DNA of 64,000 bases from Affinundibacterium seohonense (GTDB lineage Bacteria; Pseudomonadota; Gammaproteobacteria; Burkholderiales; Burkholderiaceae_D). The notes under the pieces are model-generated. The model made no database searches, was not told the DNA's origin, and saw nothing but the letters and a program-made list of their open reading frames with translations. This document shows, piece by piece, positions 1-64,000 of the stretch. Every line of letters starts with the position of its first letter. The stretch's first letter is position 1. The DNA is taken from assembly GCF_014284305.1 (NCBI RefSeq), contig NZ_JACOFW010000020.1:1-64000 (forward strand), given 5' to 3'. A program made the position numbers and the translations under genes.

Positions 1-65
1 ACCGTGAAACGACTTTGCGCCGATGATAGTGCTGCAACCAGTGTGAAAGTAGGTCATCGTCAGGC
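1..65 (+). rRNA. rrf: 5S ribosomal RNA, 3' part only
   Basis: The first 65 bases carry the conserved 3' half of bacterial 5S rRNA: a GCCGATGATAGTG-like stretch near base 19, then GTGTGAAAGTAGGTCATCG and the closing CAGGC. The 5' half lies outside the window. A perfect terminator hairpin follows at once, as expected at the end of an rRNA operon, so the window starts just inside the tail of one rrn operon. The exact mature 3' end (about base 64-66) is estimated. Confidence 0.9.
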
Positions 66-78
66 TTTTATTCCGCAT

Positions 79-112
79 AGCCCCGTATTCTTCGCAGAAT
101 ACGGGGCTTTTG
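79..112 (+). terminator. Intrinsic terminator of the rRNA operon
   Basis: A 13-bp perfect stem (79-91 with 96-108, AGCCCCGTATTCT) closes a TCGC tetraloop and is followed by a run of T. It lies 14 bases after the 5S rRNA. Confidence 0.93.
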
Positions 113-423
113 CTATTCAACATCCCCTTTGTTCCTGTTTCCTGACGTACTGACACAATCTCACATTCAACTTTTTTAGCCTAATCGTTGATTGCGAGCT
201 TATTGAGCCTTCTCAGGTGACAATTTTTCTTTTTGCCCTTTTTCATTTCGCTTGCTTATTTTATTTTCTGAGTTGGATTTAGCTCTCAAAAAAATGAACA
301 ATATTTGAACCAAGTAGTTCCTGAATTTGTCCAAATTCTTTTATTCGGATTGCTGCAGTTGAGTGCATATTACGAGTAAATTCCTGCAGCTCTATAATGT
401 TAATAATTTAATTGGGAGATTTT
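113..423. other. Intergenic region, rRNA operon to amidohydrolase gene
   Basis: AT-rich spacer without an open frame or an RNA gene that I can recognise. I found no convincing -35/-10 pair. The only clear signal is the Shine-Dalgarno sequence GGGAGA at 414-419, which sets the start of the next gene at 424. Confidence 0.5.
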
Positions 424-3400
424 ATGCGAAGTATCAACCGGAATATCATCCTCGCAACATTGATGATGTGTTCCTCAATCGTGAGTGCAGCTGACGCACC
501 TAAGAAAAAATGGGATGTGAATGCGGCACCTGGTGAGGGTAAGGTAATTAATCTCGATACGAAATCAGGTACTTGGATGACGGTAGATGTGAGCCCAGAT
601 GGCAAGCAAATTGTCTTTGATATGTTGGGCGATCTGTATGTCATGCCGATAGCTGGCGGAGAAGCCAAAGCATTGACGCATACTATGGCGTGGGAGATGC
701 AGGCACGTTTCTCTCCAGATGGTAAACAGATTGCCTACATGTCAGATGCGGGTGGTGGCGATAATATCTGGGTCATGAATGTGGATGGTAGTAATCCCCG
801 TGCCGTGACCAAAGAAGATTTCCGTTTGTTGAATAATCCCGTTTGGCATCCGAATGGGCAATTTATTGCGGCACGTAAGCATTATTCTGGAACACGTTCC
901 TTAGGATCGGGTGAGATTTGGATGTATCACGCTAGTGGGGGTTCTGGTGTCCAAATTAACGAGAAGCCGAATTGGCAGAAGGATTTAGGCGAGCCAGCAT
1001 TTTCTCCCGACGGTAGATACGTTTATTATTCTCAAGACACGACTGGTGGCACGGCATTTGAATACAATAAAAATTCAAATGCACAAATCTATCAAATTTT
1101 TAGAAAAGATCTTCAGGACGGTAAAACGATTGCCTTCGTAAGTGGGGCTGGTGGAGCGGTACGACCAACACCGTCACCTGATGGTAAATATTTGGCCTTC
1201 GTTCGCCGCGTGCGTAATCAATCAACGTTGTTTTTGAAAGACTTAAAGAGTGGTGAGGAGTTTCCAGTTTGGGGTCAACTTGAGCGCGATATGCAAGAGG
1301 CTTGGGCCATTCATGGCGTCTATCCTTCATTCTCTTGGATGCCCGACGCAAAGCAAATAGTTGTATGGGCGCAGGGGAAAATTTGGCGGGTGGATCCGTT
1401 CGCAAAGTCAGCGAAGGAAATCCCTTTCCACGTACAAGATACTCGCGAAATCCGGCCGGCAGTGCGTTTTAATACTCCAGTCGGTACCGATCAATTTGAT
1501 GTGAAACAGTTACGTTGGGTGAATGTTTCAGCAAAGGGTGATAAGGTTCTCTATTCCGCTCTTGGACACTTATATGTTCGTGATTTACCGCATGGCACAC
1601 CACGTAGACTGACAAAGCAGACGGATCACTTTGAGTATTTTCCACAATTTTCTCGCGATGGACAGACTGTCGTTTTCACGACTTGGAACGATGAAAAATT
1701 AGGTTCCGTTCGTGCATTAGATTTGCGTACAGGGCAGGAGACAATTCTCACTAAAGAGCCGGGAAAATACACGGAAGTCACCATGTCGCCAGATGGCAAA
1801 CAAGTGGTGTTTATTAAGGCCCGCGGCGGCTATTTGACTTCGCCTTGGCATGGCTTGGAAACGGGTGTTTTTGTTGTCAACACCGATGGTAAATCCAGTC
1901 CACGTAAACTCGCTGACGATGGCAGTGCGCCACAATTTTCTAACGATAACCAGGCAGTTTATTTGACGCGTACAAAGTACACCGGTGAAGTGGATTGGTC
2001 GACTTCTTTATTCCGAGTGAAGTTAGATAAATCCGAAGATGTGGCTGTCGCTAAAGGCGATTTTGTTTCCGCATTTTCGGTATCGCCTGATGGTAAGTGG
2101 CTGGCATTCAATGAGCGCTTCCATGCCTATGTCATGCCGATGCCGTTGGCAGGTAAGGCCTTAACTGTCGGTGCAAAAGCGGATGCACTACCTGTGAAGC
2201 AATTAGACGTCAATGCTGGTGATTATCTGCATTGGTCCGGTGATAGTAGCAAGATTCATTTTTCACTTGGGGATGAGTTATTCACGACACCATTGACGGC
2301 CGCATTTAGTTTTATTGATGGTGCAGCGAAAGAGTTACCGAAACCAGCCGAGTCTGGTGTAAAAATTGGCTTTCGTGAAACTAGTGATAAACCTTCGGGA
2401 GTTACGGTGATTTCTGGTGCGAGAATCATTACTATGAAAGCGGATGAAGTCATTGAAAACGCCAGAATCGTGATCAAAGATAACCGCATTATTGAAATCG
2501 GTAAAGCTGACGATATTCGCATTCCGGCTGGTGCCAAATTAATCGACGCGAATGGTAAAACCATTATTCCAGGCTTGGTTGATGTGCATTGGCATGGCGG
2601 GATGGGCGAGGGCGAAATTATTCCACAGCAAAGCTGGGTGGACTACGCATCGTTGGCATTTGGCGTGACCACTATTCATGATCCATCGAATGACACGTCT
2701 GAGATTTTCACCCATAGTGAGATGCAAAAAGCTGGGAAAGTTGTGGCTCCACGTATCTATTCTACTGGTACGATTTTGTACGGTGCTAAGGCTAACATGA
2801 GTGCTGTTGTAAATAGCCTAGATGATGCATTGACACACTTGAAACGCTTAAAAGCAGCGGGAGCGATCTCGGTTAAAAGCTATAACCAGCCACGTCGTGA
2901 ACAGCGTCAACAAATTCTGGAGGCGGCACGTCAGACTGGCATGATGGTTGTGCCTGAAGGTGGTTCTTTGTTCCAGCATAATATGACAATGGTGATCGAT
3001 GGTCATACCGGCGTCGAACATTCAATTCCGGTCGCCAATGCTTATGACGACGTGAAACAATTGTGGTCGCAAACGCAAGTCGGTTATACACCAACCTTGA
3101 TTGTTGGCTACGGTGGTTTGGATGGAGAGCACTACTGGTACGCCCGAACTGATGTATGGAAGCATCCTATCTTGTCACGTTATGTGCCACGCTCAGTGCT
3201 GGAGTCACGTAGTGTTCGACGTGAAACAGCGCCAGAAGAAGACTTTAACGTTTTTAAAGTGGCTAAGACCGCGACTGAGTTACAACGGGCAGGTGTGCCA
3301 GTTAATATGGGCGCACATGGCCAACGTGAAGGCTTGGGGGCTCATTGGGAAATGTGGACTTTGGCTGGCGGCGGTATGACCTCCTTAGAAGCGATTCGCG

Positions 3401-3687
3401 CCGCGACTTTGAATGGTGCTCGTTATCTTGGCATGGAAAAAGATATAGGCTCTTTAGAGGTCGGCAAACTAGCAGATATGGTCATCCTCAACGGCGACAT
3501 TTTGAAGGATATTCGCCAGTCAGATCAGATCGCTCAAGTCATGATTAATGGAAGACTTTATGACATTAATACGATGAATGAAGTCGGAGCAGGAAATAAG
3601 CCTAGAAAGGCTTTCTTCTTCGAAGGTAAAAATGCAGGCAACGTACCCGTCAATGTGGAAACACATGGTGAAGGACACGGGCACTAA
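424..3687 (+). CDS. Exported TolB-propeller/amidohydrolase fusion protein
   Basis: 1087 residues in three parts. A signal peptide of about 22 residues ends at VSAAD. A long beta-propeller of TolB/WD40-like PD40 repeats follows (about residues 45-640, recurring SPDGKQI units). The C-terminal third is an amidohydrolase domain with the metal motif DVHWHGG, a metal-bridging Lys candidate in VKSYNQP, GVEHS, and the closing LEVGKLADMVILNGD typical of imidazolonepropionase/dipeptidase-like members. It should act in the periplasm as a metal-dependent hydrolase of cyclic amides or peptides; the substrate is unknown. The tail GEGHGH is His-rich. The start at 424 has GGGAGA five bases upstream; an in-frame TTG at 412 lacks this support. 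The gene stands alone, convergent with the aminotransferase gene. Confidence 0.88.
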   Translation: MRSINRNIILATLMMCSSIVSAADAPKKKWDVNAAPGEGKVINLDTKSGTWMTVDVSPDGKQIVFDMLGDLYVMPIAGGEAKALTHTMAWEMQARFSPDGKQIAYMSDAGGGDNIWVMNVDGSNPRAVTKEDFRLLNNPVWHPNGQFIAARKHYSGTRSLGSGEIWMYHASGGSGVQINEKPNWQKDLGEPAFSPDGRYVYYSQDTTGGTAFEYNKNSNAQIYQIFRKDLQDGKTIAFVSGAGGAVRPTPSPDGKYLAFVRRVRNQSTLFLKDLKSGEEFPVWGQLERDMQEAWAIHGVYPSFSWMPDAKQIVVWAQGKIWRVDPFAKSAKEIPFHVQDTREIRPAVRFNTPVGTDQFDVKQLRWVNVSAKGDKVLYSALGHLYVRDLPHGTPRRLTKQTDHFEYFPQFSRDGQTVVFTTWNDEKLGSVRALDLRTGQETILTKEPGKYTEVTMSPDGKQVVFIKARGGYLTSPWHGLETGVFVVNTDGKSSPRKLADDGSAPQFSNDNQAVYLTRTKYTGEVDWSTSLFRVKLDKSEDVAVAKGDFVSAFSVSPDGKWLAFNERFHAYVMPMPLAGKALTVGAKADALPVKQLDVNAGDYLHWSGDSSKIHFSLGDELFTTPLTAAFSFIDGAAKELPKPAESGVKIGFRETSDKPSGVTVISGARIITMKADEVIENARIVIKDNRIIEIGKADDIRIPAGAKLIDANGKTIIPGLVDVHWHGGMGEGEIIPQQSWVDYASLAFGVTTIHDPSNDTSEIFTHSEMQKAGKVVAPRIYSTGTILYGAKANMSAVVNSLDDALTHLKRLKAAGAISVKSYNQPRREQRQQILEAARQTGMMVVPEGGSLFQHNMTMVIDGHTGVEHSIPVANAYDDVKQLWSQTQVGYTPTLIVGYGGLDGEHYWYARTDVWKHPILSRYVPRSVLESRSVRRETAPEEDFNVFKVAKTATELQRAGVPVNMGAHGQREGLGAHWEMWTLAGGGMTSLEAIRAATLNGARYLGMEKDIGSLEVGKLADMVILNGDILKDIRQSDQIAQVMINGRLYDINTMNEVGAGNKPRKAFFFEGKNAGNVPVNVETHGEGHGH

Positions 3688-3754
3688 ACCACAATATGCA
3701 AGGATGTGCTTATCAATTTATCGATGGCATTTCCTTGCGGTCTTTTATGAATGC

Positions 3755-5071
3755 TTAGCTTAGAGCTTGTTCGCGTATCGCTTCCGCTATTTTTGAAAAT
3801 AAGCGATCGATTTGTTCCTTATTGATAATCAGCGGCGGCGACAATGCGATGATGTCGCCTGTAGTTCGTATCAAAACATCTTTTTCCCAAAAACATTTCT
3901 CAAAAATATCGTAGGCGCGCGTGTTTGTTTTGCCAGTTTGGGGTTCCAACTCGATGCCACAAACCAAGCCCAAATTACGGATGTCTTTGATGTTTGGCAG
4001 ACCTCGTAAGCTGTGGGCAGCCTGCTCAAAGTAGGCTGACATGTCTGCAGCGGCTTGAAAGATGCCTTCTTCTTTAAACACATCTAAGGTCGCGATTGCT
4101 GCGGCACAAGCGAGCGGGTGGGCCGAATAAGTATAACCGTGAAAAAATTCGATCTGGTCCTGCGGTGCAGCATGCATAAACGTGTCATAAATTTCGGTGC
4201 TGGCGATCACTGCTCCCATCGGAACTGCCGCGTTGGTTAAGCCTTTCGCGCAAACGATCATGTCGGGCTTTACCCCGAAATAGTCAGCGCCAAAAGCACT
4301 ACCAAGGCGACCAAAGCCGGTGATCACTTCATCAAAAATCAATAAAATTCCATGCTTATTGCAAATCTCCCTGAGTTTTTGCAGATAGCCTTGTGGTGGC
4401 AGAATCACACCTGTCGACCCTTGAATGGGCTCGACAATGACGGCTGCAACGGTGCTTGCATCATGTAGCGCTAATAGTCTTTGTTCCAATACGTCGGCGA
4501 GTTCAACACCATATTCCGGCAGACCTTTGCTGTAAGCATTTTTGGCAATGTTCAAAGGATGAGGCAAATGATCGACACCAGACAAAGCCGGGCCAAATTG
4601 TTTGCGATTGCCGGCAATACCACCGACAGAAATACCACCAAAGCCGACGCCATGATAAGCGCGCTCACGCCCGATCAGGCGAAAACGCCCAGCATCACCG
4701 CGCAGCTTGTGATAGGCAAGGGCGATTTTTAGCGCCGTATCTACGCCTTCAGAGCCGTCATTGCAAAAGAAAACGCGATCTAGTCCGGATGGCGCCATAC
4801 TGGCGAGTTTGCTAGCCGCTTCAAATGCCAATGGATGTCCCATTTGAAAAGTCGGTGCGAAATCCATCGTCGCTGCTTGCTTTTGAATGGCTTCCACAAT
4901 CTTAGGGTGATTATGACCAGCATTTACACACCAGAGACCTGCTGTGCCATCAAGTATCTCGCGACCGTCTGTACTTTGGTAATACATACCTTTGGCGCGT
5001 TCTAACATACGTGGCTTGATTTTGAATTGACGATTGGCAGTGAAGGGCATCCAGAAATGTTCAGTTTGCAT
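3755..5071 (-). CDS. Class III aminotransferase, omega-amino acid:pyruvate type
   Basis: About 438 residues, the normal length for the beta-alanine/omega-amino acid:pyruvate transaminase family. The N-terminus FWMPFTANRQFK and the block GTAGLWCVNAGHNHP are hallmarks of this subgroup. The PLP site is visible as IFDEVITGFGRLG and VCAKGLTNAAVPMGA, where the Lys of AKG forms the Schiff base. It should move the amino group of beta-alanine or another omega-amino acid (possibly an amine) to pyruvate in the cytoplasm. I place the start at ATG 5071 (MQTEHFW); an upstream in-frame GTG at 5083 would add four residues. No neighbouring methylmalonate-semialdehyde dehydrogenase gene is present to narrow the pathway. 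Confidence 0.88.
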   Translation of the reverse strand: MQTEHFWMPFTANRQFKIKPRMLERAKGMYYQSTDGREILDGTAGLWCVNAGHNHPKIVEAIQKQAATMDFAPTFQMGHPLAFEAASKLASMAPSGLDRVFFCNDGSEGVDTALKIALAYHKLRGDAGRFRLIGRERAYHGVGFGGISVGGIAGNRKQFGPALSGVDHLPHPLNIAKNAYSKGLPEYGVELADVLEQRLLALHDASTVAAVIVEPIQGSTGVILPPQGYLQKLREICNKHGILLIFDEVITGFGRLGSAFGADYFGVKPDMIVCAKGLTNAAVPMGAVIASTEIYDTFMHAAPQDQIEFFHGYTYSAHPLACAAAIATLDVFKEEGIFQAAADMSAYFEQAAHSLRGLPNIKDIRNLGLVCGIELEPQTGKTNTRAYDIFEKCFWEKDVLIRTTGDIIALSPPLIINKEQIDRLFSKIAEAIREQALS

Positions 5072-5387
5072 AATTAAACTCACAGAAGACTAGGTTAGCT
5101 TGGCAGCGATGTTGGAGCACAATCATACAATAGATGTTGAAGGTGAATAACGCATCGAGCAAGGAGTTTTCGGATGCAAATTTGATCGAGATCTTGAATC
5201 TGGTATCAAGTCAGCTAACTATTTTTAGAACTTTGATTACTTTAAGTTGAACCGATGTAAAGGGTATTTCCATCGAATATTCGTCATTTCTTTCAAGAAA
5301 ATTCAGTCTTGAACGAATTTTTTGCTGCATTGCAAGATATAATTAAGAGAAAATCCGACTTCACTTACTTATCTTCATTTTCTCATT
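5072..5387. other. Divergent intergenic region upstream of thrC
   Basis: AT-rich spacer between the divergent aminotransferase and thrC genes. A consensus TATAAT lies at 5338-5343, 44 bases before the thrC start, but the -35 position at 17 bases is poor, so this is only a candidate thrC promoter. I see no open frame or RNA gene. Confidence 0.4.
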
Positions 5388-6860
5388 ATGCAATACCTGT
5401 CCACCCGTGGTTACGCAGCAACTTCCGATTCTTCCGTTTCTTTTTCCGAAATTTTATTGGGTGGCTTGGCACCTGATGGCGGCTTGTTTTTGCCTAAAAC
5501 ATATCCGCAGGTGACTCCAGAGGAGCTAAATCGTTGGCGTGATTTGAGCTACGCCGATTTAGCATTTGAAGTGTTAAGAAAATTTGCTACCGATATTCCT
5601 GATGCTGATTTACAAGACATAACGCGTAAAACTTATACGGCCGAAGTGTATAAAAACGCGCGTAGTGATGAATCTGCACAGGCGATTACGCCACTGCGTA
5701 TTTTGAAAGAATCTGGGACGCATAAATTGGTTTTACAAGCACTATCGAATGGTCCTACTTTAGCCTTTAAAGATATGGCAATGCAATTGTTGGGCAACTT
5801 GTTTGAATATGCGCTAACAAAAAAACAGGCTGAGTTAAATATTTTTGGAGCGACTTCAGGTGATACGGGCAGTGCTGCAGAATATGCAATGCGCGGTAAA
5901 AAAGGTATTCGTGTGTTTATGCTTTCACCGCATAAAAAAATGAGCGCATTTCAAACTGCGCAAATGTTTAGTCTGCAAGACCCGAATATTTTTAATATTG
6001 CTGTTGATGGAGTCTTTGATGATTGCCAAGACATGGTGAAAGCCGTGTCGAACGATTTAGCATTTAAAACGCAGCAAAAAATTGGCACCGTGAATTCCAT
6101 TAATTGGGCGCGCGTGGTGGCACAAGTTGTGTACTATTTTCGAGGCTATTTGTCAGCTACGAGCAGCAATGATCAGCAAGTATCCTTCACAGTACCCTCC
6201 GGTAATTTTGGCAACATCTGCGCGGGCCATATCGCCCGTATGATGGGGCTGCCGATAGCACAATTAGTGGTCGCAACGAATGAGAATGATGTGCTTGATG
6301 AATTCTTCCGCACAGGTGTTTATCGTGTGCGTAAGTCGGCTGAGACTTATCACACGACTAGTCCTTCCATGGATATTTCTAAGGCTTCGAACTTTGAACG
6401 TTTCATCTACGATTTATTGGATGGCGATACCGCACGAGTAAAAGCCTTATTTAAGAAAGTGGAAACCGAAGGAGGTTTTGATTTATCAGGTGCAGTTGGC
6501 AGTGACGGTGACGAGTTCAAGAAAATCGCGCACTTTGGATTTACTTCTGGTAAATCAGTGCATGCAGATCGCCTGCAAACGATTCGACAAGTGGAAAAAG
6601 AATTTGGCATCACAGTCGATACGCATACCGCCGATGGCATCAAGGTAGCACTTGAGCATTTACGTGAGAATGTGACCATGATCGTGTTGGAAACCGCCTT
6701 GCCAGCGAAGTTTAATGAAACAATACAAGAGGCACTAGGTCGCGATGCAGCACGTCCCGCAGGATTTGAGAATATCGAGGCGTTGCCACAGCGTTTTACT
6801 GTGATGGACACCGATATCGCAGCGATGAAGTCCTTTATTGCTACGCATACTGGTTTGTAG
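5388..6860 (+). CDS. thrC: Threonine synthase
   Basis: 490 residues, the length of the long proteobacterial/fungal form. It starts MQYLSTRGY, the classic N-terminus, and carries NGPTLAFKDMAMQ with the PLP-binding Lys, GATSGDTGSAAEYA for phosphate binding, and VPSGNFGNICAGHIA. It converts O-phospho-L-homoserine to threonine and phosphate in the cytoplasm (fold type II PLP enzyme). No clear Shine-Dalgarno sequence precedes the ATG. In many Burkholderiales thrC follows the homoserine dehydrogenase gene hom; here it stands alone with about 300 bases of upstream spacer, so it must have its own promoter. It converges on the histidine kinase gene, with an inverted repeat between them. Confidence 0.97.
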   Translation: MQYLSTRGYAATSDSSVSFSEILLGGLAPDGGLFLPKTYPQVTPEELNRWRDLSYADLAFEVLRKFATDIPDADLQDITRKTYTAEVYKNARSDESAQAITPLRILKESGTHKLVLQALSNGPTLAFKDMAMQLLGNLFEYALTKKQAELNIFGATSGDTGSAAEYAMRGKKGIRVFMLSPHKKMSAFQTAQMFSLQDPNIFNIAVDGVFDDCQDMVKAVSNDLAFKTQQKIGTVNSINWARVVAQVVYYFRGYLSATSSNDQQVSFTVPSGNFGNICAGHIARMMGLPIAQLVVATNENDVLDEFFRTGVYRVRKSAETYHTTSPSMDISKASNFERFIYDLLDGDTARVKALFKKVETEGGFDLSGAVGSDGDEFKKIAHFGFTSGKSVHADRLQTIRQVEKEFGITVDTHTADGIKVALEHLRENVTMIVLETALPAKFNETIQEALGRDAARPAGFENIEALPQRFTVMDTDIAAMKSFIATHTGL

Positions 6861-6872
6861 CTTACTGGCGAT

Positions 6873-6921
6873 AAATTCGATCCGTTGAGTGAAAATGCGT
6901 AGGCTTGATGGATCGAATTTT
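6873..6921. terminator. Inverted repeat between convergent thrC and kinase genes
   Basis: AAATTCGATCC at 6873-6883 pairs perfectly with GGATCGAATTT at 6910-6920, and further weak pairs extend inwards. Its place between two convergent stop codons, with T-rich flanks, suggests a bidirectional terminator. The loop of about 26 bases is long, so efficiency is uncertain. Confidence 0.55.
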
Positions 6922-6923
6922 TG

Positions 6924-9296
6924 TTAGATAATATCTTTAGATGGTGCTAGCGGTAGGGTGAAATGGAAGCTGGAGCCTTTGCCCTCGACCGATGTAAACC
7001 CGATTTTTCCATCCATCCTTTCGACCATCTCTTTGCAAATCGACAGACCTAATCCCGTGCCGCCTTTTTTGCGGGTACTGCTGCCGTCAACCTGAGAGAA
7101 TTTTTTGAACAGGCGATCTTGATGTTGCCGTGGTATGCCTTCACCTTGATCTTTGATGGTAATCCGAACTTGACTTGGCTCGCGTTCGACGACGATATGG
7201 ACAATCGTATTAGGAGAGGAAAATTTCGCAGCATTGGAGAGTAAGTTAGACATAATTTGTAGGACTCGTTGCATATCAGCGAGTATCAAATAGTCGATAT
7301 CTAGCTTAGTGAATTCAAACTTCACTTGGTATTGTTTGGCAAAGTCTAGATTGTTCTCGATACTTTGCGAAATTACCGCATTGATCGAAAGCGTTTCAAT
7401 GTGGAACTCCATTTTTCCGGCAGCCAATTTGTCCATATCGAGAATGTCGTTAATGATCAGCGCGAGTTGTTCTCCATTTTGCAGAGCGATACGAATCATT
7501 CTGGCTAAGGAATCTGGCAAGCTACCGAAAATGCCACCTTCAATGAGTTTTAACGAGCCAATAATCGAGGTCAAAGGCGTTCTCAATTCATGACTGACTA
7601 TTGAGACGAATTCACTCTGCATCATTTCTAAGCGCTTGCGCTCAGTGATGTCGCGGAATACCACGATGAGTTCTATGTCGGATTTCTGTTGAACGTGCGA
7701 AATGCTAAACTCAATATGAATCGCATTGCCGTGATAGTCGGTAATGACGCTTTCGCGTTGCAAAATATTTGTACCGGTTTCGCTATGCTCGAAGTCTTCG
7801 GTACGTATGTTTTGGATAAACCTTGCAATTTCACTGCTTAAACTAAGTGGATTGTCACCACACAATCGCGTCAGAAAATTCGTGGTGGTTAGCATTGACT
7901 CTGGAAATTTCAATATGTCTAATGCCGCGGCATTGATAGAATGAATGTCACCGTCGAAACTGGTACTGACAATTCCTTCCGCAACATTGTTGAGAATCGC
8001 TTGGGTATATTCGGCGCTGGCTTGCAGTTCTGATTCGGCGGCGACCCGTCGGCTTATGTCGATTACTTGAAAGATCCAATAGGTCTTCTCCAATTTTTCG
8101 TATTCAATCAGAGCTAGGCTCAATAGGCATACAACTTTCCTGCCATCTCGATGGCGCAGTCCTAACTCAAACTGTAGGCAACTTTCGCCACGTTGTTCCC
8201 ATTGATTTAACAACAGAGGCATGGCTAATTGATCCGATAATGTGCTCAGTGGCTGTTGTAAAAGTTCAAACTCTTCATAACCTAAAATGCTACACAGCAT
8301 AGGATTTGCACTGATCCATTGACCATCTTCAGCAACTAAAGCCATGCCTTGTGGCGCCGTATTGAAGGCACTCATAAAACGCTGTTGACTTTCATTGAGA
8401 GCGAAGTAGGCACGAGTCTGTCGACGGTAAGATTGGAATGTTCTGGCAATCAAAAATCCCAACAGAAATGCGATAGACCAGCCAGCAAGACGTTGAACGA
8501 GTGTGTAGAAATTAAATTCGTCAGGTTTGTTTGAAATGGTCAACAGTTGAATATCTCGACCCGAAATATTCACTTTTAACTGATTGGCATGGTGTCGGTC
8601 TATTTCAAGATTACCGTAAATTGGCTTCGTATGTTTTGCTTGCTCAAGATCGACAATAGCAAAGTCTAACTGTAATTCCTTGGCTCTTTGCGAGGCTTGG
8701 GCAAACACCTGATCGGCATTGAGTATGGTACTAACGAGCCCCCAGTAAGAGCCATTGTTGAGAAAAACTGGTACACGATACGCCAAGCCTAGTCCACCTT
8801 GCTTAAGTTCGAAAGGGCCGGCTAACGCAGCGTTTTGACTGCGAATGATCTTTTCAATTGCTGGCCATTGCTGTGGATTGTCCGGATAGTAAATTCCTAG
8901 TGCGGACTCGTTACCTTCACTCGGCACAATCGTTTGAATCCGATTGCCTGGAGCGATACTGATATTGCGTATGCTTGCTTCATTTGATTGCAGATCCGTT
9001 AGCCATGGTTCCATATCCTTGACTCGATATTCGCCATTCTTTGTCTTAATAAAAGAAACCAGCCCCGATGCTAAATGAATGGTGGCATTAAGTTCTGATT
9101 CAATCATGGCGCGGATTTCGCCAGCGTTACTGATGATTTTTTGTCGGGCGATACTGTCCTGACGGCTGCGTTCTTCAAATAAGATAAGTTCCGTGGCAAA
9201 ACCTGTCCCAATAAACACAATCGCTGGCAGCAAGCGACCCAACAGCCGACGCCCGGGCGATTCATGCTCTAAGAAACGAAGTGAAGGCAAGTTCAT
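6924..9296 (-). CDS. Membrane sensor histidine kinase, CHASE-PAS-PAS-HisKA-HATPase
   Basis: 790 residues. A membrane segment at about 20-40 is followed by an extracytoplasmic CHASE domain (about 75-245, with the family's GPFELKQGGLGLAYRVPV region). A second membrane segment (about 270-290) leads to two PAS domains (about 305-420 and 430-550). The HisKA box SHELRTPLTSIIGSLK holds the phospho-accepting His near 565. The catalytic domain shows the N box (NLLSNAAKFS), G1 (DQGEGIP) and G2 (GGTGLGLSICKEM). There is no receiver domain and no response regulator gene beside it, so it is an orphan kinase. Ligand and partner are unknown; CHASE domains usually bind small molecules outside the membrane. 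Confidence 0.93.
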   Translation of the reverse strand: MNLPSLRFLEHESPGRRLLGRLLPAIVFIGTGFATELILFEERSRQDSIARQKIISNAGEIRAMIESELNATIHLASGLVSFIKTKNGEYRVKDMEPWLTDLQSNEASIRNISIAPGNRIQTIVPSEGNESALGIYYPDNPQQWPAIEKIIRSQNAALAGPFELKQGGLGLAYRVPVFLNNGSYWGLVSTILNADQVFAQASQRAKELQLDFAIVDLEQAKHTKPIYGNLEIDRHHANQLKVNISGRDIQLLTISNKPDEFNFYTLVQRLAGWSIAFLLGFLIARTFQSYRRQTRAYFALNESQQRFMSAFNTAPQGMALVAEDGQWISANPMLCSILGYEEFELLQQPLSTLSDQLAMPLLLNQWEQRGESCLQFELGLRHRDGRKVVCLLSLALIEYEKLEKTYWIFQVIDISRRVAAESELQASAEYTQAILNNVAEGIVSTSFDGDIHSINAAALDILKFPESMLTTTNFLTRLCGDNPLSLSSEIARFIQNIRTEDFEHSETGTNILQRESVITDYHGNAIHIEFSISHVQQKSDIELIVVFRDITERKRLEMMQSEFVSIVSHELRTPLTSIIGSLKLIEGGIFGSLPDSLARMIRIALQNGEQLALIINDILDMDKLAAGKMEFHIETLSINAVISQSIENNLDFAKQYQVKFEFTKLDIDYLILADMQRVLQIMSNLLSNAAKFSSPNTIVHIVVEREPSQVRITIKDQGEGIPRQHQDRLFKKFSQVDGSSTRKKGGTGLGLSICKEMVERMDGKIGFTSVEGKGSSFHFTLPLAPSKDII

Positions 9297-9652
9297 TGAG
9301 AATCGTAAAAAATCAATTTCTTTGATTCAAACACATTCGAGTTTTTATGTCTTGATTTTGCGTTATTTGTTTGTGAAATGTTGTATGAGGCACGAAGCTC
9401 GACTTCACCCTAGCAAATACTTGTAGCATTTTGCCTATTATCGGTCATCGTATCGACAATTTTCAATGTGAAGCTTGGCGACTTGGTGACAATTTTTTTG
9501 CAGGCTATTCCCTGGTTTGGGCAGTTTGTCTCAATTTGAAAAATGTTCAGGCTTGATTGTTTTACTCTATATCCATCGTAGTCCTCGTACCGCAATGAGT
9601 CCCTTCTTTTGCGACACGCGTGACAAGGCTAACTCATACTGGGAGATGGATC
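9297..9652. other. Divergent intergenic region, kinase and ABC genes
   Basis: 356 bases, AT-rich, without a credible gene. A short inverted repeat AATCAA/TTGATT (9311-9316 and 9322-9327) lies just upstream of the kinase start and could be an operator. GGGAGA at 9641-9646 is the ribosome binding site of the ABC gene. I see no consensus promoter. Confidence 0.4.
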
Positions 9653-10519
9653 ATGTTGGAAATACGTCATGTCGTAAAACAATTTGGTAAAAATGTGACC
9701 GCAGTTGACGACGTTAGCTTACATCTGACGCGTGGTGTGTTGGGATTGATAGGGCACAATGGCGCTGGTAAAACAACCTTGATGCAAATGATTGCGACCC
9801 TCACCAAACCGACCAGTGGTGAAATTATTTTTCAAGGTGTCGATATTGTTAAATCCCCTGACGCGATTCGTACCAGACTGGGATTTTTGCCGCAAGATTT
9901 CGGTGTTTATCCAAATTTAAGTGCGCTCGAATTTATGCAATATTTCGCCGCGCTCAAGGGGGTACGTGATCCGGAACGCATACGCTATTTACTGGAACTG
10001 GTAAATTTGACTGAACATGCGCAGCGTTCAGCAGCGGCTTTCTCTGGTGGTATGCGTCGTCGTCTCGGAATTGCTCAGGCCTTATTAAATGATCCCGACA
10101 TCTTGGTGGTTGATGAGCCAACTGCAGGTTTAGATCCGGAAGAGCGCTTGCGTTTTCGAAATTTATTAAGTGAATTGGGAGCTAATAAATTAGTGATTAT
10201 GTCTACTCACATTGTGTCTGACGTTGAGAGTGTTGCCAGTGAATTGGCGATCATGCGCAATGGAAAACTGATCGGTTTTGATACGCCAGAAAACCTGATC
10301 AACCGAGCTTATGGACAGATCTGGACGGTGAAGCTAGCGAATGCCGACGTCGAGGCGATGCGTCAACGCGTTCAAGTTTTACACACTCAGCGCCAAGGCG
10401 AATTGGTGTTATTCAGAATCGCTCACGCAACACAACCTCATGCAGACGCCGAACTTGTGCAGCCTAACTTAGAGGATGCATTGATGGCGCAACGTTACTC
10501 ATTACAAGAGGTGGCATGA
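9653..10519 (+). CDS. ABC transporter ATP-binding protein
   Basis: 288 residues with all ATPase motifs in order: Walker A GHNGAGKTT, Q-loop LPQDFGVYP, signature FSGGMRRRLGIAQAL, Walker B DILVVDEPTAGLD and switch His in MSTHIVSDVES. The YPNLSALEFMQYFAALKG region resembles the drug/bacitracin-exporter (ABC-2) subfamily. It pairs with the next gene, whose start overlaps its stop (ATGA), so the two should form one inner-membrane exporter. The start at 9653 is chosen because GGGAGA lies seven bases upstream; an in-frame ATG-like codon at 9620 has no such site. The exported substrate is unknown. Confidence 0.9.
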   Translation: MLEIRHVVKQFGKNVTAVDDVSLHLTRGVLGLIGHNGAGKTTLMQMIATLTKPTSGEIIFQGVDIVKSPDAIRTRLGFLPQDFGVYPNLSALEFMQYFAALKGVRDPERIRYLLELVNLTEHAQRSAAAFSGGMRRRLGIAQALLNDPDILVVDEPTAGLDPEERLRFRNLLSELGANKLVIMSTHIVSDVESVASELAIMRNGKLIGFDTPENLINRAYGQIWTVKLANADVEAMRQRVQVLHTQRQGELVLFRIAHATQPHADAELVQPNLEDALMAQRYSLQEVA

Positions 10520-12189
10520 TGCGCGGGTCACCACTCTCCAGCAAATCAGCTGTCATGCCAGGCATTAAGGCAAATGCGTCAGCAGTCACCTTTCCCATGC
10601 AGGTTAATCGTCCGGGCATACTGCAGACACTGCATTTGTTGCAAGTGCTAGCGATGAACGAAGTTAGATTGCGCATGCGCAGACTCAGCACCTTGGTCGC
10701 CGTGATGGCGATGATCGCGATTAGCTGGGCCATGATCGTCGATCCAAAAACCGGATCGAGTTTGATGGTGATTCAGCAAGCGCGCGTGTTGTACACCAGT
10801 TCGGCTTTGGCGATGGGAAGCGCGAGTATGCTGAGTTTTTTGTTGGCCTTGATTGGTTTCTTCTTGGTGCGTGGCAGGATAGTCGAAGATATTCGCAGTG
10901 GGATTGGCTGTGTAATCGCTGCCACACCGGTCAGCAATAGTTTGTTTCTATTTAGTCGCTGGCTTGGTGGTGTAATTTATATGTTGGCATTAATCATGGT
11001 GGCGATGTGTTCCATTATGGTGTTACATGCCATGCGAGGTGATGGGCCGATTCAAGTCTTGGTCTACTTACAGACCTATTTATTAGTCTTGGGGCCGATG
11101 ATCGTTTTCGCTGTCAGTGCTGCGATTTTATTTGATAGTGTTCCACTCTTAATGGGTAAAGCTGGCGACTTCATTTATTTCATCTCTTGGATGTTCCAGC
11201 TATCGATTATTGCGAAGATAGAAGAAATGAGTGCTGGCTCTTTGTCACCCTGGTTGTTAATGGATTTTAGTGGCTTGGTGAGTACGATTGTGGTTTTGAA
11301 AACGCATTTCTTAACCAATCACTTTTCACTTGGTTCCAGTACCTTTGATCCATTAGTTGTGCCGATTGCTTTGCCCGTCAACTTGTGGTCTTGGCAAATG
11401 TTCATATTGCGTCTTTCTGCAGCTGGATTAGCCTTAACACTTTTATTGCCAGCCGTCCTATTGTTACATCGCTTTTCACCAGATAGAGTAAAGCAGTCAC
11501 ATGCTAGAAAACGTCGCTCACCTCTGGAAATATTGAACAACTGGACCCGCCCATTAGCTAAACATGTACAACCTCTTTTTATGTGGGCGGCACGTTCGTC
11601 GAATTTTATGGGACAAGTGATTGCCGATATTGCACTGACTTTAGTGAATGCACCGTTCGCTATTATCGCTTTAGTTGTGTTGACGGGGCTTGCTGCAGTA
11701 TGCAATCTCAAAGCAATACCAGGATTGACTGTGTTTGCCGTGGCATTTTGGGGCGTCTTAATTAGTGATAACAGTACGCGTGATTTTCAAGCCGCGATTG
11801 AAGGCATGACTGGTGCTGTAAGAGGTGGTGCTGTACGTCGCTATTGTAGGCAATTGCTAGCGACAATCGTTCTAGGTCTGCTTTTTACTGGCGTGATTAT
11901 TTTTCGCTTAAGTTTTGTAACTCCCTTGTTTGCTTTGGCTCTGTTGGTTGGCATCATTAGTATTGCGGCTTTGGCCAACAGTTTGGGAAAACTGACCAAT
12001 ACGCCAAAAACATTTATGTCGCTGTATTTGTTCACCGTGTATATCTCAACCCAAGCAGATAAAGCGGTCATGCTGGATATTTTTGGGTTTAATCAGGTCA
12101 CAACACTAGCGAATGTCATGATGCAATCGGAAATTGCGCTTACTGCGATTGTCCTTGGCTACATTTATACCCGTTGGAAAGCAGCTTAA
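10516..12189 (+). CDS. ABC-2 type transporter permease
   Basis: 557 residues, strongly hydrophobic, with about a dozen predicted membrane segments in two blocks (about residues 60-330 and 375-555) separated by a basic cytoplasmic loop near 340-360 (SHARKRRSPLE). It begins on the ATGA overlap with the ATPase gene, preceded by AGAGGTGG, so the two are translationally coupled. The first 45 residues are polar, which is long for such permeases; a later start is possible. Homologues of this kind sometimes carry a C-terminal M1 peptidase domain, which is absent here. Substrate unknown. Confidence 0.8.
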   Translation: MMRGSPLSSKSAVMPGIKANASAVTFPMQVNRPGILQTLHLLQVLAMNEVRLRMRRLSTLVAVMAMIAISWAMIVDPKTGSSLMVIQQARVLYTSSALAMGSASMLSFLLALIGFFLVRGRIVEDIRSGIGCVIAATPVSNSLFLFSRWLGGVIYMLALIMVAMCSIMVLHAMRGDGPIQVLVYLQTYLLVLGPMIVFAVSAAILFDSVPLLMGKAGDFIYFISWMFQLSIIAKIEEMSAGSLSPWLLMDFSGLVSTIVVLKTHFLTNHFSLGSSTFDPLVVPIALPVNLWSWQMFILRLSAAGLALTLLLPAVLLLHRFSPDRVKQSHARKRRSPLEILNNWTRPLAKHVQPLFMWAARSSNFMGQVIADIALTLVNAPFAIIALVVLTGLAAVCNLKAIPGLTVFAVAFWGVLISDNSTRDFQAAIEGMTGAVRGGAVRRYCRQLLATIVLGLLFTGVIIFRLSFVTPLFALALLVGIISIAALANSLGKLTNTPKTFMSLYLFTVYISTQADKAVMLDIFGFNQVTTLANVMMQSEIALTAIVLGYIYTRWKAA

Positions 12190-12244
12190 GCAAAGTTCTT
12201 TACCCACCTTGGATGGAAATGTGTGCTGCGATCGCAAGAGCTTT

Positions 12245-12313
12245 ACTAAAGTGTCGTAAAATATTGTCTCAGATTAATATTTAAACAATGACAGAACACA
12301 CTTTAGTGTTTTT
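12245..12313 (+). terminator. Inverted repeat with T-tract after the ABC permease gene
   Basis: ACTAAAGTGT at 12245-12254 is repeated inverted as ACACTTTAGT at 12298-12307, followed by GTTTTTC. The 10-bp arms are perfect, but the 43-base spacer is long. It may be a weak terminator for the ABC operon or a regulatory element ahead of the PilZ gene. Confidence 0.35.
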
Positions 12314-12348
12314 CTCCGTGATTTGTAGCCCATTGAAACCCCACCAAC

Positions 12349-12711
12349 ATGATAGAACTGCGTAGAAGCCCAAGAATTAATGTGACCTGGCGCGGCATGA
12401 TTAAGCTCGCTGAAGGTCATATTTTGCCGATACGCGCCATTAACGTGTCCGCCACGGGCGTATTAATCTTAAGCCCACAAGCCTTGATGATCGATAAAGA
12501 GTTTCAATGTATGCTGGAAATCCCCCATATTGGACAAGGTAGCACGGAACTTTATAAGGTCCCCTGCAAAATCGCCATCCTGCATTCAATTTTGAGTGGT
12601 GATGCTTTCCGCATTGGCGTGCGTTTTGTTGAAATTGCTGAATTGCATCGAGATTTACTGAATGCCTGGGTATCGCTAGCCAGTAAGCTTGATCCTCCAA
12701 AAAATGCCTAA
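12349..12711 (+). CDS. PilZ domain protein, putative c-di-GMP receptor
   Basis: 120 residues consisting of a single PilZ domain. Both c-di-GMP binding motifs are present: RRSPR at residues 5-9 (RxxxR) and NVSATG at 32-37 ([D/N]xSxxG). The protein should therefore bind c-di-GMP, unlike the non-binding type IV pilus PilZ. It probably acts in the cytoplasm as an adaptor affecting motility, attachment or polysaccharide secretion; its target cannot be told from context. It stands alone between the ABC exporter genes and the cobalamin riboswitch. No clear Shine-Dalgarno sequence precedes the ATG. Confidence 0.85.
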   Translation: MIELRRSPRINVTWRGMIKLAEGHILPIRAINVSATGVLILSPQALMIDKEFQCMLEIPHIGQGSTELYKVPCKIAILHSILSGDAFRIGVRFVEIAELHRDLLNAWVSLASKLDPPKNA

Positions 12712-12861
12712 TATCTCCCTTGTATTCACAAGCAATATTTGATCTGGAATGATCTTTAATGGTTTGTTTTGCCCGAGTTTGACAGCGTTGTCGATTTTTT
12801 GTATCGGCGGAAATAGCAGACCATCCTTGTCCAACTACCCGTTAAAGGCTAAAATGCCGCT

Positions 12862-13080
12862 GTTTTGGTGCTCGCTGACATAATCATGTCGGCGGTTAAA
12901 CGGGAAACACAATGCGATTTCGCATGCGTGTGCTGCCCCCGCAACGGTGTACAAACGCTTGGTTTTTTCGCCAAGCCAGCCATCCTTCGTAACCACTGTG
13001 CTTCGTGCATGGGAAGGTGTGATGGTGATGTTTGTCAGCCCGGATACCGGCCAAGATAAGTGAAGTATGAGGAACGGGGA
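12862..13080 (+). ncRNA. Cobalamin (AdoCbl) riboswitch
   Basis: The conserved core elements occur in order: GGTGC near 12867, GGTTAAACGGGAA near 12894, CTGCCCCCGCAACGG near 12932, CACTG with GGGAAGG near 12994-13017, and the B12 box GTCAGCCCGGATACCGGCC at 13034-13052. It lies about 230 bases upstream of btuB and heads the btuB-btuCD-cobBQ operon. Bound adenosylcobalamin should turn the operon off. The 5' and 3' borders are approximate. Confidence 0.95.
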
Positions 13081-13165
13081 TGTTCTGTAATGATTCTTCT
13101 TGCGCTGGTTTTTTTAAAAAAACTATCTCATCGAACGAGTAATTTCAGTCATTAAGAGCAAACAA

Positions 13166-13199
13166 CAGCAAGCTTGTCGTAAAGCTGCTGCTTTCTTCT
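13166..13199 (+). terminator. Possible expression-platform terminator before btuB
   Basis: CAGCAAGCTT (13166-13175) pairs with AAGCTGCTG (13182-13190), with one bulged A, over a six-base loop. A pyrimidine-rich tail CTTTCTTCT follows. It lies between the riboswitch and btuB and could be the ligand-controlled terminator, though the T-tract is interrupted. Confidence 0.4.
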
Positions 13200-13310
13200 A
13201 TCCAAATCATACTTTGTATTCAAGCACACAACGGGGATCTCGGTGGCTTGCGACTTGCTATGACGTTCAATAATTTGTGTTGAACCGATAGCGCATCAAG
13301 TGATTTTATT

Positions 13311-15155
13311 ATGATTCAACAATGTAAACCTCTCAGTCTAGGTCTGGCGATTGCCGCCTGTTTTTCAACTCCTACATTCGCACAAACTGACAATACCCAA
13401 GAACAAGTCATTATTACTGCGGCACGGCAAGCGCAAGTCGCTAAAGATGTGTTGGCGGATAATGTGGTGATCACCGCAGAACAAATTCAAAGAGCTGGTG
13501 CGACTAGTATTGTCGATTTATTGCAGCAACAACGCGGCATCGAGATTTCACGCACTGGCGGCGCTGGTTCAGTGTCTTCTGTCTTTATCCGTGGGGCGGC
13601 AAATGCACAGAGCGTGGTGTTTGTCGATGGTGTTCGTATCGGTTCATCAACGACGGGTGGCGCGACTTGGAGCAGTATTCCACTATCGCAAATCGAAAGA
13701 ATAGAAATCGTGTATGGCCCACTGTCTAGTTTGTATGGCGCTGATGCCATGGGTGGCGTGATTCAGTTATTTACCAAAAAATCTGGCCCGCAATCTCGTA
13801 CTAGCTTGAATTTTGGACTGGGTAGTAACAATCTGCGAAAGTTTGAAGCGGGTGTTTTTGGCTCGTCTGCCAATGATTTTCAATATAGTTTGAACACGGC
13901 CAAAGAAAGCACCGATGGCTTTTCGGCCTCCAAACCAGCTTCGGGTCCATTTACGTACAACGCCGACAAAGATGGCTACACGCAAAAAAGTTTTAATGGT
14001 AATTTGTCTTGGAAATTGAACCCAGATTTGACGGTGGGTGTGAATTTTGTGCAGAGTACGTTGGATGTTGATTTTGATGCTGGCGCTACTCAGAGAGATT
14101 TTGGCGTGCAAAAGTTCGATAATGTCGCTACGTTTGTTCGAGGAAAATTAGCCCAAAATTGGAATTCTAGTTTGCAATTTTCACGCAACACCGACCGCGT
14201 GTTTACCGATGCTTCCTACGGCAAGAGCAATGCAGACACCATGCAACGTGGCTGGACTTGGCAAAATGATGTGAGCTTCGGTAAAGATGTCTTGCAATTT
14301 GTGGCAGAAAAACGTGAAGAAGATGTGCGTACGACGACAGCGGCTCTCAACGGTAAACGTGATACGCAGTCATATGCGTTAGCGTACGTCATGAAACAAG
14401 ATGCGCATTTAGCGAGCCTGAGTGCGCGCATGGATGATAGCTCTCAGTACGGTAGACACAATACTGGCAGTATCGCTTACGGTTATAAGTTAAGCGATGC
14501 ATTGCGCGTGAATGCCAGCTATGGAACCAGCTTCCGTGCCCCGACTTTTAATGAATTGTATTACCCATATTATGGTATTCCTTCGAATAAACCAGAGCTT
14601 GGAAAAAACACTGAAGTTGGTGTGTTTTACGATGACAGCAGTTTGCAACTAAGTGCGGTTTACTATCAAAATAAAATTACAGATTTATTGGTGTACGCAG
14701 AAAAGAAAGATTGCCCGACTGGGTTCAATTTTGGCTGTGCAGCTAACATTAATAAGGGCACACTGTCAGGCTTGACCATGGGTGTGTCGACTCGACTCGG
14801 CGCATGGAATCTGCGTACTACGATGGATATCCAAGATCCAACTGACGACACCACCGGAAAACGCTTGGCACGTCGCGCGCAACGCCATGCTAGCTTTGGC
14901 GTGGATTACCGCAGCAATGACTTGACCGTCGGTATCGAAAGTGTCGTATCAGGTGATCGCTTTGACGATGCTGCGAATAAAAATCGTTTAGGCGGCTATG
15001 GCATCGTTAATCTAGTGACGACTTATAAGATCGCTAGCGATTGGTCTTTGTTAGCACGTTGGAATAATGTGGCAAACAAAGATTATGAATTAGCGAGAAA
15101 TTATCGTACGCCAGGTTCGAACTTTTATCTTGGTCTGAGTTACGGCTATCGATAG
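13311..15155 (+). CDS. btuB: TonB-dependent vitamin B12 outer-membrane receptor
   Basis: 614 residues, the usual BtuB length. A signal peptide ends near TFAQ. A TonB-box-like EQVIITA follows, then the plug domain with IERIEIVYGPLSSLYGADAMGGVI, and a 22-strand barrel with FGTSFRAPTFNELYYP-like strands and the NVANKDYELARNYRTPG motif characteristic of BtuB. It imports cobalamin or other corrinoids across the outer membrane with TonB energy. The riboswitch directly upstream and the BtuC/BtuD genes downstream confirm the role. The C-terminus ends SYGYR rather than in the usual aromatic residue, a small oddity for barrel assembly. Confidence 0.95.
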   Translation: MIQQCKPLSLGLAIAACFSTPTFAQTDNTQEQVIITAARQAQVAKDVLADNVVITAEQIQRAGATSIVDLLQQQRGIEISRTGGAGSVSSVFIRGAANAQSVVFVDGVRIGSSTTGGATWSSIPLSQIERIEIVYGPLSSLYGADAMGGVIQLFTKKSGPQSRTSLNFGLGSNNLRKFEAGVFGSSANDFQYSLNTAKESTDGFSASKPASGPFTYNADKDGYTQKSFNGNLSWKLNPDLTVGVNFVQSTLDVDFDAGATQRDFGVQKFDNVATFVRGKLAQNWNSSLQFSRNTDRVFTDASYGKSNADTMQRGWTWQNDVSFGKDVLQFVAEKREEDVRTTTAALNGKRDTQSYALAYVMKQDAHLASLSARMDDSSQYGRHNTGSIAYGYKLSDALRVNASYGTSFRAPTFNELYYPYYGIPSNKPELGKNTEVGVFYDDSSLQLSAVYYQNKITDLLVYAEKKDCPTGFNFGCAANINKGTLSGLTMGVSTRLGAWNLRTTMDIQDPTDDTTGKRLARRAQRHASFGVDYRSNDLTVGIESVVSGDRFDDAANKNRLGGYGIVNLVTTYKIASDWSLLARWNNVANKDYELARNYRTPGSNFYLGLSYGYR

Positions 15156-15207
15156 TATCTAAAGTCACTTAGCAACAACGACGTTGTTCAATCAAGGAAA
15201 CCGTATC

Positions 15208-16224
15208 GTGTTCATTAACTCGCCAAAACGTGCTGCTACTCTCATGCTGGGAATGAGTGTGCTTGGCTTGGTGAGTTTGTTATTTGCCTGTCTAATCGGT
15301 TCGGTTTCTTTGTCTTTGAGTGAGTTACAACAGGCACTAATTGATCTCTTTCAAGGACAGACGTCTACGCTTGCCAGTAGTGTCTTGGACTTGCGACTGT
15401 CGCGGGCTTTGTCTGGCTTCGTCACTGGTGCGACCTTGGCTTTATCTGGCGTTTTGATGCAAGCATTATTACGCAATCCTTTGGCTGATCCCTATGTACT
15501 GGGTTTGTCAGGTGGCGCCTCGGTCGGCGCTTTAGCGACTATTCTCTTTTTTGGTGCTGGCGTCATGGTCGATGTCGCTGCCTTTGGTGGCTCTATCTCC
15601 GTGGCGGCTTTACTCTTCATGCTGGCGTATCGCGATCTCCGTGGTTCGGGTAGCTCAGAGGGTAGTGCGCCTCTATTGCTATTGACTGGCGTGATTGTGG
15701 CCGCAGGTTGTGGTGCTGTCGTAACCTTGCTATTGTCGATTGCGCCCGATAGTAGTCTGCGCGGTATGGTGTTTTGGATGATAGGGGATCTTTCCAATAC
15801 GCAGCCACGATATCTTTCGTGGATCATACTGTTGATCGTACTTGGCGTGATGATGAAGAATGCGCGCGCTATCAATATCGCGGCGATGCATGCGGACAAT
15901 GCTAGTACCTTAGGAATTAACATCGGGCGCTTGCGCCAAATGCTGTTTGTGTGCGCAGCTTTATTGACTGCAAGTGCAGTTAGTGCCGCAGGGAGTATCG
16001 GCTTTGTCGGCCTCATTATCCCGCATGCGTGTCGTTTTGCTTTAGGACCTGACCATCGCTTATTAATTCCCGTTGCCAGTCTTGCAGGCGGGAGTTTTTT
16101 GGTGATCGCTGACGCTTTGGCTCGCACCGTGGTGGCGCCGCAGCAGTTGCCAGTAGGTGTTATCACCGCCATCATCGGTGTGCCAGTATTTCTGATGCAA
16201 TTACATCAGTTGCGGAGAAATTGA
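15208..16224 (+). CDS. btuC: Vitamin B12 ABC transporter permease (FecCD family)
   Basis: 338 residues and about ten membrane segments, typical of FecCD/BtuC permeases. Diagnostic stretches are LRLSRALSGFVTGATLALSG, QALLRNPLADPYVLGLSGGA and GFVGLIIPHACR. It forms the inner-membrane channel for cobalamin with BtuD. I choose the GTG start at 15208 because AAGGAAA (15194-15200) sits seven bases upstream; an in-frame TTG at 15184 has no such site. It follows btuB by 52 bases. No periplasmic binding protein gene (btuF) is next to it. Confidence 0.92.
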   Translation: MFINSPKRAATLMLGMSVLGLVSLLFACLIGSVSLSLSELQQALIDLFQGQTSTLASSVLDLRLSRALSGFVTGATLALSGVLMQALLRNPLADPYVLGLSGGASVGALATILFFGAGVMVDVAAFGGSISVAALLFMLAYRDLRGSGSSEGSAPLLLLTGVIVAAGCGAVVTLLLSIAPDSSLRGMVFWMIGDLSNTQPRYLSWIILLIVLGVMMKNARAINIAAMHADNASTLGINIGRLRQMLFVCAALLTASAVSAAGSIGFVGLIIPHACRFALGPDHRLLIPVASLAGGSFLVIADALARTVVAPQQLPVGVITAIIGVPVFLMQLHQLRRN

Positions 16225-17006
16225 TGACTGCATCTACCTTATTGTCGACGCAAAACCTACATTTAAAAGCGGGTAGCAGAACGCTTTTAAGTGATTTACA
16301 GTGGGAGGTTCAGGCGGGTGAATGCTGGTGCATTATCGGTCGTAATGGCGCGGGTAAAAGCACTCTATTACGCAGCTTGGCTCGCTTGCGTGAATGTGAG
16401 TCGGGTTCAATTCAATTGCATGGCAAAGATATTCATGCTTGGAGCTTGGAAGATTTAGCCAAAGAACGTGCCTATCTTTCTCAATCACGCGTCGATGCTT
16501 TCGCATATCGCGTGATTGAGACCGTACTGAGTGCGCGTCATCCGTATCACGACACCCATTATTGGGAATCTGCGCAAGATCATGAGATTGCGATGCGTGC
16601 ATTACGTTTGTTAGACGTCGAAGAATTTGCCCAGCGTGACGTACGCAGTTTGTCTGGCGGTGAACGGCAACGCGTCGCGATTGCGGCGTTGTTAGCACAA
16701 GATGCGGCCTTATTATTGTTGGATGAGCCAGCGAATGCCCTCGATTTGAGTCATCAAGTCAGTGTCATGCAGATTTTGGCGCGTGAGTGTGTCGAGAACA
16801 ATAAGGCCGTGGTCATGGTTAGCCATGATTTGAATTTGTCGTACGGCATTGCGACCCACGCGCTTTTGATGATGCCTGATGGTTCTTATCTCTGTGGTGA
16901 GAAAGAACAGGTGATGAATGTCGCCAACCTGAGCTTGTGTTTAGCCCATCCTATCGAACGTTTTGTGCATGGCGAACAAGTGCTGTTTTTACCTCGCGCA
17001 AAATAA
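16224..17006 (+). CDS. btuD: Vitamin B12 ABC transporter ATP-binding protein
   Basis: 260 residues with Walker A GRNGAGKST, signature LSGGERQRVAIAALL, Walker B ALLLLDEPANALD and the switch His in MVSHDLN. The order and content match BtuD/FhuC-type ATPases. The ATG at 16224 overlaps the btuC stop (TGATG), so the two are coupled. It powers corrinoid import through BtuC. The FAYRVIETVLSARHPYH region is the usual contact zone for FecCD permeases. Confidence 0.92.
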   Translation: MTASTLLSTQNLHLKAGSRTLLSDLQWEVQAGECWCIIGRNGAGKSTLLRSLARLRECESGSIQLHGKDIHAWSLEDLAKERAYLSQSRVDAFAYRVIETVLSARHPYHDTHYWESAQDHEIAMRALRLLDVEEFAQRDVRSLSGGERQRVAIAALLAQDAALLLLDEPANALDLSHQVSVMQILARECVENNKAVVMVSHDLNLSYGIATHALLMMPDGSYLCGEKEQVMNVANLSLCLAHPIERFVHGEQVLFLPRAK

Positions 17007-17027
17007 ATCAACGACCCCAAAAATATC

Positions 17028-18341
17028 ATGATTGAACAAAAGGCCTTAGCGCCTGTATTAATGATCTCCGCTATCGCGTCAGGTCAGGGCAAAACCACGG
17101 TGACTGCTGCCATTGCGCGGCACTTTACGCAGCAAGGTAAGCGCGTGCGTGTTTTTAAAACCGGGGCGGATTTCATTGACCCTATGATGTTGCAACAAGC
17201 CTGCGGTGGTCCCGTGTTGTCGTTGGATTTGTGGTTAGTGGGTTTGCCAGCTTGCCGTGCATTATTGATGGAAGCTGCCCAGCAAGCCGACTTGGTGTTG
17301 ATTGAAGGTGTGATGGGGTTATACGACGGCACGCCGTCGTCTGCTGATCTAGCCAATGCGTTTGGCGTACCGGTGTTAGCGGTGATTGATGCGTCGGCAA
17401 TGGCGCAGACCGTGGGTGCAGTGGCGTTGGGTTTGCGCGATTTCGGCCCGGTGCAATTGGCGGGTGTGGTGGCGAATCGCATTGCTTCTGACGGGCATCT
17501 GAGCATGATACAAAGTGCTTTACGTGATATCCCGGTGTTAGCTAGCTTACGTCGACAAGACCAGGCACTTCCCGAACGCCATCTAGGCTTGGTGTTGCCA
17601 GACGAAGTTGGTGGCATTGACGAGATTTTGAATCGAATGGCGGCCGATGTCTCGCTGGATATCAATGCGTGGAACGCGATACCAAGAATGCATTTCACTG
17701 ACGATGAAGTTACTTTTGTCGAAGTGCCGCAGCTATTGGCGGGCAAATGTATCGCGATTGCGCGCGACGCCTCTTTTGCTTTCCTATATCCAGCCAATCT
17801 ATTGGCACTGGAGCAGATGGGTGCTGAGTTAAGGTATTTTTCTCCGCTCGCCAATCAAGCCATACCTGTTCAAGCAGATGCTCTGTATTTGCCCGGTGGC
17901 TATCCCGAATTACATGCCGAGACTTTGAGTCAAGCGCAGGATTGGTTACAGTCTTTAGCAGCTTTTCAGCAAGCGCGAAAACCTATTTACGCCGAATGCG
18001 GTGGCATGATCAGTCTGGTTGATTGCTTAATTGATCAGGCCGGAAAAGTTTGGAATATGGCGGGTTTATTGTCAGGTACGATCACCATGCAGAAACGCTT
18101 AGCGGCTTTAGGTATGCAAAGCTGGATGACGAGTTCGGGCGAGTTACGTGGACATACTTTTCACTACTCGACTTTTGATAGTCCGTTGGCGGCGTCTGCA
18201 CATACGGTCAAACAGAAAACACAGGAAAAGGGCGAAGTCATCTATCAAGTTGGCAGCCTGCAAGCGACTTATTTTCACGCTTATTTCCCATCTAATTATG
18301 CGGCGGCAGCGCGTTTGTTTTTAACCGAGAATCGTTCATGA
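17028..18341 (+). CDS. cobB: Cobyrinic acid a,c-diamide synthase
   Basis: 437 residues. The N-terminal P-loop ATPase domain shows [15 protein letters not shown] and [11 protein letters not shown]. The C-terminal class I glutamine amidotransferase domain shows [11 protein letters not shown] and the nucleophile Cys in [12 protein letters not shown]. It amidates the a and c carboxylates of cobyrinate using glutamine and ATP (also called CbiA). It lies 21 bases after btuD and overlaps cobQ by ATGA. Its presence implies that the host makes corrin itself or remodels incompletely amidated precursors, since pure B12 importers do not need this step. Confidence 0.93.
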
Positions 18342-19795
18342 AAATTCAAACACTGATGGTGCAAGGCACGACATCTGATGCGGGCAAGACCACCGTAGTT
18401 GCTGCCTTATGTCGGCTACTGCATCGCGAGGGAATCAAGGTCGTTCCGATGAAGCCACAAAACATGGCCTTAAATAGTGCCGTCACCGAAGATGGTGGAG
18501 AAATCGGACGCGCGCAAGCCTTGCAGGCACAAGCCGCCGGATTGGCTCCGCATACGGATATGAATCCGGTATTGATTAAGCCGTCGTCCGATACCGGTGC
18601 GCAGATTATTGTGCATGGCAAAGTGCGTGCGGATATGGATGCGCGTGATTATGATCAATATAAAACGGTGGCGATGTCGGCTGTGTTGGCGTCCTACGCG
18701 CGTCTGCAACAGCAATACGACAGCATTATTGTTGAAGGTGCAGGCAGTCCAGCAGAAGTGAATTTGCGGGCGCGCGATATCGCCAATATGGGGTTTGCCG
18801 AAACCGTCGATTGTCCGGTAATTTTGGTCGCTGATATTGATAGAGGCGGCGTCTTTGCACACTTCCTCGGAACGCTGGAATGTTTATCCCAGTCCGAACG
18901 AGATCGCATCATCGGTTTTGTCATCAATCGTTTTCGCGGTGACATCAGCTTGTTGGAACCGGGTCTCGATTGGTTGGAACAAAAGACAGGTAAGCCAGTA
19001 TTGGCTGTGTTGCCGTACCTGCACGGCTTGATGTTGGACGCAGAAGATGCGATACAGATGAAGCAGAATAGTACCGGCAAGTTTAAGATTATTGTGCCCG
19101 CCATTCCTCGTATCGCCAACCATACCGATTTCGATGCCTTGCGCGCGCATCCTGATATCGATTTGCAGTTTATCGGCCCCGACCATCCTATTCCTGCTGC
19201 TGATTTGATCATTCTCCCTGGTAGTAAAAATACCCGCGATGACCTCGCATTTCTTAAGCAGCGAGGTTGGCAGCAAGTCTTGGAAAAACATTTGCGCTAT
19301 GGCGGTAAGGTGATCGGCATTTGTGGCGGTTATCAAATGTTGGGACAAATCGTGAGTGACCCGCATGGCGTTGAGGGTAAGGCTGGTGATTCGGATGGCT
19401 TAGGCTTGCTCGATATTACGACCGAATTAACCAAGGAAAAACGTTTGCAACAGGTGCAAGGTCATTGCTTGTTCACAGCGGATCAAACAGCTAGGGTGGC
19501 TGGTTATGAAATCCATATGGGGATTACTTATGCCAGCAGCGATACCTTGCCAGCCTTTGTGCTGACCGGTGCCAATGGCAATGAAGAAGAGGGTACTCGT
19601 TCGCCAGATAATCAAATTCTTGGCACTTACATTCATGGTCTGTTTGATCATCCCGAAGCCTGCCAAGCTTTGCTCGCTTGGGCTGGTTTGCAAACGGATG
19701 TTGTCGTTGACCTCAATACGCTACGTGAGCAAAGCATTGATAGAGTGGCAGATGCTTGTATTCCTTTATTGACGGCTTTGCAGCGATTGGCGTAG
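18338..19795 (+). CDS. cobQ: Cobyric acid synthase
   Basis: 485 residues, full length. It opens with [18 protein letters not shown] (P-loop-like), followed by [12 protein letters not shown] and [20 protein letters not shown], both signatures of CobQ/CbiP. The amidotransferase half has [11 protein letters not shown], the nucleophile Cys in [10 protein letters not shown] and the late [11 protein letters not shown]. It adds four amide groups to adenosylcobyrinic a,c-diamide. Last gene of the riboswitch-headed operon; it starts on the ATGA of cobB. The nucleotide-loop genes (cobU, cobS, cobD, cobC) and the adenosyltransferase gene are not in this window. Confidence 0.95.
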
Positions 19796-20035
19796 TCCCT
19801 CATCTCTTGCGCCTGGCCTTTGCGCTAGGCACATTTCCTGGTCAAGGTATAATCCGCGCTTTCCTTGATAGGGAAGCTGGATTCTCTTTTATGGGCTCGT
19901 GACTTAGTATTCACAAAGATACCGATTTGTTGCGTTTCCCACAGCTTTTGTATCAAAGTGTTTCCCTCAGAGTATTTGGCTGAACTTAATCCTTAAGTGC
20001 CTAGTCGAAGCAGCATCTTTTTAATCATTATTGGT

Positions 20036-22306
20036 ATGTTTATGTTCAAAGTTCCATCGCAATTCCGTTTGGCTCTCATTCCTTTATCTGTGTTGCTTGC
20101 GTATAGCACCACGACTTACGCCCAAGAGACGAAAGAAGAGACCGATAAATCGAAAGCTAAGCAAGCAACAGTCAAGGCAGCGCCAGCCGCTGGGGTTCAA
20201 AAAGTCGAAATCAGCGGCGCCAAAGGCTACGATGAGCGTCGTCAAGACACCGCCAGCAAAATCGTCGTCACGCAAGAAGACATCGTTCGTTATGGCGATA
20301 CCAATATTGGCGACGTGTTAAAACGTCTGCCTGGCGTGACCATTGGTGGCGTTCAAGGTCGCGGCGGTGCGGTTCGGATGCGTGGACTGGGCGCTGGCTA
20401 TACGCAAATTATGTTGAATGGCGAACCTAGTCCTCCAGGATTTTCTTTGGACTCGATTTCACCAGATAATATCGAACGTATCGAAGTTATTCGTGCCGCA
20501 ACTGCTGAGCTGAGTACGCAATCGATTGCTGGTGCAATTAATATCGTATTGAAAAAAGCCATCGTTACCGCACAGCGTGAGTTAAAAGTCGGCATGAGCG
20601 AAGAAAACGGCAAGTATGGCGTGAATGCCAGTTTGCAGTTGTCCGATAAGGTCGGAAAGATGTCTTATTCTGTTTCGGGCAATTTGACACATGGAGAATT
20701 TGGCCGTCCGGATACCAGCACTGAAGTACGTACCGATATCGATCCAATCAAGAGTTATGTTCATGCGAGCAAAACTGAGAGTGAAGGTAAGTTTCAATCG
20801 ATAGGCCTTTCGCCGCGCATCAATTGGATGTTGGCAAATGGGGATGTGTTGACTTCGCAAAGTTTTGCGAACATTAATCGCTTCACCAATCGTAATGTAA
20901 AGACAACGATCGCTGATAAAGCGAGCGATTATTTATTTTTGGACGAAACTTCAAACAATGTCTCAAATAGTTCGTCTATCCGTACCAATCTTAACTATGT
21001 ACACAAGTTAGCGGATAGTGCGAAATTGGATGTACGTTTTGGTGCGAATTATAATCAGCGTGATGGTGAAAACTTTTTGTTGGCGCGAACGACGAAGCAA
21101 ATCTTGAACCGTGATAATCGTTCCGAAAGTACGGATAACGGTTTTACTTATGGCGGCAAATATACCGCACCATTTGTAGAAGATCATGCCTTAGCTGCAG
21201 GCTGGGATGGCGGATTTAGTAAACGCAGTGATTCGGCGATTCGTGATGACGAGCTCACTACTATTGGGACTAATCCTATTTCTAATTCTCTTGAGCTCAT
21301 TAAGCCAAATGATAGCAATGAGGCTTACAGCGCCAAAGTCAATCGTCTAGCATTATTCGTGCAAGATGAATGGAATTATTCTAAAGCTTTGTCTATCTAT
21401 GCTGGTGTACGCTGGGAAGGGATTGAAACCAAGAGTGCGGGTAATTCCTATGCCGAGATTACAAATCGCTCCAGCGTATTAAGCCCGATTTTACAAACAC
21501 TGTATAAAATTCCCGGTAGTAAGAATGATCAGGTGCGCTTGGGTATTACACGCACTTATAAGGCTCCCGATACAGGGCGTTTGATTCCTCGACTTTTCAA
21601 GAACGTAAACAATAGTGCAACAAGTCCAGATAGTATGGGGAATCCGAATTTGAAACCTGAATTGGCTTGGGGTTTAGATGCCGGATTTGAGCATTATTTG
21701 ACCGATGGTGGCATCCTAAGCGTCAACGTTTTTATGCGTCGGATAGAAGACTTTACCGTCACGTCCATCGATAAATATATTAACGATATTGGAGAAAATC
21801 GCTTCATTTCCAAGCCAACCAATTCTGGTTTGGCAAATACGCGTGGGATAGAATTCGACGCTAAATTTCCATTGCGAACATTGATCGAAGATGCACCTGC
21901 AATTGATTTCCGCGCCAATTTGGCTTTCAATTTCTCAAATGTTAGCGCCGTGACTGGTCCAAACAACCGTCTCGATTCACAAACTCCGGTAAGTGCGAAT
22001 CTAGGTATTGATTATAAATTGGATGATATGCCGTTGACGCTTGGCGGTAATCTAAGCTTTCAGAATGCAGGAACAGTGCGTATCTCTGATAAACAAACTA
22101 CCTATGGCATTCCAAAGCGCGTCTTGGACGTGTATGCCCTTTGGAAATTTGATAATAAATCGAATCTCCGGGTCGCTTTAGGCAATGTTTTGCATCAAGA
22201 TAATTTCTCGTCAAGCACCTATATCGATGCTGGCAGTTCATTAGTAAGCACGAGCAATTCACAAACCCATTTGGCATTGCGAGTGAATTACGAATATAAG
22301 TTTTAA
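20036..22306 (+). CDS. TonB-dependent receptor, ligand unknown
   Basis: About 756 residues. The signal peptide ends near TTYAQ. A Lys/Ala-rich linker leads to the likely TonB box VQKVEISG. The plug domain includes IGDVLKRLPGVTIGG, VRMRGLGAGYTQIMLNGEP and IERIEVIRAATAELSTQSIAGAINIVL. The barrel ends YEYKF with the C-terminal Phe that outer-membrane proteins need. ATG codons at 20036 and 20042 both give a good signal peptide; an upstream GTG at 19997 would bury it. No transporter gene is adjacent. It follows the cobalamin operon by 240 bases without a riboswitch of its own, so a link with B12 is not supported. Confidence 0.85.
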   Translation: MFMFKVPSQFRLALIPLSVLLAYSTTTYAQETKEETDKSKAKQATVKAAPAAGVQKVEISGAKGYDERRQDTASKIVVTQEDIVRYGDTNIGDVLKRLPGVTIGGVQGRGGAVRMRGLGAGYTQIMLNGEPSPPGFSLDSISPDNIERIEVIRAATAELSTQSIAGAINIVLKKAIVTAQRELKVGMSEENGKYGVNASLQLSDKVGKMSYSVSGNLTHGEFGRPDTSTEVRTDIDPIKSYVHASKTESEGKFQSIGLSPRINWMLANGDVLTSQSFANINRFTNRNVKTTIADKASDYLFLDETSNNVSNSSSIRTNLNYVHKLADSAKLDVRFGANYNQRDGENFLLARTTKQILNRDNRSESTDNGFTYGGKYTAPFVEDHALAAGWDGGFSKRSDSAIRDDELTTIGTNPISNSLELIKPNDSNEAYSAKVNRLALFVQDEWNYSKALSIYAGVRWEGIETKSAGNSYAEITNRSSVLSPILQTLYKIPGSKNDQVRLGITRTYKAPDTGRLIPRLFKNVNNSATSPDSMGNPNLKPELAWGLDAGFEHYLTDGGILSVNVFMRRIEDFTVTSIDKYINDIGENRFISKPTNSGLANTRGIEFDAKFPLRTLIEDAPAIDFRANLAFNFSNVSAVTGPNNRLDSQTPVSANLGIDYKLDDMPLTLGGNLSFQNAGTVRISDKQTTYGIPKRVLDVYALWKFDNKSNLRVALGNVLHQDNFSSSTYIDAGSSLVSTSNSQTHLALRVNYEYKF

Positions 22307-22354
22307 CTGGTTGTTTGATTAGTCTGAAAAATTTAGGGTAATTCCTGATGGTAT

Positions 22355-22394
22355 AAAAAAGCTAGCCAACAAAAAATGTTGGCTAGCTTTTTTT
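22355..22394 (+). terminator. Strong intrinsic terminator
   Basis: GCTAGCCAACA (22361-22371) pairs perfectly with TGTTGGCTAGC (22377-22387), flanked by A6 and T7, so it can work in both directions. It ends the TonB receptor gene and may also end the pilin-like gene. Confidence 0.95.
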
Positions 22395-22428
22395 GTGCGG
22401 TATTGATCTCAGTTCTCAGTGTTGAGTT

Positions 22429-22926
22429 CTAAGATTTTGGTTTGTCGCGTGAACGACAAATGAGTGGTAAGTTTTGTGGATCGATATTCGTTCTGTCGAC
22501 GCCCTTTAGGGTCATTTTTGCGGGCGCACCAGCATTGGCGCAAACCCAGGTGATAGGAACTACGGGGGCATCGTCGATTACCGCAGGACGAAGGGTCAAG
22601 GTTTTATTCATCAATGCTTTATTGGCACGATTGCCAAATTTCATGTGGATGGCGCCGTCTTCTACGGTCACGCTTTGTACAAAATTGCCGACGATCTTAT
22701 CTGCCGGTGGTAATCCTGCCGCAGTATTATCTGGCGGGAGCGTTTTATCTGTTTTCCATGATATGGCGATCGGCATTTTAGCGATGTCGGTTAATGGAAT
22801 CGACGTCTCGATTTGTTCGCGAACGATTTTAAAAATATACGAAGGCAAGGCCATTGCAGCCAATATCGCGATCACGGCAACGGCGATCATTGCTTCTAAT
22901 AGTGAAAAGCCGAGAATTTTTTTCAT
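22429..22926 (-). CDS. Type IV pilin-like protein
   Basis: About 165 residues. The N-terminus MKKILG followed by FSLLEAMIAVAVIAILAA is a class III prepilin signal: a short basic leader, Gly at -1, Phe at +1 and Glu at +5, then a hydrophobic helix for assembly into a pilus or pseudopilus. The prepilin peptidase should cut after the Gly. The rest has two Cys (VCANA and ICRSR) that could form the C-terminal disulfide loop of type IVa pilins. I choose the inner ATG at 22926; ATG 22953 would give a 15-residue leader. It stands alone, so it may be a major pilin PilA-like subunit or a minor pilin. No other pilus gene is near. Confidence 0.82.
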   Translation of the reverse strand: MKKILGFSLLEAMIAVAVIAILAAMALPSYIFKIVREQIETSIPLTDIAKMPIAISWKTDKTLPPDNTAAGLPPADKIVGNFVQSVTVEDGAIHMKFGNRANKALMNKTLTLRPAVIDDAPVVPITWVCANAGAPAKMTLKGVDRTNIDPQNLPLICRSRDKPKS

Positions 22927-23018
22927 AGATAGTGAGTGAAGTGAATTTGCCATAATGATGTTGAACTAGGACTCTCTTACGTAAATCCTAGAAAGAATTC
23001 TAACAAGTTATTGCCTCC

Positions 23019-23933
23019 TTACCCAGTTTTGATTGCAGTCTGTCGTAATAACCATTCACGAAAAGCCTGTAAGGTCGGTAACTTCGCATTTTCCTCCGGA
23101 TAAACTAAATAATAAGCGGTCTGTTCGGGCAAGCTTAGGTCTATGGGCACCACTAATTTTCCGCTATCGATATGGCTTTGTATCATGTAACGTGGAATTA
23201 AGGCAGTCCCTAATCCCGCGATTACCGCTTCGATCAGCATGGTAAATAGTTCGTAACGTGCGCCATTCACAGCATTGACGTCATTCGTATGTCCATGCAA
23301 TTCGAACCAGCGCCGCCAGTCCTCCAGGCGGGTACTTAAATGGAGTAAAGGCATGCTCGCCAATTCGCCGATACCAGCAGATTTTTTGCGTCCTAGGTGT
23401 TTTTTCAATAGAGCGGGGCTACACACTGGAATCGCCTGATCCTCCGCCATCAAATAGTCACCAATAGTGCCTGGCCAGTGTGCGTCGCCAGAGTGAATAG
23501 CTGCATGAAACAAAGTGTCGGGGAATAAAAACGCACTGGTCTTTGTGCTGAGATTAATCGTGATATCGGGGCGCATTTGCTGAAAATCGGCCAATCTCGG
23601 GATTAACCATTGGGTCGCAAATGTCGGAATCACGGCAAGCTCAAGCACTCCCGCGCCTTCTTTATGCGCCATCAGCTCTAAAGTGTCGCGTTCTATTTTA
23701 TCTAAATGCAGGCGGATTTTTTCCGCATAGTCGCGACCAGCCGCGCTCAATTGCACGCGTTTTTTTACCCTTGCAAATAGCGCCAGACCTAACCAGTCCT
23801 CTAGACTGGCGATCTGTTTGCAGACCGCACTCTGCGTCAGAGCAAGTTCATCGGCCGCCTGCGTAAAGCTTTGCAGACGTGCTGCGGCTTCAAATACTAA
23901 TAAAGCATTTAGGCTCGGGACTTTGCGACGCAT
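23019..23933 (-). CDS. LysR family transcriptional regulator (GcvA-like)
   Basis: 304 residues. The N-terminal winged helix-turn-helix is clear (LNALLVFEAAARLQSFTQAADELALTQSAVCKQIASLE), followed by a linker helix and a two-lobe substrate-binding domain. The RRKVPSLNAL start and overall length match the GcvA-like branch. It is transcribed divergently from the 2-oxoadipate dioxygenase-like gene at 24052, with about 120 bases between the starts. LysR proteins usually control the divergent gene, so it probably regulates the 24052-26535 pair in response to a pathway intermediate. Confidence 0.92.
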   Translation of the reverse strand: MRRKVPSLNALLVFEAAARLQSFTQAADELALTQSAVCKQIASLEDWLGLALFARVKKRVQLSAAGRDYAEKIRLHLDKIERDTLELMAHKEGAGVLELAVIPTFATQWLIPRLADFQQMRPDITINLSTKTSAFLFPDTLFHAAIHSGDAHWPGTIGDYLMAEDQAIPVCSPALLKKHLGRKKSAGIGELASMPLLHLSTRLEDWRRWFELHGHTNDVNAVNGARYELFTMLIEAVIAGLGTALIPRYMIQSHIDSGKLVVPIDLSLPEQTAYYLVYPEENAKLPTLQAFREWLLRQTAIKTG

Positions 23934-24051
23934 ACGATGTATTCCAATAATTCACTAAGTCTTGATTTTAACTCCTTTGTCCTGACACGCCAAATTGATT
24001 ACGATCACACATCATGAAATCGTATCTCTTCCTCTATCTCTATTGAATCTG

Positions 24052-25074
24052 ATGATGAACAACAATATTTTGGCACTTTTGAAGCAACAATTAGGTGAAG
24101 CGAAGACAGTCGACTTGGTGAATTTGATGCACATATCGCCAAAATTTTCTGTGTGGGACGATGGGGAGGTATCACGTGCAGAGCTGGCGCAGGTGCTTAA
24201 TATGTTGTTGTTCAACGATGTACTTGAGCGTGTACCGAGCGGTAAGGCGTATACCGAGGACGTCTTCGCCAGTGGCGAAAAAGTCGTCTTAGATCATGGG
24301 GCTTTGCGCACTGTGAGATGGCTGGAGAATGGTGCTTTACCACCGGGTGAGGTGGCAATTACGCGCATCTTGCGGCCGCTTGGTTTTCAATTAAATGGCG
24401 TGTTTCCTTTGGATCGTTTGAATATGACGGGGCGGTCGTATGCACACCAAGATGATCCCGACCATATTTCACAATTTTTCGTTAGTGAGTTACATCCAGA
24501 GCGATTTAGTCGTGATTTTCAAGAGGCCGTCACGCGTGTGTTGGCGACTTCATGTGATCCATTGACACCTGCTGCCATTTTTTTATTGCATGAGTTGGAG
24601 CGAGATGGCCGTCTAACTTTGAACCAAGCACAGCAACTACTGCCGATTTTGCTGATGTGTTTTGCACGTCAGCACGCCACTATCTCAGAATCAGATTACG
24701 CCTTGCTCCTGAAGGAATCTGCAGAAATGGCATGGATTGCGACCGAAGGTAACGTCTTTAATCATGCAACCGATCGTGTTGCCGATGTGTTTGCCTTGAG
24801 TGAAGAACAAAAATCCTTGGGGCGCCCGATGAAAGTGTGTGTTGAGGTTTCAGCATCGGGACGGGTGAAGCAGACCGCATTTAAAGCGGATCCTGTAATC
24901 CGTGACATGCTTGATGATGATGGCAAACGTGTGCAGCGGATAGTGCCAGGATCGTTTTATGAATTCATTAGTCGAGATGTCATGCACGATGGTGATCAGA
25001 CTCGTCTTGATTTGGGGTTTGACGCTGCAAATGCGCAAGGCATATTTAAAATGACTGCGAACGAGGTTAAATAG
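24052..25074 (+). CDS. 2-oxoadipate dioxygenase/decarboxylase (HglS) family protein, DUF1338
   Basis: 340 residues of the DUF1338 family. From memory, HglS of Pseudomonas putida uses His70, Arg74, His226 and Glu294; here His82-x3-Arg86 (DHGALRTV), His238 (VFNHATDR) and Glu304 (SFYEFISRD) take the same order and similar spacing. HglS turns 2-oxoadipate into D-2-hydroxyglutarate and CO2 in lysine catabolism with non-haem iron. The following gene, an FAD-linked dehydrogenase, is what would be needed to oxidise D-2-hydroxyglutarate to 2-oxoglutarate, which supports this function. The protein is shorter than the P. putida enzyme, so it may be a subfamily with another 2-oxoacid substrate. The start is set at the tandem ATG at 24052; a TTG at 23995 is in frame. 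Confidence 0.8.
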   Translation: MMNNNILALLKQQLGEAKTVDLVNLMHISPKFSVWDDGEVSRAELAQVLNMLLFNDVLERVPSGKAYTEDVFASGEKVVLDHGALRTVRWLENGALPPGEVAITRILRPLGFQLNGVFPLDRLNMTGRSYAHQDDPDHISQFFVSELHPERFSRDFQEAVTRVLATSCDPLTPAAIFLLHELERDGRLTLNQAQQLLPILLMCFARQHATISESDYALLLKESAEMAWIATEGNVFNHATDRVADVFALSEEQKSLGRPMKVCVEVSASGRVKQTAFKADPVIRDMLDDDGKRVQRIVPGSFYEFISRDVMHDGDQTRLDLGFDAANAQGIFKMTANEVK

Positions 25075-25080
25075 AGAACA

Positions 25081-26535
25081 ATGTCATCAAAACCTATGGA
25101 AGAACAAAAGCGGCAAGCCGCACTAATCATTGAACTCCAAGAACTGTTGGGTAAGCAGGGCGTATTGATTGACGCAAGTGATTGTGCCGCGTACAGCAAA
25201 GGAGCTCGATATGGTGACGGTGTCAGCCTCGCTGTGGTGCGCCCTAACTCGCATGAGCAAGTGGTTGGGATTGTGCGCATCTGTGTTGCCTACCAACAGC
25301 CATTGATCGTGCAAGGCGCGAATACTGGTTTGGTCGCTGCTAGTACACCAGATCGCAGTGGGCGCTTTTTGATCTTGAGTTTGGAGCGATTAAAAAGCCA
25401 TATACAAATTGATCCCATCAATCGTTCGGTGGAAGTGGATGCCGGCGTCAGCTTGCATGAACTCAATGAGGCACTGCTGCCTTATGGCTTATTTTTCCCA
25501 ATTGATCTTGCAGCAAATCCATCGATAGGTGGCATGATTGCCGCCAATACTGGCGGCGCAAAATTAATTAAATATGGCGATGTCAGACAAAATGTGTTGG
25601 GTTTGCGCGTGGTGTTGATGGAGCCAGCGGGGGAAATACTTGATCTACAAACCGCACTTCGTAAAAATAATACGGGTCCAGATCTGAAACAACTATTTGT
25701 GGGTAGTAGCGGTGCCTACGGCATTATCACGCGTGCTGTTTTGCAAGTACATTATTTACCTAAACAAACGGCAACGGCTTTGGTGGTGCCACGCGATCAG
25801 GCCGCCGTGCTTGAACTTCTGCAGGTGCTGGAACGTGACTGCAGTGAGTTTTTGTCGGCATTTGAGGGGATTTCTGGGGGCGCTTTGCAGGCGGTGTTGC
25901 GGCAATTTCCAAGTATAAGTAATCCTTTTTTTCCAGAAGATTGTCCGAACTATTGTGTCTTGGTGGAACTGAGCAGTGGTATCACGGTGACGCATGTTGG
26001 TTTTGATTTGCAGGATATCTTGAACGCCTGTCTGGAGCGTCTATTTGGTGATGTGGTTCAAAATGCCGTGTTGGGACGTGGTGCGGAGTTATGGCATATT
26101 CGCCATTCGATCAGTGAAGCCTTACGCCATGAAGGTCGGATCATCGCCTTTGATGTAGCGATGCCGCGTTCTTCTTTAGTCGCTTTTCGCGCCGATGCCT
26201 TAGCTTGTATTGCGAAGGATTACCCTTGGATTGAGGCACGGGATTTTGGTCATTGGGCCGACGGTGGTTTTCACTTTAATCTGGTCTGGCCACACTTGGT
26301 GACGCAGGCTTACGATATCCAAACAGTGCAGGCGATCCGATCTACAATTTATGATTTGGTAGTCCTGCGCTATCAAGGCTGTTTTAGTGCAGAGCATGGT
26401 GTTGGTCCATATAATCTGGAGTTTTATCAACGCTACACGTCAATCCTGGCGCAACATCTAGCAGGTACTTTGCAGCATAGCCTTGATCCTTCTAGATTGT
26501 TAGGACTGACATGGTTTGGTCGCGAACTAAGTTAG
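25081..26535 (+). CDS. FAD-binding 2-hydroxyacid dehydrogenase, D-2-hydroxyglutarate dehydrogenase-like
   Basis: 484 residues with the FAD_binding_4 (PCMH) domain in the first half (VRPNSHEQVVGIVR, VQGANTGLVAAST, NPSIGGMIAANTGGAKLIKYGDVRQNVLGL) and the FAD-oxidase C-terminal domain ending in FSAEHGVGPYN. This is the GlcD/D-lactate/D-2-hydroxyglutarate dehydrogenase family. It begins six bases after the HglS-like gene, so they form an operon. Taken together it probably oxidises the D-2-hydroxyglutarate made by its neighbour; the exact substrate is inference, as family members are hard to tell apart by sequence. Confidence 0.87.
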   Translation: MSSKPMEEQKRQAALIIELQELLGKQGVLIDASDCAAYSKGARYGDGVSLAVVRPNSHEQVVGIVRICVAYQQPLIVQGANTGLVAASTPDRSGRFLILSLERLKSHIQIDPINRSVEVDAGVSLHELNEALLPYGLFFPIDLAANPSIGGMIAANTGGAKLIKYGDVRQNVLGLRVVLMEPAGEILDLQTALRKNNTGPDLKQLFVGSSGAYGIITRAVLQVHYLPKQTATALVVPRDQAAVLELLQVLERDCSEFLSAFEGISGGALQAVLRQFPSISNPFFPEDCPNYCVLVELSSGITVTHVGFDLQDILNACLERLFGDVVQNAVLGRGAELWHIRHSISEALRHEGRIIAFDVAMPRSSLVAFRADALACIAKDYPWIEARDFGHWADGGFHFNLVWPHLVTQAYDIQTVQAIRSTIYDLVVLRYQGCFSAEHGVGPYNLEFYQRYTSILAQHLAGTLQHSLDPSRLLGLTWFGRELS

Positions 26536-26558
26536 AACAATTAAGTCGTATCTATATG

Positions 26559-26596
26559 CAATTGATTTGTACGTAAATTGTAATCAATTGTTTTTT
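26559..26596 (+). terminator. AT-rich intrinsic terminator
   Basis: CAATTGATT (26559-26567) pairs with AATCAATTG (26582-26590) across a 14-base loop and is followed by T6. It lies 24 bases after the FAD dehydrogenase stop. The stem is AT-rich, so only moderate strength is expected. Confidence 0.6.
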
Positions 26597-26900
26597 GCAT
26601 GGCTGTGCCAGACTTTTCTCATTATAATTGCGGCGCTTTTATAGCGTCTGCAGAATTGTGTTTCTACACAGCACATTCCCAAATTCATATTTTTGTGGTG
26701 TTCCGACTATAGCTAATGTCTATGCATTGCTTGTTGTGTCGGCACACATCAATGACAAGCTCACTTCAAAATTGAATTTACATGAAAACTTGGTAAAAAA
26801 AATCGCATGACGGCAATTTGAGAGCGCGATCGCCTTGACGTGCATTGCTTATTTTGTGATGCCTGTACAAAGGCAAATTCAATATTTGGGGGAATTTATC
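26597..26900. other. Intergenic region upstream of siderophore receptor gene
   Basis: A consensus TATAAT at 26623-26628 is the only promoter-like element; no good -35 stands at the right distance. I looked for a Fur box (GATAAT repeats) and did not find one. GGGGGA at 26888-26893 is the ribosome binding site for the receptor gene. Confidence 0.4.
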
Positions 26901-29105
26901 TTGGCAACATCAACAACAAAAACATTTCAATTTCGTACCATCGTATTAGCGGTATCCGCGGCATGCGTCGGATTTTCTGCTCATGCGCAAGAGAGTGGCC
27001 AAAAAGAAAAGAACAATCAAACTTTGCAACAAGTAGAAATTCTCGCCAAGCTTTCTACAGAAGTGGCGAGCATAAAATCCAATGCCGCCTTGCGCGACGT
27101 GCCAGTCACGCTGAGTGTGGTCCCTGCAGATGTATTGCAAGACCAAGGTGCACTCACCTTAGATGCAGCGATAAAAAATGTCAGCGGTTTGAGTCAAAGT
27201 AGTACCAATAACTACGGATACTTCAATAATTATTTAGGGCGTGGTTTGCCGGTGAATTTTTTGCGTGACGGTTTGCCTGACGGACCAGCGGTGAATGGTT
27301 ATGCGAGAACCTTAACTGATGTTCAGCAAATCGAGGTCTTGAAAGGCCCGGGTTCCGCTTTATATGGTAGCGGGACGCCAGGTGGTTTTGTGAATTTGGT
27401 GACAAAGCGTCCTTCAGCGACTGCAGCGAATACCTTAGAACTTGGTGCTGGCAGCTTTAATGCCTATCATGGCAAGATCGATCTGACTGGTCCTATCGAT
27501 AGCGATATTAATTATCGCCTGATTGGTTCTTACGCCAATACGGATGGCTATCGCGGATATGGAAATAAAACGATAGAAGTGTTGCCGAGTTTTACCATTC
27601 GCTCTGGTAGTGACCAATTAACGACCATCGATATTCGTCATTTTGATTCGACAATTCATAATGACTCTGTCGGCATCCCGTTTAGAAATCATCAGATTAT
27701 CAATGTGCCGCAAGAGAATCGTTATTACACGCCATTTTCTGAGAGCGTAAGTGAAATCAATCGAGTCATGGTTAAGCACGACATGATTCTGAATGCAGAT
27801 TGGTCGTTACGTGCGAATTATGCGTACGGTAAGCGTGATCTCGATTTCTTGCGTAATGTACCAAGCTGGCGCTTAAATGATCCGGTAACTGGAACGCAAA
27901 TTGTGAATCGTACTTGGCGTGACCAGAAAGATCGTTTGACAGATAGCTCGGCGCAAGTAGAGGCAATTTGGAATGGTGCTTTTGGTAGCACGAAACATGA
28001 AATTTTATTTGGTGCTGGCTGGAATTCGACAGAAGGTGTGACGACCCGTAAGCAAGCATTATTAGCGCCGATTGCTGACATCTTTGCTCCTGTCTTCCCT
28101 GAAAAATCCAATGCAGAATTAGACGAAGTGTTGGCTTGGCGTCGTGAAGTGAAGACGGTGCAGACCAGTCTTTATATGCAAGATCAAATCGCCGTATCCA
28201 AAGAATTGAAGCTTCGCGCGGGACTGCGCTACGATAACAATACCATTGATGATAATGGTGACTACAACACCTTGTTCGATGCTGGTGGCGCGTTTTTGAC
28301 GACTTTGGCAAGCAATCAGCAATCCTTCAAGAGTAAGCCACCAGTCATGAAGCGTGAAATCGCCAAGATCGGTACTCACAAAGTGAATCCTTCTCTCGGT
28401 GCGGTGTATCAGCCCAACGAAACTAGCTCGTATTACATCGGTGCTTCAAGCGGTAGTTTTTCCAATTTCACCACAGAAATGGGACGTACCGCTTTTAAAC
28501 CTGAATCTTCAAAACAATTGGAAATTGGTACAAAGTCCGTGTTTTTCAACGGTCTTTTATCGAGTAATGTGGCAATTTACGAGACCCGTCGTGAGAACTT
28601 TTTCCAGACTGCGAATGGCTTGACAGGCACTATAGGCTCTTCCAAAACGCAAGGTTTGGACGCTGAATTAGTTGCGCGTCCCGTCACTGGTTTGCAAGTG
28701 CGTTTGGCTTACGCCTATCAAGATGCTGTGCATACGAAATATGTGAATGTGGTGACGAATGCGAATGATCTGACGGTCATTGGTAAACGCGTACCGGGCG
28801 CATCGCAGAATCAGATCAGTCTGTGGTCAAGCTATGACCTGCAGTCTGCTAGTTTGCGTGGTTTTGGTGTCGGCGGCGGCGTTAGCTATCGTGATGCATT
28901 TTATGCCGACGCATTGAATACGAATTTGGCACCAGCTAAACCGGTGCTGGATTTAGTGGCCTACTATCGCGGCAAACGTTTTGATGTGCAGCTGAACGTG
29001 AATAACGCAACGAATGCAAGATGGTATCGTTATGCGACAGGTGATATCGGTCTAGCTCCGGGCGATGCACGATCTGCAAACTTGGTAACGCGATTTAAGT
29101 TCTAA
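26901..29105 (+). CDS. TonB-dependent siderophore receptor
   Basis: 734 residues. The signal peptide ends FSAHAQ. A TonB box-like LQQVEILA precedes the plug domain (VPVTLSVVPADVLQDQGA, TDVQQIEVLKGPGSALYGSGTPGGFVNLVTKRP), which is diagnostic of the TonB-siderophore receptor subfamily (FhuE/FpvA-like). The barrel ends LVTRFKF with the required C-terminal Phe. It should carry a ferric siderophore, probably produced by other organisms, into the periplasm. I choose the TTG at 26901 because GGGGGA lies seven bases upstream; a TTG at 26835 has no such site. No siderophore synthesis or ABC import gene is adjacent. Confidence 0.9.
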   Translation: MATSTTKTFQFRTIVLAVSAACVGFSAHAQESGQKEKNNQTLQQVEILAKLSTEVASIKSNAALRDVPVTLSVVPADVLQDQGALTLDAAIKNVSGLSQSSTNNYGYFNNYLGRGLPVNFLRDGLPDGPAVNGYARTLTDVQQIEVLKGPGSALYGSGTPGGFVNLVTKRPSATAANTLELGAGSFNAYHGKIDLTGPIDSDINYRLIGSYANTDGYRGYGNKTIEVLPSFTIRSGSDQLTTIDIRHFDSTIHNDSVGIPFRNHQIINVPQENRYYTPFSESVSEINRVMVKHDMILNADWSLRANYAYGKRDLDFLRNVPSWRLNDPVTGTQIVNRTWRDQKDRLTDSSAQVEAIWNGAFGSTKHEILFGAGWNSTEGVTTRKQALLAPIADIFAPVFPEKSNAELDEVLAWRREVKTVQTSLYMQDQIAVSKELKLRAGLRYDNNTIDDNGDYNTLFDAGGAFLTTLASNQQSFKSKPPVMKREIAKIGTHKVNPSLGAVYQPNETSSYYIGASSGSFSNFTTEMGRTAFKPESSKQLEIGTKSVFFNGLLSSNVAIYETRRENFFQTANGLTGTIGSSKTQGLDAELVARPVTGLQVRLAYAYQDAVHTKYVNVVTNANDLTVIGKRVPGASQNQISLWSSYDLQSASLRGFGVGGGVSYRDAFYADALNTNLAPAKPVLDLVAYYRGKRFDVQLNVNNATNARWYRYATGDIGLAPGDARSANLVTRFKF

Positions 29106-29141
29106 TATCAAGCGCAAATGGCTAGTTTCAGTTCTTGAGTT

Positions 29142-29174
29142 AAAGCCACTGGTGAATAACCAGTGGCTTTTGTA
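29142..29174 (+). terminator. Intrinsic terminator
   Basis: AAAGCCACTGG (29142-29152) pairs perfectly with CCAGTGGCTTT (29160-29170) over a seven-base loop, followed by T-rich sequence. It ends the siderophore receptor gene. Confidence 0.9.
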
Positions 29175-29299
29175 TTTTGGGAATTGCCCTATTAGCTGCA
29201 TTTCTATCATTTCTGTTTTTCGTGATGATCTGATCCTGTGCTAGTCTCATAAAAGTTATGATGTCAGTCTTTTATTCCATTTGATTTGCGAAAGAAAAA

Positions 29300-30412
29300 A
29301 TGAAGCTTCCAATTCTTACACTCAGCGCTGTCCTACTTTTTTATCCATTGATTAGCAATGCGCAGCAAGCCCCGGTGACGACTGGTGCTAGCAGCAAAAA
29401 AACCTTCACCATTACCCATGAATCGCAGCGCACAGCAGCGAAAGATCAGGCTCGGACCAATACCTGCTGGAATTTTGCTACAGCGTCTTTTATGGAGAGT
29501 GAGGTTGCTCGTCAAGGTGGAAAACTGATCGAACTATCTGAGGTCTTTGGCGTTCGCCATGCCTATCCATTAAAAGCCGATGCTTATTTGCGCGTGCAAG
29601 GTAAAGCGACTTTTTGGGAAGGTGGCAATAATCACGACGCGATGGAAATGTTAGCACGCTATGGCGCGGTACCAAAGCAACATTACACTGGGCTCAAGGA
29701 AGGCGAAGTGAAGTTAGACCATGCGGAATTAGCAGCTACGACCAAAGCATTTTTGGATGCGGTGATTAAGGCAGGACGTCCAAGCAAATCTTGGCGCTCT
29801 GCGTTTGAAGGCATCTTGGATGCGTATATCGGAAAACCGCCAGCGAATTTTGTTTTTGAAAGTAAGCTGTACACACCGCAAACTTTCCGCGATCAGGTAT
29901 TGAAATTAAATCCCGATGACTATGTCGAAGTGACGAGCTTTAGCCATCATCCATTTTATCAACGCATGCGTTTAGAAATTCCAGACAACTGGTCACACGA
30001 CAGCCGTTATTTGAATGTGCCGTTGGATGATATGGAAAAAATCATGAACAATGCCTTGACCAAAGGCTATACGATTTCGTGGGGCGGCGATACCAGTGAA
30101 AAAGGTTTCAATGTGAAAGAAGGGTATGCAGTGCTGGAGGATGAGGCGAAAGAGGTGACGCAAACCTCACGTCAAGACGCTTTCGACGACTGGCGCAGTA
30201 CTGACGATCACAGTATGCATATCGTTGGCCTGAGTAAAGATGAAAAAGGAAATCAATTTTTCCTCACGAAAAATAGTTATGGTGTCAGCAGCGGTCCTTT
30301 TGATGGACACCTGCACATGAGTAAGAACTATATTCGTATGAAGACAATCTATTTCATGGTGCATAAAGAGGCGATTCCAGAAGACATACGCCGTAAAGCA
30401 GGAATCAAGTAA
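29300..30412 (+). CDS. Exported papain-fold cysteine peptidase, bleomycin hydrolase-like (C1B)
   Basis: 370 residues with a clear signal peptide (ending SNAQQ). The catalytic set of the C1B (bleomycin hydrolase/aminopeptidase C) family is visible: oxyanion Gln50, nucleophile Cys56 in RTNTCWNFA, and His and Asn in DDHSMHIVGLS and LTKNSYG. Typical family members are cytoplasmic and form hexamers of about 450 residues; this one is shorter and exported, so it should be a periplasmic or secreted aminopeptidase. The Shine-Dalgarno GAAAGAA lies just before the ATG. It stands alone between two terminators. Confidence 0.85.
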   Translation: MKLPILTLSAVLLFYPLISNAQQAPVTTGASSKKTFTITHESQRTAAKDQARTNTCWNFATASFMESEVARQGGKLIELSEVFGVRHAYPLKADAYLRVQGKATFWEGGNNHDAMEMLARYGAVPKQHYTGLKEGEVKLDHAELAATTKAFLDAVIKAGRPSKSWRSAFEGILDAYIGKPPANFVFESKLYTPQTFRDQVLKLNPDDYVEVTSFSHHPFYQRMRLEIPDNWSHDSRYLNVPLDDMEKIMNNALTKGYTISWGGDTSEKGFNVKEGYAVLEDEAKEVTQTSRQDAFDDWRSTDDHSMHIVGLSKDEKGNQFFLTKNSYGVSSGPFDGHLHMSKNYIRMKTIYFMVHKEAIPEDIRRKAGIK

Positions 30413-30610
30413 GCTTAAACGCCAACTGCCAATGAATTATTGAGGGAGCAGTTCGCCAAAGATTTTTTGAAACTGGGTTTATGTTGGGTGCAAGACATGC
30501 CGATTCCTATTACACAGTAGCTAAGAGATCGATTAAAATGCACTCGCTTTGTGGTGGCTAGACAATACAGTGGTGTCACTTCAAGATCTTCAACTTCAGG
30601 AAAAAAGATA

Positions 30611-30811
30611 ATGAAAAAAGTAATTTCTACCCTTGGTATTTTGTTGGCAGGCGCGAGTTTGAGTGCCTGTATTTCGGTCAGTGAAAGTAATCATGAAAGT
30701 GGCAAGCAAATTGCGATCATGTCGCAACAAGCGATTGCGACCTGCGGGCAAGGCAATGTCGATAAAGTGTCGACAACAAGCTTTAGTTGTAAGTCACCAA
30801 GCTCCAAATAA
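30611..30811 (+). CDS. Small lipoprotein, function unknown
   Basis: 66 residues. MKKVISTLGILLAGASLSAC is a lipoprotein signal with lipobox LSAC, so the mature protein starts at Cys20 and is anchored by lipid. The mature part of 46 residues has two further Cys (45 and 60) that could form a disulfide. Next to the lipid Cys stands Ile, not Asp, so sorting to the outer membrane is expected. The start at 30611 has AGGAAAAAAG upstream; the longer in-frame reading from 30551 would bury the signal. A strong terminator follows, so it is a single-gene unit. I do not recognise a family. Confidence 0.75.
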   Translation: MKKVISTLGILLAGASLSACISVSESNHESGKQIAIMSQQAIATCGQGNVDKVSTTSFSCKSPSSK

Positions 30812-30835
30812 ATCGGCGAGTGATTCACTAGCGCT

Positions 30836-30875
30836 AAAAAGCACCAGATACTTGTTCAGGATTTGGTGCTTTTTT
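30836..30875 (+). terminator. Intrinsic terminator
   Basis: A5-GCACCA (30836-30846) pairs with TGGTGC-T6 (30864-30875) across a 17-base loop. It lies 24 bases after the lipoprotein stop. Confidence 0.85.
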
Positions 30876-30895
30876 AATTCTTATCGAAGGAACAC

Positions 30896-31474
30896 ATGTC
30901 TAAAAACTCTATGGTCGATGCGAACTATCGCTTCATCGCTGCCTATCAAGAGGTGAATGCGCGCATCGCGCAACGTCAGCATGCCTTGGCGTTATATGTG
31001 ACTCTAGTAGTGAGTTTGTTGGCTGCCTTGGTTGCCTTGAAATCGAATGAAGCCAAAGGTGATGTGCCGGTAGAGTGGTTAATGTTGGGGTTCCCGGTTG
31101 CATCATTGTGCCTAGCCTTTCTTAACTATAAAGCTGAGCGAGCCATTACTAATTTGCGTCGTTTTTTATCTGCCTTGGAACAATTGGGCAATGCACACGA
31201 GGTCTTGCCGAGTTATAACACCCATCAAAAATGGGCAAGTGGTGCAAACAAAGCGCGTCGTTTTCATGACTATGCTTCAGCAGTCTTGGTGGCTGGTGGT
31301 AATTTAATTGGCTTAGGTGCGGTCATGCGAATTTACCCCTCGCGAATCGCCGATACGTCGATTGCACTGTGGGCTTCCATCCTCATCACCGTGATTTCGG
31401 TATTGACGATTTTGTTGAGCCCACAATGGAGTTTCAGACCGGAAGACGTCAGCGAAGAGATCAGTCAACCTTGA
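30896..31474 (+). CDS. Four-helix membrane protein of unknown function
   Basis: 192 residues with four predicted membrane helices in two hairpins (about 28-47, 59-79, 127-150 and 158-176). Between the hairpins lies a soluble, basic, mostly helical segment (KAERAITNLRRFLSALEQL onwards). The Shine-Dalgarno GAAGGA stands six bases before the ATG. The two-plus-two helix layout with a helical cytoplasmic insert resembles bacterial small membrane proteins of several unnamed families; I assign none. Its last ten bases overlap the convergent EamA gene tail to tail. Confidence 0.7.
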   Translation: MSKNSMVDANYRFIAAYQEVNARIAQRQHALALYVTLVVSLLAALVALKSNEAKGDVPVEWLMLGFPVASLCLAFLNYKAERAITNLRRFLSALEQLGNAHEVLPSYNTHQKWASGANKARRFHDYASAVLVAGGNLIGLGAVMRIYPSRIADTSIALWASILITVISVLTILLSPQWSFRPEDVSEEISQP

Positions 31475-32409
31475 GATTGGTCATTTGGCATTGAAGATTT
31501 TTCTTGTTTCTTACGGATGACATCAATTAGCTTTTGACCAAACACATTAAACAGCAGACCAGCCATGACGATGAGCGCGCCGATAATTTGTGTGTGGTTT
31601 AATGATTCATCCAAGAGAATCCAAGCGGACGATAGTCCAACGACTGGTACCAGTAGGCTCATTGGTGCCACCACATGAGTTGGTAAAGCCGCGAGTAGTT
31701 TCCCCCATAAAGTGTAGCCAATCAGGCTTGCCGCTCCAGATAGATATAGAATCACCAGCATCGCTGTCAGGCTGATGTGCGTCAAGCTATGCCAGACCAC
31801 ATTAACGCCATCCATCAGACATGACAAAACAAAAAAAGGAATGATGGGCAGCAGGGCGCTCCAAGCGACTAAGCTGAGCATATTTACTGATCCCATTTTT
31901 TTACTGACGATGTTGCCGCACGCCCATGATAGAGCCGCACACAGGGTTAAAACAAATCCCGCGGTACTCACTTGTGCAGAGCTAGCGTTGATGCTGGCAC
32001 TCCCAAGTAGAATCAGTCCAAGACTAGCGATGAATATTCCTAACACATTGCTAGTTTTGAGCTTATCGCCAAAAATCAAGGCGGCTAAACCGACCGTGAA
32101 AAAAGCTTGTGCCTGTAAAACTAATGAGGCTAATCCAGCAGGCATACCTACTGCAACGGCGGAAAATAAGAACGCGAACTGGGCAAAACTAATCGTCGCT
32201 GCATAGATAATTAGCCACTTTAATGCGACTTTGGGTCTGTTCAAAAAGAAAATCGCAGGAAAGGCGACAAAAGTAAATCGCAATGCCGCCAACAATAGCG
32301 GCGGGATTCCCTTCAAACCAATTTTAATCACCACAAAATTCATGCCCCATAAAACGATGACGATCAGGGCAGTGATCATGTGAACTGGTTTGAGTTGGGT
32401 ATGTGTCAT
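31465..32409 (-). CDS. EamA/DMT family transporter
   Basis: 314 residues with ten predicted membrane helices and the internal repeat of two EamA domains (ALIVIVLWGMNFVVIKIGLKG in the first, LCAALSWACGNIVSKKMG in the second). The N-terminal half is close in style to the O-acetylserine/cysteine exporter EamA (YfiK-like). It probably exports an amino acid or related metabolite; the substrate is not readable. It is convergent with, and overlaps by ten bases, the preceding membrane protein gene. Confidence 0.88.
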   Translation of the reverse strand: MTHTQLKPVHMITALIVIVLWGMNFVVIKIGLKGIPPLLLAALRFTFVAFPAIFFLNRPKVALKWLIIYAATISFAQFAFLFSAVAVGMPAGLASLVLQAQAFFTVGLAALIFGDKLKTSNVLGIFIASLGLILLGSASINASSAQVSTAGFVLTLCAALSWACGNIVSKKMGSVNMLSLVAWSALLPIIPFFVLSCLMDGVNVVWHSLTHISLTAMLVILYLSGAASLIGYTLWGKLLAALPTHVVAPMSLLVPVVGLSSAWILLDESLNHTQIIGALIVMAGLLFNVFGQKLIDVIRKKQEKSSMPNDQSQG

Positions 32410-32620
32410 AGATATTTTCTATTTTTAGCCGTCATTATGGTGCAATTTTTTTCGTCTACTTGCCGTCAGCTTTTCTGGAATCATCTTCGAACACCTCGTC
32501 ATCGCTTGTGGAACTAGGTGGGCTAAGCAATTAGGTCCAGAGTATCAGTAGAGTTTAAACCTTAAGCGTTGGTGTGGAACGGGAGTATTGTTTAGATCAT
32601 CGAGTATCGCACGCAAGGGA

Positions 32621-33196
32621 TTATATGTCGGACAGCTCGAAGCGCATCTGTAAAATGTCGTCACTGGTACGCACGCTGCAAAATTCTCTGTCCAGACTGG
32701 CGAGATGGATTTGATGGATGTCCTCGGCGAGAAATAATTTGCCATCGCTCGCACGTCGGTCAAAAGTGGCGCACGCATCACTGACGAGATAATTATTGAA
32801 ACCAAGATTGCCAGCCATTCGAGTCGTCGTTGAAACGCAATGATCGGTGCTGATCCCCGCGATCACCAGCGTCGTTATCTCTTGCTGATGCAGATAAGTT
32901 TCGAGTTCTGTGCCTATGAAGGCGCTGTTAACCGATTTGGTCATTTCCTTCTCACCCTCAATGGGCATTGCTTCGTCTTTATAGGCAGAGCCGGGACGTT
33001 CAGGACGTAATGTGGAATTGGCTTCCACAGAAAAATGGCGAATGTGAATGACTGGCATCTCTCGTTCACGCCAATGCGCCAACAGTCGTGCAATATTGTG
33101 TTCTGCCTGAGGATTATTGCGCGGTCCCCAGCCAGGATCATCAAAGGCTTTTTGTACATCAATCAGTAGCAAGGCGGTAGAAAGCGTGGAAGACAT
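32621..33196 (-). CDS. Isochorismatase-like cysteine hydrolase
   Basis: 191 residues. The isochorismatase-fold triad is visible: Asp13 in LLIDVQKAF, a Lys in EKEMTKSVNSAF, and the nucleophile Cys in GISTDHCVSTTTRMAG. The non-proline cis-peptide region (IAGIST) is also present. Members include nicotinamidases, ureidoacrylate hydrolases and true isochorismatases; the sequence does not settle which. It lies 17 bases after the GlxA-type regulator gene on the same strand, which suggests control by that protein. The start is set at MSSTL (33196); a longer reading into the regulator gene is unlikely. Confidence 0.88.
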   Translation of the reverse strand: MSSTLSTALLLIDVQKAFDDPGWGPRNNPQAEHNIARLLAHWREREMPVIHIRHFSVEANSTLRPERPGSAYKDEAMPIEGEKEMTKSVNSAFIGTELETYLHQQEITTLVIAGISTDHCVSTTTRMAGNLGFNNYLVSDACATFDRRASDGKLFLAEDIHQIHLASLDREFCSVRTSDDILQMRFELSDI

Positions 33197-33213
33197 GGTG
33201 AGCGATTGAAGAA

Positions 33214-34173
33214 TTATTGAAGTTGTTGATAGTGGGATGGTGATGTTTTGTATGCCGTTTGCCAACAGCGGCGAAACTGACGGGCGGAGCCAAAACCAGC
33301 GGCGTCTGCAATGCGTTCTATCGACCAATCGGTTTGACTTAATAATTGATCCGCCAAGCTCAGGCGTAAGCTGGTCAGATAATCGTAGACAGAAGTCTGT
33401 GCGTGCAATTTGAAAAGGCGTGTTAAGTGTCGGCTACTGGTCGATGCGTGTCCCGCTAGTTCATCCAGATTCCAGGGATGCGTTGGATCTCTGCTGATTA
33501 AGTCTTGTATTTTATGGATGGTGGGATGGAGGTGATTTCTGTGTTGCAGCCATGCAGAGAGTTGGGGATCATTGCCGCTGCGCCGGAAATAGACCACCAT
33601 GGCTCTGGCAACTGCCATCGCCGTTTTTGGCGAGCAAATTTGAGCGATTAAATGCAAGCTCAAATCAATGCCGGCGGTCACGCCAGCGCTAGTCAATACC
33701 TTGCCGTCTTCGACAAATATTCGATTTTCTTCGACTTGGATGCTGGCATCAATTTTTGCCAAGTCGATGCAATGGCTATGATGAGTAGTGGCGCGTTTGT
33801 TTTTCAGCAAACCGGCATGGGCTGCAACTAATGCACCAGCGCATACACAAGCGATACGGTGACTGGCATTGCAATGTTGGCGCAGCCATTTGATTGTTTG
33901 TCGCGCTGCTAAGCTTGTTTGATCAAATTCATCGCCACGCACGCCGGGAATCATGATCAACGCTTGCTCTTCAATGGTTTCTGGAAGTGGCGATAGATTC
34001 CCAAGTGATAAGCCGATAGAGCTTGGTATGCTCGATGACGGACTGATATAACGCAAGTCAAATTGGATTTCGCCGAGTCGGCGATTTGCAAACAAAAAAG
34101 CATCGGCTGGGCCGGCCAGATCGATCAATAAAATATCGGGCAAAACTATAAAATAGACGATTTGTTTGTCCAT
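33214..34173 (-). CDS. GlxA family transcriptional regulator (DJ-1/PfpI plus AraC)
   Basis: 319 residues. The N-terminal half is a DJ-1/PfpI-like domain (VYFIVLPDILLIDLAGPADAF; nucleophile-elbow region ACVCAGALVAAHAGLL). The C-terminal half carries two AraC-type helix-turn-helix motifs (WNLDELAGHASTSSRHLTRLF and WSIERIADAAGFGSARQFRR). This is the GlxA/FtrA type of activator that senses small metabolites. It is flanked on the same strand by a DUF1272 gene (four bases upstream) and the isochorismatase-like gene downstream. A good inverted repeat upstream of the operon (34547-34572) may be its binding site. Confidence 0.93.
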   Translation of the reverse strand: MDKQIVYFIVLPDILLIDLAGPADAFLFANRRLGEIQFDLRYISPSSSIPSSIGLSLGNLSPLPETIEEQALIMIPGVRGDEFDQTSLAARQTIKWLRQHCNASHRIACVCAGALVAAHAGLLKNKRATTHHSHCIDLAKIDASIQVEENRIFVEDGKVLTSAGVTAGIDLSLHLIAQICSPKTAMAVARAMVVYFRRSGNDPQLSAWLQHRNHLHPTIHKIQDLISRDPTHPWNLDELAGHASTSSRHLTRLFKLHAQTSVYDYLTSLRLSLADQLLSQTDWSIERIADAAGFGSARQFRRCWQTAYKTSPSHYQQLQ

Positions 34174-34177
34174 GATT

Positions 34178-34504
34178 TTAGCGAGCGTTGCCGTTTGAAA
34201 GCGGGGCTAAGTGAGAAGGTTTTTCGTCCACTAATGTTTGTACATGCTTGACCAAATCAACGGGTCTAAAGAGGCGAGTAGTTCGTGCTGGATAGTGTGC
34301 TAAGTCATTATCGTTTCTGCCCATTGATGGCGGGCGTATCGGTCTGGGCTTGAAATTGCCACCACAATTCGGACAGACGCCCTGTAACTTGTGATTGACA
34401 CAATCGAGACAGAAAGTACATTCGAAAGAACAAATCATGGCATCCTGCGCATGGGGCGGCAGATCCTTATCGCAATGTTCGCAGTTTGGTCGCAGTTCTA
34501 GCAT
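34178..34504 (-). CDS. DUF1272 zinc-ribbon-like protein
   Basis: 108 residues. The first 60 are the DUF1272 domain: MLELRPNCEHCDKDLPP, then MICSFECTFCLDCV and VCPNCGG, with eight Cys spaced as in a zinc-binding domain. The C-terminal half is Arg/Pro-rich and less ordered. Function unknown; the family is often found near regulators and metabolic enzymes. The start is set at ATG 34504, which has GGAG eight bases upstream; the longer reading is unsupported. It heads the operon with the GlxA-type and isochorismatase-like genes. Confidence 0.82.
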   Translation of the reverse strand: MLELRPNCEHCDKDLPPHAQDAMICSFECTFCLDCVNHKLQGVCPNCGGNFKPRPIRPPSMGRNDNDLAHYPARTTRLFRPVDLVKHVQTLVDEKPSHLAPLSNGNAR

Positions 34505-34546
34505 GGTTGGCTCCGAAATCTGAAAAGATAATGTGGAGCAGCTTAC

Positions 34547-34572
34547 CATGCTGAAAAAACTTGTACAGCATG
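34547..34572 (-). promoter_or_regulatory. Inverted repeat, candidate operator of the GlxA operon
   Basis: CATGCTG (34547-34553) is matched by CAGCATG (34566-34572), a perfect 7-bp inverted repeat with a 12-base spacer. It lies 43 bases upstream of the DUF1272 start. The size fits a dimeric regulator site; the GlxA-type regulator two genes on is the natural candidate. Confidence 0.4.
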
Positions 34573-34596
34573 AAAAATGACAGCTTGCGGTCAATT

Positions 34597-34620
34597 CAGG
34601 ACATTGCTAGAAGTGTCCTG
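34597..34620. repeat. Short hairpin between ABC exporter and GlxA operon
   Basis: CAGGACA (34597-34603) pairs with TGTCCTG (34614-34620) across ten bases. It lies upstream of the DUF1272 operon and 45 bases after the ABC exporter region begins. No T-tract follows; its role is unclear. Confidence 0.35.
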
Positions 34621-34664
34621 TGAACATGCTCATAATAGGATCAAGGCAAACTTATGGTCATAAA

Positions 34665-36473
34665 TCAGGTATGATTTCCGCTGATTTGTGCGGACATAAG
34701 TTGGCAATAAAGTCCGTTGCTATCTTTGATTAAATCTTGGTGTTGACCTTGTTGGACGATATGGCCTTGCTCCAAGACGAACACGGTATCGACTTTTTTG
34801 ATGGTGGAGTAGCGATGCGCGATGATAATCGTGGTTCGTTCTTTCATTAACTCATCTAAAGCGGCTTGCACCAAGGCTTCGCTTGCAGAATCGAGAGCAC
34901 TGGTAGCTTCATCCAAAATTAGGATTTTTGGGTTCCGCAAAATCGCTCGGGCAATGGCAATTCTTTGCTTTTGTCCGCCCGACAATTGCACGCCACGATC
35001 GCCAACAACTGTGTCATAGCCATTTGGGAAGCCTGAAATAAAATGATGCGCGTTGGCTTTGGTAGCGGCTTGTATGACTTCTTCTAGTGCGACTTCTCGA
35101 TCGGCGATGGCGAAGGCAATATTCTCGTAAATACTACCGGAAAAAAGTGCAGGTTCTTGTTCGACGATGGCAATGTGATCGCGAATCGCGTTAATGTTGG
35201 AATCGTTTGAGAGGAAGTTGTCGAAGTAAATTTGCCCTTGATTGACCGGGTATAAACCGAGCAGCAGACTAGCAATACTGGATTTTCCTGCACCTGATGC
35301 GCCGATTAAAGCAATTTTTTCGCCTGGCTGAATTTCAAAATTGAGCGCAGTTAAGGCCGCGGTGTCGGGGCGTTCCGGGTAGGCGAAGTGGACATTGTTG
35401 AATTGAATTTTTCCTTGCAGATGAAAAGAATTTTTGGTGGATACACCGTCATTTGGGATCGCATCAGAGTTTTTCTTTAATGCAGCTTGTTTAGCATCAT
35501 CAGCACCAAGAATCTCAAACACGCGTTCGGTGGCACCGAGTGTCCGCATCCAGTCGCTCCAGAAATCGCTGATAGCGCTAGAAGAACCACTCGCCATACC
35601 AGCATAAATGATAAAACTAGTGAACTCGCCCACAGTTAGCTTTCCTTGACTAATGAGATCCGCTGCCAAAAAAAAGGTGATGATGAGTGCTAGGTAAAGC
35701 ACGATGGAAGAGAGGCCACGGTAGCTTGCTAACAAACGAATATTGCGCAAGATAACCTGCAAGGCTTGGTCGGCAGTATCTGCATATTTATCGTTTGCCA
35801 GCTTGTTTTGATTGAAGGCGTGGATCAGCCTTATATTGCTAAAGTATTCCTGCGCGACGCTATTGCTGGCCGCTTTTTTTTCTTGAATGTGGTGTGCGCT
35901 GGTTTTGAGTGAGTTACCTATCCAGTCTGTCATCCATAGGCTGAGTGGAATGTAGATCAATAAGATCAGACTCAGTGTAGGTGAAATGCTGATCAGCATA
36001 ACGGTACACCCGATAAATACCAAACTTGAGCGTAAAGATATCGCCAATCCCATGGTTAAAGTGTCGTGCAAGGCTTCAACATCAGAAGCTAGTCGATTGG
36101 TTAGTTCGCCAACCCTGTGTTTATCAAAGAAGGCGATGTCTTGACGTATTAGGGCTGAAAATAGGGTTTGCCGTATTGTCGTGACGATCATATCGCCAGT
36201 AGATTCGAAAATGTAATACCGTAAAGTTGTTGCAAGTGCTTGTATCACCAAGACTATCGCTGCGATACCGGCGAAATTTTTGATCCAGCTACTATCAATT
36301 TTTGCGCTATTCAAATGATCGATGAAATAGGCCAAGGCTTTAGGATAGGCAAGTTCGATCACGATAGTGATACACATAACCGCTATGCCTAATAAAAGGC
36401 GGGTACGAAATGGTTTGAGAACTGACAGTCTTTGTAGGTGCTGATTAATTGGCTTGGTTTGCTTAGGATTCAT
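34665..36473 (-). CDS. ABC exporter, fused permease/ATPase (RiPP cluster)
   Basis: 602 residues. Six membrane helices form the N-terminal ABC type 1 domain (about 25-310). The ATPase domain (about 365-600) has Walker A GASGAGKSS, signature LSGGQKQRIAIARAIL, Walker B ILILDEATSALD and the switch His in IIAHRYST. This is the half-size, dimeric MsbA/peptide-exporter type. There is no N-terminal C39 peptidase domain, so it cannot cut a leader peptide itself. It overlaps the thioredoxin-like gene by 11 bases and ends the precursor/ATP-grasp operon, so it most likely exports the matured peptide. Confidence 0.9.
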   Translation of the reverse strand: MNPKQTKPINQHLQRLSVLKPFRTRLLLGIAVMCITIVIELAYPKALAYFIDHLNSAKIDSSWIKNFAGIAAIVLVIQALATTLRYYIFESTGDMIVTTIRQTLFSALIRQDIAFFDKHRVGELTNRLASDVEALHDTLTMGLAISLRSSLVFIGCTVMLISISPTLSLILLIYIPLSLWMTDWIGNSLKTSAHHIQEKKAASNSVAQEYFSNIRLIHAFNQNKLANDKYADTADQALQVILRNIRLLASYRGLSSIVLYLALIITFFLAADLISQGKLTVGEFTSFIIYAGMASGSSSAISDFWSDWMRTLGATERVFEILGADDAKQAALKKNSDAIPNDGVSTKNSFHLQGKIQFNNVHFAYPERPDTAALTALNFEIQPGEKIALIGASGAGKSSIASLLLGLYPVNQGQIYFDNFLSNDSNINAIRDHIAIVEQEPALFSGSIYENIAFAIADREVALEEVIQAATKANAHHFISGFPNGYDTVVGDRGVQLSGGQKQRIAIARAILRNPKILILDEATSALDSASEALVQAALDELMKERTTIIIAHRYSTIKKVDTVFVLEQGHIVQQGQHQDLIKDSNGLYCQLMSAQISGNHT

Positions 36474-37029
36474 GCGAGTCTACTGAGTCAAGTTCTTCGA
36501 TTTGCGTAAGGAATGCGCACCAGTTGTCATCGCCTATCATGCCCTCGGCTTGTAATAATCGCGCGTGGTCTATGAAAAGATAATACGGTGACATGAGCTT
36601 GCTATTGATTTCACGGTAGTTTTCCTCTTTGAGAAAAACCGCGAAAGACGCTAATGTTGTGTTGCGCAAAAAACGCCGGACTCGCCATTGCGGCTCATTG
36701 CTGACCAACCATAATCGAACTCCCGCTTGTTCGGCACGCATGGCGATTTTTTCAATCTCTGGGAGTTTTTCTTTGCACTTGGGGCATTTTGTCGACAAGA
36801 ATAACAAGACGATTGCATACTCTGGCAGTAGTAAATCCTGTTCCTGTTTGCTTAGCAAAGTTCGTGCAGTAATTTGGGGGATTTCCGTGCCAGGAGGAAT
36901 TGGCAATAAATTCTTAGTGCTCTCAGAAATTTGCTTGATCTTTCTTAGTAATTTTAAGCTCAAGCTTAAGTTCAAAAAAGTACACAAGGTCAGCGTCAGT
37001 AAACTGAAGTAAATAAGATTTTGATTCAT
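36463..37029 (-). CDS. MauD-like membrane-anchored thioredoxin-fold protein (RiPP cluster)
   Basis: 188 residues. One N-terminal membrane helix (about 5-25) anchors a thioredoxin-like domain facing the periplasm. The redox motif is Cys82-Pro-Lys-Cys85 in FLSTKCPKCKEKLPE, in the position of the CPxC of MauD/TlpA-type proteins, after a PPGTEIPQ stretch like that of MauD. In methylamine dehydrogenase maturation MauD and MauE act together in disulfide formation; here the gene directly follows a MauE-type gene (one base between stop and ATG). It probably makes or isomerises a disulfide in the exported peptide. The start is set at MNQNL, 37029. Confidence 0.82.
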   Translation of the reverse strand: MNQNLIYFSLLTLTLCTFLNLSLSLKLLRKIKQISESTKNLLPIPPGTEIPQITARTLLSKQEQDLLLPEYAIVLLFLSTKCPKCKEKLPEIEKIAMRAEQAGVRLWLVSNEPQWRVRRFLRNTTLASFAVFLKEENYREINSKLMSPYYLFIDHARLLQAEGMIGDDNWCAFLTQIEELDSVDSHES

Positions 37030-37030
37030 G

Positions 37031-37582
37031 TTAGTAATCTTTGTCGCTGAAAATGGTGCTGAAAAATTCATGAAAATGCATCATCAACAAGCACAGTGTC
37101 AGAGCGATGCCAAATTGTAGCCAATAGATAATCGCTGGCGCTTGCATGTGGGTATTGATTTCGACATGATGATTGGCATAGGTGGCATAGATGGTAGCGC
37201 TAAGCAGCAAGAAATTTCGCATTAGGTCATAAGCAGATACTGGCCTTTCTGCCTCACCAAAGCAATTGCAACGGACTAAATCCTTAGAGAAAAATTGATA
37301 TGCAACTACGAGGCTGAAAATCAAAAAAAGTATGCTGGCAACAAATAAAGTAAGTTGCAAGATCCGGCTGGAGTTAGAGGAGAAAAGTGCGATGGCAATT
37401 AGTAGTTCTGTGCCTATTAGTATGGGCACGATAAGCTTGCTCAAGTTTGGTGAAATGCCAAACGACTGCGTCAAGTTGTTTTGAAAACTAGTAAAGCTGC
37501 GTAGTTTTCCGACTGCAGCAAAAAAGAAAATGCAGGCTAGGCCAAGCACAATAACGGGCACAATCGTATCTTGCATCGTCAT
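37031..37582 (-). CDS. MauE/DoxX-type redox-associated membrane protein (RiPP cluster)
   Basis: 183 residues and four to five membrane helices. The signature CNCFG (Cys105, Cys107 in VRCNCFGEAERPVS), followed by a polar loop and RNFLLL, is that of MauE-family membrane proteins, which pass electrons or disulfides across the membrane for a partner thioredoxin. It lies between the Clp-fold protease gene and the MauD-like gene. The start at ATG 37582 is preferred; a TTG at 37669 would extend into the protease gene with a polar, non-membrane stretch. The MauE/MauD pair without methylamine dehydrogenase genes shows that the pair was recruited for another disulfide substrate. Confidence 0.82.
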   Translation of the reverse strand: MTMQDTIVPVIVLGLACIFFFAAVGKLRSFTSFQNNLTQSFGISPNLSKLIVPILIGTELLIAIALFSSNSSRILQLTLFVASILFLIFSLVVAYQFFSKDLVRCNCFGEAERPVSAYDLMRNFLLLSATIYATYANHHVEINTHMQAPAIIYWLQFGIALTLCLLMMHFHEFFSTIFSDKDY

Positions 37583-37641
37583 GAAAGATTTATCCGAATC
37601 GGTTTCGAAAAATGTTGAATAAAATTTGACTTTTTGTTGAT

Positions 37642-38541
37642 CTACTTGTCCGTGGAGCTGGTTGTCCAATGTGGCGCCAAGCCATCAATACGGTGTGTTC
37701 TACTTCGAATTTTTCCTGCACTCGCAATCACGGCATTTATCCACGGAGTTTCCAAACTATCTCGCTGCGCGCCGCCGACATGGGCTTGCAATATTGTTGA
37801 AAGTTCCCAAGCGGCATCTTCCACTATTTGATTCTTTGCGATTCGCAAACCTAATGCACTTAACTCCTCACCTGTGATGGCATAGCTGTGTGAGTGATAA
37901 GCGCTGACCAAGTGTTGAACGATTTTTTCGCGTTGTTCTATGGAATTCGACCTCAATTGAAAGGCCAATAGTTCTAAAGCAATTTGCTGCAATTCTTTAG
38001 TACAACGATAGAAAGCTGCTAAGGATGGCGGAATTATGCTGTTGCAGAGCAATGCTAGAGATTCAGTGCGCGCTTCGTTTGCCTCAATTCCAAACCAGTT
38101 TTCAGCCATTTCGCCAAATGCCAAGATATCCATCGCGGAAAAGCTACTACTCATGGTGCCATCGGCATCAGAGCCACCTTGTAAATGGGGGTCGATGGGA
38201 GAGAACATCGCTAGCTCGCCTGCAATGATTTGATCGGCGGCCAAACATAACAAGGTGCCAGATGATTGGCAGAAGTAAGGGACGATAATGTTAAATTCTT
38301 CGGCGAACGCGCGGAACAATAAGGCAATACGCCGTGTCGCGTTGACCACGCCACCGCGGCAGTGTAAGACCAGATCGAGGCGTTTAACTTTGCCTAATTC
38401 TCTTAATTGTTCATAGAGTGGGGGAAGCAGGTCTATATCTAGGTTGGACGCCGCCAATACGATCACTTTACTCTCACGCAGATGTTCTATTTGTAGAATG
38501 CTTTCGCGCATTGCTGAGTGACTTAATTGCTGCATGTGCAT
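37642..38541 (-). CDS. SDH family Clp-fold serine proteinase (RiPP cluster)
   Basis: 299 residues of the ClpP/SppA superfamily, serine dehydrogenase proteinase (SDH) branch. Visible motifs are VLHCRGGVVNATRRIALLFR, the nucleophile region CQSSGTLLCLAADQI with Ser93 aligned to the Ser of the usual KSAGT, and MFSPIDPHL. It has no signal peptide and one weakly hydrophobic stretch, so it may be cytoplasmic or membrane-associated. It starts inside the end of the ATP-grasp gene (19-base overlap), which ties it to peptide maturation. Since the exporter lacks a C39 domain, this protein is the best candidate for leader removal; that is inference. Confidence 0.82.
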   Translation of the reverse strand: MHMQQLSHSAMRESILQIEHLRESKVIVLAASNLDIDLLPPLYEQLRELGKVKRLDLVLHCRGGVVNATRRIALLFRAFAEEFNIIVPYFCQSSGTLLCLAADQIIAGELAMFSPIDPHLQGGSDADGTMSSSFSAMDILAFGEMAENWFGIEANEARTESLALLCNSIIPPSLAAFYRCTKELQQIALELLAFQLRSNSIEQREKIVQHLVSAYHSHSYAITGEELSALGLRIAKNQIVEDAAWELSTILQAHVGGAQRDSLETPWINAVIASAGKIRSRTHRIDGLAPHWTTSSTDK

Positions 38542-39530
38542 TCCTTGATGAGTAAATTGGCGACAGTATCAAGTAATTTGAATTCAGGTATCAATTGCTC
38601 GATATACAGAAATTGTCCGGCTGGATTGTTTTCAAGAAAAACGTATTCATTCTCGGGCGTCACGATTAAATCCAGCGCGCTAAAATTAAGCCCATAGCTG
38701 CTGACGAAATCGCGGCATTGTTGTTCGATGTTAGCCGGAAGTTGAGTTGCTTCGTAAGGAATTTCCGCGCTCATGTCTCGAGAATCAATCATCGTTCTAT
38801 CATCGGCTTGCGAATGTATCTTAGCAGCGAAAATATGCTCACCGATCAGTGTGACACGTAGCTCATATTGTTTGTGAATGTATTTTTGAAAGTGGCAGGG
38901 GAGTTCACTGACTGCATCAATATTCTCCATTAAATCTTCACTGACCAAGGTGGTCGTGATGCCGTGCGTACGTCTTTCTGTGAATTCAACTTGATCCGCT
39001 GCGAGAGAAGCGGATGACATTGATTTGAAAATGATAGAAGCTTGCTGCTTTTGATAAAAATCGCGTATATGTTGAGGCTGATTGGAAATGATCGAATTTG
39101 GAATTTGAAAACCAAAGCGCAGCGCTCTTTGCAGTTGTTCACCTTTCCACATAGCGCCGCGCATGATGAGCGGGTGACCGATCCAAAAACAATTTAAACC
39201 AAGTAAGAGACCAAACAAAGTCTGTTCTGCTTCTAGCTTGGCATAAGTTTTTTCCTGCACGCCCAAGTCTTCGGATCGAAAGCTAAATTCACCAGGCTTT
39301 CTGGCCCATATCGAGGCGATTTCGTGTAGTTGTATGCTTGAGCCCGATAGAAGGTGTTTGATTTCGCCTTCATTTCCGTGGCTGTTGAAGCTTTGAGTGA
39401 GCTGATAATCGCGTGGAAAACAATCTAGATTGAGTCGAAATGCGGTGTGTCCTTTGTGTTGGAGAATCTCTGCAACTAGGTCTACATGTAAGTCAGTGCT
39501 ATTGCTGATAATGAGAATTTTTTTTGTCAT
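38523..39530 (-). CDS. ATP-grasp peptide ligase, MvdD/graspetide type (RiPP maturase)
   Basis: 335 residues. The N-terminal part (KILIISNSTDLHVDLVAEIL, then FPRDYQ) and the ATP-grasp fold with YELRVTLIGEHIFAAKIHSQ and LIVTPENEYVFLENNPAGQ match the MvdC/MvdD family that joins side chains of Asp/Glu to Ser, Thr or Lys in microviridin-type graspetides. The metal-binding Asp, Glu and Asn of the last motif (D-V...E-N-N) are present. It is the first enzyme gene after the precursor-like peptide gene, separated by 276 bases that hold a stem-loop, and it overlaps the protease gene. It should act in the cytoplasm on the precursor. The tail ECTCSN holds two Cys of unknown role. Confidence 0.85.
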   Translation of the reverse strand: MTKKILIISNSTDLHVDLVAEILQHKGHTAFRLNLDCFPRDYQLTQSFNSHGNEGEIKHLLSGSSIQLHEIASIWARKPGEFSFRSEDLGVQEKTYAKLEAEQTLFGLLLGLNCFWIGHPLIMRGAMWKGEQLQRALRFGFQIPNSIISNQPQHIRDFYQKQQASIIFKSMSSASLAADQVEFTERRTHGITTTLVSEDLMENIDAVSELPCHFQKYIHKQYELRVTLIGEHIFAAKIHSQADDRTMIDSRDMSAEIPYEATQLPANIEQQCRDFVSSYGLNFSALDLIVTPENEYVFLENNPAGQFLYIEQLIPEFKLLDTVANLLIKECTCSN

Positions 39531-39665
39531 GTTTCAACAATCGATTTGGAATAATGTTCAAGGTGAAAAATGTTTAGCAAAGGAATGACCTAGGTGCTGT
39601 TGGAGTCAGCTCTGCATCAAGGAGGGTTTTGAATTTATTCTTATTTTTCTATTTTTAGTCAGGTA

Positions 39666-39697
39666 TGGCTGAATTTAGCGCGTGATAAATTCAGCCA
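39666..39697 (-). terminator. Stem-loop between precursor and ATP-grasp genes
   Basis: TGGCTGAATTTA (39666-39677) pairs perfectly with TAAATTCAGCCA (39686-39697) over an eight-base loop. No T-tract follows on the minus strand, so full termination is unlikely. Its place fits partial termination or mRNA stabilisation, giving more precursor than enzyme transcript, as is common in peptide operons. Confidence 0.6.
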
Positions 39698-39806
39698 AAT
39701 GGCGAAGATTTCATTTTTTAGTGGCATAACTCAAAGAAAATCACAGCAATGTGGGGAACTTTGAGAATTGCACTAGGTAAAAATCATTGCGCCTGTCGAT
39801 CGACAA

Positions 39807-39989
39807 TTAGCACCAGATGCCGTCGTCTTTACGACCATTCCACAATCTTGGTGCACGAGCGTCTGGGCCTGAGCAGCCAGCAATCGCTACGCCATCACGA
39901 ACTTTCCATTGTGGTGTGATTTGTGTTTTTTCTGCTTTTTTTTCTGCTAATTTAAAGGCGAATAGTTTGCTAGTATTTTGATTCTTCAT
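39807..39989 (-). CDS. Putative ATP-grasp-modified RiPP precursor peptide
   Basis: 60 residues, small and charged. The N-terminal half (MKNQNTSKLFAFKLAEKKAE) looks like a helical leader; the C-terminal half (about 39-60) is Gly/Asp-rich, begins GCSGPD and ends KDDGIWC. Cys39 and Cys60 bracket a 22-residue segment with Asp43, Asp55, Asp56, Ser40 and Lys54, which are residues that ATP-grasp ligases can cross-link. AGAAGG lies eight bases before the ATG, and a consensus promoter lies about 70 bases upstream. No signal peptide. Read with the ATP-grasp, protease, redox pair and exporter genes downstream, it is the likely substrate. I recognise no described precursor family. Confidence 0.78.
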   Translation of the reverse strand: MKNQNTSKLFAFKLAEKKAEKTQITPQWKVRDGVAIAGCSGPDARAPRLWNGRKDDGIWC

Positions 39990-40059
39990 TTTGTAACCTT
40001 CTAAAAATAGTTTGGTTGAAATTAAAGATTTTTCCACAACTGGATGATGTGGAGTAAGC

Positions 40060-40088
40060 AAGATAGCATTGCAAAAATACTGTGTCAA
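40060..40088 (-). promoter_or_regulatory. Sigma70 promoter of the RiPP operon
   Basis: On the minus strand TTGACA (40088-40083) and TATCTT (40065-40060) are separated by exactly 17 bases. Transcription should start near 40053, giving a leader of about 64 bases before the precursor ATG. This is the best promoter in the window. Confidence 0.8.
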
Positions 40089-40451
40089 TTTTAAAAGTTC
40101 AAAAGAAAAGAAAAAGACAAAAAATTTTATTAATTTACTTTTTTGTGTTTTTATTTGTCTTTTTTTGTGAGTGAACTTGGGCCTCAATTTTTTCATCGTT
40201 CACTTGTTAACCATGTTCATAAAGTTGATGGGCCTGAAGATACGAAGTTTGTGGTGCCATAAAGTGTAGTGAGTTGGCCACGTCAATGTAGTTGGATTTC
40301 TGCTGCTCCACCATTACGGGTGTTATTAGTGTTATCAAAATACCCCTCCGTGGTCTAAGGCTTTGGCGAGCAAAGCATAGATTAGCTCGGTAATGAGGTA
40401 GTCTATCGACTGTTCGCGCAAGTTTCTTCGATCAATTTAAGGGAATGCCAT
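40089..40451. other. AT-rich control region between RiPP operon and tatD gene
   Basis: Directly upstream of the RiPP promoter lies an A/T-rich stretch (40090-40170). It contains an 11-bp perfect inverted repeat, AAAAAGACAAA (40111-40121) and TTTGTCTTTTT (40154-40164), with a 32-base spacer. It could be an UP element, a nucleoid-protein site or an operator. The rest (40200-40451) shows no gene; AGGGA before 40452 is the tatD ribosome binding site. Confidence 0.5.
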
Positions 40452-41270
40452 ATGTGGGTAGACAGCCATTGCCATCTCGATGCTAATGAATTTGCAGGTA
40501 AATCACTCGCCTTAGCGGAGGAGGCTGCACGTATGGGCGTGTCAGCGATTGTGATTCCTGCGGTGCATCGATCCAACTTTTCGGCGGTAGTGGAATTGGC
40601 TAGACAAAGAGAAGATTGTTTTTTTGCCTTGGGCATACATCCTATGTATGTAGCGACTTCGCATGAAGACGATCTGCTTTTTTTACGTGCTGAGATCGCA
40701 CGTTTGTTAGCTGATCCTATGTTGGGGCGAGCCTTGGTCGCGGTGGGGGAAATTGGTCTTGATTACTTTGTTCCTGCTTTGTGCGAATCACCTTTGAAGG
40801 AAAAGCAGGAGTTCTTTTACAGCGAACAACTAAAGATTGCGCGAGATTTTGATTTGCCTGTGCTCTTACATGTGCGAAAATCGCAAGATAAAATACTAAA
40901 ATATTTGAGGCGCATTCCGGTGCGTGGTGGCATCGCGCATGCGTTTAATGGCAGCACGCAACAGGCGCAACATTTTATCGATTTGGGTTTCAAACTAGGA
41001 TTTGGTGGTGCAATGACATTTACCCGCGCTTTACAAATACGTCGACTCGCCAGTGACTTGCCGCTGAGTAGTATTGTCCTCGAGACAGATGCACCAGATA
41101 TCGCGCCGCGTTGGTGCCATCCGGGAATCAACACACCGGGTGAGCTGACACAAATTGGTCACGAACTCGCCAGCTTGCGTGGCTTAAGTCATATTCAGAC
41201 TGCGCAGCAAACTACCGCTAATGTACTTGCTGTTTTGCCGCGCATGCAGGCGCGATTTGTCTTGAGATAA
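40452..41270 (+). CDS. TatD family metal-dependent hydrolase (deoxyribonuclease)
   Basis: 272 residues, full length for the family. Metal ligands are visible in order: HxH in DSHCHLD (residues 5-8), Glu in VGEIGLDY, His in LLHVRKS, His in IAHAFNGS and Asp in LETDAPD. TatD proteins are 3'-5' exonucleases acting in DNA repair or nucleic acid degradation in the cytoplasm. Its gene lies five bases before comEC, which may link it functionally to DNA uptake, though the pairing could be chance. AGGGA sits eight bases before the ATG. Confidence 0.9.
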   Translation: MWVDSHCHLDANEFAGKSLALAEEAARMGVSAIVIPAVHRSNFSAVVELARQREDCFFALGIHPMYVATSHEDDLLFLRAEIARLLADPMLGRALVAVGEIGLDYFVPALCESPLKEKQEFFYSEQLKIARDFDLPVLLHVRKSQDKILKYLRRIPVRGGIAHAFNGSTQQAQHFIDLGFKLGFGGAMTFTRALQIRRLASDLPLSSIVLETDAPDIAPRWCHPGINTPGELTQIGHELASLRGLSHIQTAQQTTANVLAVLPRMQARFVLR

Positions 41271-41275
41271 TTCTG

Positions 41276-43789
41276 GTGCGCAGCGCGATTCTAGGCTTAG
41301 TTCTTGGCGTCGCGCTGTTGCAGCAACAAGCTGCCTTGTTCAAACTTGTTTATGTTTGCGTCGCCTTTGCGGTTTTGTGCTCGCTGGCGCTGCTGTTATT
41401 CCGCCTTCAAACTAAGCATGTTTTTCGACCAGCTTTCGTAATATCGGTGGCAGTGCGCTTTGTGTTGGCGATGGGGTTTGGCTTTTGTTGGGCCAGTCTG
41501 CTCGCGCATTATCAGCTGCGCCAAGAGTTGCCCGCAGAATGGGAAGGCCGCGATTTAGTGGTGCAGGGGGTGATAGATCAATTGCCCGGATCAACTGCAA
41601 ATGGCACGCGCTTTACTTTTACGGTGGAGCGCTATTTACTTCCTGCATCCGCGTCAGCAATCGCATCCTCGGATCAAGAGGAGATCCAAGCTCAATCAAG
41701 GATACAGGCATCAACCGACAACTTTCCTAAGCGACTCGCTTTGGGATGGTTCGATGATGCCGATGGCAAGGTCGATACCCCTTCGCTACAACCCGGTCAG
41801 CGCTGGCAGTTGAGGGTTCGCTTAAAACGACCACATGGCAATGCCAATCCCAACGGCTTTGACTATGAAGCATGGCTGCTTGAGCAAGGATTGCGGGCGA
41901 CTGGCAGTGTGCGTTTGAATGCAGGTGCTAGCGCGGATGGCCTTGGCGCAAATTTATTTTTAAATGACTTTGTTTGGAGTCTGCCTAACCTGATAGAGCG
42001 AGCTCGTTTTCGCCTCCGCGAGCACATGAAACTCGACCTTGCAGACGCTCCTTATGCTGGTGTGTTAAGTGCGTTGGTGATTGGCGATCAACGCGATATT
42101 TCACCAACGGACTGGGCGATGTTTAATCGTACTGGGGTCGGTCATTTGATGTCGATTTCTGGTTTGCATATCACCATGATCGCCGGTTTATTTGCTGGGC
42201 TGATGCACTTTTTTTGGCGGCATTCCTTCTTTACCCGCGCGCAATTGCCGCTGTTAATTCCCGCTCCCAAAGTCGCCGTATTGTCGGGATTGATTGCAGC
42301 CATCATCTATGTCGCATTGGCTGGGTTCGGTGTGCCGGCACAGCGCACACTGTGGATGTTAGCCGTGCTGGCGGTGGCGATTTGGAGTGGCAGAGCTGCT
42401 AGCAGTACACATGTGTTGAGTTTGGCTTTGGGAGTTGTGATTTTGATTGATCCTTGGGCGGTGTTATGGCCAGGATTCTGGTTATCGTTTGGTGCCGTCA
42501 GTGTATTGCTTTATGCAAGCGCAGGTAGGATTGATGTCTTGTCACCAGCATCGTCTGATCAAAATTTTATATACAAATTTGGGCCACAAATTCGCGCAGC
42601 CGCACGCGCTCAATACGCAATCACCTTTGGTCTGGTTCCGTTGACCTTATTGTTGTTCTCGCAAATTTCACTAGTCAGTCCGATCGCGAATGCAGTGGCG
42701 ATACCCGTGGTGAGTTTCTTGGTCACTCCGCTTGCTTTATTGGGCAGTGTGTTGCCTTCGCCATTGTCCGGATGGTGCTTATCCATCGCCCATGGATTTG
42801 TTGAGGTTTTAGTGCAGTTTTTGGAATTCTTAAATCGTAGTGGCCTGACAGTTTGGCAAACGCCACGCCCAAGTTGGTGGATGTTTTGTGCCGCGACTTT
42901 AGGCTTATTGTATATGCTTGCGCCCCGCGGTATTCCTATGCGTTGGTTGGGTGGAATATGCTGTCTACCTTTGCTATTGCAACCAGCGCAGCGCCCCTCA
43001 AAAGATCAAATGCAGGTGAGTGTCTTTGATGTTGGGCAAGGTTCTGCCGTGCTGGTAGAAACTGCCCATCACCGTTTGCTCTACGATACGGGGCCAGGGA
43101 CTACTGCTGACAGCAATAGTGGTACTAGAGTCTTGTTGCCGTATCTGCAAGTGCGTGGCATTGCGCATCTCGACCAATTGGTCGTGTCGCATAGCGACAA
43201 TGACCATTCTGGTGGTGCGATCAGTATTTTAAAGAATGTGAAGGTCGATCAATTGCTTTCATCCTTGCCCAGCGATCATCCTATTGTCACGACCGCTGAG
43301 AAATCATCGCGTTGTGTTGCCGGACAAAGCTGGGAATGGGATGGGGTTCAATTTGAAATTTTGCACCCGGTGCCGGTTATTTATACGAGTGATAAATGGA
43401 AACCGAATGCGCTCAGTTGCACTTTAAAGATATCAACGAAGACACATGCAATGCTATTGACCGGAGATATTGAAGCCGTACAAGAAGATCAATTAGTTAA
43501 TCGTATCCCTGAAAAACTTGCCGCAGATGTTTTGCTGGCGCCGCATCATGGCAGTGGCACTTCGTCAACGGCTGCTTTTTTGCAGGCGGTTAAACCCAGC
43601 TTAGCCTTGTTTCAAGTCGGGTATTTGAATCGCTACCATCACCCGAAAGAGGCGGTCATGCAACGGTATCTTGATTTTGGAATAAAACCTCTAAGGACGG
43701 ACACAAGCGGTGCAATCACATTACAATTTGGCAGCGCCATTAGTGTGAGTGAATACCGTAAAGACCATGCTCGCTATTGGTATCAATAG
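41276..43789 (+). CDS. comEC: ComEC/Rec2 DNA uptake channel
   Basis: 837 residues with the three usual parts: N-terminal membrane helices and OB-like DUF4131 domain (about 1-240), competence domain with many helices and the motif GHLMSISGLHITMIAGLF (about 245-560), and a C-terminal metallo-beta-lactamase-like domain with VSHSDNDHSGG and LAPHHGSGT (about 580-830). It forms the inner-membrane channel for single-stranded DNA in natural transformation. The GTG start at 41276 gives MRSAILG, the usual N-terminus in related bacteria. The gene is intact, which suggests competence, but no other competence genes are in the window. Confidence 0.95.
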   Translation: MRSAILGLVLGVALLQQQAALFKLVYVCVAFAVLCSLALLLFRLQTKHVFRPAFVISVAVRFVLAMGFGFCWASLLAHYQLRQELPAEWEGRDLVVQGVIDQLPGSTANGTRFTFTVERYLLPASASAIASSDQEEIQAQSRIQASTDNFPKRLALGWFDDADGKVDTPSLQPGQRWQLRVRLKRPHGNANPNGFDYEAWLLEQGLRATGSVRLNAGASADGLGANLFLNDFVWSLPNLIERARFRLREHMKLDLADAPYAGVLSALVIGDQRDISPTDWAMFNRTGVGHLMSISGLHITMIAGLFAGLMHFFWRHSFFTRAQLPLLIPAPKVAVLSGLIAAIIYVALAGFGVPAQRTLWMLAVLAVAIWSGRAASSTHVLSLALGVVILIDPWAVLWPGFWLSFGAVSVLLYASAGRIDVLSPASSDQNFIYKFGPQIRAAARAQYAITFGLVPLTLLLFSQISLVSPIANAVAIPVVSFLVTPLALLGSVLPSPLSGWCLSIAHGFVEVLVQFLEFLNRSGLTVWQTPRPSWWMFCAATLGLLYMLAPRGIPMRWLGGICCLPLLLQPAQRPSKDQMQVSVFDVGQGSAVLVETAHHRLLYDTGPGTTADSNSGTRVLLPYLQVRGIAHLDQLVVSHSDNDHSGGAISILKNVKVDQLLSSLPSDHPIVTTAEKSSRCVAGQSWEWDGVQFEILHPVPVIYTSDKWKPNALSCTLKISTKTHAMLLTGDIEAVQEDQLVNRIPEKLAADVLLAPHHGSGTSSTAAFLQAVKPSLALFQVGYLNRYHHPKEAVMQRYLDFGIKPLRTDTSGAITLQFGSAISVSEYRKDHARYWYQ

Positions 43790-43887
43790 TTTGCGTAGGC
43801 GAACAAAATTTATCTATGCCGCTTAGCGAGAAGTCCGCTGCCAGCATGCCGCTGCAAAACGAAATCCAAATAATTCTTCAAGAAAAA

Positions 43888-44691
43888 ATGTCTAAACCTA
43901 TCGTTCACTTTTGCCACGGTAATAGTTTTCCAGCGGGAAGCTATCGTCAGATGTTTAATGAATTAGCACCGCATTACGATATTCAATATTTAGACATGCA
44001 CGGACATAATCCTGCTTATCCGGTGACCATAAATTGGCCTTTTCTAGTGCAAGAGTTGATCGATACTTTAGAGACTCGTTATCAAGATCCTGTGATCTTA
44101 TTAGGGCATTCTTTAGGCGGTATCTTGTCTCTGATGGCCAGTAGTCAACGTCCAGATTTGGTGCACTGTGTGGTGATGATCGATTCGCCGGTTGTGACCG
44201 GGTGGCGCTCAGCTTTCTTAAAGACCTTCCGTGTGCTTGGCCTGTTAGAAAAATATTCGCCCGCGCAATTTTCTTTGAAACGCCGCATGATTTGGCGTGA
44301 TAAGCAAGAAGCCTTTGAGCATTTTTCGTCGAAAGAAAAATTCGCAATCTGGCCACCGGCAGTGTTGCAAGACTATATTGATGCCGGAATGCAGGATCAT
44401 CCAGAAGGTATTTGTCTGAAATTTACGCGTGATATTGAAAGTCAGATTTACATGACTTTGCCTAGCAACCTTGGTTCGGTTTCCAGAAAAATTACGCAAG
44501 TGCCAATCGGTTTTGTTGGCGGTACTGAATCAGTGGAATGTCGGCAGGGTGGCTTGAAAACTACGCGTCGGCTATGTGGGGACAATTTTGTGCAACTGCC
44601 TGCAGGTCATCTATTGCCGATGGAAATGCCAGAAAGAACCGCCGAAGCCTGTCACGCCATGATACAAAAATTATTGAAAAAAACGACCTGA
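43888..44691 (+). CDS. Alpha/beta hydrolase
   Basis: 267 residues. The alpha/beta-hydrolase fold is indicated by the oxyanion region HFCHGNSFPAGSY, the nucleophile elbow GHSLGG and the final His in PAGHLLPMEMPE. The acidic residue is probably in FVGGTES. No signal peptide, so cytoplasmic. The substrate is not readable; esterase or C-C hydrolase are both possible. The start is placed at MSKPIVHF (43888); in-frame ATG codons at 43816 and 43846 and a start overlapping comEC at 43777 exist, but the added residues do not look like part of the fold. Confidence 0.82.
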   Translation: MSKPIVHFCHGNSFPAGSYRQMFNELAPHYDIQYLDMHGHNPAYPVTINWPFLVQELIDTLETRYQDPVILLGHSLGGILSLMASSQRPDLVHCVVMIDSPVVTGWRSAFLKTFRVLGLLEKYSPAQFSLKRRMIWRDKQEAFEHFSSKEKFAIWPPAVLQDYIDAGMQDHPEGICLKFTRDIESQIYMTLPSNLGSVSRKITQVPIGFVGGTESVECRQGGLKTTRRLCGDNFVQLPAGHLLPMEMPERTAEACHAMIQKLLKKTT

Positions 44692-44771
44692 GTCAAAGCA
44701 CCAAGGCAAATCCTCACAGCAAGTAATCATCGCGTAAAATACAAATCTTACGTTTCTACTTTGAGCTGACT

Positions 44772-45755
44772 ATGCGCCGATCCACTAATTCATCTTTGTT
44801 CTTGACATCTTCATTCTCATTATTAGCATTCCTATTCAGTGGCAATGGTTTGGCACAGGATACACATACGAATGAATTAAGGGGATCTTGGCTGCCATCA
44901 GCGTCCGAGTATCAGAAAATACAAACGCAAGGTCGTACACAACTGATCTTGGATATACAAAATGACAGTTTGCTTTTGAAAAAAGATGATGGTTTTTATA
45001 CCAGTGGTAATCATCTGATCATCAGTAAAACGCTGCGTTTGCCGACGCAAGCGATTAGTTACGGTTGGCATTTTGGTCAAGATTTATACACCGCGTCTGA
45101 CATTAAATTAAAACCAGCACAGATCAGTCCAGTGGATCATCCTTATGCTGGCTGGATTTATACCGGTGTTTTTCGTGAGTTACAGAACCGTGATGGAAGC
45201 GGCCTTCGATTAGGTTTGGACGTCGGTTGTCTTGGACCTTGTGCTGGTGGTGAGTGGACGCAAACAAATTTGCATCAAGCCTTAAATCAACCACTTCCGC
45301 AAGCTTGGAGTACCCAACTGCAGCAAGAGTGGGGGCTAGTCTTCAATGCCGAACTTGCGCCTGCTCGTTGGAACTTGGCGCAAGATATGGATCTAGCGAG
45401 TCGTTTCAAAGTTAGAGTGGGGAATATTTTCACAGATGCCAGAACTGAGTTGATGTGGCGTTACGGACGTTTGAATGATATTCGTGAAGATAATGCCAGT
45501 TTCGTATTTGCGCGTGCTGAACTGAGAGTCAGCGCGTATAACGCGACTTTGCAAGGCGGCTATTTTAATAAGCAAGCCTTGGCAATGAATCCAAGACGCG
45601 TGATTCCAGAATTGGAAATTGGCTATCAATATCGCCGCAATACTTGGGGATTTTATGCATCGGTGATACGGCGCGGTAGTGAAATTAAAGAACTATCCAA
45701 CGCAAAAGCCGCACAGAATTTTGCGAAAATCCAGTTCATCTATACGCTGCAATGA
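44772..45755 (+). CDS. lpxR: LpxR-type lipid A deacylase, outer membrane
   Basis: 327 residues with a signal peptide ending GLAQD. The DUF2219/LpxR family is shown by NDSLLLKKDDGFYTSG (Asn64-Asp65 and Ser78), DHPYAGWIYTG, and LGPCAGGEWTQTNLHQAL (His168). From memory, Salmonella LpxR uses an equivalent Asn/Asp/Ser/His set with Ca2+. The enzyme removes the 3'-acyloxyacyl group of lipid A at the cell surface, which lowers recognition by TLR4 in pathogens. It is a 12-strand barrel; the C-terminus ends FIYTLQ, without the usual aromatic last residue. It stands alone and converges on the sigma factor gene. Confidence 0.85.
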   Translation: MRRSTNSSLFLTSSFSLLAFLFSGNGLAQDTHTNELRGSWLPSASEYQKIQTQGRTQLILDIQNDSLLLKKDDGFYTSGNHLIISKTLRLPTQAISYGWHFGQDLYTASDIKLKPAQISPVDHPYAGWIYTGVFRELQNRDGSGLRLGLDVGCLGPCAGGEWTQTNLHQALNQPLPQAWSTQLQQEWGLVFNAELAPARWNLAQDMDLASRFKVRVGNIFTDARTELMWRYGRLNDIREDNASFVFARAELRVSAYNATLQGGYFNKQALAMNPRRVIPELEIGYQYRRNTWGFYASVIRRGSEIKELSNAKAAQNFAKIQFIYTLQ

Positions 45756-45777
45756 CGCTATTTTGCAGCGAGCTCAT

Positions 45778-46368
45778 CTAATGAAGTTCAGTCGTCGGGA
45801 TGTAAGATCGGAGGCTCGGTGCTTTTCGTAGTGCATGGCGCGCTCGGTGCAGAGCCACCATCATGTGTTTTTTACTCATACCAAGCTCTGCGCAAATATC
45901 GGTGCTATCGACTTCCAAACAATCCGCCAGTGTAAATGCGCGGGCGTTTTTTATTGGTAGTAAGCCTAGCGCTTGTTCTAATTGGATAAAAAACTTCTTC
46001 TGCTCCAAGGCCGCAACTGGATCAAATTCTTCGCACAAACTACTGCGGTTGATACCGTAACGATCATCGGCTAAATGCGGTGATGCATCGATGCTGCAAG
46101 TGGTATCAAAATTAGGTTCGGCATATAAGTTTTGTGTTTGCTTTGCTCGGCGAAAATTATCAATGATCTTGAACTTCAGGATGCCGATAACATAGGTCGC
46201 CAACGAGGATTTTCCGGCGAAACGTTCTGGTGCTTCTAGTACGGCAAGTAGCGATTCTTGTACCACATCTTCGGCAATCGCATCGTCATAAATGCGTTGC
46301 TTTGTGAAGCGCAAGAGTTGGGGGCGCAATTCGCTTAGTTGATCGTATGAAATTAGGCTGATTGCCAT
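45778..46368 (-). CDS. Sigma-70 family RNA polymerase sigma factor, ECF-like
   Basis: 196 residues with sigma region 2 (LLRFTKQRIYDDAIAEDVVQESLLAVLEAP and the -10-binding KFKIIDNFRR) and region 4 (DICAELGMSKKHMMVALHRARHALR). A long, weakly conserved linker of about 60 residues sits between them. It is an ECF-type factor of the kind often annotated as RpoE-related family X. It is the last gene on this strand after the truncated haemoglobin gene; no anti-sigma gene is directly beside it. ATG 46368 with GAGAG upstream is preferred over the longer reading from 46437. Confidence 0.85.
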   Translation of the reverse strand: MAISLISYDQLSELRPQLLRFTKQRIYDDAIAEDVVQESLLAVLEAPERFAGKSSLATYVIGILKFKIIDNFRRAKQTQNLYAEPNFDTTCSIDASPHLADDRYGINRSSLCEEFDPVAALEQKKFFIQLEQALGLLPIKNARAFTLADCLEVDSTDICAELGMSKKHMMVALHRARHALRKAPSLRSYIPTTELH

Positions 46369-46439
46369 ATGGTGCTCTCGTTTTATTAGTATCGCTGTTT
46401 GTATTTTTTTGTTTTTTCTTAAACAGAAATTGTGCAATC

Positions 46440-46500
46440 GGTTAACGACGATGCTAGCCAGTCGTCTCTACAAGGCAGTGTAGACATCGTCGTTCTAACC
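46440..46500. repeat. Long imperfect hairpin downstream of haemoglobin gene
   Basis: GGTTAACGACGATG (46440-46453) pairs with CATCGTCGTTCTAACC (46485-46500) with a two-base bulge, and an inner CTACA/TGTAG stem extends it. It lies between the haemoglobin stop and the sigma factor gene. No T-tract; it may be a structured spacer or processing site. Confidence 0.5.
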
Positions 46501-46511
46501 CGAAGTGCAGC

Positions 46512-46967
46512 TTATTTACTGACGATAGGACGTTGCATAGGTGCGAGTTTTGCTACCAATTTATTCGCAATGGAGGAGGGAACTTGATTCATTTCCATGG
46601 CGATCTGTAAGTCCTCCGCCAACGCATTAAAGTGGGCATTGCTTATGCTCATGCCTTGATGGGCTTCGTACATATCTTTGCCTTTGTATTGGCACGGGCC
46701 ACCGGCTAGTTCGCAAAACTGCGCAACCAATAGAGCACTAAATTCATCCTTTTTCATTTTCGAAAAAAAAGTGTTGATACGCGTGTCGGCTAAAATCAAA
46801 GGCACAAAATCATTGACGATTTTGGTAATGCCTTCTGTCTTGCCTAGACCTTGATAAATGCTGTCGTCTTTTTCCATGCTCTGTGCTTGCGCTGCAAAGC
46901 TGGTAGAGATTGCGATTAAAGCGATGCTGATGAATTGAGTAAATCTGTGACGGAATGTGTTGTTCAT
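46512..46967 (-). CDS. Exported group 1 truncated haemoglobin
   Basis: 151 residues. A signal peptide (about 1-28, ending AAQA) precedes a complete 2-on-2 globin of group I: YQGLGKTEGITKIVNDFV, Phe67-Phe68 in the CD1 region, CELAGGPCQYKGKDM, and the proximal haem ligand His103 in MYEAHQGM. The fold is standard, but export is unusual because most truncated haemoglobins are cytoplasmic. It could act in the periplasm in NO or oxygen chemistry, or in haem handling. It follows the DUF3034 gene on the same strand and is probably cotranscribed from the ECF-type promoter at 48007-48039. Confidence 0.9.
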   Translation of the reverse strand: MNNTFRHRFTQFISIALIAISTSFAAQAQSMEKDDSIYQGLGKTEGITKIVNDFVPLILADTRINTFFSKMKKDEFSALLVAQFCELAGGPCQYKGKDMYEAHQGMSISNAHFNALAEDLQIAMEMNQVPSSIANKLVAKLAPMQRPIVSK

Positions 46968-47026
46968 GATGAGTTTCTTTCAAATTTGGTGATGGAGTGT
47001 TGTTTTTATATTTTCGTCAACGCAGC

Positions 47027-47938
47027 TTAAAAACCCGCTTGCATAGACAGATACCAACCGCGTTGTTTCTTTGGATTGAAAATCGTGATATCGCCTAGCT
47101 GGACATAGGCAGCCGTGACTGAGAAATTCTTAGTTGGGAAGTAAGCGACAAACACGTCAGAAAAGTCTTTCTCGTTGTCGACACCAAGGTTGCGTGGCTT
47201 CATGCGGTACTCTGCGCCAACCACTAATTTTCGGTTAATTAGATAAGCGATTGAACCTTCGAGTTGCGCTTGATATTGATCTTTTTTATCGCCACCAAAG
47301 CCAAGCAGGCCCATCTGATTCGCCTTGGTCATTCGCACTGTGCCGTTCACAAGTAAGCTTTGTGCCAAGTAAATTTTCGTGGCAGAGACGTAGTAATCAA
47401 TACCGTGATCGTCTTTCGCGCCCAACTGCTTTACGTTAGTAATCCCTAGCGCACCGAGCCCACCCACGCTGGCGTCGCGTTTGTATTGCAAACCAGCGGC
47501 AATTTGGGGCATCCATCCCGCTTGGTCATACACAGCATCACCGGCCAATTTAACTTTAACGCCGAAAATATCTTGCTTCAAATTGAGTGCATTGAGCGGC
47601 GCCAAACTGCCAGTAAATTCTTGCTGCGCGAGCGAGAATTCAACACGATCTGCGATGCCAACGGCAACGCCGTAAGTTTTTAGACGGTAATCTTGTGTAT
47701 TGACTTGGGTGTAGTGGGCGTTTGCCCCATAGCTATCGCGGGTGCCATATCCAGTGATCAAAGCCCATGGGGTTAAGCCACCACCACCAGCGCCTTCGAC
47801 TTGGCTTACGCCACCCGTCGCGGTGAGTTTGCCCATGTCGGGCACGCGGGAATCTTGTGCCTGAGCTGCGCTTGCGGATATGCCGATACTAGCGATGGCA
47901 ATGAGTTTGATTGCTGGATAACGTTTGAACCTGATCAT
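47027..47938 (-). CDS. DUF3034 family outer-membrane protein
   Basis: 303 residues with a signal peptide ending AAQAQD and many amphipathic beta strands to a C-terminal Phe (MQAGF), so a barrel in the outer membrane. It matches the DUF3034 family in length and in motifs such as LTATGGVSQVEGAGGGGLTPWA. Function unknown. It precedes the haemoglobin gene by 59 bases and is transcribed from a promoter shared with the ECF sigma gene, so it belongs to that regulon. GGGAG sits six bases before ATG 47938. Confidence 0.85.
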   Translation of the reverse strand: MIRFKRYPAIKLIAIASIGISASAAQAQDSRVPDMGKLTATGGVSQVEGAGGGGLTPWALITGYGTRDSYGANAHYTQVNTQDYRLKTYGVAVGIADRVEFSLAQQEFTGSLAPLNALNLKQDIFGVKVKLAGDAVYDQAGWMPQIAAGLQYKRDASVGGLGALGITNVKQLGAKDDHGIDYYVSATKIYLAQSLLVNGTVRMTKANQMGLLGFGGDKKDQYQAQLEGSIAYLINRKLVVGAEYRMKPRNLGVDNEKDFSDVFVAYFPTKNFSVTAAYVQLGDITIFNPKKQRGWYLSMQAGF

Positions 47939-48006
47939 GTGAACTCCCTGATTGTGTAGTTGATGAGCTTTAGTGAATACCGTGGTGTTTCAAGTGACTG
48001 CTAGAG

Positions 48007-48039
48007 ACTTATACGCCGGGGAGTTGCAACTGGATTCAA
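48007..48039 (-). promoter_or_regulatory. ECF-type promoter of the DUF3034-haemoglobin genes
   Basis: On the minus strand TTGAATCC (48039-48032), 16 bases, then CGTATAAGT (48015-48007). The same motif pair with the same spacing precedes the ECF sigma gene at 49620-49652. The start point would be near 48000, about 60 bases before the DUF3034 ATG. Confidence 0.75.
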
Positions 48040-48086
48040 GATTTTTGAAATATTTTTGCGATCGTGCTTTTGGGTGTCTAATTAAC

Positions 48087-48121
48087 AAAAAGCCATCCAC
48101 ATTTTCTCGTGTGGATGGCTT
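48087..48121 (-). terminator. Intrinsic terminator after the sigma/anti-sigma genes
   Basis: AAGCCATCCACA (48090-48101) pairs perfectly with TGTGGATGGCTT (48110-48121). Read on the minus strand it is followed by TTTTTGTT. It separates the anti-sigma gene from the DUF3034 promoter, so the two units are transcribed separately. Confidence 0.9.
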
Positions 48122-48160
48122 GATGGTTTTGCGGTAATTGATTAACTAATTGGGTCTGAC

Positions 48161-48880
48161 TTAAGCGGTCTTGAGCCAATTGCCTTTGAATAGAATTGGA
48201 CCACTAGGTTTTTCCGGATTGCTTGAGCCACCTTTGGGTTCCAAACTGATCGCGAGTAATTGCGGTGTATCGCTGTTGACTTCCGCTGGAAGTGTAATAC
48301 GCAATACATTTTTATCCGCAGTATCGCTGATGACACCCAGAGAGCGTATTTTGCCTTCTTTTGAAATCGACCAAAGCTCTAGGCTTTTGTCTGCAGCTAG
48401 CACAGGTTTATCAATGAAACGAAGCAAGATTTGATGATGTTTGACATCACTAGAAATCACGGCGATAGGGCGTGCTTGATCATCTGATAAGGTGGCGACG
48501 TACAGATCAGGTGCAATACTTGGCTCTAGAGGTTTGATGACGAACACAGCCAACAGAATCAGCGCTGTACTCGCGATTAAACTAAAACTGCGCCAGAAAT
48601 TGAGCGATTCCAAGAAATCAAATATTGCATTCTTGCTTTGCATCGCTCCCAATTTGAGCTGTTGTTCGATATTGCGCCAAACCTGTGCTTGAGGCACTTG
48701 TTTGCGGCTAAATTCCATCATAGGCATAAGATGCTGCTCCCATTCTCTGACGACTTGTTGTAAGTGCGGATCGTTTATCAGCCAGTTGTGAAAGCGACGG
48801 CGTGCGCCACCACGCAATGTGCCGAGCACATATTCGGCGGCTAGTTTGTGTTGTAGTCGCTTATTGTGTTGGATGTTCAT
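48161..48880 (-). CDS. Anti-sigma factor, RskA-like
   Basis: 239 residues. The N-terminal 80 residues bind the sigma factor in this family (AAEYVLGTLRGGARRRFHNWL is typical). One membrane helix lies at about 97-117, followed by a periplasmic RskA C-terminal domain (LYVATLSDDQARPIAVIS, LELWSISKEGKIRSLG). It should hold the ECF sigma factor at the inner membrane until a signal, in known cases often redox or proteolysis, releases it. Its ATG overlaps the sigma factor stop (ATGA), so both are made together. Confidence 0.9.
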   Translation of the reverse strand: MNIQHNKRLQHKLAAEYVLGTLRGGARRRFHNWLINDPHLQQVVREWEQHLMPMMEFSRKQVPQAQVWRNIEQQLKLGAMQSKNAIFDFLESLNFWRSFSLIASTALILLAVFVIKPLEPSIAPDLYVATLSDDQARPIAVISSDVKHHQILLRFIDKPVLAADKSLELWSISKEGKIRSLGVISDTADKNVLRITLPAEVNSDTPQLLAISLEPKGGSSNPEKPSGPILFKGNWLKTA

Positions 48881-49521
48881 AGTTTTGCCCCCGCACCTGT
48901 GCCGTTGGCATGGTTAGCATTATTCGTATTGAGACAAAGTCGGAGTTTTTCTAAGCCGCGTCGTATCCACGTTTTAATGGTTCCCATCGGTAATTGCATT
49001 TGTTCCGCGACTTCGCTATGGGATAAATCATGAAAGTAAGCCAAGCTCATCGCTTGGCGATGTAGGCCTTCTAATTTTGTCATGCAGCGAGCAAGAGACG
49101 CAGCATCCTGACTGAGTTCTAATGCTTGTGCTGGCGTCGGATCGGCGCTTTCCATGGCTTGCCACACTTCAGCTTCGAATTGATCGGTGTCATAGCTCAC
49201 ATGCAAATGCTGGCCATTATTCAGTTTTCGCAGCAGATCAAAGGCGCGATTGCGCACGATCGTCGTCATCCACGTCATCGGTGAAGCAAGACTACTTTGA
49301 TAGCTAGCAGCGTTATTCCAAATATTGACGAAGCTTTCTTGTAAGACCTCTTCGGCTAATTCGCGGTTTTGTAAAATTCGCAAAATGAAGCTAAATAATT
49401 TAGCCGAGCTCGCCTCATATAAATCTCTGAAGGCTTTTGCATCTTGTTTGGCGACGGCGACTAGGCACAGATGTAAATGTGCCGGGTCGGTAGCTGGGGT
49501 CGGGGATTTTGAATTTGACAA
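48877..49521 (-). CDS. ECF RNA polymerase sigma factor (SigK-like)
   Basis: 214 residues from the preferred start. Region 2 (FRDLYEASSAKLFSFILRIL, ELAEEVLQESFVNIWNNA, NRAFDLLRK) and region 4 (HSEVAEQMQLPMGTIKTWIRRGLEKLR) are complete. With the RskA-like anti-sigma gene it forms the SigK/RskA type of pair. I choose the TTG at 49521 because AAAGGA lies about eight bases upstream and because the candidate promoter at 49620-49652 would leave almost no leader before the ATG at 49605. The same promoter motif occurs before the DUF3034 gene, so autoregulation is likely. Confidence 0.87.
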   Translation of the reverse strand: MSNSKSPTPATDPAHLHLCLVAVAKQDAKAFRDLYEASSAKLFSFILRILQNRELAEEVLQESFVNIWNNAASYQSSLASPMTWMTTIVRNRAFDLLRKLNNGQHLHVSYDTDQFEAEVWQAMESADPTPAQALELSQDAASLARCMTKLEGLHRQAMSLAYFHDLSHSEVAEQMQLPMGTIKTWIRRGLEKLRLCLNTNNANHANGTGAGAKL

Positions 49522-49619
49522 GAGATGTCCTTTATTGAAGTCGGTTATGTTCAAGACCGGTAGCTGACAAGGTTTAATGAGGACTGGTAGCGCTTGGTGC
49601 AGCATGCGGGGTGCATATA

Positions 49620-49652
49620 ACTTATACGGCTACAAGTCCGAATCGGATGCAA
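49620..49652 (-). promoter_or_regulatory. ECF-type promoter of the sigma/anti-sigma genes
   Basis: On the minus strand TTGCATCC (49652-49645), 16 bases, then CGTATAAGT (49628-49620). It matches the DUF3034 promoter in 16 of 17 motif bases and in spacing. Transcription would begin near 49612, giving a leader of about 90 bases to the TTG start. Confidence 0.75.
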
Positions 49653-49787
49653 GAAATGTCAATTTATTTTTTGATCTTTTTCCTAGGTGAGCAATTTGGC
49701 TGCGAATTAATTAGCTAGGTAATATCTTGATTTTGCACAATTTTGTGTCAATTCGTTTACTTGATTCTGGGGCAAAAGCGGGTCAAA

Positions 49788-50399
49788 TTATTTTGATTTT
49801 GGATTGATACGGCTCATTACCCAAAAGTCACGCGACTGCCCACGCACTTGTTTGTAGCTCTTGAGTAAACCTTCGCGCTCAAAATCGCAGCGTTGCAATA
49901 CTTGTAATGAGCGTGTATTGCTATCTAGCACGCAAGCTTGCACCCGCACCAAGTCGACTTTCTGATGTGCCCAGTTGGTCAAGCTACGACAAGCCGCAGT
50001 GACAATACCTTTTCCCCAATGGCTAGGAGATAGGTCGTAAGCAATTTCCGCACTCAAATGTTGTTGAGAGAAGGTATGAAAACCGATGGTACCTATTAAT
50101 TGATCGTTGCAATCTGCAATGGCAAATTTGATTTGTGCCAAGTTCTGCGACCAGTCTTGATTCTGAACGAATTGTTGTAAATTTTGCGGGGAATTGACTT
50201 GCCAGCTCCAGTGTTCGGTCACCGCCGACTGTTTAAGATAGTCGCACCACGTGGCTAAGTCATCGGTTCGAATCGTTCGTAAATGATATCCGCTGATTTC
50301 GAGCTCTGGCAGTGGATGCGCGGTAAAGGGATTCGGCGACAATTTACTCAAGCCTAGGGGTAAATGCGAGTAGTGAGAGCTGCTTTGACGGTAATTCAT
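49788..50399 (-). CDS. GNAT family N-acetyltransferase (RimJ/RimL type)
   Basis: 203 residues. The GNAT fold is shown by LIGTIGFHTFSQQHLSAEIAYDLSP, then HWGKGIVTAACRSLTNWAHQ (acetyl-CoA binding loop) and VQACVLDSNTRSLQVLQRCDFEREG. This is the RimJ/RimL or ribosomal/antibiotic acetyltransferase branch. The acceptor is unknown. The N-terminal 25 residues (MNYRQSSSHYSHLPLG) look disordered. Divergent from pyrG, with about 200 bases between the starts. Confidence 0.87.
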   Translation of the reverse strand: MNYRQSSSHYSHLPLGLSKLSPNPFTAHPLPELEISGYHLRTIRTDDLATWCDYLKQSAVTEHWSWQVNSPQNLQQFVQNQDWSQNLAQIKFAIADCNDQLIGTIGFHTFSQQHLSAEIAYDLSPSHWGKGIVTAACRSLTNWAHQKVDLVRVQACVLDSNTRSLQVLQRCDFEREGLLKSYKQVRGQSRDFWVMSRINPKSK

Positions 50400-50563
50400 T
50401 TTCTTGTTGATCCTAATGTTTGCTGTTGGTCGTGGTAAACGCCAACACTTCTAAGGTTTTTCTTACACTTTGGGAGAATTAAATATAGAAAATTTATCAT
50501 TCATTCGTGTTTGTCTCAAGCGAAAAAAGTCTTATCCGCGACGTGCGCCGCAGGGCATCATGA

Positions 50564-52255
<1,692 letters not shown>

Positions 52256-52266
52256 AGGAAAACAGC

Positions 52267-53121
52267 ATGAAATTATGTGGATTTGACGTTGGTCTGGATC
52301 AGCCATTCTTTTTGATCGCCGGTCCATGTGTGATCGAGTCGCATCAAATGGCGATGGATACTGCTGGTGCATTAAAAGAAATCACAACTGAGTTGGGTAT
52401 TCCTTTCATCTACAAATCGTCGTTTGATAAAGCGAATCGGTCTTCCGGTACGTCTTTCCGCGGTTTAGGTATGGAAAAAGGTTTGGAAATTTTGGCGGAT
52501 GTAAAAAAGCAATTAAACGTCCACGTCCTCACCGATATCCATGCGATAGATGAAATTAAACCAGTCGCAGCGGTAGTCGATGTTTTGCAAACGCCAGCGT
52601 TCTTGTGTCGTCAGACCGATTTCATTCAAGCTTGTGCGCAATCTGGCAAACCAGTGAATATCAAAAAAGGTCAGTTTTTAGCACCGCACGATATGATTAA
52701 TGTCATCGCGAAAGCGCGTTTGGCTGCAAAAGAAGCCGGTCTGCCAGAAGATAATTTCATGGCTTGCGAACGTGGCGTATCCTTTGGTTACAATAACCTT
52801 GTATCGGATATGCGCTCACTCGCCATCATGCGTGAAACCAATTGCCCAGTCGTGTTTGATGCGACGCATTCCGTGCAATTGCCAGGTGGTCAAGGTACCT
52901 CATCTGGTGGTCAGCGTGAGTTCGTTCCTGTGTTAGCGCGTGCCGCAGTGGCGGTAGGTATCTCAGGCTTGTTCATGGAGACGCATCCAAATCCAGCGCA
53001 AGCAATGTCAGATGGTCCGAACGCGGTACCACTCGGACGTATGAAGGAATTGCTAGCGACCTTGTTAGATTTAGATCGTATCGTCAAGAAAAACGGATTT
53101 TTAGAATCCAGCTTTAATTAA
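52267..53121 (+). CDS. kdsA: 3-deoxy-8-phosphooctulonate synthase (KDO-8-P synthase)
   Basis: 284 residues. It condenses phosphoenolpyruvate with arabinose 5-phosphate, the first committed step to KDO for lipopolysaccharide. Clear motifs are [25 protein letters not shown], and [11 protein letters not shown]. Cys21 in AGPCVIE is the position that is Asn in the metal-independent E. coli enzyme and Cys in the metal-dependent Aquifex type; with the downstream His, Glu and Asp this points to the metal-dependent class. AAAGGA precedes the ATG. It fits the LPS genes further along the window. A strong terminator follows. Confidence 0.97.
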
Positions 53122-53128
53122 GACTAAA

Positions 53129-53167
53129 TGCCTCGCTAATCTTAATCGCTTAGCGAGGCAATTTTTT
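53129..53167 (+). terminator. Intrinsic terminator of pyrG-kdsA
   Basis: TGCCTCGCTAA (53129-53139) pairs perfectly with TTAGCGAGGCA (53150-53160), followed by ATTTTTT. Confidence 0.95.
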
Positions 53168-53365
53168 ATCTTCGGTTTCAAAGTAGAAGTGAATGAAGAT
53201 CGCTGCAAAACCATAAATGTGTTTTGAAGAAGAAACTCGGTGCAGACAAAATGAGATACTCGATTTGCATGCGCGGTTTCTGCAAAATCGGACCCGATAG
53301 TTTGTGATTTTTGTACCAGACTGGAAACCAATATTTTTGTTATTTGATTGTTTAGGAGAATTTGA

Positions 53366-54649
<1,284 letters not shown>

Positions 54650-54691
54650 TCGCATTTAGAGAAGTTAGTTAATGTCGTGAATTAATGTCGT

Positions 54692-54720
54692 AAAAAAGGG
54701 GAAGTCAGCTTCCCCTTTTT
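54692..54720 (+). terminator. Intrinsic terminator of eno
   Basis: GGGGAAG (54698-54704) pairs with CTTCCCC (54709-54715) over a TCAG loop, flanked by A6 and T5. Just before it the sequence TTAATGTCGT occurs twice, 14 bases apart. Confidence 0.93.
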
Positions 54721-54768
54721 ATCGTTATGAAATATAGTCAAATTTTTTTGACCTTCACCTAAGATCGC

Positions 54769-55095
54769 ATGCGTCTAATTACCATCGCCTTATTAGCTTT
54801 GTTACTCCTGATCCAGTTTCCGCTGTGGTTAGGGAAGGGCGGCTGGCTGCGTGTTTGGGAATTAGATAAACAAGTCAATGCAACGCACGCCAAGAATGAA
54901 GAACTAAAAGCGCGCAACGCTAAATTAGATTCCGAAGTACAAGATTTAAAAAATGGCACAGCTGCTGTCGAAGAGCGTGCCCGCTTTGAACTAGGCATGA
55001 TCAAGAAAGATGAAATCTTTGTTCAGATTTTGGATGCCGGAAGCCAGGTTGAAAGTAAACCCCAAGTCATCAAACCTGCTGTTAAGAAGAATTGA
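54769..55095 (+). CDS. ftsB: Cell division protein FtsB
   Basis: 108 residues: one membrane helix at about 3-20 ([19 protein letters not shown]), then a periplasmic coiled coil (about 30-65, [21 protein letters not shown]) and the conserved [21 protein letters not shown]. It belongs to the DivIC/FtsB family, which bridges FtsQ and FtsL in the divisome. The position directly after eno is conserved in proteobacteria. The C-terminal 20 residues are Lys/Val-rich and probably disordered. Confidence 0.95.
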
Positions 55096-55150
55096 TCAAA
55101 TTCTCTCTTCGTTTTACCTGCAGTCTCTTAGTTCCACGACTTTCTGAATA

Positions 55151-55166
55151 ACTCAAAATTTTGAGT
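55151..55166. repeat. Perfect 16-bp palindrome
   Basis: ACTCAAAATTTTGAGT is a perfect palindrome directly upstream of the small gene at 55180. It may be an operator; GAGTCGGACTC at 55162-55172 forms a second, overlapping dyad. Confidence 0.55.
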
Positions 55167-55179
55167 CGGACTCGGTTGA

Positions 55180-55629
55180 GTGAACCACCAAGCCATCAAC
55201 CGACCATCGAGTTCCCACTTCAATGATGGAAGGCAAAATGCACGAATTTCCGCATCAATTGCGCCCAATCAAATCATCACAATACACTACAAAAGTGGGA
55301 AATACGTAGCAGATGGAACTTGGTCAGATACGGCAGTCTCCAAGCAATGCGGCTCAGCGGTGCTGTTGCGGCGCATGGCAGAAGTTGGGCAGGTTGGGTT
55401 TATCGATCAGCCAGTGCCAAAACAAAACTCGACTCCGATTGTTCCTATGTATGCAGTGACAAGCTCGAAAGACGTTGCTATCGTATTGCGCGTGGAGGAA
55501 CTACAGAAGTGGCTCAACACCTTCCCTGGAATTTTTGTGAAAGTCGATGGCGTTCCTGGAGGGCGTACATCTGAGGCATATCGACGAGTGACGGGGTCTT
55601 ATCTTCCGGGTGATCCAAGGGCTAGATAG
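55180..55629 (+). CDS. Hypothetical protein with peptidoglycan-binding-like C-terminus
   Basis: 149 residues from a GTG start that has no good ribosome binding site, so the true start is uncertain. The middle (TIHYKSGKYVADGTWSD, KQCGSAVLLRRMAEVG) matches nothing I know. The C-terminal third, LQKWLNTFPGIFVKVDGVPG followed by GRTSEAYRRVTGSYLPGDPR, has the LQxxLN...DGxxGxxT spacing of peptidoglycan-binding modules and resembles tails of phage-type lysins; this is a weak inference. In another frame a short reading with a better Shine-Dalgarno site starts near 55239 and stops after about 23 codons, so a frameshift near the 5' end is possible. It is followed one base later by another small gene. 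Confidence 0.5.
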   Translation: MNHQAINRPSSSHFNDGRQNARISASIAPNQIITIHYKSGKYVADGTWSDTAVSKQCGSAVLLRRMAEVGQVGFIDQPVPKQNSTPIVPMYAVTSSKDVAIVLRVEELQKWLNTFPGIFVKVDGVPGGRTSEAYRRVTGSYLPGDPRAR

Positions 55630-55630
55630 A

Positions 55631-55783
55631 ATGGGAATCAAGACGCCGAAGAATAAGCCGCACTTCGAACGTCTGACAATAGAAGCTGGTGAAAAAGATT
55701 CGGTAGTGACAGCACTATCAAATGCTATTTCTGCTGCACGTGACAGGTATTCCAAATTAAAGGTAATGCCTGCCGATCAATAG
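55631..55783 (+). CDS. Small hypothetical protein, paired with preceding gene
   Basis: 50 residues, polar (MGIKTPKNKPHFERLTIEAG at the start). It begins one base after the stop of the 149-residue gene (TAGAATG), which suggests translational coupling. No signal peptide or membrane helix. I recognise no family. A small protein coupled to a possible cell-wall-binding protein could be a partner or an immunity-like protein, but this is speculation. Confidence 0.5.
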   Translation: MGIKTPKNKPHFERLTIEAGEKDSVVTALSNAISAARDRYSKLKVMPADQ

Positions 55784-55797
55784 AATGCGAACGTGTC

Positions 55798-56784
55798 CTA
55801 GTTCGATTTTTTAGCTAGAAGGCGTTCGAACGCAATTTCTACTTCCGCCACGCTAGGTGGTGAACCTTTATCGCCAAGATTGATGATTTTGTCCGACCAG
55901 TTTCCTTCAGTTTTCCACTTTGGCGAGTCACAATAAATTTCTATGGTCGGTGTTTCGTAGGCCGCTGCGATGTGAACTAAACCTGTATCAACGCCGATCA
56001 CTAAAGCCGCACGTTGTGCTAACACAGTCGCTTCTTGCATAGACAGCTTCGGTAACACTTGCGCATTGCTCATGTGCTCCGCCATCGCTTCGGCTTCAAG
56101 TTTTTCGGCGGCACTTCCCCACGGAAGTAAAATTGGCCATTCAGTTACCTGTAAGTCACGAGCTGTGCCTATCCAATTATTTCGTGGCCATTTTTTAGAC
56201 TCACCCGCAGTACCGTGAAAGAAAACGATATAGGGCGATGCCGGCATCCAATCGGGTTGTAAATCGAGTTTTTGCAAACCAAAACTTGCTGGTGTATCGA
56301 CCTGATAATTGAGTGCTGCAGCCGCTACTAGCCGTCCACGTAAAACCGCGTGAGTGCGGCGGTCGACCGGAATACTTAAGTCGTGGAAAATTCTTGAAAT
56401 GCCTTCATAGCCTGAACCTTCTGTACCATTCGCTAAACCGACCTTACGCCCATTCGGCGCTTTGCGTGCCATGCCCATGATGATGCCGGTTTTTAACAAT
56501 CCTTGCGTATCAAAGATGAAATCGTAAGCCTCTTCACGCAGGGTGCGATAAAAATGTTTTATCTCTGCGCGGGTTTCCTTATTTCCCAAACTTTTACGCC
56601 AACGACGTTGTGCATAGGCGATGACTTTGTTAACACTGGGCTGGAGTTTGACCAGATTGACATAGGCTTCTTCGACCACCCAATCGATTTGTGCATTTGG
56701 GTAGAGGGCTTTAATATCATCCACCATCGGCATATTGTGGAGTACATCACCTAAGGAAGAGACGCGTATCAGTAGTATTTTCAA
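55798..56784 (-). CDS. waaC: Lipopolysaccharide heptosyltransferase I
   Basis: 328 residues, GT9 family. MKILLIRVSSLGDVLHNMPMVDDI and DWVVEEAYVNLVKLQPSVNKVI are the classic WaaC N-terminus; the ADP-heptose site shows in FHGTAGESKKWPRNNW and VIGVDTGLVHIAAAYETPTIEIYC. It adds the first heptose to KDO2-lipid A in the cytoplasm-facing inner-membrane leaflet. It is the first gene of the minus-strand polysaccharide region with respect to map position, and acts downstream of the KDO made through KdsA. Confidence 0.96.
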   Translation of the reverse strand: MKILLIRVSSLGDVLHNMPMVDDIKALYPNAQIDWVVEEAYVNLVKLQPSVNKVIAYAQRRWRKSLGNKETRAEIKHFYRTLREEAYDFIFDTQGLLKTGIIMGMARKAPNGRKVGLANGTEGSGYEGISRIFHDLSIPVDRRTHAVLRGRLVAAAALNYQVDTPASFGLQKLDLQPDWMPASPYIVFFHGTAGESKKWPRNNWIGTARDLQVTEWPILLPWGSAAEKLEAEAMAEHMSNAQVLPKLSMQEATVLAQRAALVIGVDTGLVHIAAAYETPTIEIYCDSPKWKTEGNWSDKIINLGDKGSPPSVAEVEIAFERLLAKKSN

Positions 56785-56920
56785 TTTATGTGCAGATGCT
56801 TAGTGTTTATTTAATGGCTAGTGTTTAGGCTGAAATGTGAGCTTTTCGCACTTCAAAAATTAAATTCTCAACGCAAAATTGGTGAGAACTGAGAATGTTG
56901 ATCGCTTTCATCTGCTGTGC

Positions 56921-58078
56921 TTATTTTTGATAGGTTGCGGATGTCGTGATATAAAAATCTCTTAAGGCTGCATAGAGAATGTCAGCCGAAAAATACTGAT
57001 CGACTCTGGATTTGGCAGCCAATCCCATCGTTTGTCGGAGTGATTGATCAGCGATGATTAATTCAAGTGCTTGTACAAATTCAGGGATATTTCCAAACTC
57101 ATATAATATTCCAGTTTCGTCTTCTGAAACAGAGTCAATTAAACCAGGAATGCGAGAGCCGACAGTGGGAACACCCATTGCTGCAGCGTCAATGACGATA
57201 GAACCAAAGCCTTCCCGATGGCTAGGCAAGCACAACACGTCCGTGATTGCTAAATAAACTTCATGATTATTGACATGGCCGACTTCAATGACGTCGTTAA
57301 AAAGTGTTGGCTTGGTTTTGCGCAAATTGGCGATTTCACCGTCTTCATCCGGGCCAATAAATAGGAGTTTAATGTTGTGATCTGGATTGGGTAGTCGGGC
57401 AAATGCATGCAACATATCAATGGCGCCTTTATCACGCGTTTTTCGCGCAATAAATGAGAGCACAATATGGGTTTTTGTTATCTTCAGGCTTTGTCTTAAT
57501 TTTTCAGCGGCGGGCGCTAGGTCTTGGTGGTTAAAACGACTAAGGTCAACCCCAGAAAGTGAGCCTTTGGACAAAACGGGCAATGCTTGACTTTGATAGC
57601 TTATGCCATGTTGAAGTAAGAAATCTGATTGTGACAAACTGTCGGTTAAGCATCGTTGATTCAAAAAATTAATGAATCGATCGATCGCATAAAAAAAGCT
57701 TTTAGAAAAACCTTTTTGTGTAGCCCAAGTTTGACCTGTAAATGTATGGATGCGCACCGGTACACGTGCCAGACATCCGGCAATAGTCGTGAGTAAGCCA
57801 GCTTTCGGCATGATGGAATGAACCACATCCGGCTGGTATTTACGTAAGAATCGATAAAGGGAAATCAGAGCGGTGAAATCCTTGAAGACACTGTACTTAC
57901 GATTAATATCAATATCGACAAATTGAATTGCCGGATACAAGGCTTGATTCGCCGACACGTTTTGTCCTACGACACAAACGTCAAAATCGGCAGATATTCT
58001 TTTTAAGGTGTTATTTAAGTGCCATGGGACTACATAGGATGCAGTCACAACTCTCACTACTTTTAATTTCTTGCTCAC
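56921..58078 (-). CDS. Glycosyltransferase family 4
   Basis: 385 residues with two Rossmann-like halves. The N-terminal half has VVRVVTASYVVPWHLNNTLK and DVVHSIMPKAGLLTTIAG; the C-terminal GT4 half has FIARKTRDKGAIDMLHAF, LFIGPDEDGE, and the donor-binding LPSHREGFGSIVIDAAAMGVP. The Glu of EGFG contacts the nucleotide sugar. It retains anomeric configuration and probably adds a sugar during LPS O-antigen or core assembly. The start is GTG at 58078. The next gene upstream is an epimerase and the gap of 63 bases allows cotranscription. Confidence 0.92.
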   Translation of the reverse strand: MSKKLKVVRVVTASYVVPWHLNNTLKRISADFDVCVVGQNVSANQALYPAIQFVDIDINRKYSVFKDFTALISLYRFLRKYQPDVVHSIMPKAGLLTTIAGCLARVPVRIHTFTGQTWATQKGFSKSFFYAIDRFINFLNQRCLTDSLSQSDFLLQHGISYQSQALPVLSKGSLSGVDLSRFNHQDLAPAAEKLRQSLKITKTHIVLSFIARKTRDKGAIDMLHAFARLPNPDHNIKLLFIGPDEDGEIANLRKTKPTLFNDVIEVGHVNNHEVYLAITDVLCLPSHREGFGSIVIDAAAMGVPTVGSRIPGLIDSVSEDETGILYEFGNIPEFVQALELIIADQSLRQTMGLAAKSRVDQYFSADILYAALRDFYITTSATYQK

Positions 58079-58141
58079 AAAAATTTATTCCCGCATAAAA
58101 GTTGAGTGGCACGCTGTAATTGATAAATTTCAAAAAAATGA

Positions 58142-59077
58142 TTAATTCTTGTGCTCCGTTATCATTTCCGCTAAACCCTCTTGCATTGATATGACATGAT
58201 GATATTGCAAATCATTTTCAATTTTGTGAATTGGGTAATACGTTTTATTGCTTAACGCATCTATCCTTGACGATGTTAATGGTAACTTAGGTATCCATCC
58301 TAAGCAGGCAACGATAGCGCGCATGGGTTTTTCCGGAAATCGTAAAGTTGGTGCTTTTTGATTTAATAATGAAGAAATGATGTCGACAAATTCTTCTAGG
58401 GTACGGTAATCAGAGATGTTATAGATTTGCCCTTTGGCCTGTGGTGAAGTGCCGCACAAATAAAGCGCCTCGACGACGTTGTTCACATGCACATAGTTGG
58501 CAGATGCACCTTTGGCACCAATAAAGACAAACAGACCTTTTTTGATCATGCCGATCAGACTGCGTAAAGACTGATTTGACATGCCTGTGCCATACACAAT
58601 CGATGGTCGTAATACGACGCTCTCAAAGGCACCGCTGTTGCTTGCTGAGATGACTAAGGCATCCGATTTTGCTTTCGTCACTTCATACATGCCTGAAGGA
58701 TTGAGCGTTGAGTTCTCGTCGATCATACATTGTCGATTTAATCCATATGCACCCACGCTACTCAATTGCACCCATCTTCTGATCTTTCCAGTCGCCATTT
58801 TGATCAGTAAGCCAGTGCCATCTAGGTGAATTGCCTCCATGCGACTTTCATCACGAATCTCTCCGGCACAGTGATAAAGAACATCAACTTGATCTAGAAA
58901 AGAGGACATATTTTCGGCCCGTGTTAAATCGCCAGAAAACCAACGCACCTCTGCAGGAAGATTGGCCAATTGCGGGTCTCGACGTGAAAACACTCGTACT
59001 TCGTCACCATTAGTCAGATGACGCAAGACCAGCTTACGACCAATGAAACCTGTTCCACCCGTAATTCCGACAATCAA
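58142..59077 (-). CDS. NAD-dependent epimerase/dehydratase (SDR extended)
   Basis: 311 residues. The Rossmann motif GITGGTGFIGRKL is at the start; the catalytic region reads YEVTKAKSDALV (Tyr-x3-Lys), and VVLRPSIVYGTGM follows. This is an extended short-chain dehydrogenase acting on a nucleotide or lipid-linked sugar. The TTG start at 59077 is supported by GAGGT six bases upstream and by the motif directly at the N-terminus. Which sugar it acts on is not readable; the neighbours place it in O-antigen or exopolysaccharide synthesis. Confidence 0.9.
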   Translation of the reverse strand: MIVGITGGTGFIGRKLVLRHLTNGDEVRVFSRRDPQLANLPAEVRWFSGDLTRAENMSSFLDQVDVLYHCAGEIRDESRMEAIHLDGTGLLIKMATGKIRRWVQLSSVGAYGLNRQCMIDENSTLNPSGMYEVTKAKSDALVISASNSGAFESVVLRPSIVYGTGMSNQSLRSLIGMIKKGLFVFIGAKGASANYVHVNNVVEALYLCGTSPQAKGQIYNISDYRTLEEFVDIISSLLNQKAPTLRFPEKPMRAIVACLGWIPKLPLTSSRIDALSNKTYYPIHKIENDLQYHHVISMQEGLAEMITEHKN

Positions 59078-59155
59078 AAGATACCTCGCAATAATAATTT
59101 TTCGTGATGATTGAGTCGCCTATCAAGCGGCTATCGAAGCAATTATATGTGATTC

Positions 59156-60532
59156 TTAATACGGCAAAACTGCATCCGGCTTGACTGCCAGAATCGCTGT
59201 TTTTAATGCTGCCTGAATCCGTACCAAAGCCTCCGGTGTCTCTGCTTCAAAACGCATCACAATCACCGGTGTGGTGTTCGATGAACGGGCTAAGCCAAAG
59301 CCATCTGGGTATTCCACACGTAGACCATCAATATTAATGATTTCAGTCGAGCCTGGAAAATTCGCATTTTTTTGCATTGCTGCAATGATGGCAAAATTTT
59401 CACCTTCATTCAATTTTAATTGCAACTCTGGGGTGCTGGTCGATTGTGGTAAGTCATTGAGTGTCGCCGTCATGTCGGCCACTTTACTCAGAATTTCCAA
59501 TAATCGGGCACCAGCGTACATGCCGTCATCAAAGCCGTACCAGCGGTCTTTAAAGAAGACGTGACCACTCATTTCACCGCCCAAAGGGGAGCCAGTTTCT
59601 TTGAGTTTGGCTTTGACCAAGGAGTGACCTGTTTTCCACATCAGCGGAACGCCGCCATGATCCTTGATCCAGCTGGACAAATGACGCGTGCATTTTACGT
59701 CATACAATATTTGTTCGCCTGGATGGCGACTCAAGACATCGGCGGCAAACAACATCAATTGACGATCTGGATAAATGATTTGCCCATCTTTTGTCACCAC
59801 GCCTAGACGATCACCGTCGCCGTCAAAAGCCAGCCCAATTTCCGCATCGCCAGTTTGTAAACAATGTATCAGATCTTGCAGGTTTTCTGGATGCGCGGGA
59901 TCGGGATGGTGATTAGGGAAATTGCCATCAACTTCGCAAAATAATTCGGTCACTTCGCAACCCATGGCACGGTACAAATCACCGGCGAAAGCCCCAGCAA
60001 CACCATTGCCACAATCGATTGCGATCTTGATCTTACGCGTGAGTTTGACATCACTGACGATGCGTTCTAAATAGGCGGCTTTGATATCATGCGTGCTATA
60101 AGTTCCTTCGCCGACTGCAAAATCCTGCGCCACGATGCGGTCGTACAACGCGAGTATCGTATCGCCATAAATCGCTTCACCAGCGAGCACCATTTTGAAC
60201 CCGTTGTAGTCCGGTGGATTATGGCTGCCTGTGACCATGATGCCGGAAGTCGCGCCGAGCACATGGGTGCCAAAATACACCATGGGCGTTGCGACAACGC
60301 CGAGATCAATGACATTGACACCTGTAGCTTGTAATCCTTTTGCCAGTGCTTCTGCTAATGATGGTCCAGATAAACGGCCATCGCGACCGATCACAACCGT
60401 CTTCTCGCCTTTGGCGAGCGCGGCACTACCGAAGGCTTGCCCAATCGCGTAAGCGACGTCAGCATCCAACGTTTTATCAATGATGCCGCGGATGTCGTAG
60501 GCTTTAAAAATACTCTTGGAAAGTAGGGACAT
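59156..60532 (-). CDS. Phosphomannomutase/phosphoglucomutase
   Basis: 458 residues, the length of AlgC/ManB-type bifunctional enzymes. The four-domain phosphohexomutase shows FKAYDIRGI, the phosphoserine loop VTGSHNPPDYNG, the metal loop LAFDGDGDRLGVV, the sugar-binding GGEMSGHVFF and the C-terminal phosphate loop RSSNTTPVIVMRFE. It interconverts the 6- and 1-phosphates of mannose or glucose for nucleotide-sugar synthesis feeding LPS and exopolysaccharide. It is a separate unit from the downstream-mapped dehydratase, with a long hairpin between them. Confidence 0.95.
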   Translation of the reverse strand: MSLLSKSIFKAYDIRGIIDKTLDADVAYAIGQAFGSAALAKGEKTVVIGRDGRLSGPSLAEALAKGLQATGVNVIDLGVVATPMVYFGTHVLGATSGIMVTGSHNPPDYNGFKMVLAGEAIYGDTILALYDRIVAQDFAVGEGTYSTHDIKAAYLERIVSDVKLTRKIKIAIDCGNGVAGAFAGDLYRAMGCEVTELFCEVDGNFPNHHPDPAHPENLQDLIHCLQTGDAEIGLAFDGDGDRLGVVTKDGQIIYPDRQLMLFAADVLSRHPGEQILYDVKCTRHLSSWIKDHGGVPLMWKTGHSLVKAKLKETGSPLGGEMSGHVFFKDRWYGFDDGMYAGARLLEILSKVADMTATLNDLPQSTSTPELQLKLNEGENFAIIAAMQKNANFPGSTEIINIDGLRVEYPDGFGLARSSNTTPVIVMRFEAETPEALVRIQAALKTAILAVKPDAVLPY

Positions 60533-60577
60533 AATGTTCTCTATCTAAAAAATACGAATTTTTTTGAAAGGCTTTGC

Positions 60578-60641
60578 CGCAGGGGCGCAGAGCACGCAGA
60601 GTTTTTTGAATCAGAATCTCTGCGTGCTCTGCGCCTCTGCG
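60578..60641 (-). terminator. 24-bp hairpin with internal 8-base repeats
   Basis: 60578-60601 pairs with 60618-60641 over a 16-base loop, with one G-T pair in 24. The arms are built of near-repeats of CGCAGAG(C/G). It begins directly after the dehydratase stop codon on the minus strand. The stem is strong but no clean T-tract follows, so it may act as a terminator or as an mRNA 3' end stabiliser. Its repeat-rich form also suits a dispersed intergenic element. Confidence 0.65.
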
Positions 60642-60642
60642 T

Positions 60643-62595
60643 CTAGGCCTTGTTCTTCATCTGCCAAATAAAATCTTCAATACCACACTGAGGTTGATAC
60701 TCAACCACCAATTGCTGTATCAAGCTGCGGACTTTTTCATACGCGAAATCGCTGCAAGCTTGGTCTAATTCTTCTAAGGCCACTAGTAAATCGCTCCACG
60801 CCAATTCCGCTTCTTGGGCGCGCATGATCAGTGGATGCGTGGTACGTTCGACATTGTCACCAATCAGCAATTCTTCATATAGTTTCTCTCCCGGACGCAG
60901 TCCGACTTCGCGGATTTCTATTGTGCCTTCAGGATGGTCACTAGACTTTACTTCTAAGCCGCACAGATGCACCATACGACGTGCCAAATCGATGATGCGC
61001 ACAGGTTCACCCATGTCGAGCACAAATACATCACCGCCTTGACCCATTGCACCCGCTTGTAAAACCAATTGGGCTGCTTCTGGAATCGTCATGAAATAAC
61101 GTGTGATTTCGCTATGGGTTAGCGTAATCGGACCACCTTGCATGATTTGTTTGCGGAATAAGGGAACGACTGAACCCGAAGAGCCTAGCACATTGCCAAA
61201 TCTGACCATGCAAAAACGCGTACGACTTTGACGGCGCGCATTTGCTTGCAAAATGAGCTCCGCCAGCCGCTTAGTTGCTCCCATCACATTGGTTGGGCGA
61301 ACCGCTTTATCTGTCGAGATTAAAACGAACTGTTTAACGCCCGCATCGATCGCTGCCTGTGCCAATTTGAAGGTGCCAAATACATTATTCCGTATGCCCT
61401 CGATAGGATTGTGTTCAACCAGCGGTACATGCTTGTAGGCCGCCGCGTGATACACAGTATCGATTTGAAAGCCGCGAAAAATCTTATCGAGCTTGGCACT
61501 GTCGTGAATCGAACCTAAGAAAGGTTTGATATCGCAAGCTATTTTCATTTGATCGCGCAGTGCAGACAATTCCTGTTCAATTGAATACAGGGAAAATTCC
61601 GACATTTCCAAGAGCATCAGACTCTTGGGATTTTGTCGCAAAATCTGACGGCATAATTCAGAGCCAATGGAGCCGCCTGCACCACTAACCAGAACATTTT
61701 TGTCCGTGATGCAGATCGCCAACAAGGCTTCGTCAGGTTCAACCTGATCGCGGCCTAATAGATCTTCAATTTCGACATCTCGAATATCTTGTACCCGTAG
61801 TTCGCCGTTAATCAAACTCTTGATCGAGGGCGTGACTTTGACGCGAACTTTGTACATTTCTAGTTGATCCAGAATTTGCTTTTGTTTCGCTTTAGAAACG
61901 CTGGGTAAAGCAAGCAAAACTTCCTTCATGCCAAAATTCTTGACTAATTGCGGTATCGCTTCCACCGCGTAGACTTTGATGCCAGCAATCGATGAGCCGT
62001 GCATAGCGCGATTGTCATCGATGAAGGCAATGCAATCGAGTTCATGGCCAGCGCGTAAGGCATTGGCGAGTTGCATGCCGGCGGTACCAGCACCATAAAT
62101 CGCGATTTTGATCGCATTTGGATTACGTCGCATACCGCCAAGGTAGGCCCGAGCAGCTAGGCGGCTGGCACCGACATACAAAATGGCACCTGACCAATAT
62201 ATGACAAATACCGCACGCGAAATAGCAGTCAACTGCAGCATGAAACTTAAGAACGCCAGTGCCAATACCGACAGCGTCACGCCAATCACCACCACGCTGA
62301 CCATTTTATGATCAATGTAACGTATCACCGCACGGTATAAACCGATTTTGATAAAGATGGGAATGGCAAACAAGGGCACGGCGCAAATCAGCCAGCCATA
62401 ATGCTTAAGTAATTCGATATTGACAGATTCATAGCGCGTCAAAATCGCCAAAATAAACGCTAATGGCAAAAAAATGGCATCAACCACGCCAGCAATCATT
62501 TGCTTGTGCAGGCGAGGGAGGTTGACTAAAGAATGCATCATAGTTCGATGGTCAGAATAATTAGTTTGGGCATCTGAAAATGAATGTCTCCACAT
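60643..62595 (-). CDS. Membrane-bound nucleotide-sugar 4,6-dehydratase (WbpM/CapD family)
   Basis: 650 residues. Four to five N-terminal membrane helices (about 35-150) are followed by a CoA-binding-like Rossmann domain (IYGAGTAGMQLANAL) and a dehydratase domain (VSGAGGSIGSELCRQIL). The catalytic region reads ISTDKAVRPTNVMGATKRLAE, where Met replaces the usual Tyr, as in WbpM/PglF-type UDP-GlcNAc 4,6-dehydratases. The product, a 4-keto-6-deoxy sugar, leads to sugars such as QuiNAc, FucNAc or bacillosamine for O-antigen. The ATG at 62595 overlaps the sugar transferase stop (TAATG); ATG 62541 is the alternative. Confidence 0.93.
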   Translation of the reverse strand: MWRHSFSDAQTNYSDHRTMMHSLVNLPRLHKQMIAGVVDAIFLPLAFILAILTRYESVNIELLKHYGWLICAVPLFAIPIFIKIGLYRAVIRYIDHKMVSVVVIGVTLSVLALAFLSFMLQLTAISRAVFVIYWSGAILYVGASRLAARAYLGGMRRNPNAIKIAIYGAGTAGMQLANALRAGHELDCIAFIDDNRAMHGSSIAGIKVYAVEAIPQLVKNFGMKEVLLALPSVSKAKQKQILDQLEMYKVRVKVTPSIKSLINGELRVQDIRDVEIEDLLGRDQVEPDEALLAICITDKNVLVSGAGGSIGSELCRQILRQNPKSLMLLEMSEFSLYSIEQELSALRDQMKIACDIKPFLGSIHDSAKLDKIFRGFQIDTVYHAAAYKHVPLVEHNPIEGIRNNVFGTFKLAQAAIDAGVKQFVLISTDKAVRPTNVMGATKRLAELILQANARRQSRTRFCMVRFGNVLGSSGSVVPLFRKQIMQGGPITLTHSEITRYFMTIPEAAQLVLQAGAMGQGGDVFVLDMGEPVRIIDLARRMVHLCGLEVKSSDHPEGTIEIREVGLRPGEKLYEELLIGDNVERTTHPLIMRAQEAELAWSDLLVALEELDQACSDFAYEKVRSLIQQLVVEYQPQCGIEDFIWQMKNKA

Positions 62596-63155
62596 TAATG
62601 CGTGACGCCATCACGCTTGATGACTTTAAAAAAAGTGAGGAATAAAATTTGAATATCCAGTAGTAATGATTGGTGCTGCAAGTAGTATGCATCCAATTCC
62701 ACTTTTTGCGGAATCGGCAACTCATCACGACCATTAATTTGCGCCCAGCCAGTCAGACCCGGAACAATCGTGTGTACTTGTTTTTCAGTGCGTAGCGCAA
62801 TCAAATCTGCCTGGTTATACAGAGCTGGTCGTGGGCCAACGAAGCTCATATCGCCTTTGATGATGCTCCACAATTGTGGTAACTCATCCAAACTCGATTT
62901 GCGCAGAAAAGAACCGACTGGCGTCAGATATTGATCTGGATTTGTTAATAGATGTGTCGCTACTGCTGGTGTGTCTATCAGCATAGAACGGAATTTTGGC
63001 ATTTTGAAAATCTGGTTGTAGCGACCAACACGATCTGACCAATAAATAATGGGACCTTTAGAGCTCAACGCTACTAACAGAGAAACGAAGAGGAAAGGCA
63101 GCAGCAAAATAAGGGCAGCGATCAACGCCAAGAATAAGTCAAAGAGTCGTTTCAT
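62595..63155 (-). CDS. Undecaprenyl-phosphate sugar-1-phosphate transferase
   Basis: 186 residues. One N-terminal helix (about 5-30) and the conserved bacterial sugar transferase domain: SKGPIIYWSDRVGRYNQIFKMPKFRSM, SFLRKSSLDELPQLWSIIKGDMSFVGPRPA and GLTGWAQINGRDELP. This short form lacks the extra N-terminal helices of WcaJ/WbaP, like PglC-type enzymes. It moves a phospho-sugar from UDP onto the undecaprenyl-phosphate carrier to start an O-antigen repeat. It overlaps the dehydratase gene by one base and follows the epimerase gene by nine, so the three are one operon. Confidence 0.94.
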   Translation of the reverse strand: MKRLFDLFLALIAALILLLPFLFVSLLVALSSKGPIIYWSDRVGRYNQIFKMPKFRSMLIDTPAVATHLLTNPDQYLTPVGSFLRKSSLDELPQLWSIIKGDMSFVGPRPALYNQADLIALRTEKQVHTIVPGLTGWAQINGRDELPIPQKVELDAYYLQHQSLLLDIQILFLTFFKVIKRDGVTH

Positions 63156-63164
63156 TTTTTATGA

Positions 63165-64000
63165 TCAGTTTTTGTTATTAGTATTCGTTAATACGGAGGC
63201 GCAAGCCTGTAAGCCTTGTGCCAAGGTAAATGGTGGTGTCCAATGCAATACTTTTTTTGCTTTGCTGATGTCGATTTGCAGCGATTGACATAGGCGATCG
63301 GTCACCGATTTTTTTCCTAATAGGTGTGCGAAAAAAACTAAGACACTACTAGGAAATGGAAACAATCGAGATGGTACCTGTAAAGCGCGCGCTGCTTGTT
63401 GTAATAATTGCGAGGTTGAGACATCTTCATCATCAGAGGCTAAAAATATTTGATTGTAAGCCGCAGGATTTTGTATGCATGTCACAATTAAGTCGACTAA
63501 ATTCTCTACATAAATCAGGCTACGTCGATTTTGTATTTTTGCTAGTGGTAGTGGTACTTGCTTCTGTACCCAACGAAGCATACTGAGAAAATTCGCGCCA
63601 ACACCTGCGCCATAGACTAGAGGTGGCCTGATGATCGTCACTGACATCCCAGTTGTTTTGCTTAGCGCGAGGAGTGCTTGTTCCGCTTCCAATTTGGATA
63701 TACCGTAAGGATCAGAAGCTTGAGCCTGGTCTTCCTCGGTAAAAGCTGTGCCAGGCGAGGTCAGTTCGCCATTCACTTTGACTGAGCTAAGATAAATAAA
63801 TTGACGTACGCCAGCCTGCGCAGCTTGTTCTGCCAAGCGTATTGTTCCTAAGACATTCACTTGTCGGAAGGCATGCAGAGGGTCACCTGCAGACTCATTC
63901 ATGACGTGGACGCGCGCAGCGCAATGAATCACGGTATCGATAGGCTGATTGAAGCATGTAGACCACTCAGTATTGCCATCAATGTCGCCAACATTCTGTG
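63165..64000 (-). CDS. NAD-dependent epimerase/reductase for O-antigen sugar, 5' end outside window
   Basis: 278 residues are visible; the frame stays open to the window edge, so the N-terminus with the Rossmann motif is missing. Visible motifs are DTVIHCAARVHVMNES, LSSVKVNGE, the catalytic DPYGISKLEAEQAL (Tyr-x3-Lys) and IIRPPLVYGAGVGANFL. The closest fit is the WbpV/WbjF group that reduces or epimerises the 4-keto group of the sugar made by WbpM-type dehydratases; such genes stand next to a sugar transferase gene and wbpM in O-antigen loci of Pseudomonas. A start inside the window (ATG at 63932) would be wrong, since coding similarity continues upstream. Confidence 0.9.
   Translation of the reverse strand, partial: QNVGDIDGNTEWSTCFNQPIDTVIHCAARVHVMNESAGDPLHAFRQVNVLGTIRLAEQAAQAGVRQFIYLSSVKVNGELTSPGTAFTEEDQAQASDPYGISKLEAEQALLALSKTTGMSVTIIRPPLVYGAGVGANFLSMLRWVQKQVPLPLAKIQNRRSLIYVENLVDLIVTCIQNPAAYNQIFLASDDEDVSTSQLLQQAARALQVPSRLFPFPSSVLVFFAHLLGKKSVTDRLCQSLQIDISKAKKVLHWTPPFTLAQGLQACASVLTNTNNKN

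Follow-up and report, generated by a model that had tools for sequence, protein, structure and literature searches.

The window (the whole stretch of 64,000 nucleotides analysed here) carries on its minus strand a gene cassette that begins with a CDS for a 60 aa peptide (nt 39807–39989; ATG at 39989, stop codon at 39809–39807), MKNQNTSKLFAFKLAEKKAEKTQITPQWKVRDGVAIAGCSGPDARAPRLWNGRKDDGIWC, as delimited by ORF reading, alignment and a leader-profile search. An earlier note on this DNA had picked out this minus-strand ORF of 60 aa as a precursor, and comparison with other genomes confirms that it is a real gene. A frame of 129 aa starting at 40196, present in a mechanical list of ORFs, was set aside because a Met matching 39989 is the start in nearly all homologues. 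Reading of the sequence places an RBS-like AGAAGG (nt 39997–40002, minus strand) 7 nt 5' of the ATG. A promoter scan returned a sigma-70-like candidate (TTGACA-17-TATCTT, its second hexamer preceded by TG; nt 40060–40088, minus strand) about 70 bases 5' of the start codon, a lead only, as the region has nine such sites against a shuffle mean of 11.3; promoter and terminator scans of the region gave no more sites than in shuffles. The 276 nt between the precursor and the next gene include a perfect 12-bp inverted repeat with an 8-nt loop (nt 39666–39697, inverted-repeat search), which the terminator scan did not report as terminator-like. It may be a hairpin that takes part in mRNA processing or stability, and may set the ratio of precursor to enzyme in the mRNA. 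The cassette continues on the minus strand with an MvdD-like ATP-grasp graspetide synthetase of 335 aa (nt 38523–39530), a ClpP-fold SDH-type serine proteinase of 299 aa (nt 37642–38541) whose gene overlaps that of the ligase by 19 bases, a MauE-family membrane protein of 183 aa (nt 37031–37582, ATG at 37582), a thioredoxin-fold protein of 188 aa (nt 36463–37029, ATG at 37029) and an ABC exporter with membrane and ATPase domains (nt 34665–36473, Pfam/NCBIfam). A DUF1272 protein with several Cys (nt 34178–34594) adjoins the ABC gene; tblastn of the other loci returned no homologue of it.

A ligase scan of genome contigs gave 28 loci, 15 of which (L015–L029, in Duganella, Rugamonas, Massilia, Pseudoduganella, Rheinheimera, Luteimonas and Pseudoalteromonas) have precursor, ligase, SDH and ABC genes, with MauE and thioredoxin genes also present in 13 of the 15. 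The 13 more distant ATP-grasp loci (L030–L042), some of them on short contigs, showed no homologue of the precursor, SDH, MauE or thioredoxin at E 1e-3 and were left out of the family counts. Searched with a profile built from 37 precursors, the window's family gave matches in 36 of 392 genomes, the window's own included, and the class in one of 369, again the window's own, with at most 17 candidates scored per genome, so that misses are possible. One search matched eight genomes, and six of these, with E values of 0.0495 to 0.083, were discarded as chance. The 36 genomes of the family-wide profile scan and five from the ligase scan (L022, L023, L024, L025 and L027) give 41 genomes, the window's among them, with 45 loci and 102 precursor genes that encode 99 distinct precursors and 70 distinct cores. 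Ten duplicate loci were removed before this count, and their 30 precursors all recur in kept loci; within loci, members were found by a leader-only profile, and loci beyond the ligase scan were picked by a profile spanning the full length, core included, so that relatives with a different core may have been missed. The hosts are Oxalobacteraceae, Rheinheimera, Luteimonas and Pseudoalteromonas. A viral collection returned 23 pattern matches, none of them a relative, and plasmids yielded distant ATP-grasp genes only (82 records, all <60% identity).

The order of the cassette is constant. SDH genes occur in 45/45 loci, ATP-grasp genes in 43, and MauE and thioredoxin genes in 41 each, and an ABC exporter homologue was found in every locus of the tblastn comparison. 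The earlier note had proposed looking for homologues 5' of MvdD-like ATP-grasp genes, and this is where the precursor lies, on the ligase strand, in 43 of the 45 loci. The gap from the nearest precursor to the ligase in these 43 ranges from 54 to 276 nt (median 68), that of the window being the widest. In the remaining two (L098 and L101) SDH and ABC genes come straight after the precursor, and ATP-grasp, MauE and thioredoxin genes are absent; a large ORF of 686 aa (nt 7132–9192) adjoins the reduced locus L098. Tandem arrays of precursors stand 5' of one ATP-grasp gene in L018 (nine), L019 (nine), L089 (ten) and L097 (eight), and within each the ends of the peptides are constant and the loops very different. 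The cluster sits beside tatD and comEC homologues in the window, L015, L016, L017, L098 and L101; neither homologue was found at E 1e-20 in the other 39 loci within the stretches examined, and this neighbourhood points to one inherited site in the sub-lineage of those six. The arrays of L018, L019, L089 and L097 also supplied 29 pairs of matching members (>80% identical, with identical proteins excluded; the pairs share sequences and are not independent), which show 69/50/253 differences at codon positions one, two and three and have a median dN of 0.030 against a dS of 0.247. The codon-position bias and low dN are as expected if the precursor gene is translated and under purifying selection.

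The leader (residues 1–38, nt 39876–39989, minus strand) contains an LFAFKLAEK-type motif and a conserved W28..R31, as defined by alignment and leader comparison, and the core (residues 39–60, nt 39810–39875, minus strand) reads C39-S40-(14 residues)-D55-x-G57-x-x-C60. Cys39, Ser40, Asp43, Lys54, Asp55, Asp56 and the C-terminal Cys60 lie in the peptide where the earlier note had placed them. In an alignment of 37 precursors that includes the window's, F10, A11, F12, A15, W28, A37, G38, C39, D55, G57 and C60 are invariant; this set, also used to train the leader profile, consists of the motif-scan sequences and two from L002 and satisfied the core pattern beforehand. All 70 distinct cores fit C-[ST]-x(9-19)-D-x-G-x-x-C, and each contains two Cys and no more, although the first motif scan required GC[ST] and a near-terminal Cys and is thus no test of either feature. 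Cores were cut at AGC, which none of the 99 sequences lacked. The residue after the first Cys is Thr in 36 cores and Ser in 34, Asp and Gly stand five and three residues before the second Cys in 70/70, the Asp is never Glu, and six cores extend by a single Ala beyond the last Cys. The invariant positions include both Cys and one Asp, as had been predicted, and neither of the results that the note had named as speaking against its reading was seen. Among the cross-linkable residues proposed at the outset, only Ser40 (Ser or Thr in 70/70) and Asp55 (70/70) are kept throughout, and Asp43, Lys54 and Asp56 fall away, with the same residue at their offsets in 23, 4 and 2 of the 70 cores; the invariant Gly57 had not been listed.

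The stretch between S/T and D is hypervariable: of seven length classes, five have a mean pairwise identity between 0.16 and 0.48, and the remaining two stand at 0.66 and 0.85. Array paralogues (nine in L018, ten in L089) share only FAF.LA, W..R, AGC and D.G..C as invariant elements. Two sets of natural variants are minimal. In one core, from Rheinheimera aquimaris, the conserved Asp is the sole acid, and in ten cores the conserved S/T is the sole S/T/K; 69 of the 70 cores have additional acids, and 60 have additional S/T/K. The microviridin core pattern is TxKxPSD with three staggered links, and PSD occurs in 0/70 distinct cores. The earlier view that the peptide belongs to no named precursor family was upheld for Pfam and NCBIfam, where the window peptide had no match and the best E value for any of the 37 precursor members was 0.039. 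FAF is present in all 94 distinct leaders, and by eye LFAFKLAEK resembles PFFARFL as well as LAEQ/LEEQ, which class I microviridins carry (motifs as given in the accessible part of PMC13039773). The usual leader helix motif that graspetide ligases recognise (Phhx(1,2)h or PFFARFL type) includes a Pro, however, and a Pro stands before FAF in just one of the 102 precursors (L027); the other 101 have L, S, T or V there, which is a point against the graspetide reading.

The ligase matches PF21068 with 57.1 bits (cut-off 27). Against NCBIfam it scores 220 bits for TIGR04187 (cut-off 350), 202 for MvdD (475) and 177 for MvdC (425), and because these scores are strong yet all below the curated cut-offs it is best regarded as a divergent member of the superfamily. 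The closest solved structures are CdnC (7mgv, E 1e-41) and 5ig9 (E 1.4e-41), together with 5ig8, also an 'ATP grasp ligase'; we take 5ig8 to be MdnB and 5ig9 to be MdnC. The microviridin and chryseoviridin systems (MdnB/C, MvdC/D, CdnC) therefore hold the nearest solved ligases. They differ from the present cassette, which has one ligase rather than an MvdC/MvdD pair, two invariant Cys in the precursor, and SDH, MauE and thioredoxin genes. In a tree reconstruction the 43 ATP-grasps of the family are split from 12 other rows by a branch of 100/98; many branches are long, and the tree gave no resolved place for the window ligase among the family members. Five of the 16 outgroup loci (L014, L038, L039, L041 and L042) had no stretch >200 residues and were not included.

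The SDH-type proteinase was recognised by PF01972 (2.5e-18, residues 45–121), which also matched 10/10 SDH members scanned, and scores 79 bits against NF047768 of NCBIfam (cut-off 250). Its profile had no match among the sequences of solved structures, and only fold comparison placed the protein: the model matches ClpP and SppA, with a best VIA-align Z of 13.3 to ClpP (8xn4, 173 residues, rmsd 3.6). Ser93, Asp117 and His218 are invariant in 45/45 members and are candidate catalytic residues, the His and the Asp being putative choices; position 119, presumably close to where the histidine of ClpP lies, holds His in 24 of the 45. The Pfam matches of the ABC exporter include no C39 peptidase domain, which makes the SDH protein, by its position and fold, the natural candidate for leader removal. 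A review of RiPP leader proteases (PMC10885120) uses no term that starts with Clp, SppA or SDH.

The remaining pair of genes specifies redox proteins. PF07291 identified the MauE-family protein and matched 12/12 MauE members scanned, and a CxCFG motif is present in 41/41. The thioredoxin-fold protein, assigned by fold model and motif, carries CPKC in the window and CxxC in 41/41; its model has an N-terminal helix (residues 3–39), a probable membrane anchor, followed by a thioredoxin fold, and Foldseek matches include thioredoxins, DsbE, ResA, TlpA and peroxiredoxins. By NCBIfam it is not MauD (TIGR02661, 19.1 bits, cut-off 188.6). MauE and thioredoxin are both absent from four loci, L015, L017, L098 and L101, the last two being also those without a ligase. 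The genomes of these four (G427, G419, G383 and G398) hold elsewhere a second locus with all genes (L109, L106, L099 and L102, respectively), so that none of the 41 genomes is without a full set. R. rivuli (L016, G405), the sister of L017 in the tree, had one match in the family-wide scan and keeps both genes. This suggests that loss of MauE and thioredoxin is tolerated only where another copy exists, with the limit that the four loci are related and do not count as independent events.

The 60-residue ORF is supported by comparative sequence data as the precursor of a graspetide-type RiPP: features of this class are present in the form of an MvdD-type ligase, a short precursor alongside, a conserved S/T donor and an Asp acceptor. 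ATP-grasp ligases of this kind join Ser/Thr/Lys to Asp/Glu, normally with the nucleophile first in the sequence (accessible text of PMC9576775 and PMC13418204). If all cores share one link, it should therefore be S/T40–Asp55, the only S/T/K-to-D/E pair that fits every core, those with a sole acid or a sole S/T/K included; such minimal natural variants predict the cross-link sharply. Interchange of Ser and Thr at 40, without interchange of Asp and Glu at 55, is in keeping with a donor that needs a hydroxyl and an acceptor that is recognised strictly, and the fuscimiditide enzyme is described as tolerating altered nucleophiles but not altered acids (PMC12291112, in part). For the two cysteines, their invariance, the CxC of MauE and the CxxC of the thioredoxin-fold protein (each motif in 41/41) together lead to the prediction of an outer disulfide.

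The chemical steps and their order that we infer from these comparisons would run as follows. The leader, through LFAFKLAEK, would bring the precursor to the ATP-grasp ligase, which would activate the side chain of Asp55 for attack by the hydroxyl of Ser/Thr40, giving a single large omega-ester ring with 9–19 residues between the linked positions (14 in the window). The SDH protease would then cut off the leader, probably after Ala37-Gly38, so that the product begins at Cys39, and the ABC exporter would carry it out of the cytoplasm. The MauE/thioredoxin pair would then oxidise Cys39 and Cys60, and the disulfide would clasp the ester ring from outside, leaving a doubly closed loop that displays the hypervariable stretch. 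We regard this scheme as a whole (a graspetide-type RiPP with an S/T40–Asp55 omega-ester and a C39–C60 disulfide, SDH leader removal and export) as reasonably likely. General Dsb enzymes could also make the disulfide, and four loci manage without a MauE and thioredoxin of their own. Any activity of the product is a guess, for example as a protease inhibitor or antibacterial peptide.

The ester could be formed as proposed while the Cys pair binds a metal or stays reduced, with MauE and the thioredoxin-fold protein keeping the thiols reduced. The folds nearest to the latter do include ResA, DsbE and TlpA, which are reductases. Cysteines of RiPP precursors are also known to bind zinc in type II pamtides (accessible part of PMC10787088). 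A Cys at each end of one ring has the look of a clasp, however, and the core otherwise keeps only S/T, D and G and offers no further conserved Cys or His as a ligand, which makes this reading unlikely. The ligase might instead use Cys39 rather than Ser/Thr40, so that a thioester to the Asp55 side chain is either the final bond or a relay intermediate on the way to Ser/Thr40. Cys39 is invariant and adjoins S/T40, and ester-making graspetide synthetases are described as forming thioesters once the nucleophile is replaced (PMC12291112, in part). A thioester as the final bond would leave the constant S/T at 40 and the invariant second Cys unexplained, thioesters are labile, and the redox partners suit a disulfide better; use of Cys39 by the ligase is thus improbable. 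A relay would account for those residues, with the ligase making an Asp55–Cys39 thioester, the acyl group moving to the hydroxyl and MauE/thioredoxin locking Cys39–Cys60. It is improbable at best, and if true would amount to a natural two-clasp scaffold with a freely varied loop, arrays supplying up to ten loops per genome.

Asp55 might be linked to another nucleophile, or some members might have two or more links per core through additional acids or hydroxyls, and extra links are possible in the cores with at least one more acid (69/70) or at least one more S/T/K (60/70). These residues stand at no conserved offset from either Cys, however, and an additional S/T/K is absent from ten cores, as is an additional acid from one; we regard this reading as improbable. 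The invariant D-x-G-x-x-C end could likewise serve enzyme recognition rather than bonding. That the ORF encodes an unmodified small regulatory or structural protein which happens to precede the cassette is very improbable: no product has been isolated and no curated family exists, but against it stand the tandem arrays, in which as many as ten divergent copies share a constant leader and constant core ends, the association with the cassette in 45 loci and the lack of a homologue at the 13 more distant ATP-grasp loci.

Among known systems, the stem-loop graspetides (fuscimiditide, OEP6-1 and amycolimiditide) likewise form a ring around a long loop by means of side-chain esters. The fuscimiditide ring runs from a leading Thr to a final Asp, and the enzyme that makes it accepts loops of widely differing length. 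Two to four cross-links are nested in these graspetides (all from the accessible part of PMC12291112), whereas a single ester with an outer Cys pair is predicted here. A further difference is that no isoaspartyl methyltransferase was matched among the genes scanned in the window cluster. Stryphnines, which are sponge knottins, also contain one side-chain ester, Ser-Glu, but they are of animal origin, use Glu instead of Asp and have a knottin fold, and no kinship is implied (PMC13418204, in part). Streptomyces decRiPPter candidates have MauE, and once also MauD, beside Cys-containing precursors, and MauE, which occurs in Cys-rich RiPP candidates, is speculated to form disulfides; those precursors carry at least eight Cys, and the accessible part of the report names no ATP-grasp ligase for these clusters (PMC7794033).

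One survey of the class counts 43 graspetide groups, several with proteases: a serine proteinase occurs in more than half of group 9, and a protease, peptidase or PCAT in groups 26, 30, 32 and 40 (accessible part of PMC13097080), so that proteases beside graspetide genes are not new in themselves. Group 9 cores were placed in cluster 2, which is tied to an actinobacterial branch, in another survey that lists Cys-containing precursors, suggests radical SAM-made thioethers for them, and considers a single ester possible for precursor clusters 281 and 1028 (PMC8939145, in part). The family described here may be among these two clusters. MauE, thioredoxin, disulfide, Clp and SDH are absent from the main text of PMC8939145, as are disulfide and thioredoxin from that of PMC13097080. 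Literature searches found no graspetide with MauE or with Massilia and none of the leader or core strings, with the limit that survey supplements may list the family; its prior listing there as an unnamed cluster is quite possible. In the accessible portions of the literature on graspetides and disulfides, no product of a graspetide synthetase closed by a conserved disulfide is described. As far as the literature consulted shows, no member of this known class has been described that combines a single predicted ester and an outer invariant Cys pair with a redox pair and an SDH protease.

If the proposed scheme is true, this would be a graspetide group whose ring is held closed by one ester together with one disulfide, and a graspetide cluster that itself encodes a redox pair and a ClpP-fold protease; for many graspetides the cognate leader protease is not identifiable in the cluster (PMC13039773, in part). 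Constant ends, a hypervariable loop and up to ten copies per locus would also make a natural display scaffold. Two ATP-grasp loci outside the family deserve mention. In a genome of the window's genus (G039, L013) a different, distant MvdD-like ATP-grasp gene adjoins an ABC gene, with no SDH, MauE or thioredoxin homologue within 3,957 bases, and is perhaps part of another graspetide cluster. In a Legionellaceae MAG (L036), a small ORF with a GG-type site (nt 488–661) lies 5' of a distant ATP-grasp gene, and is possibly the precursor of an unrelated graspetide.
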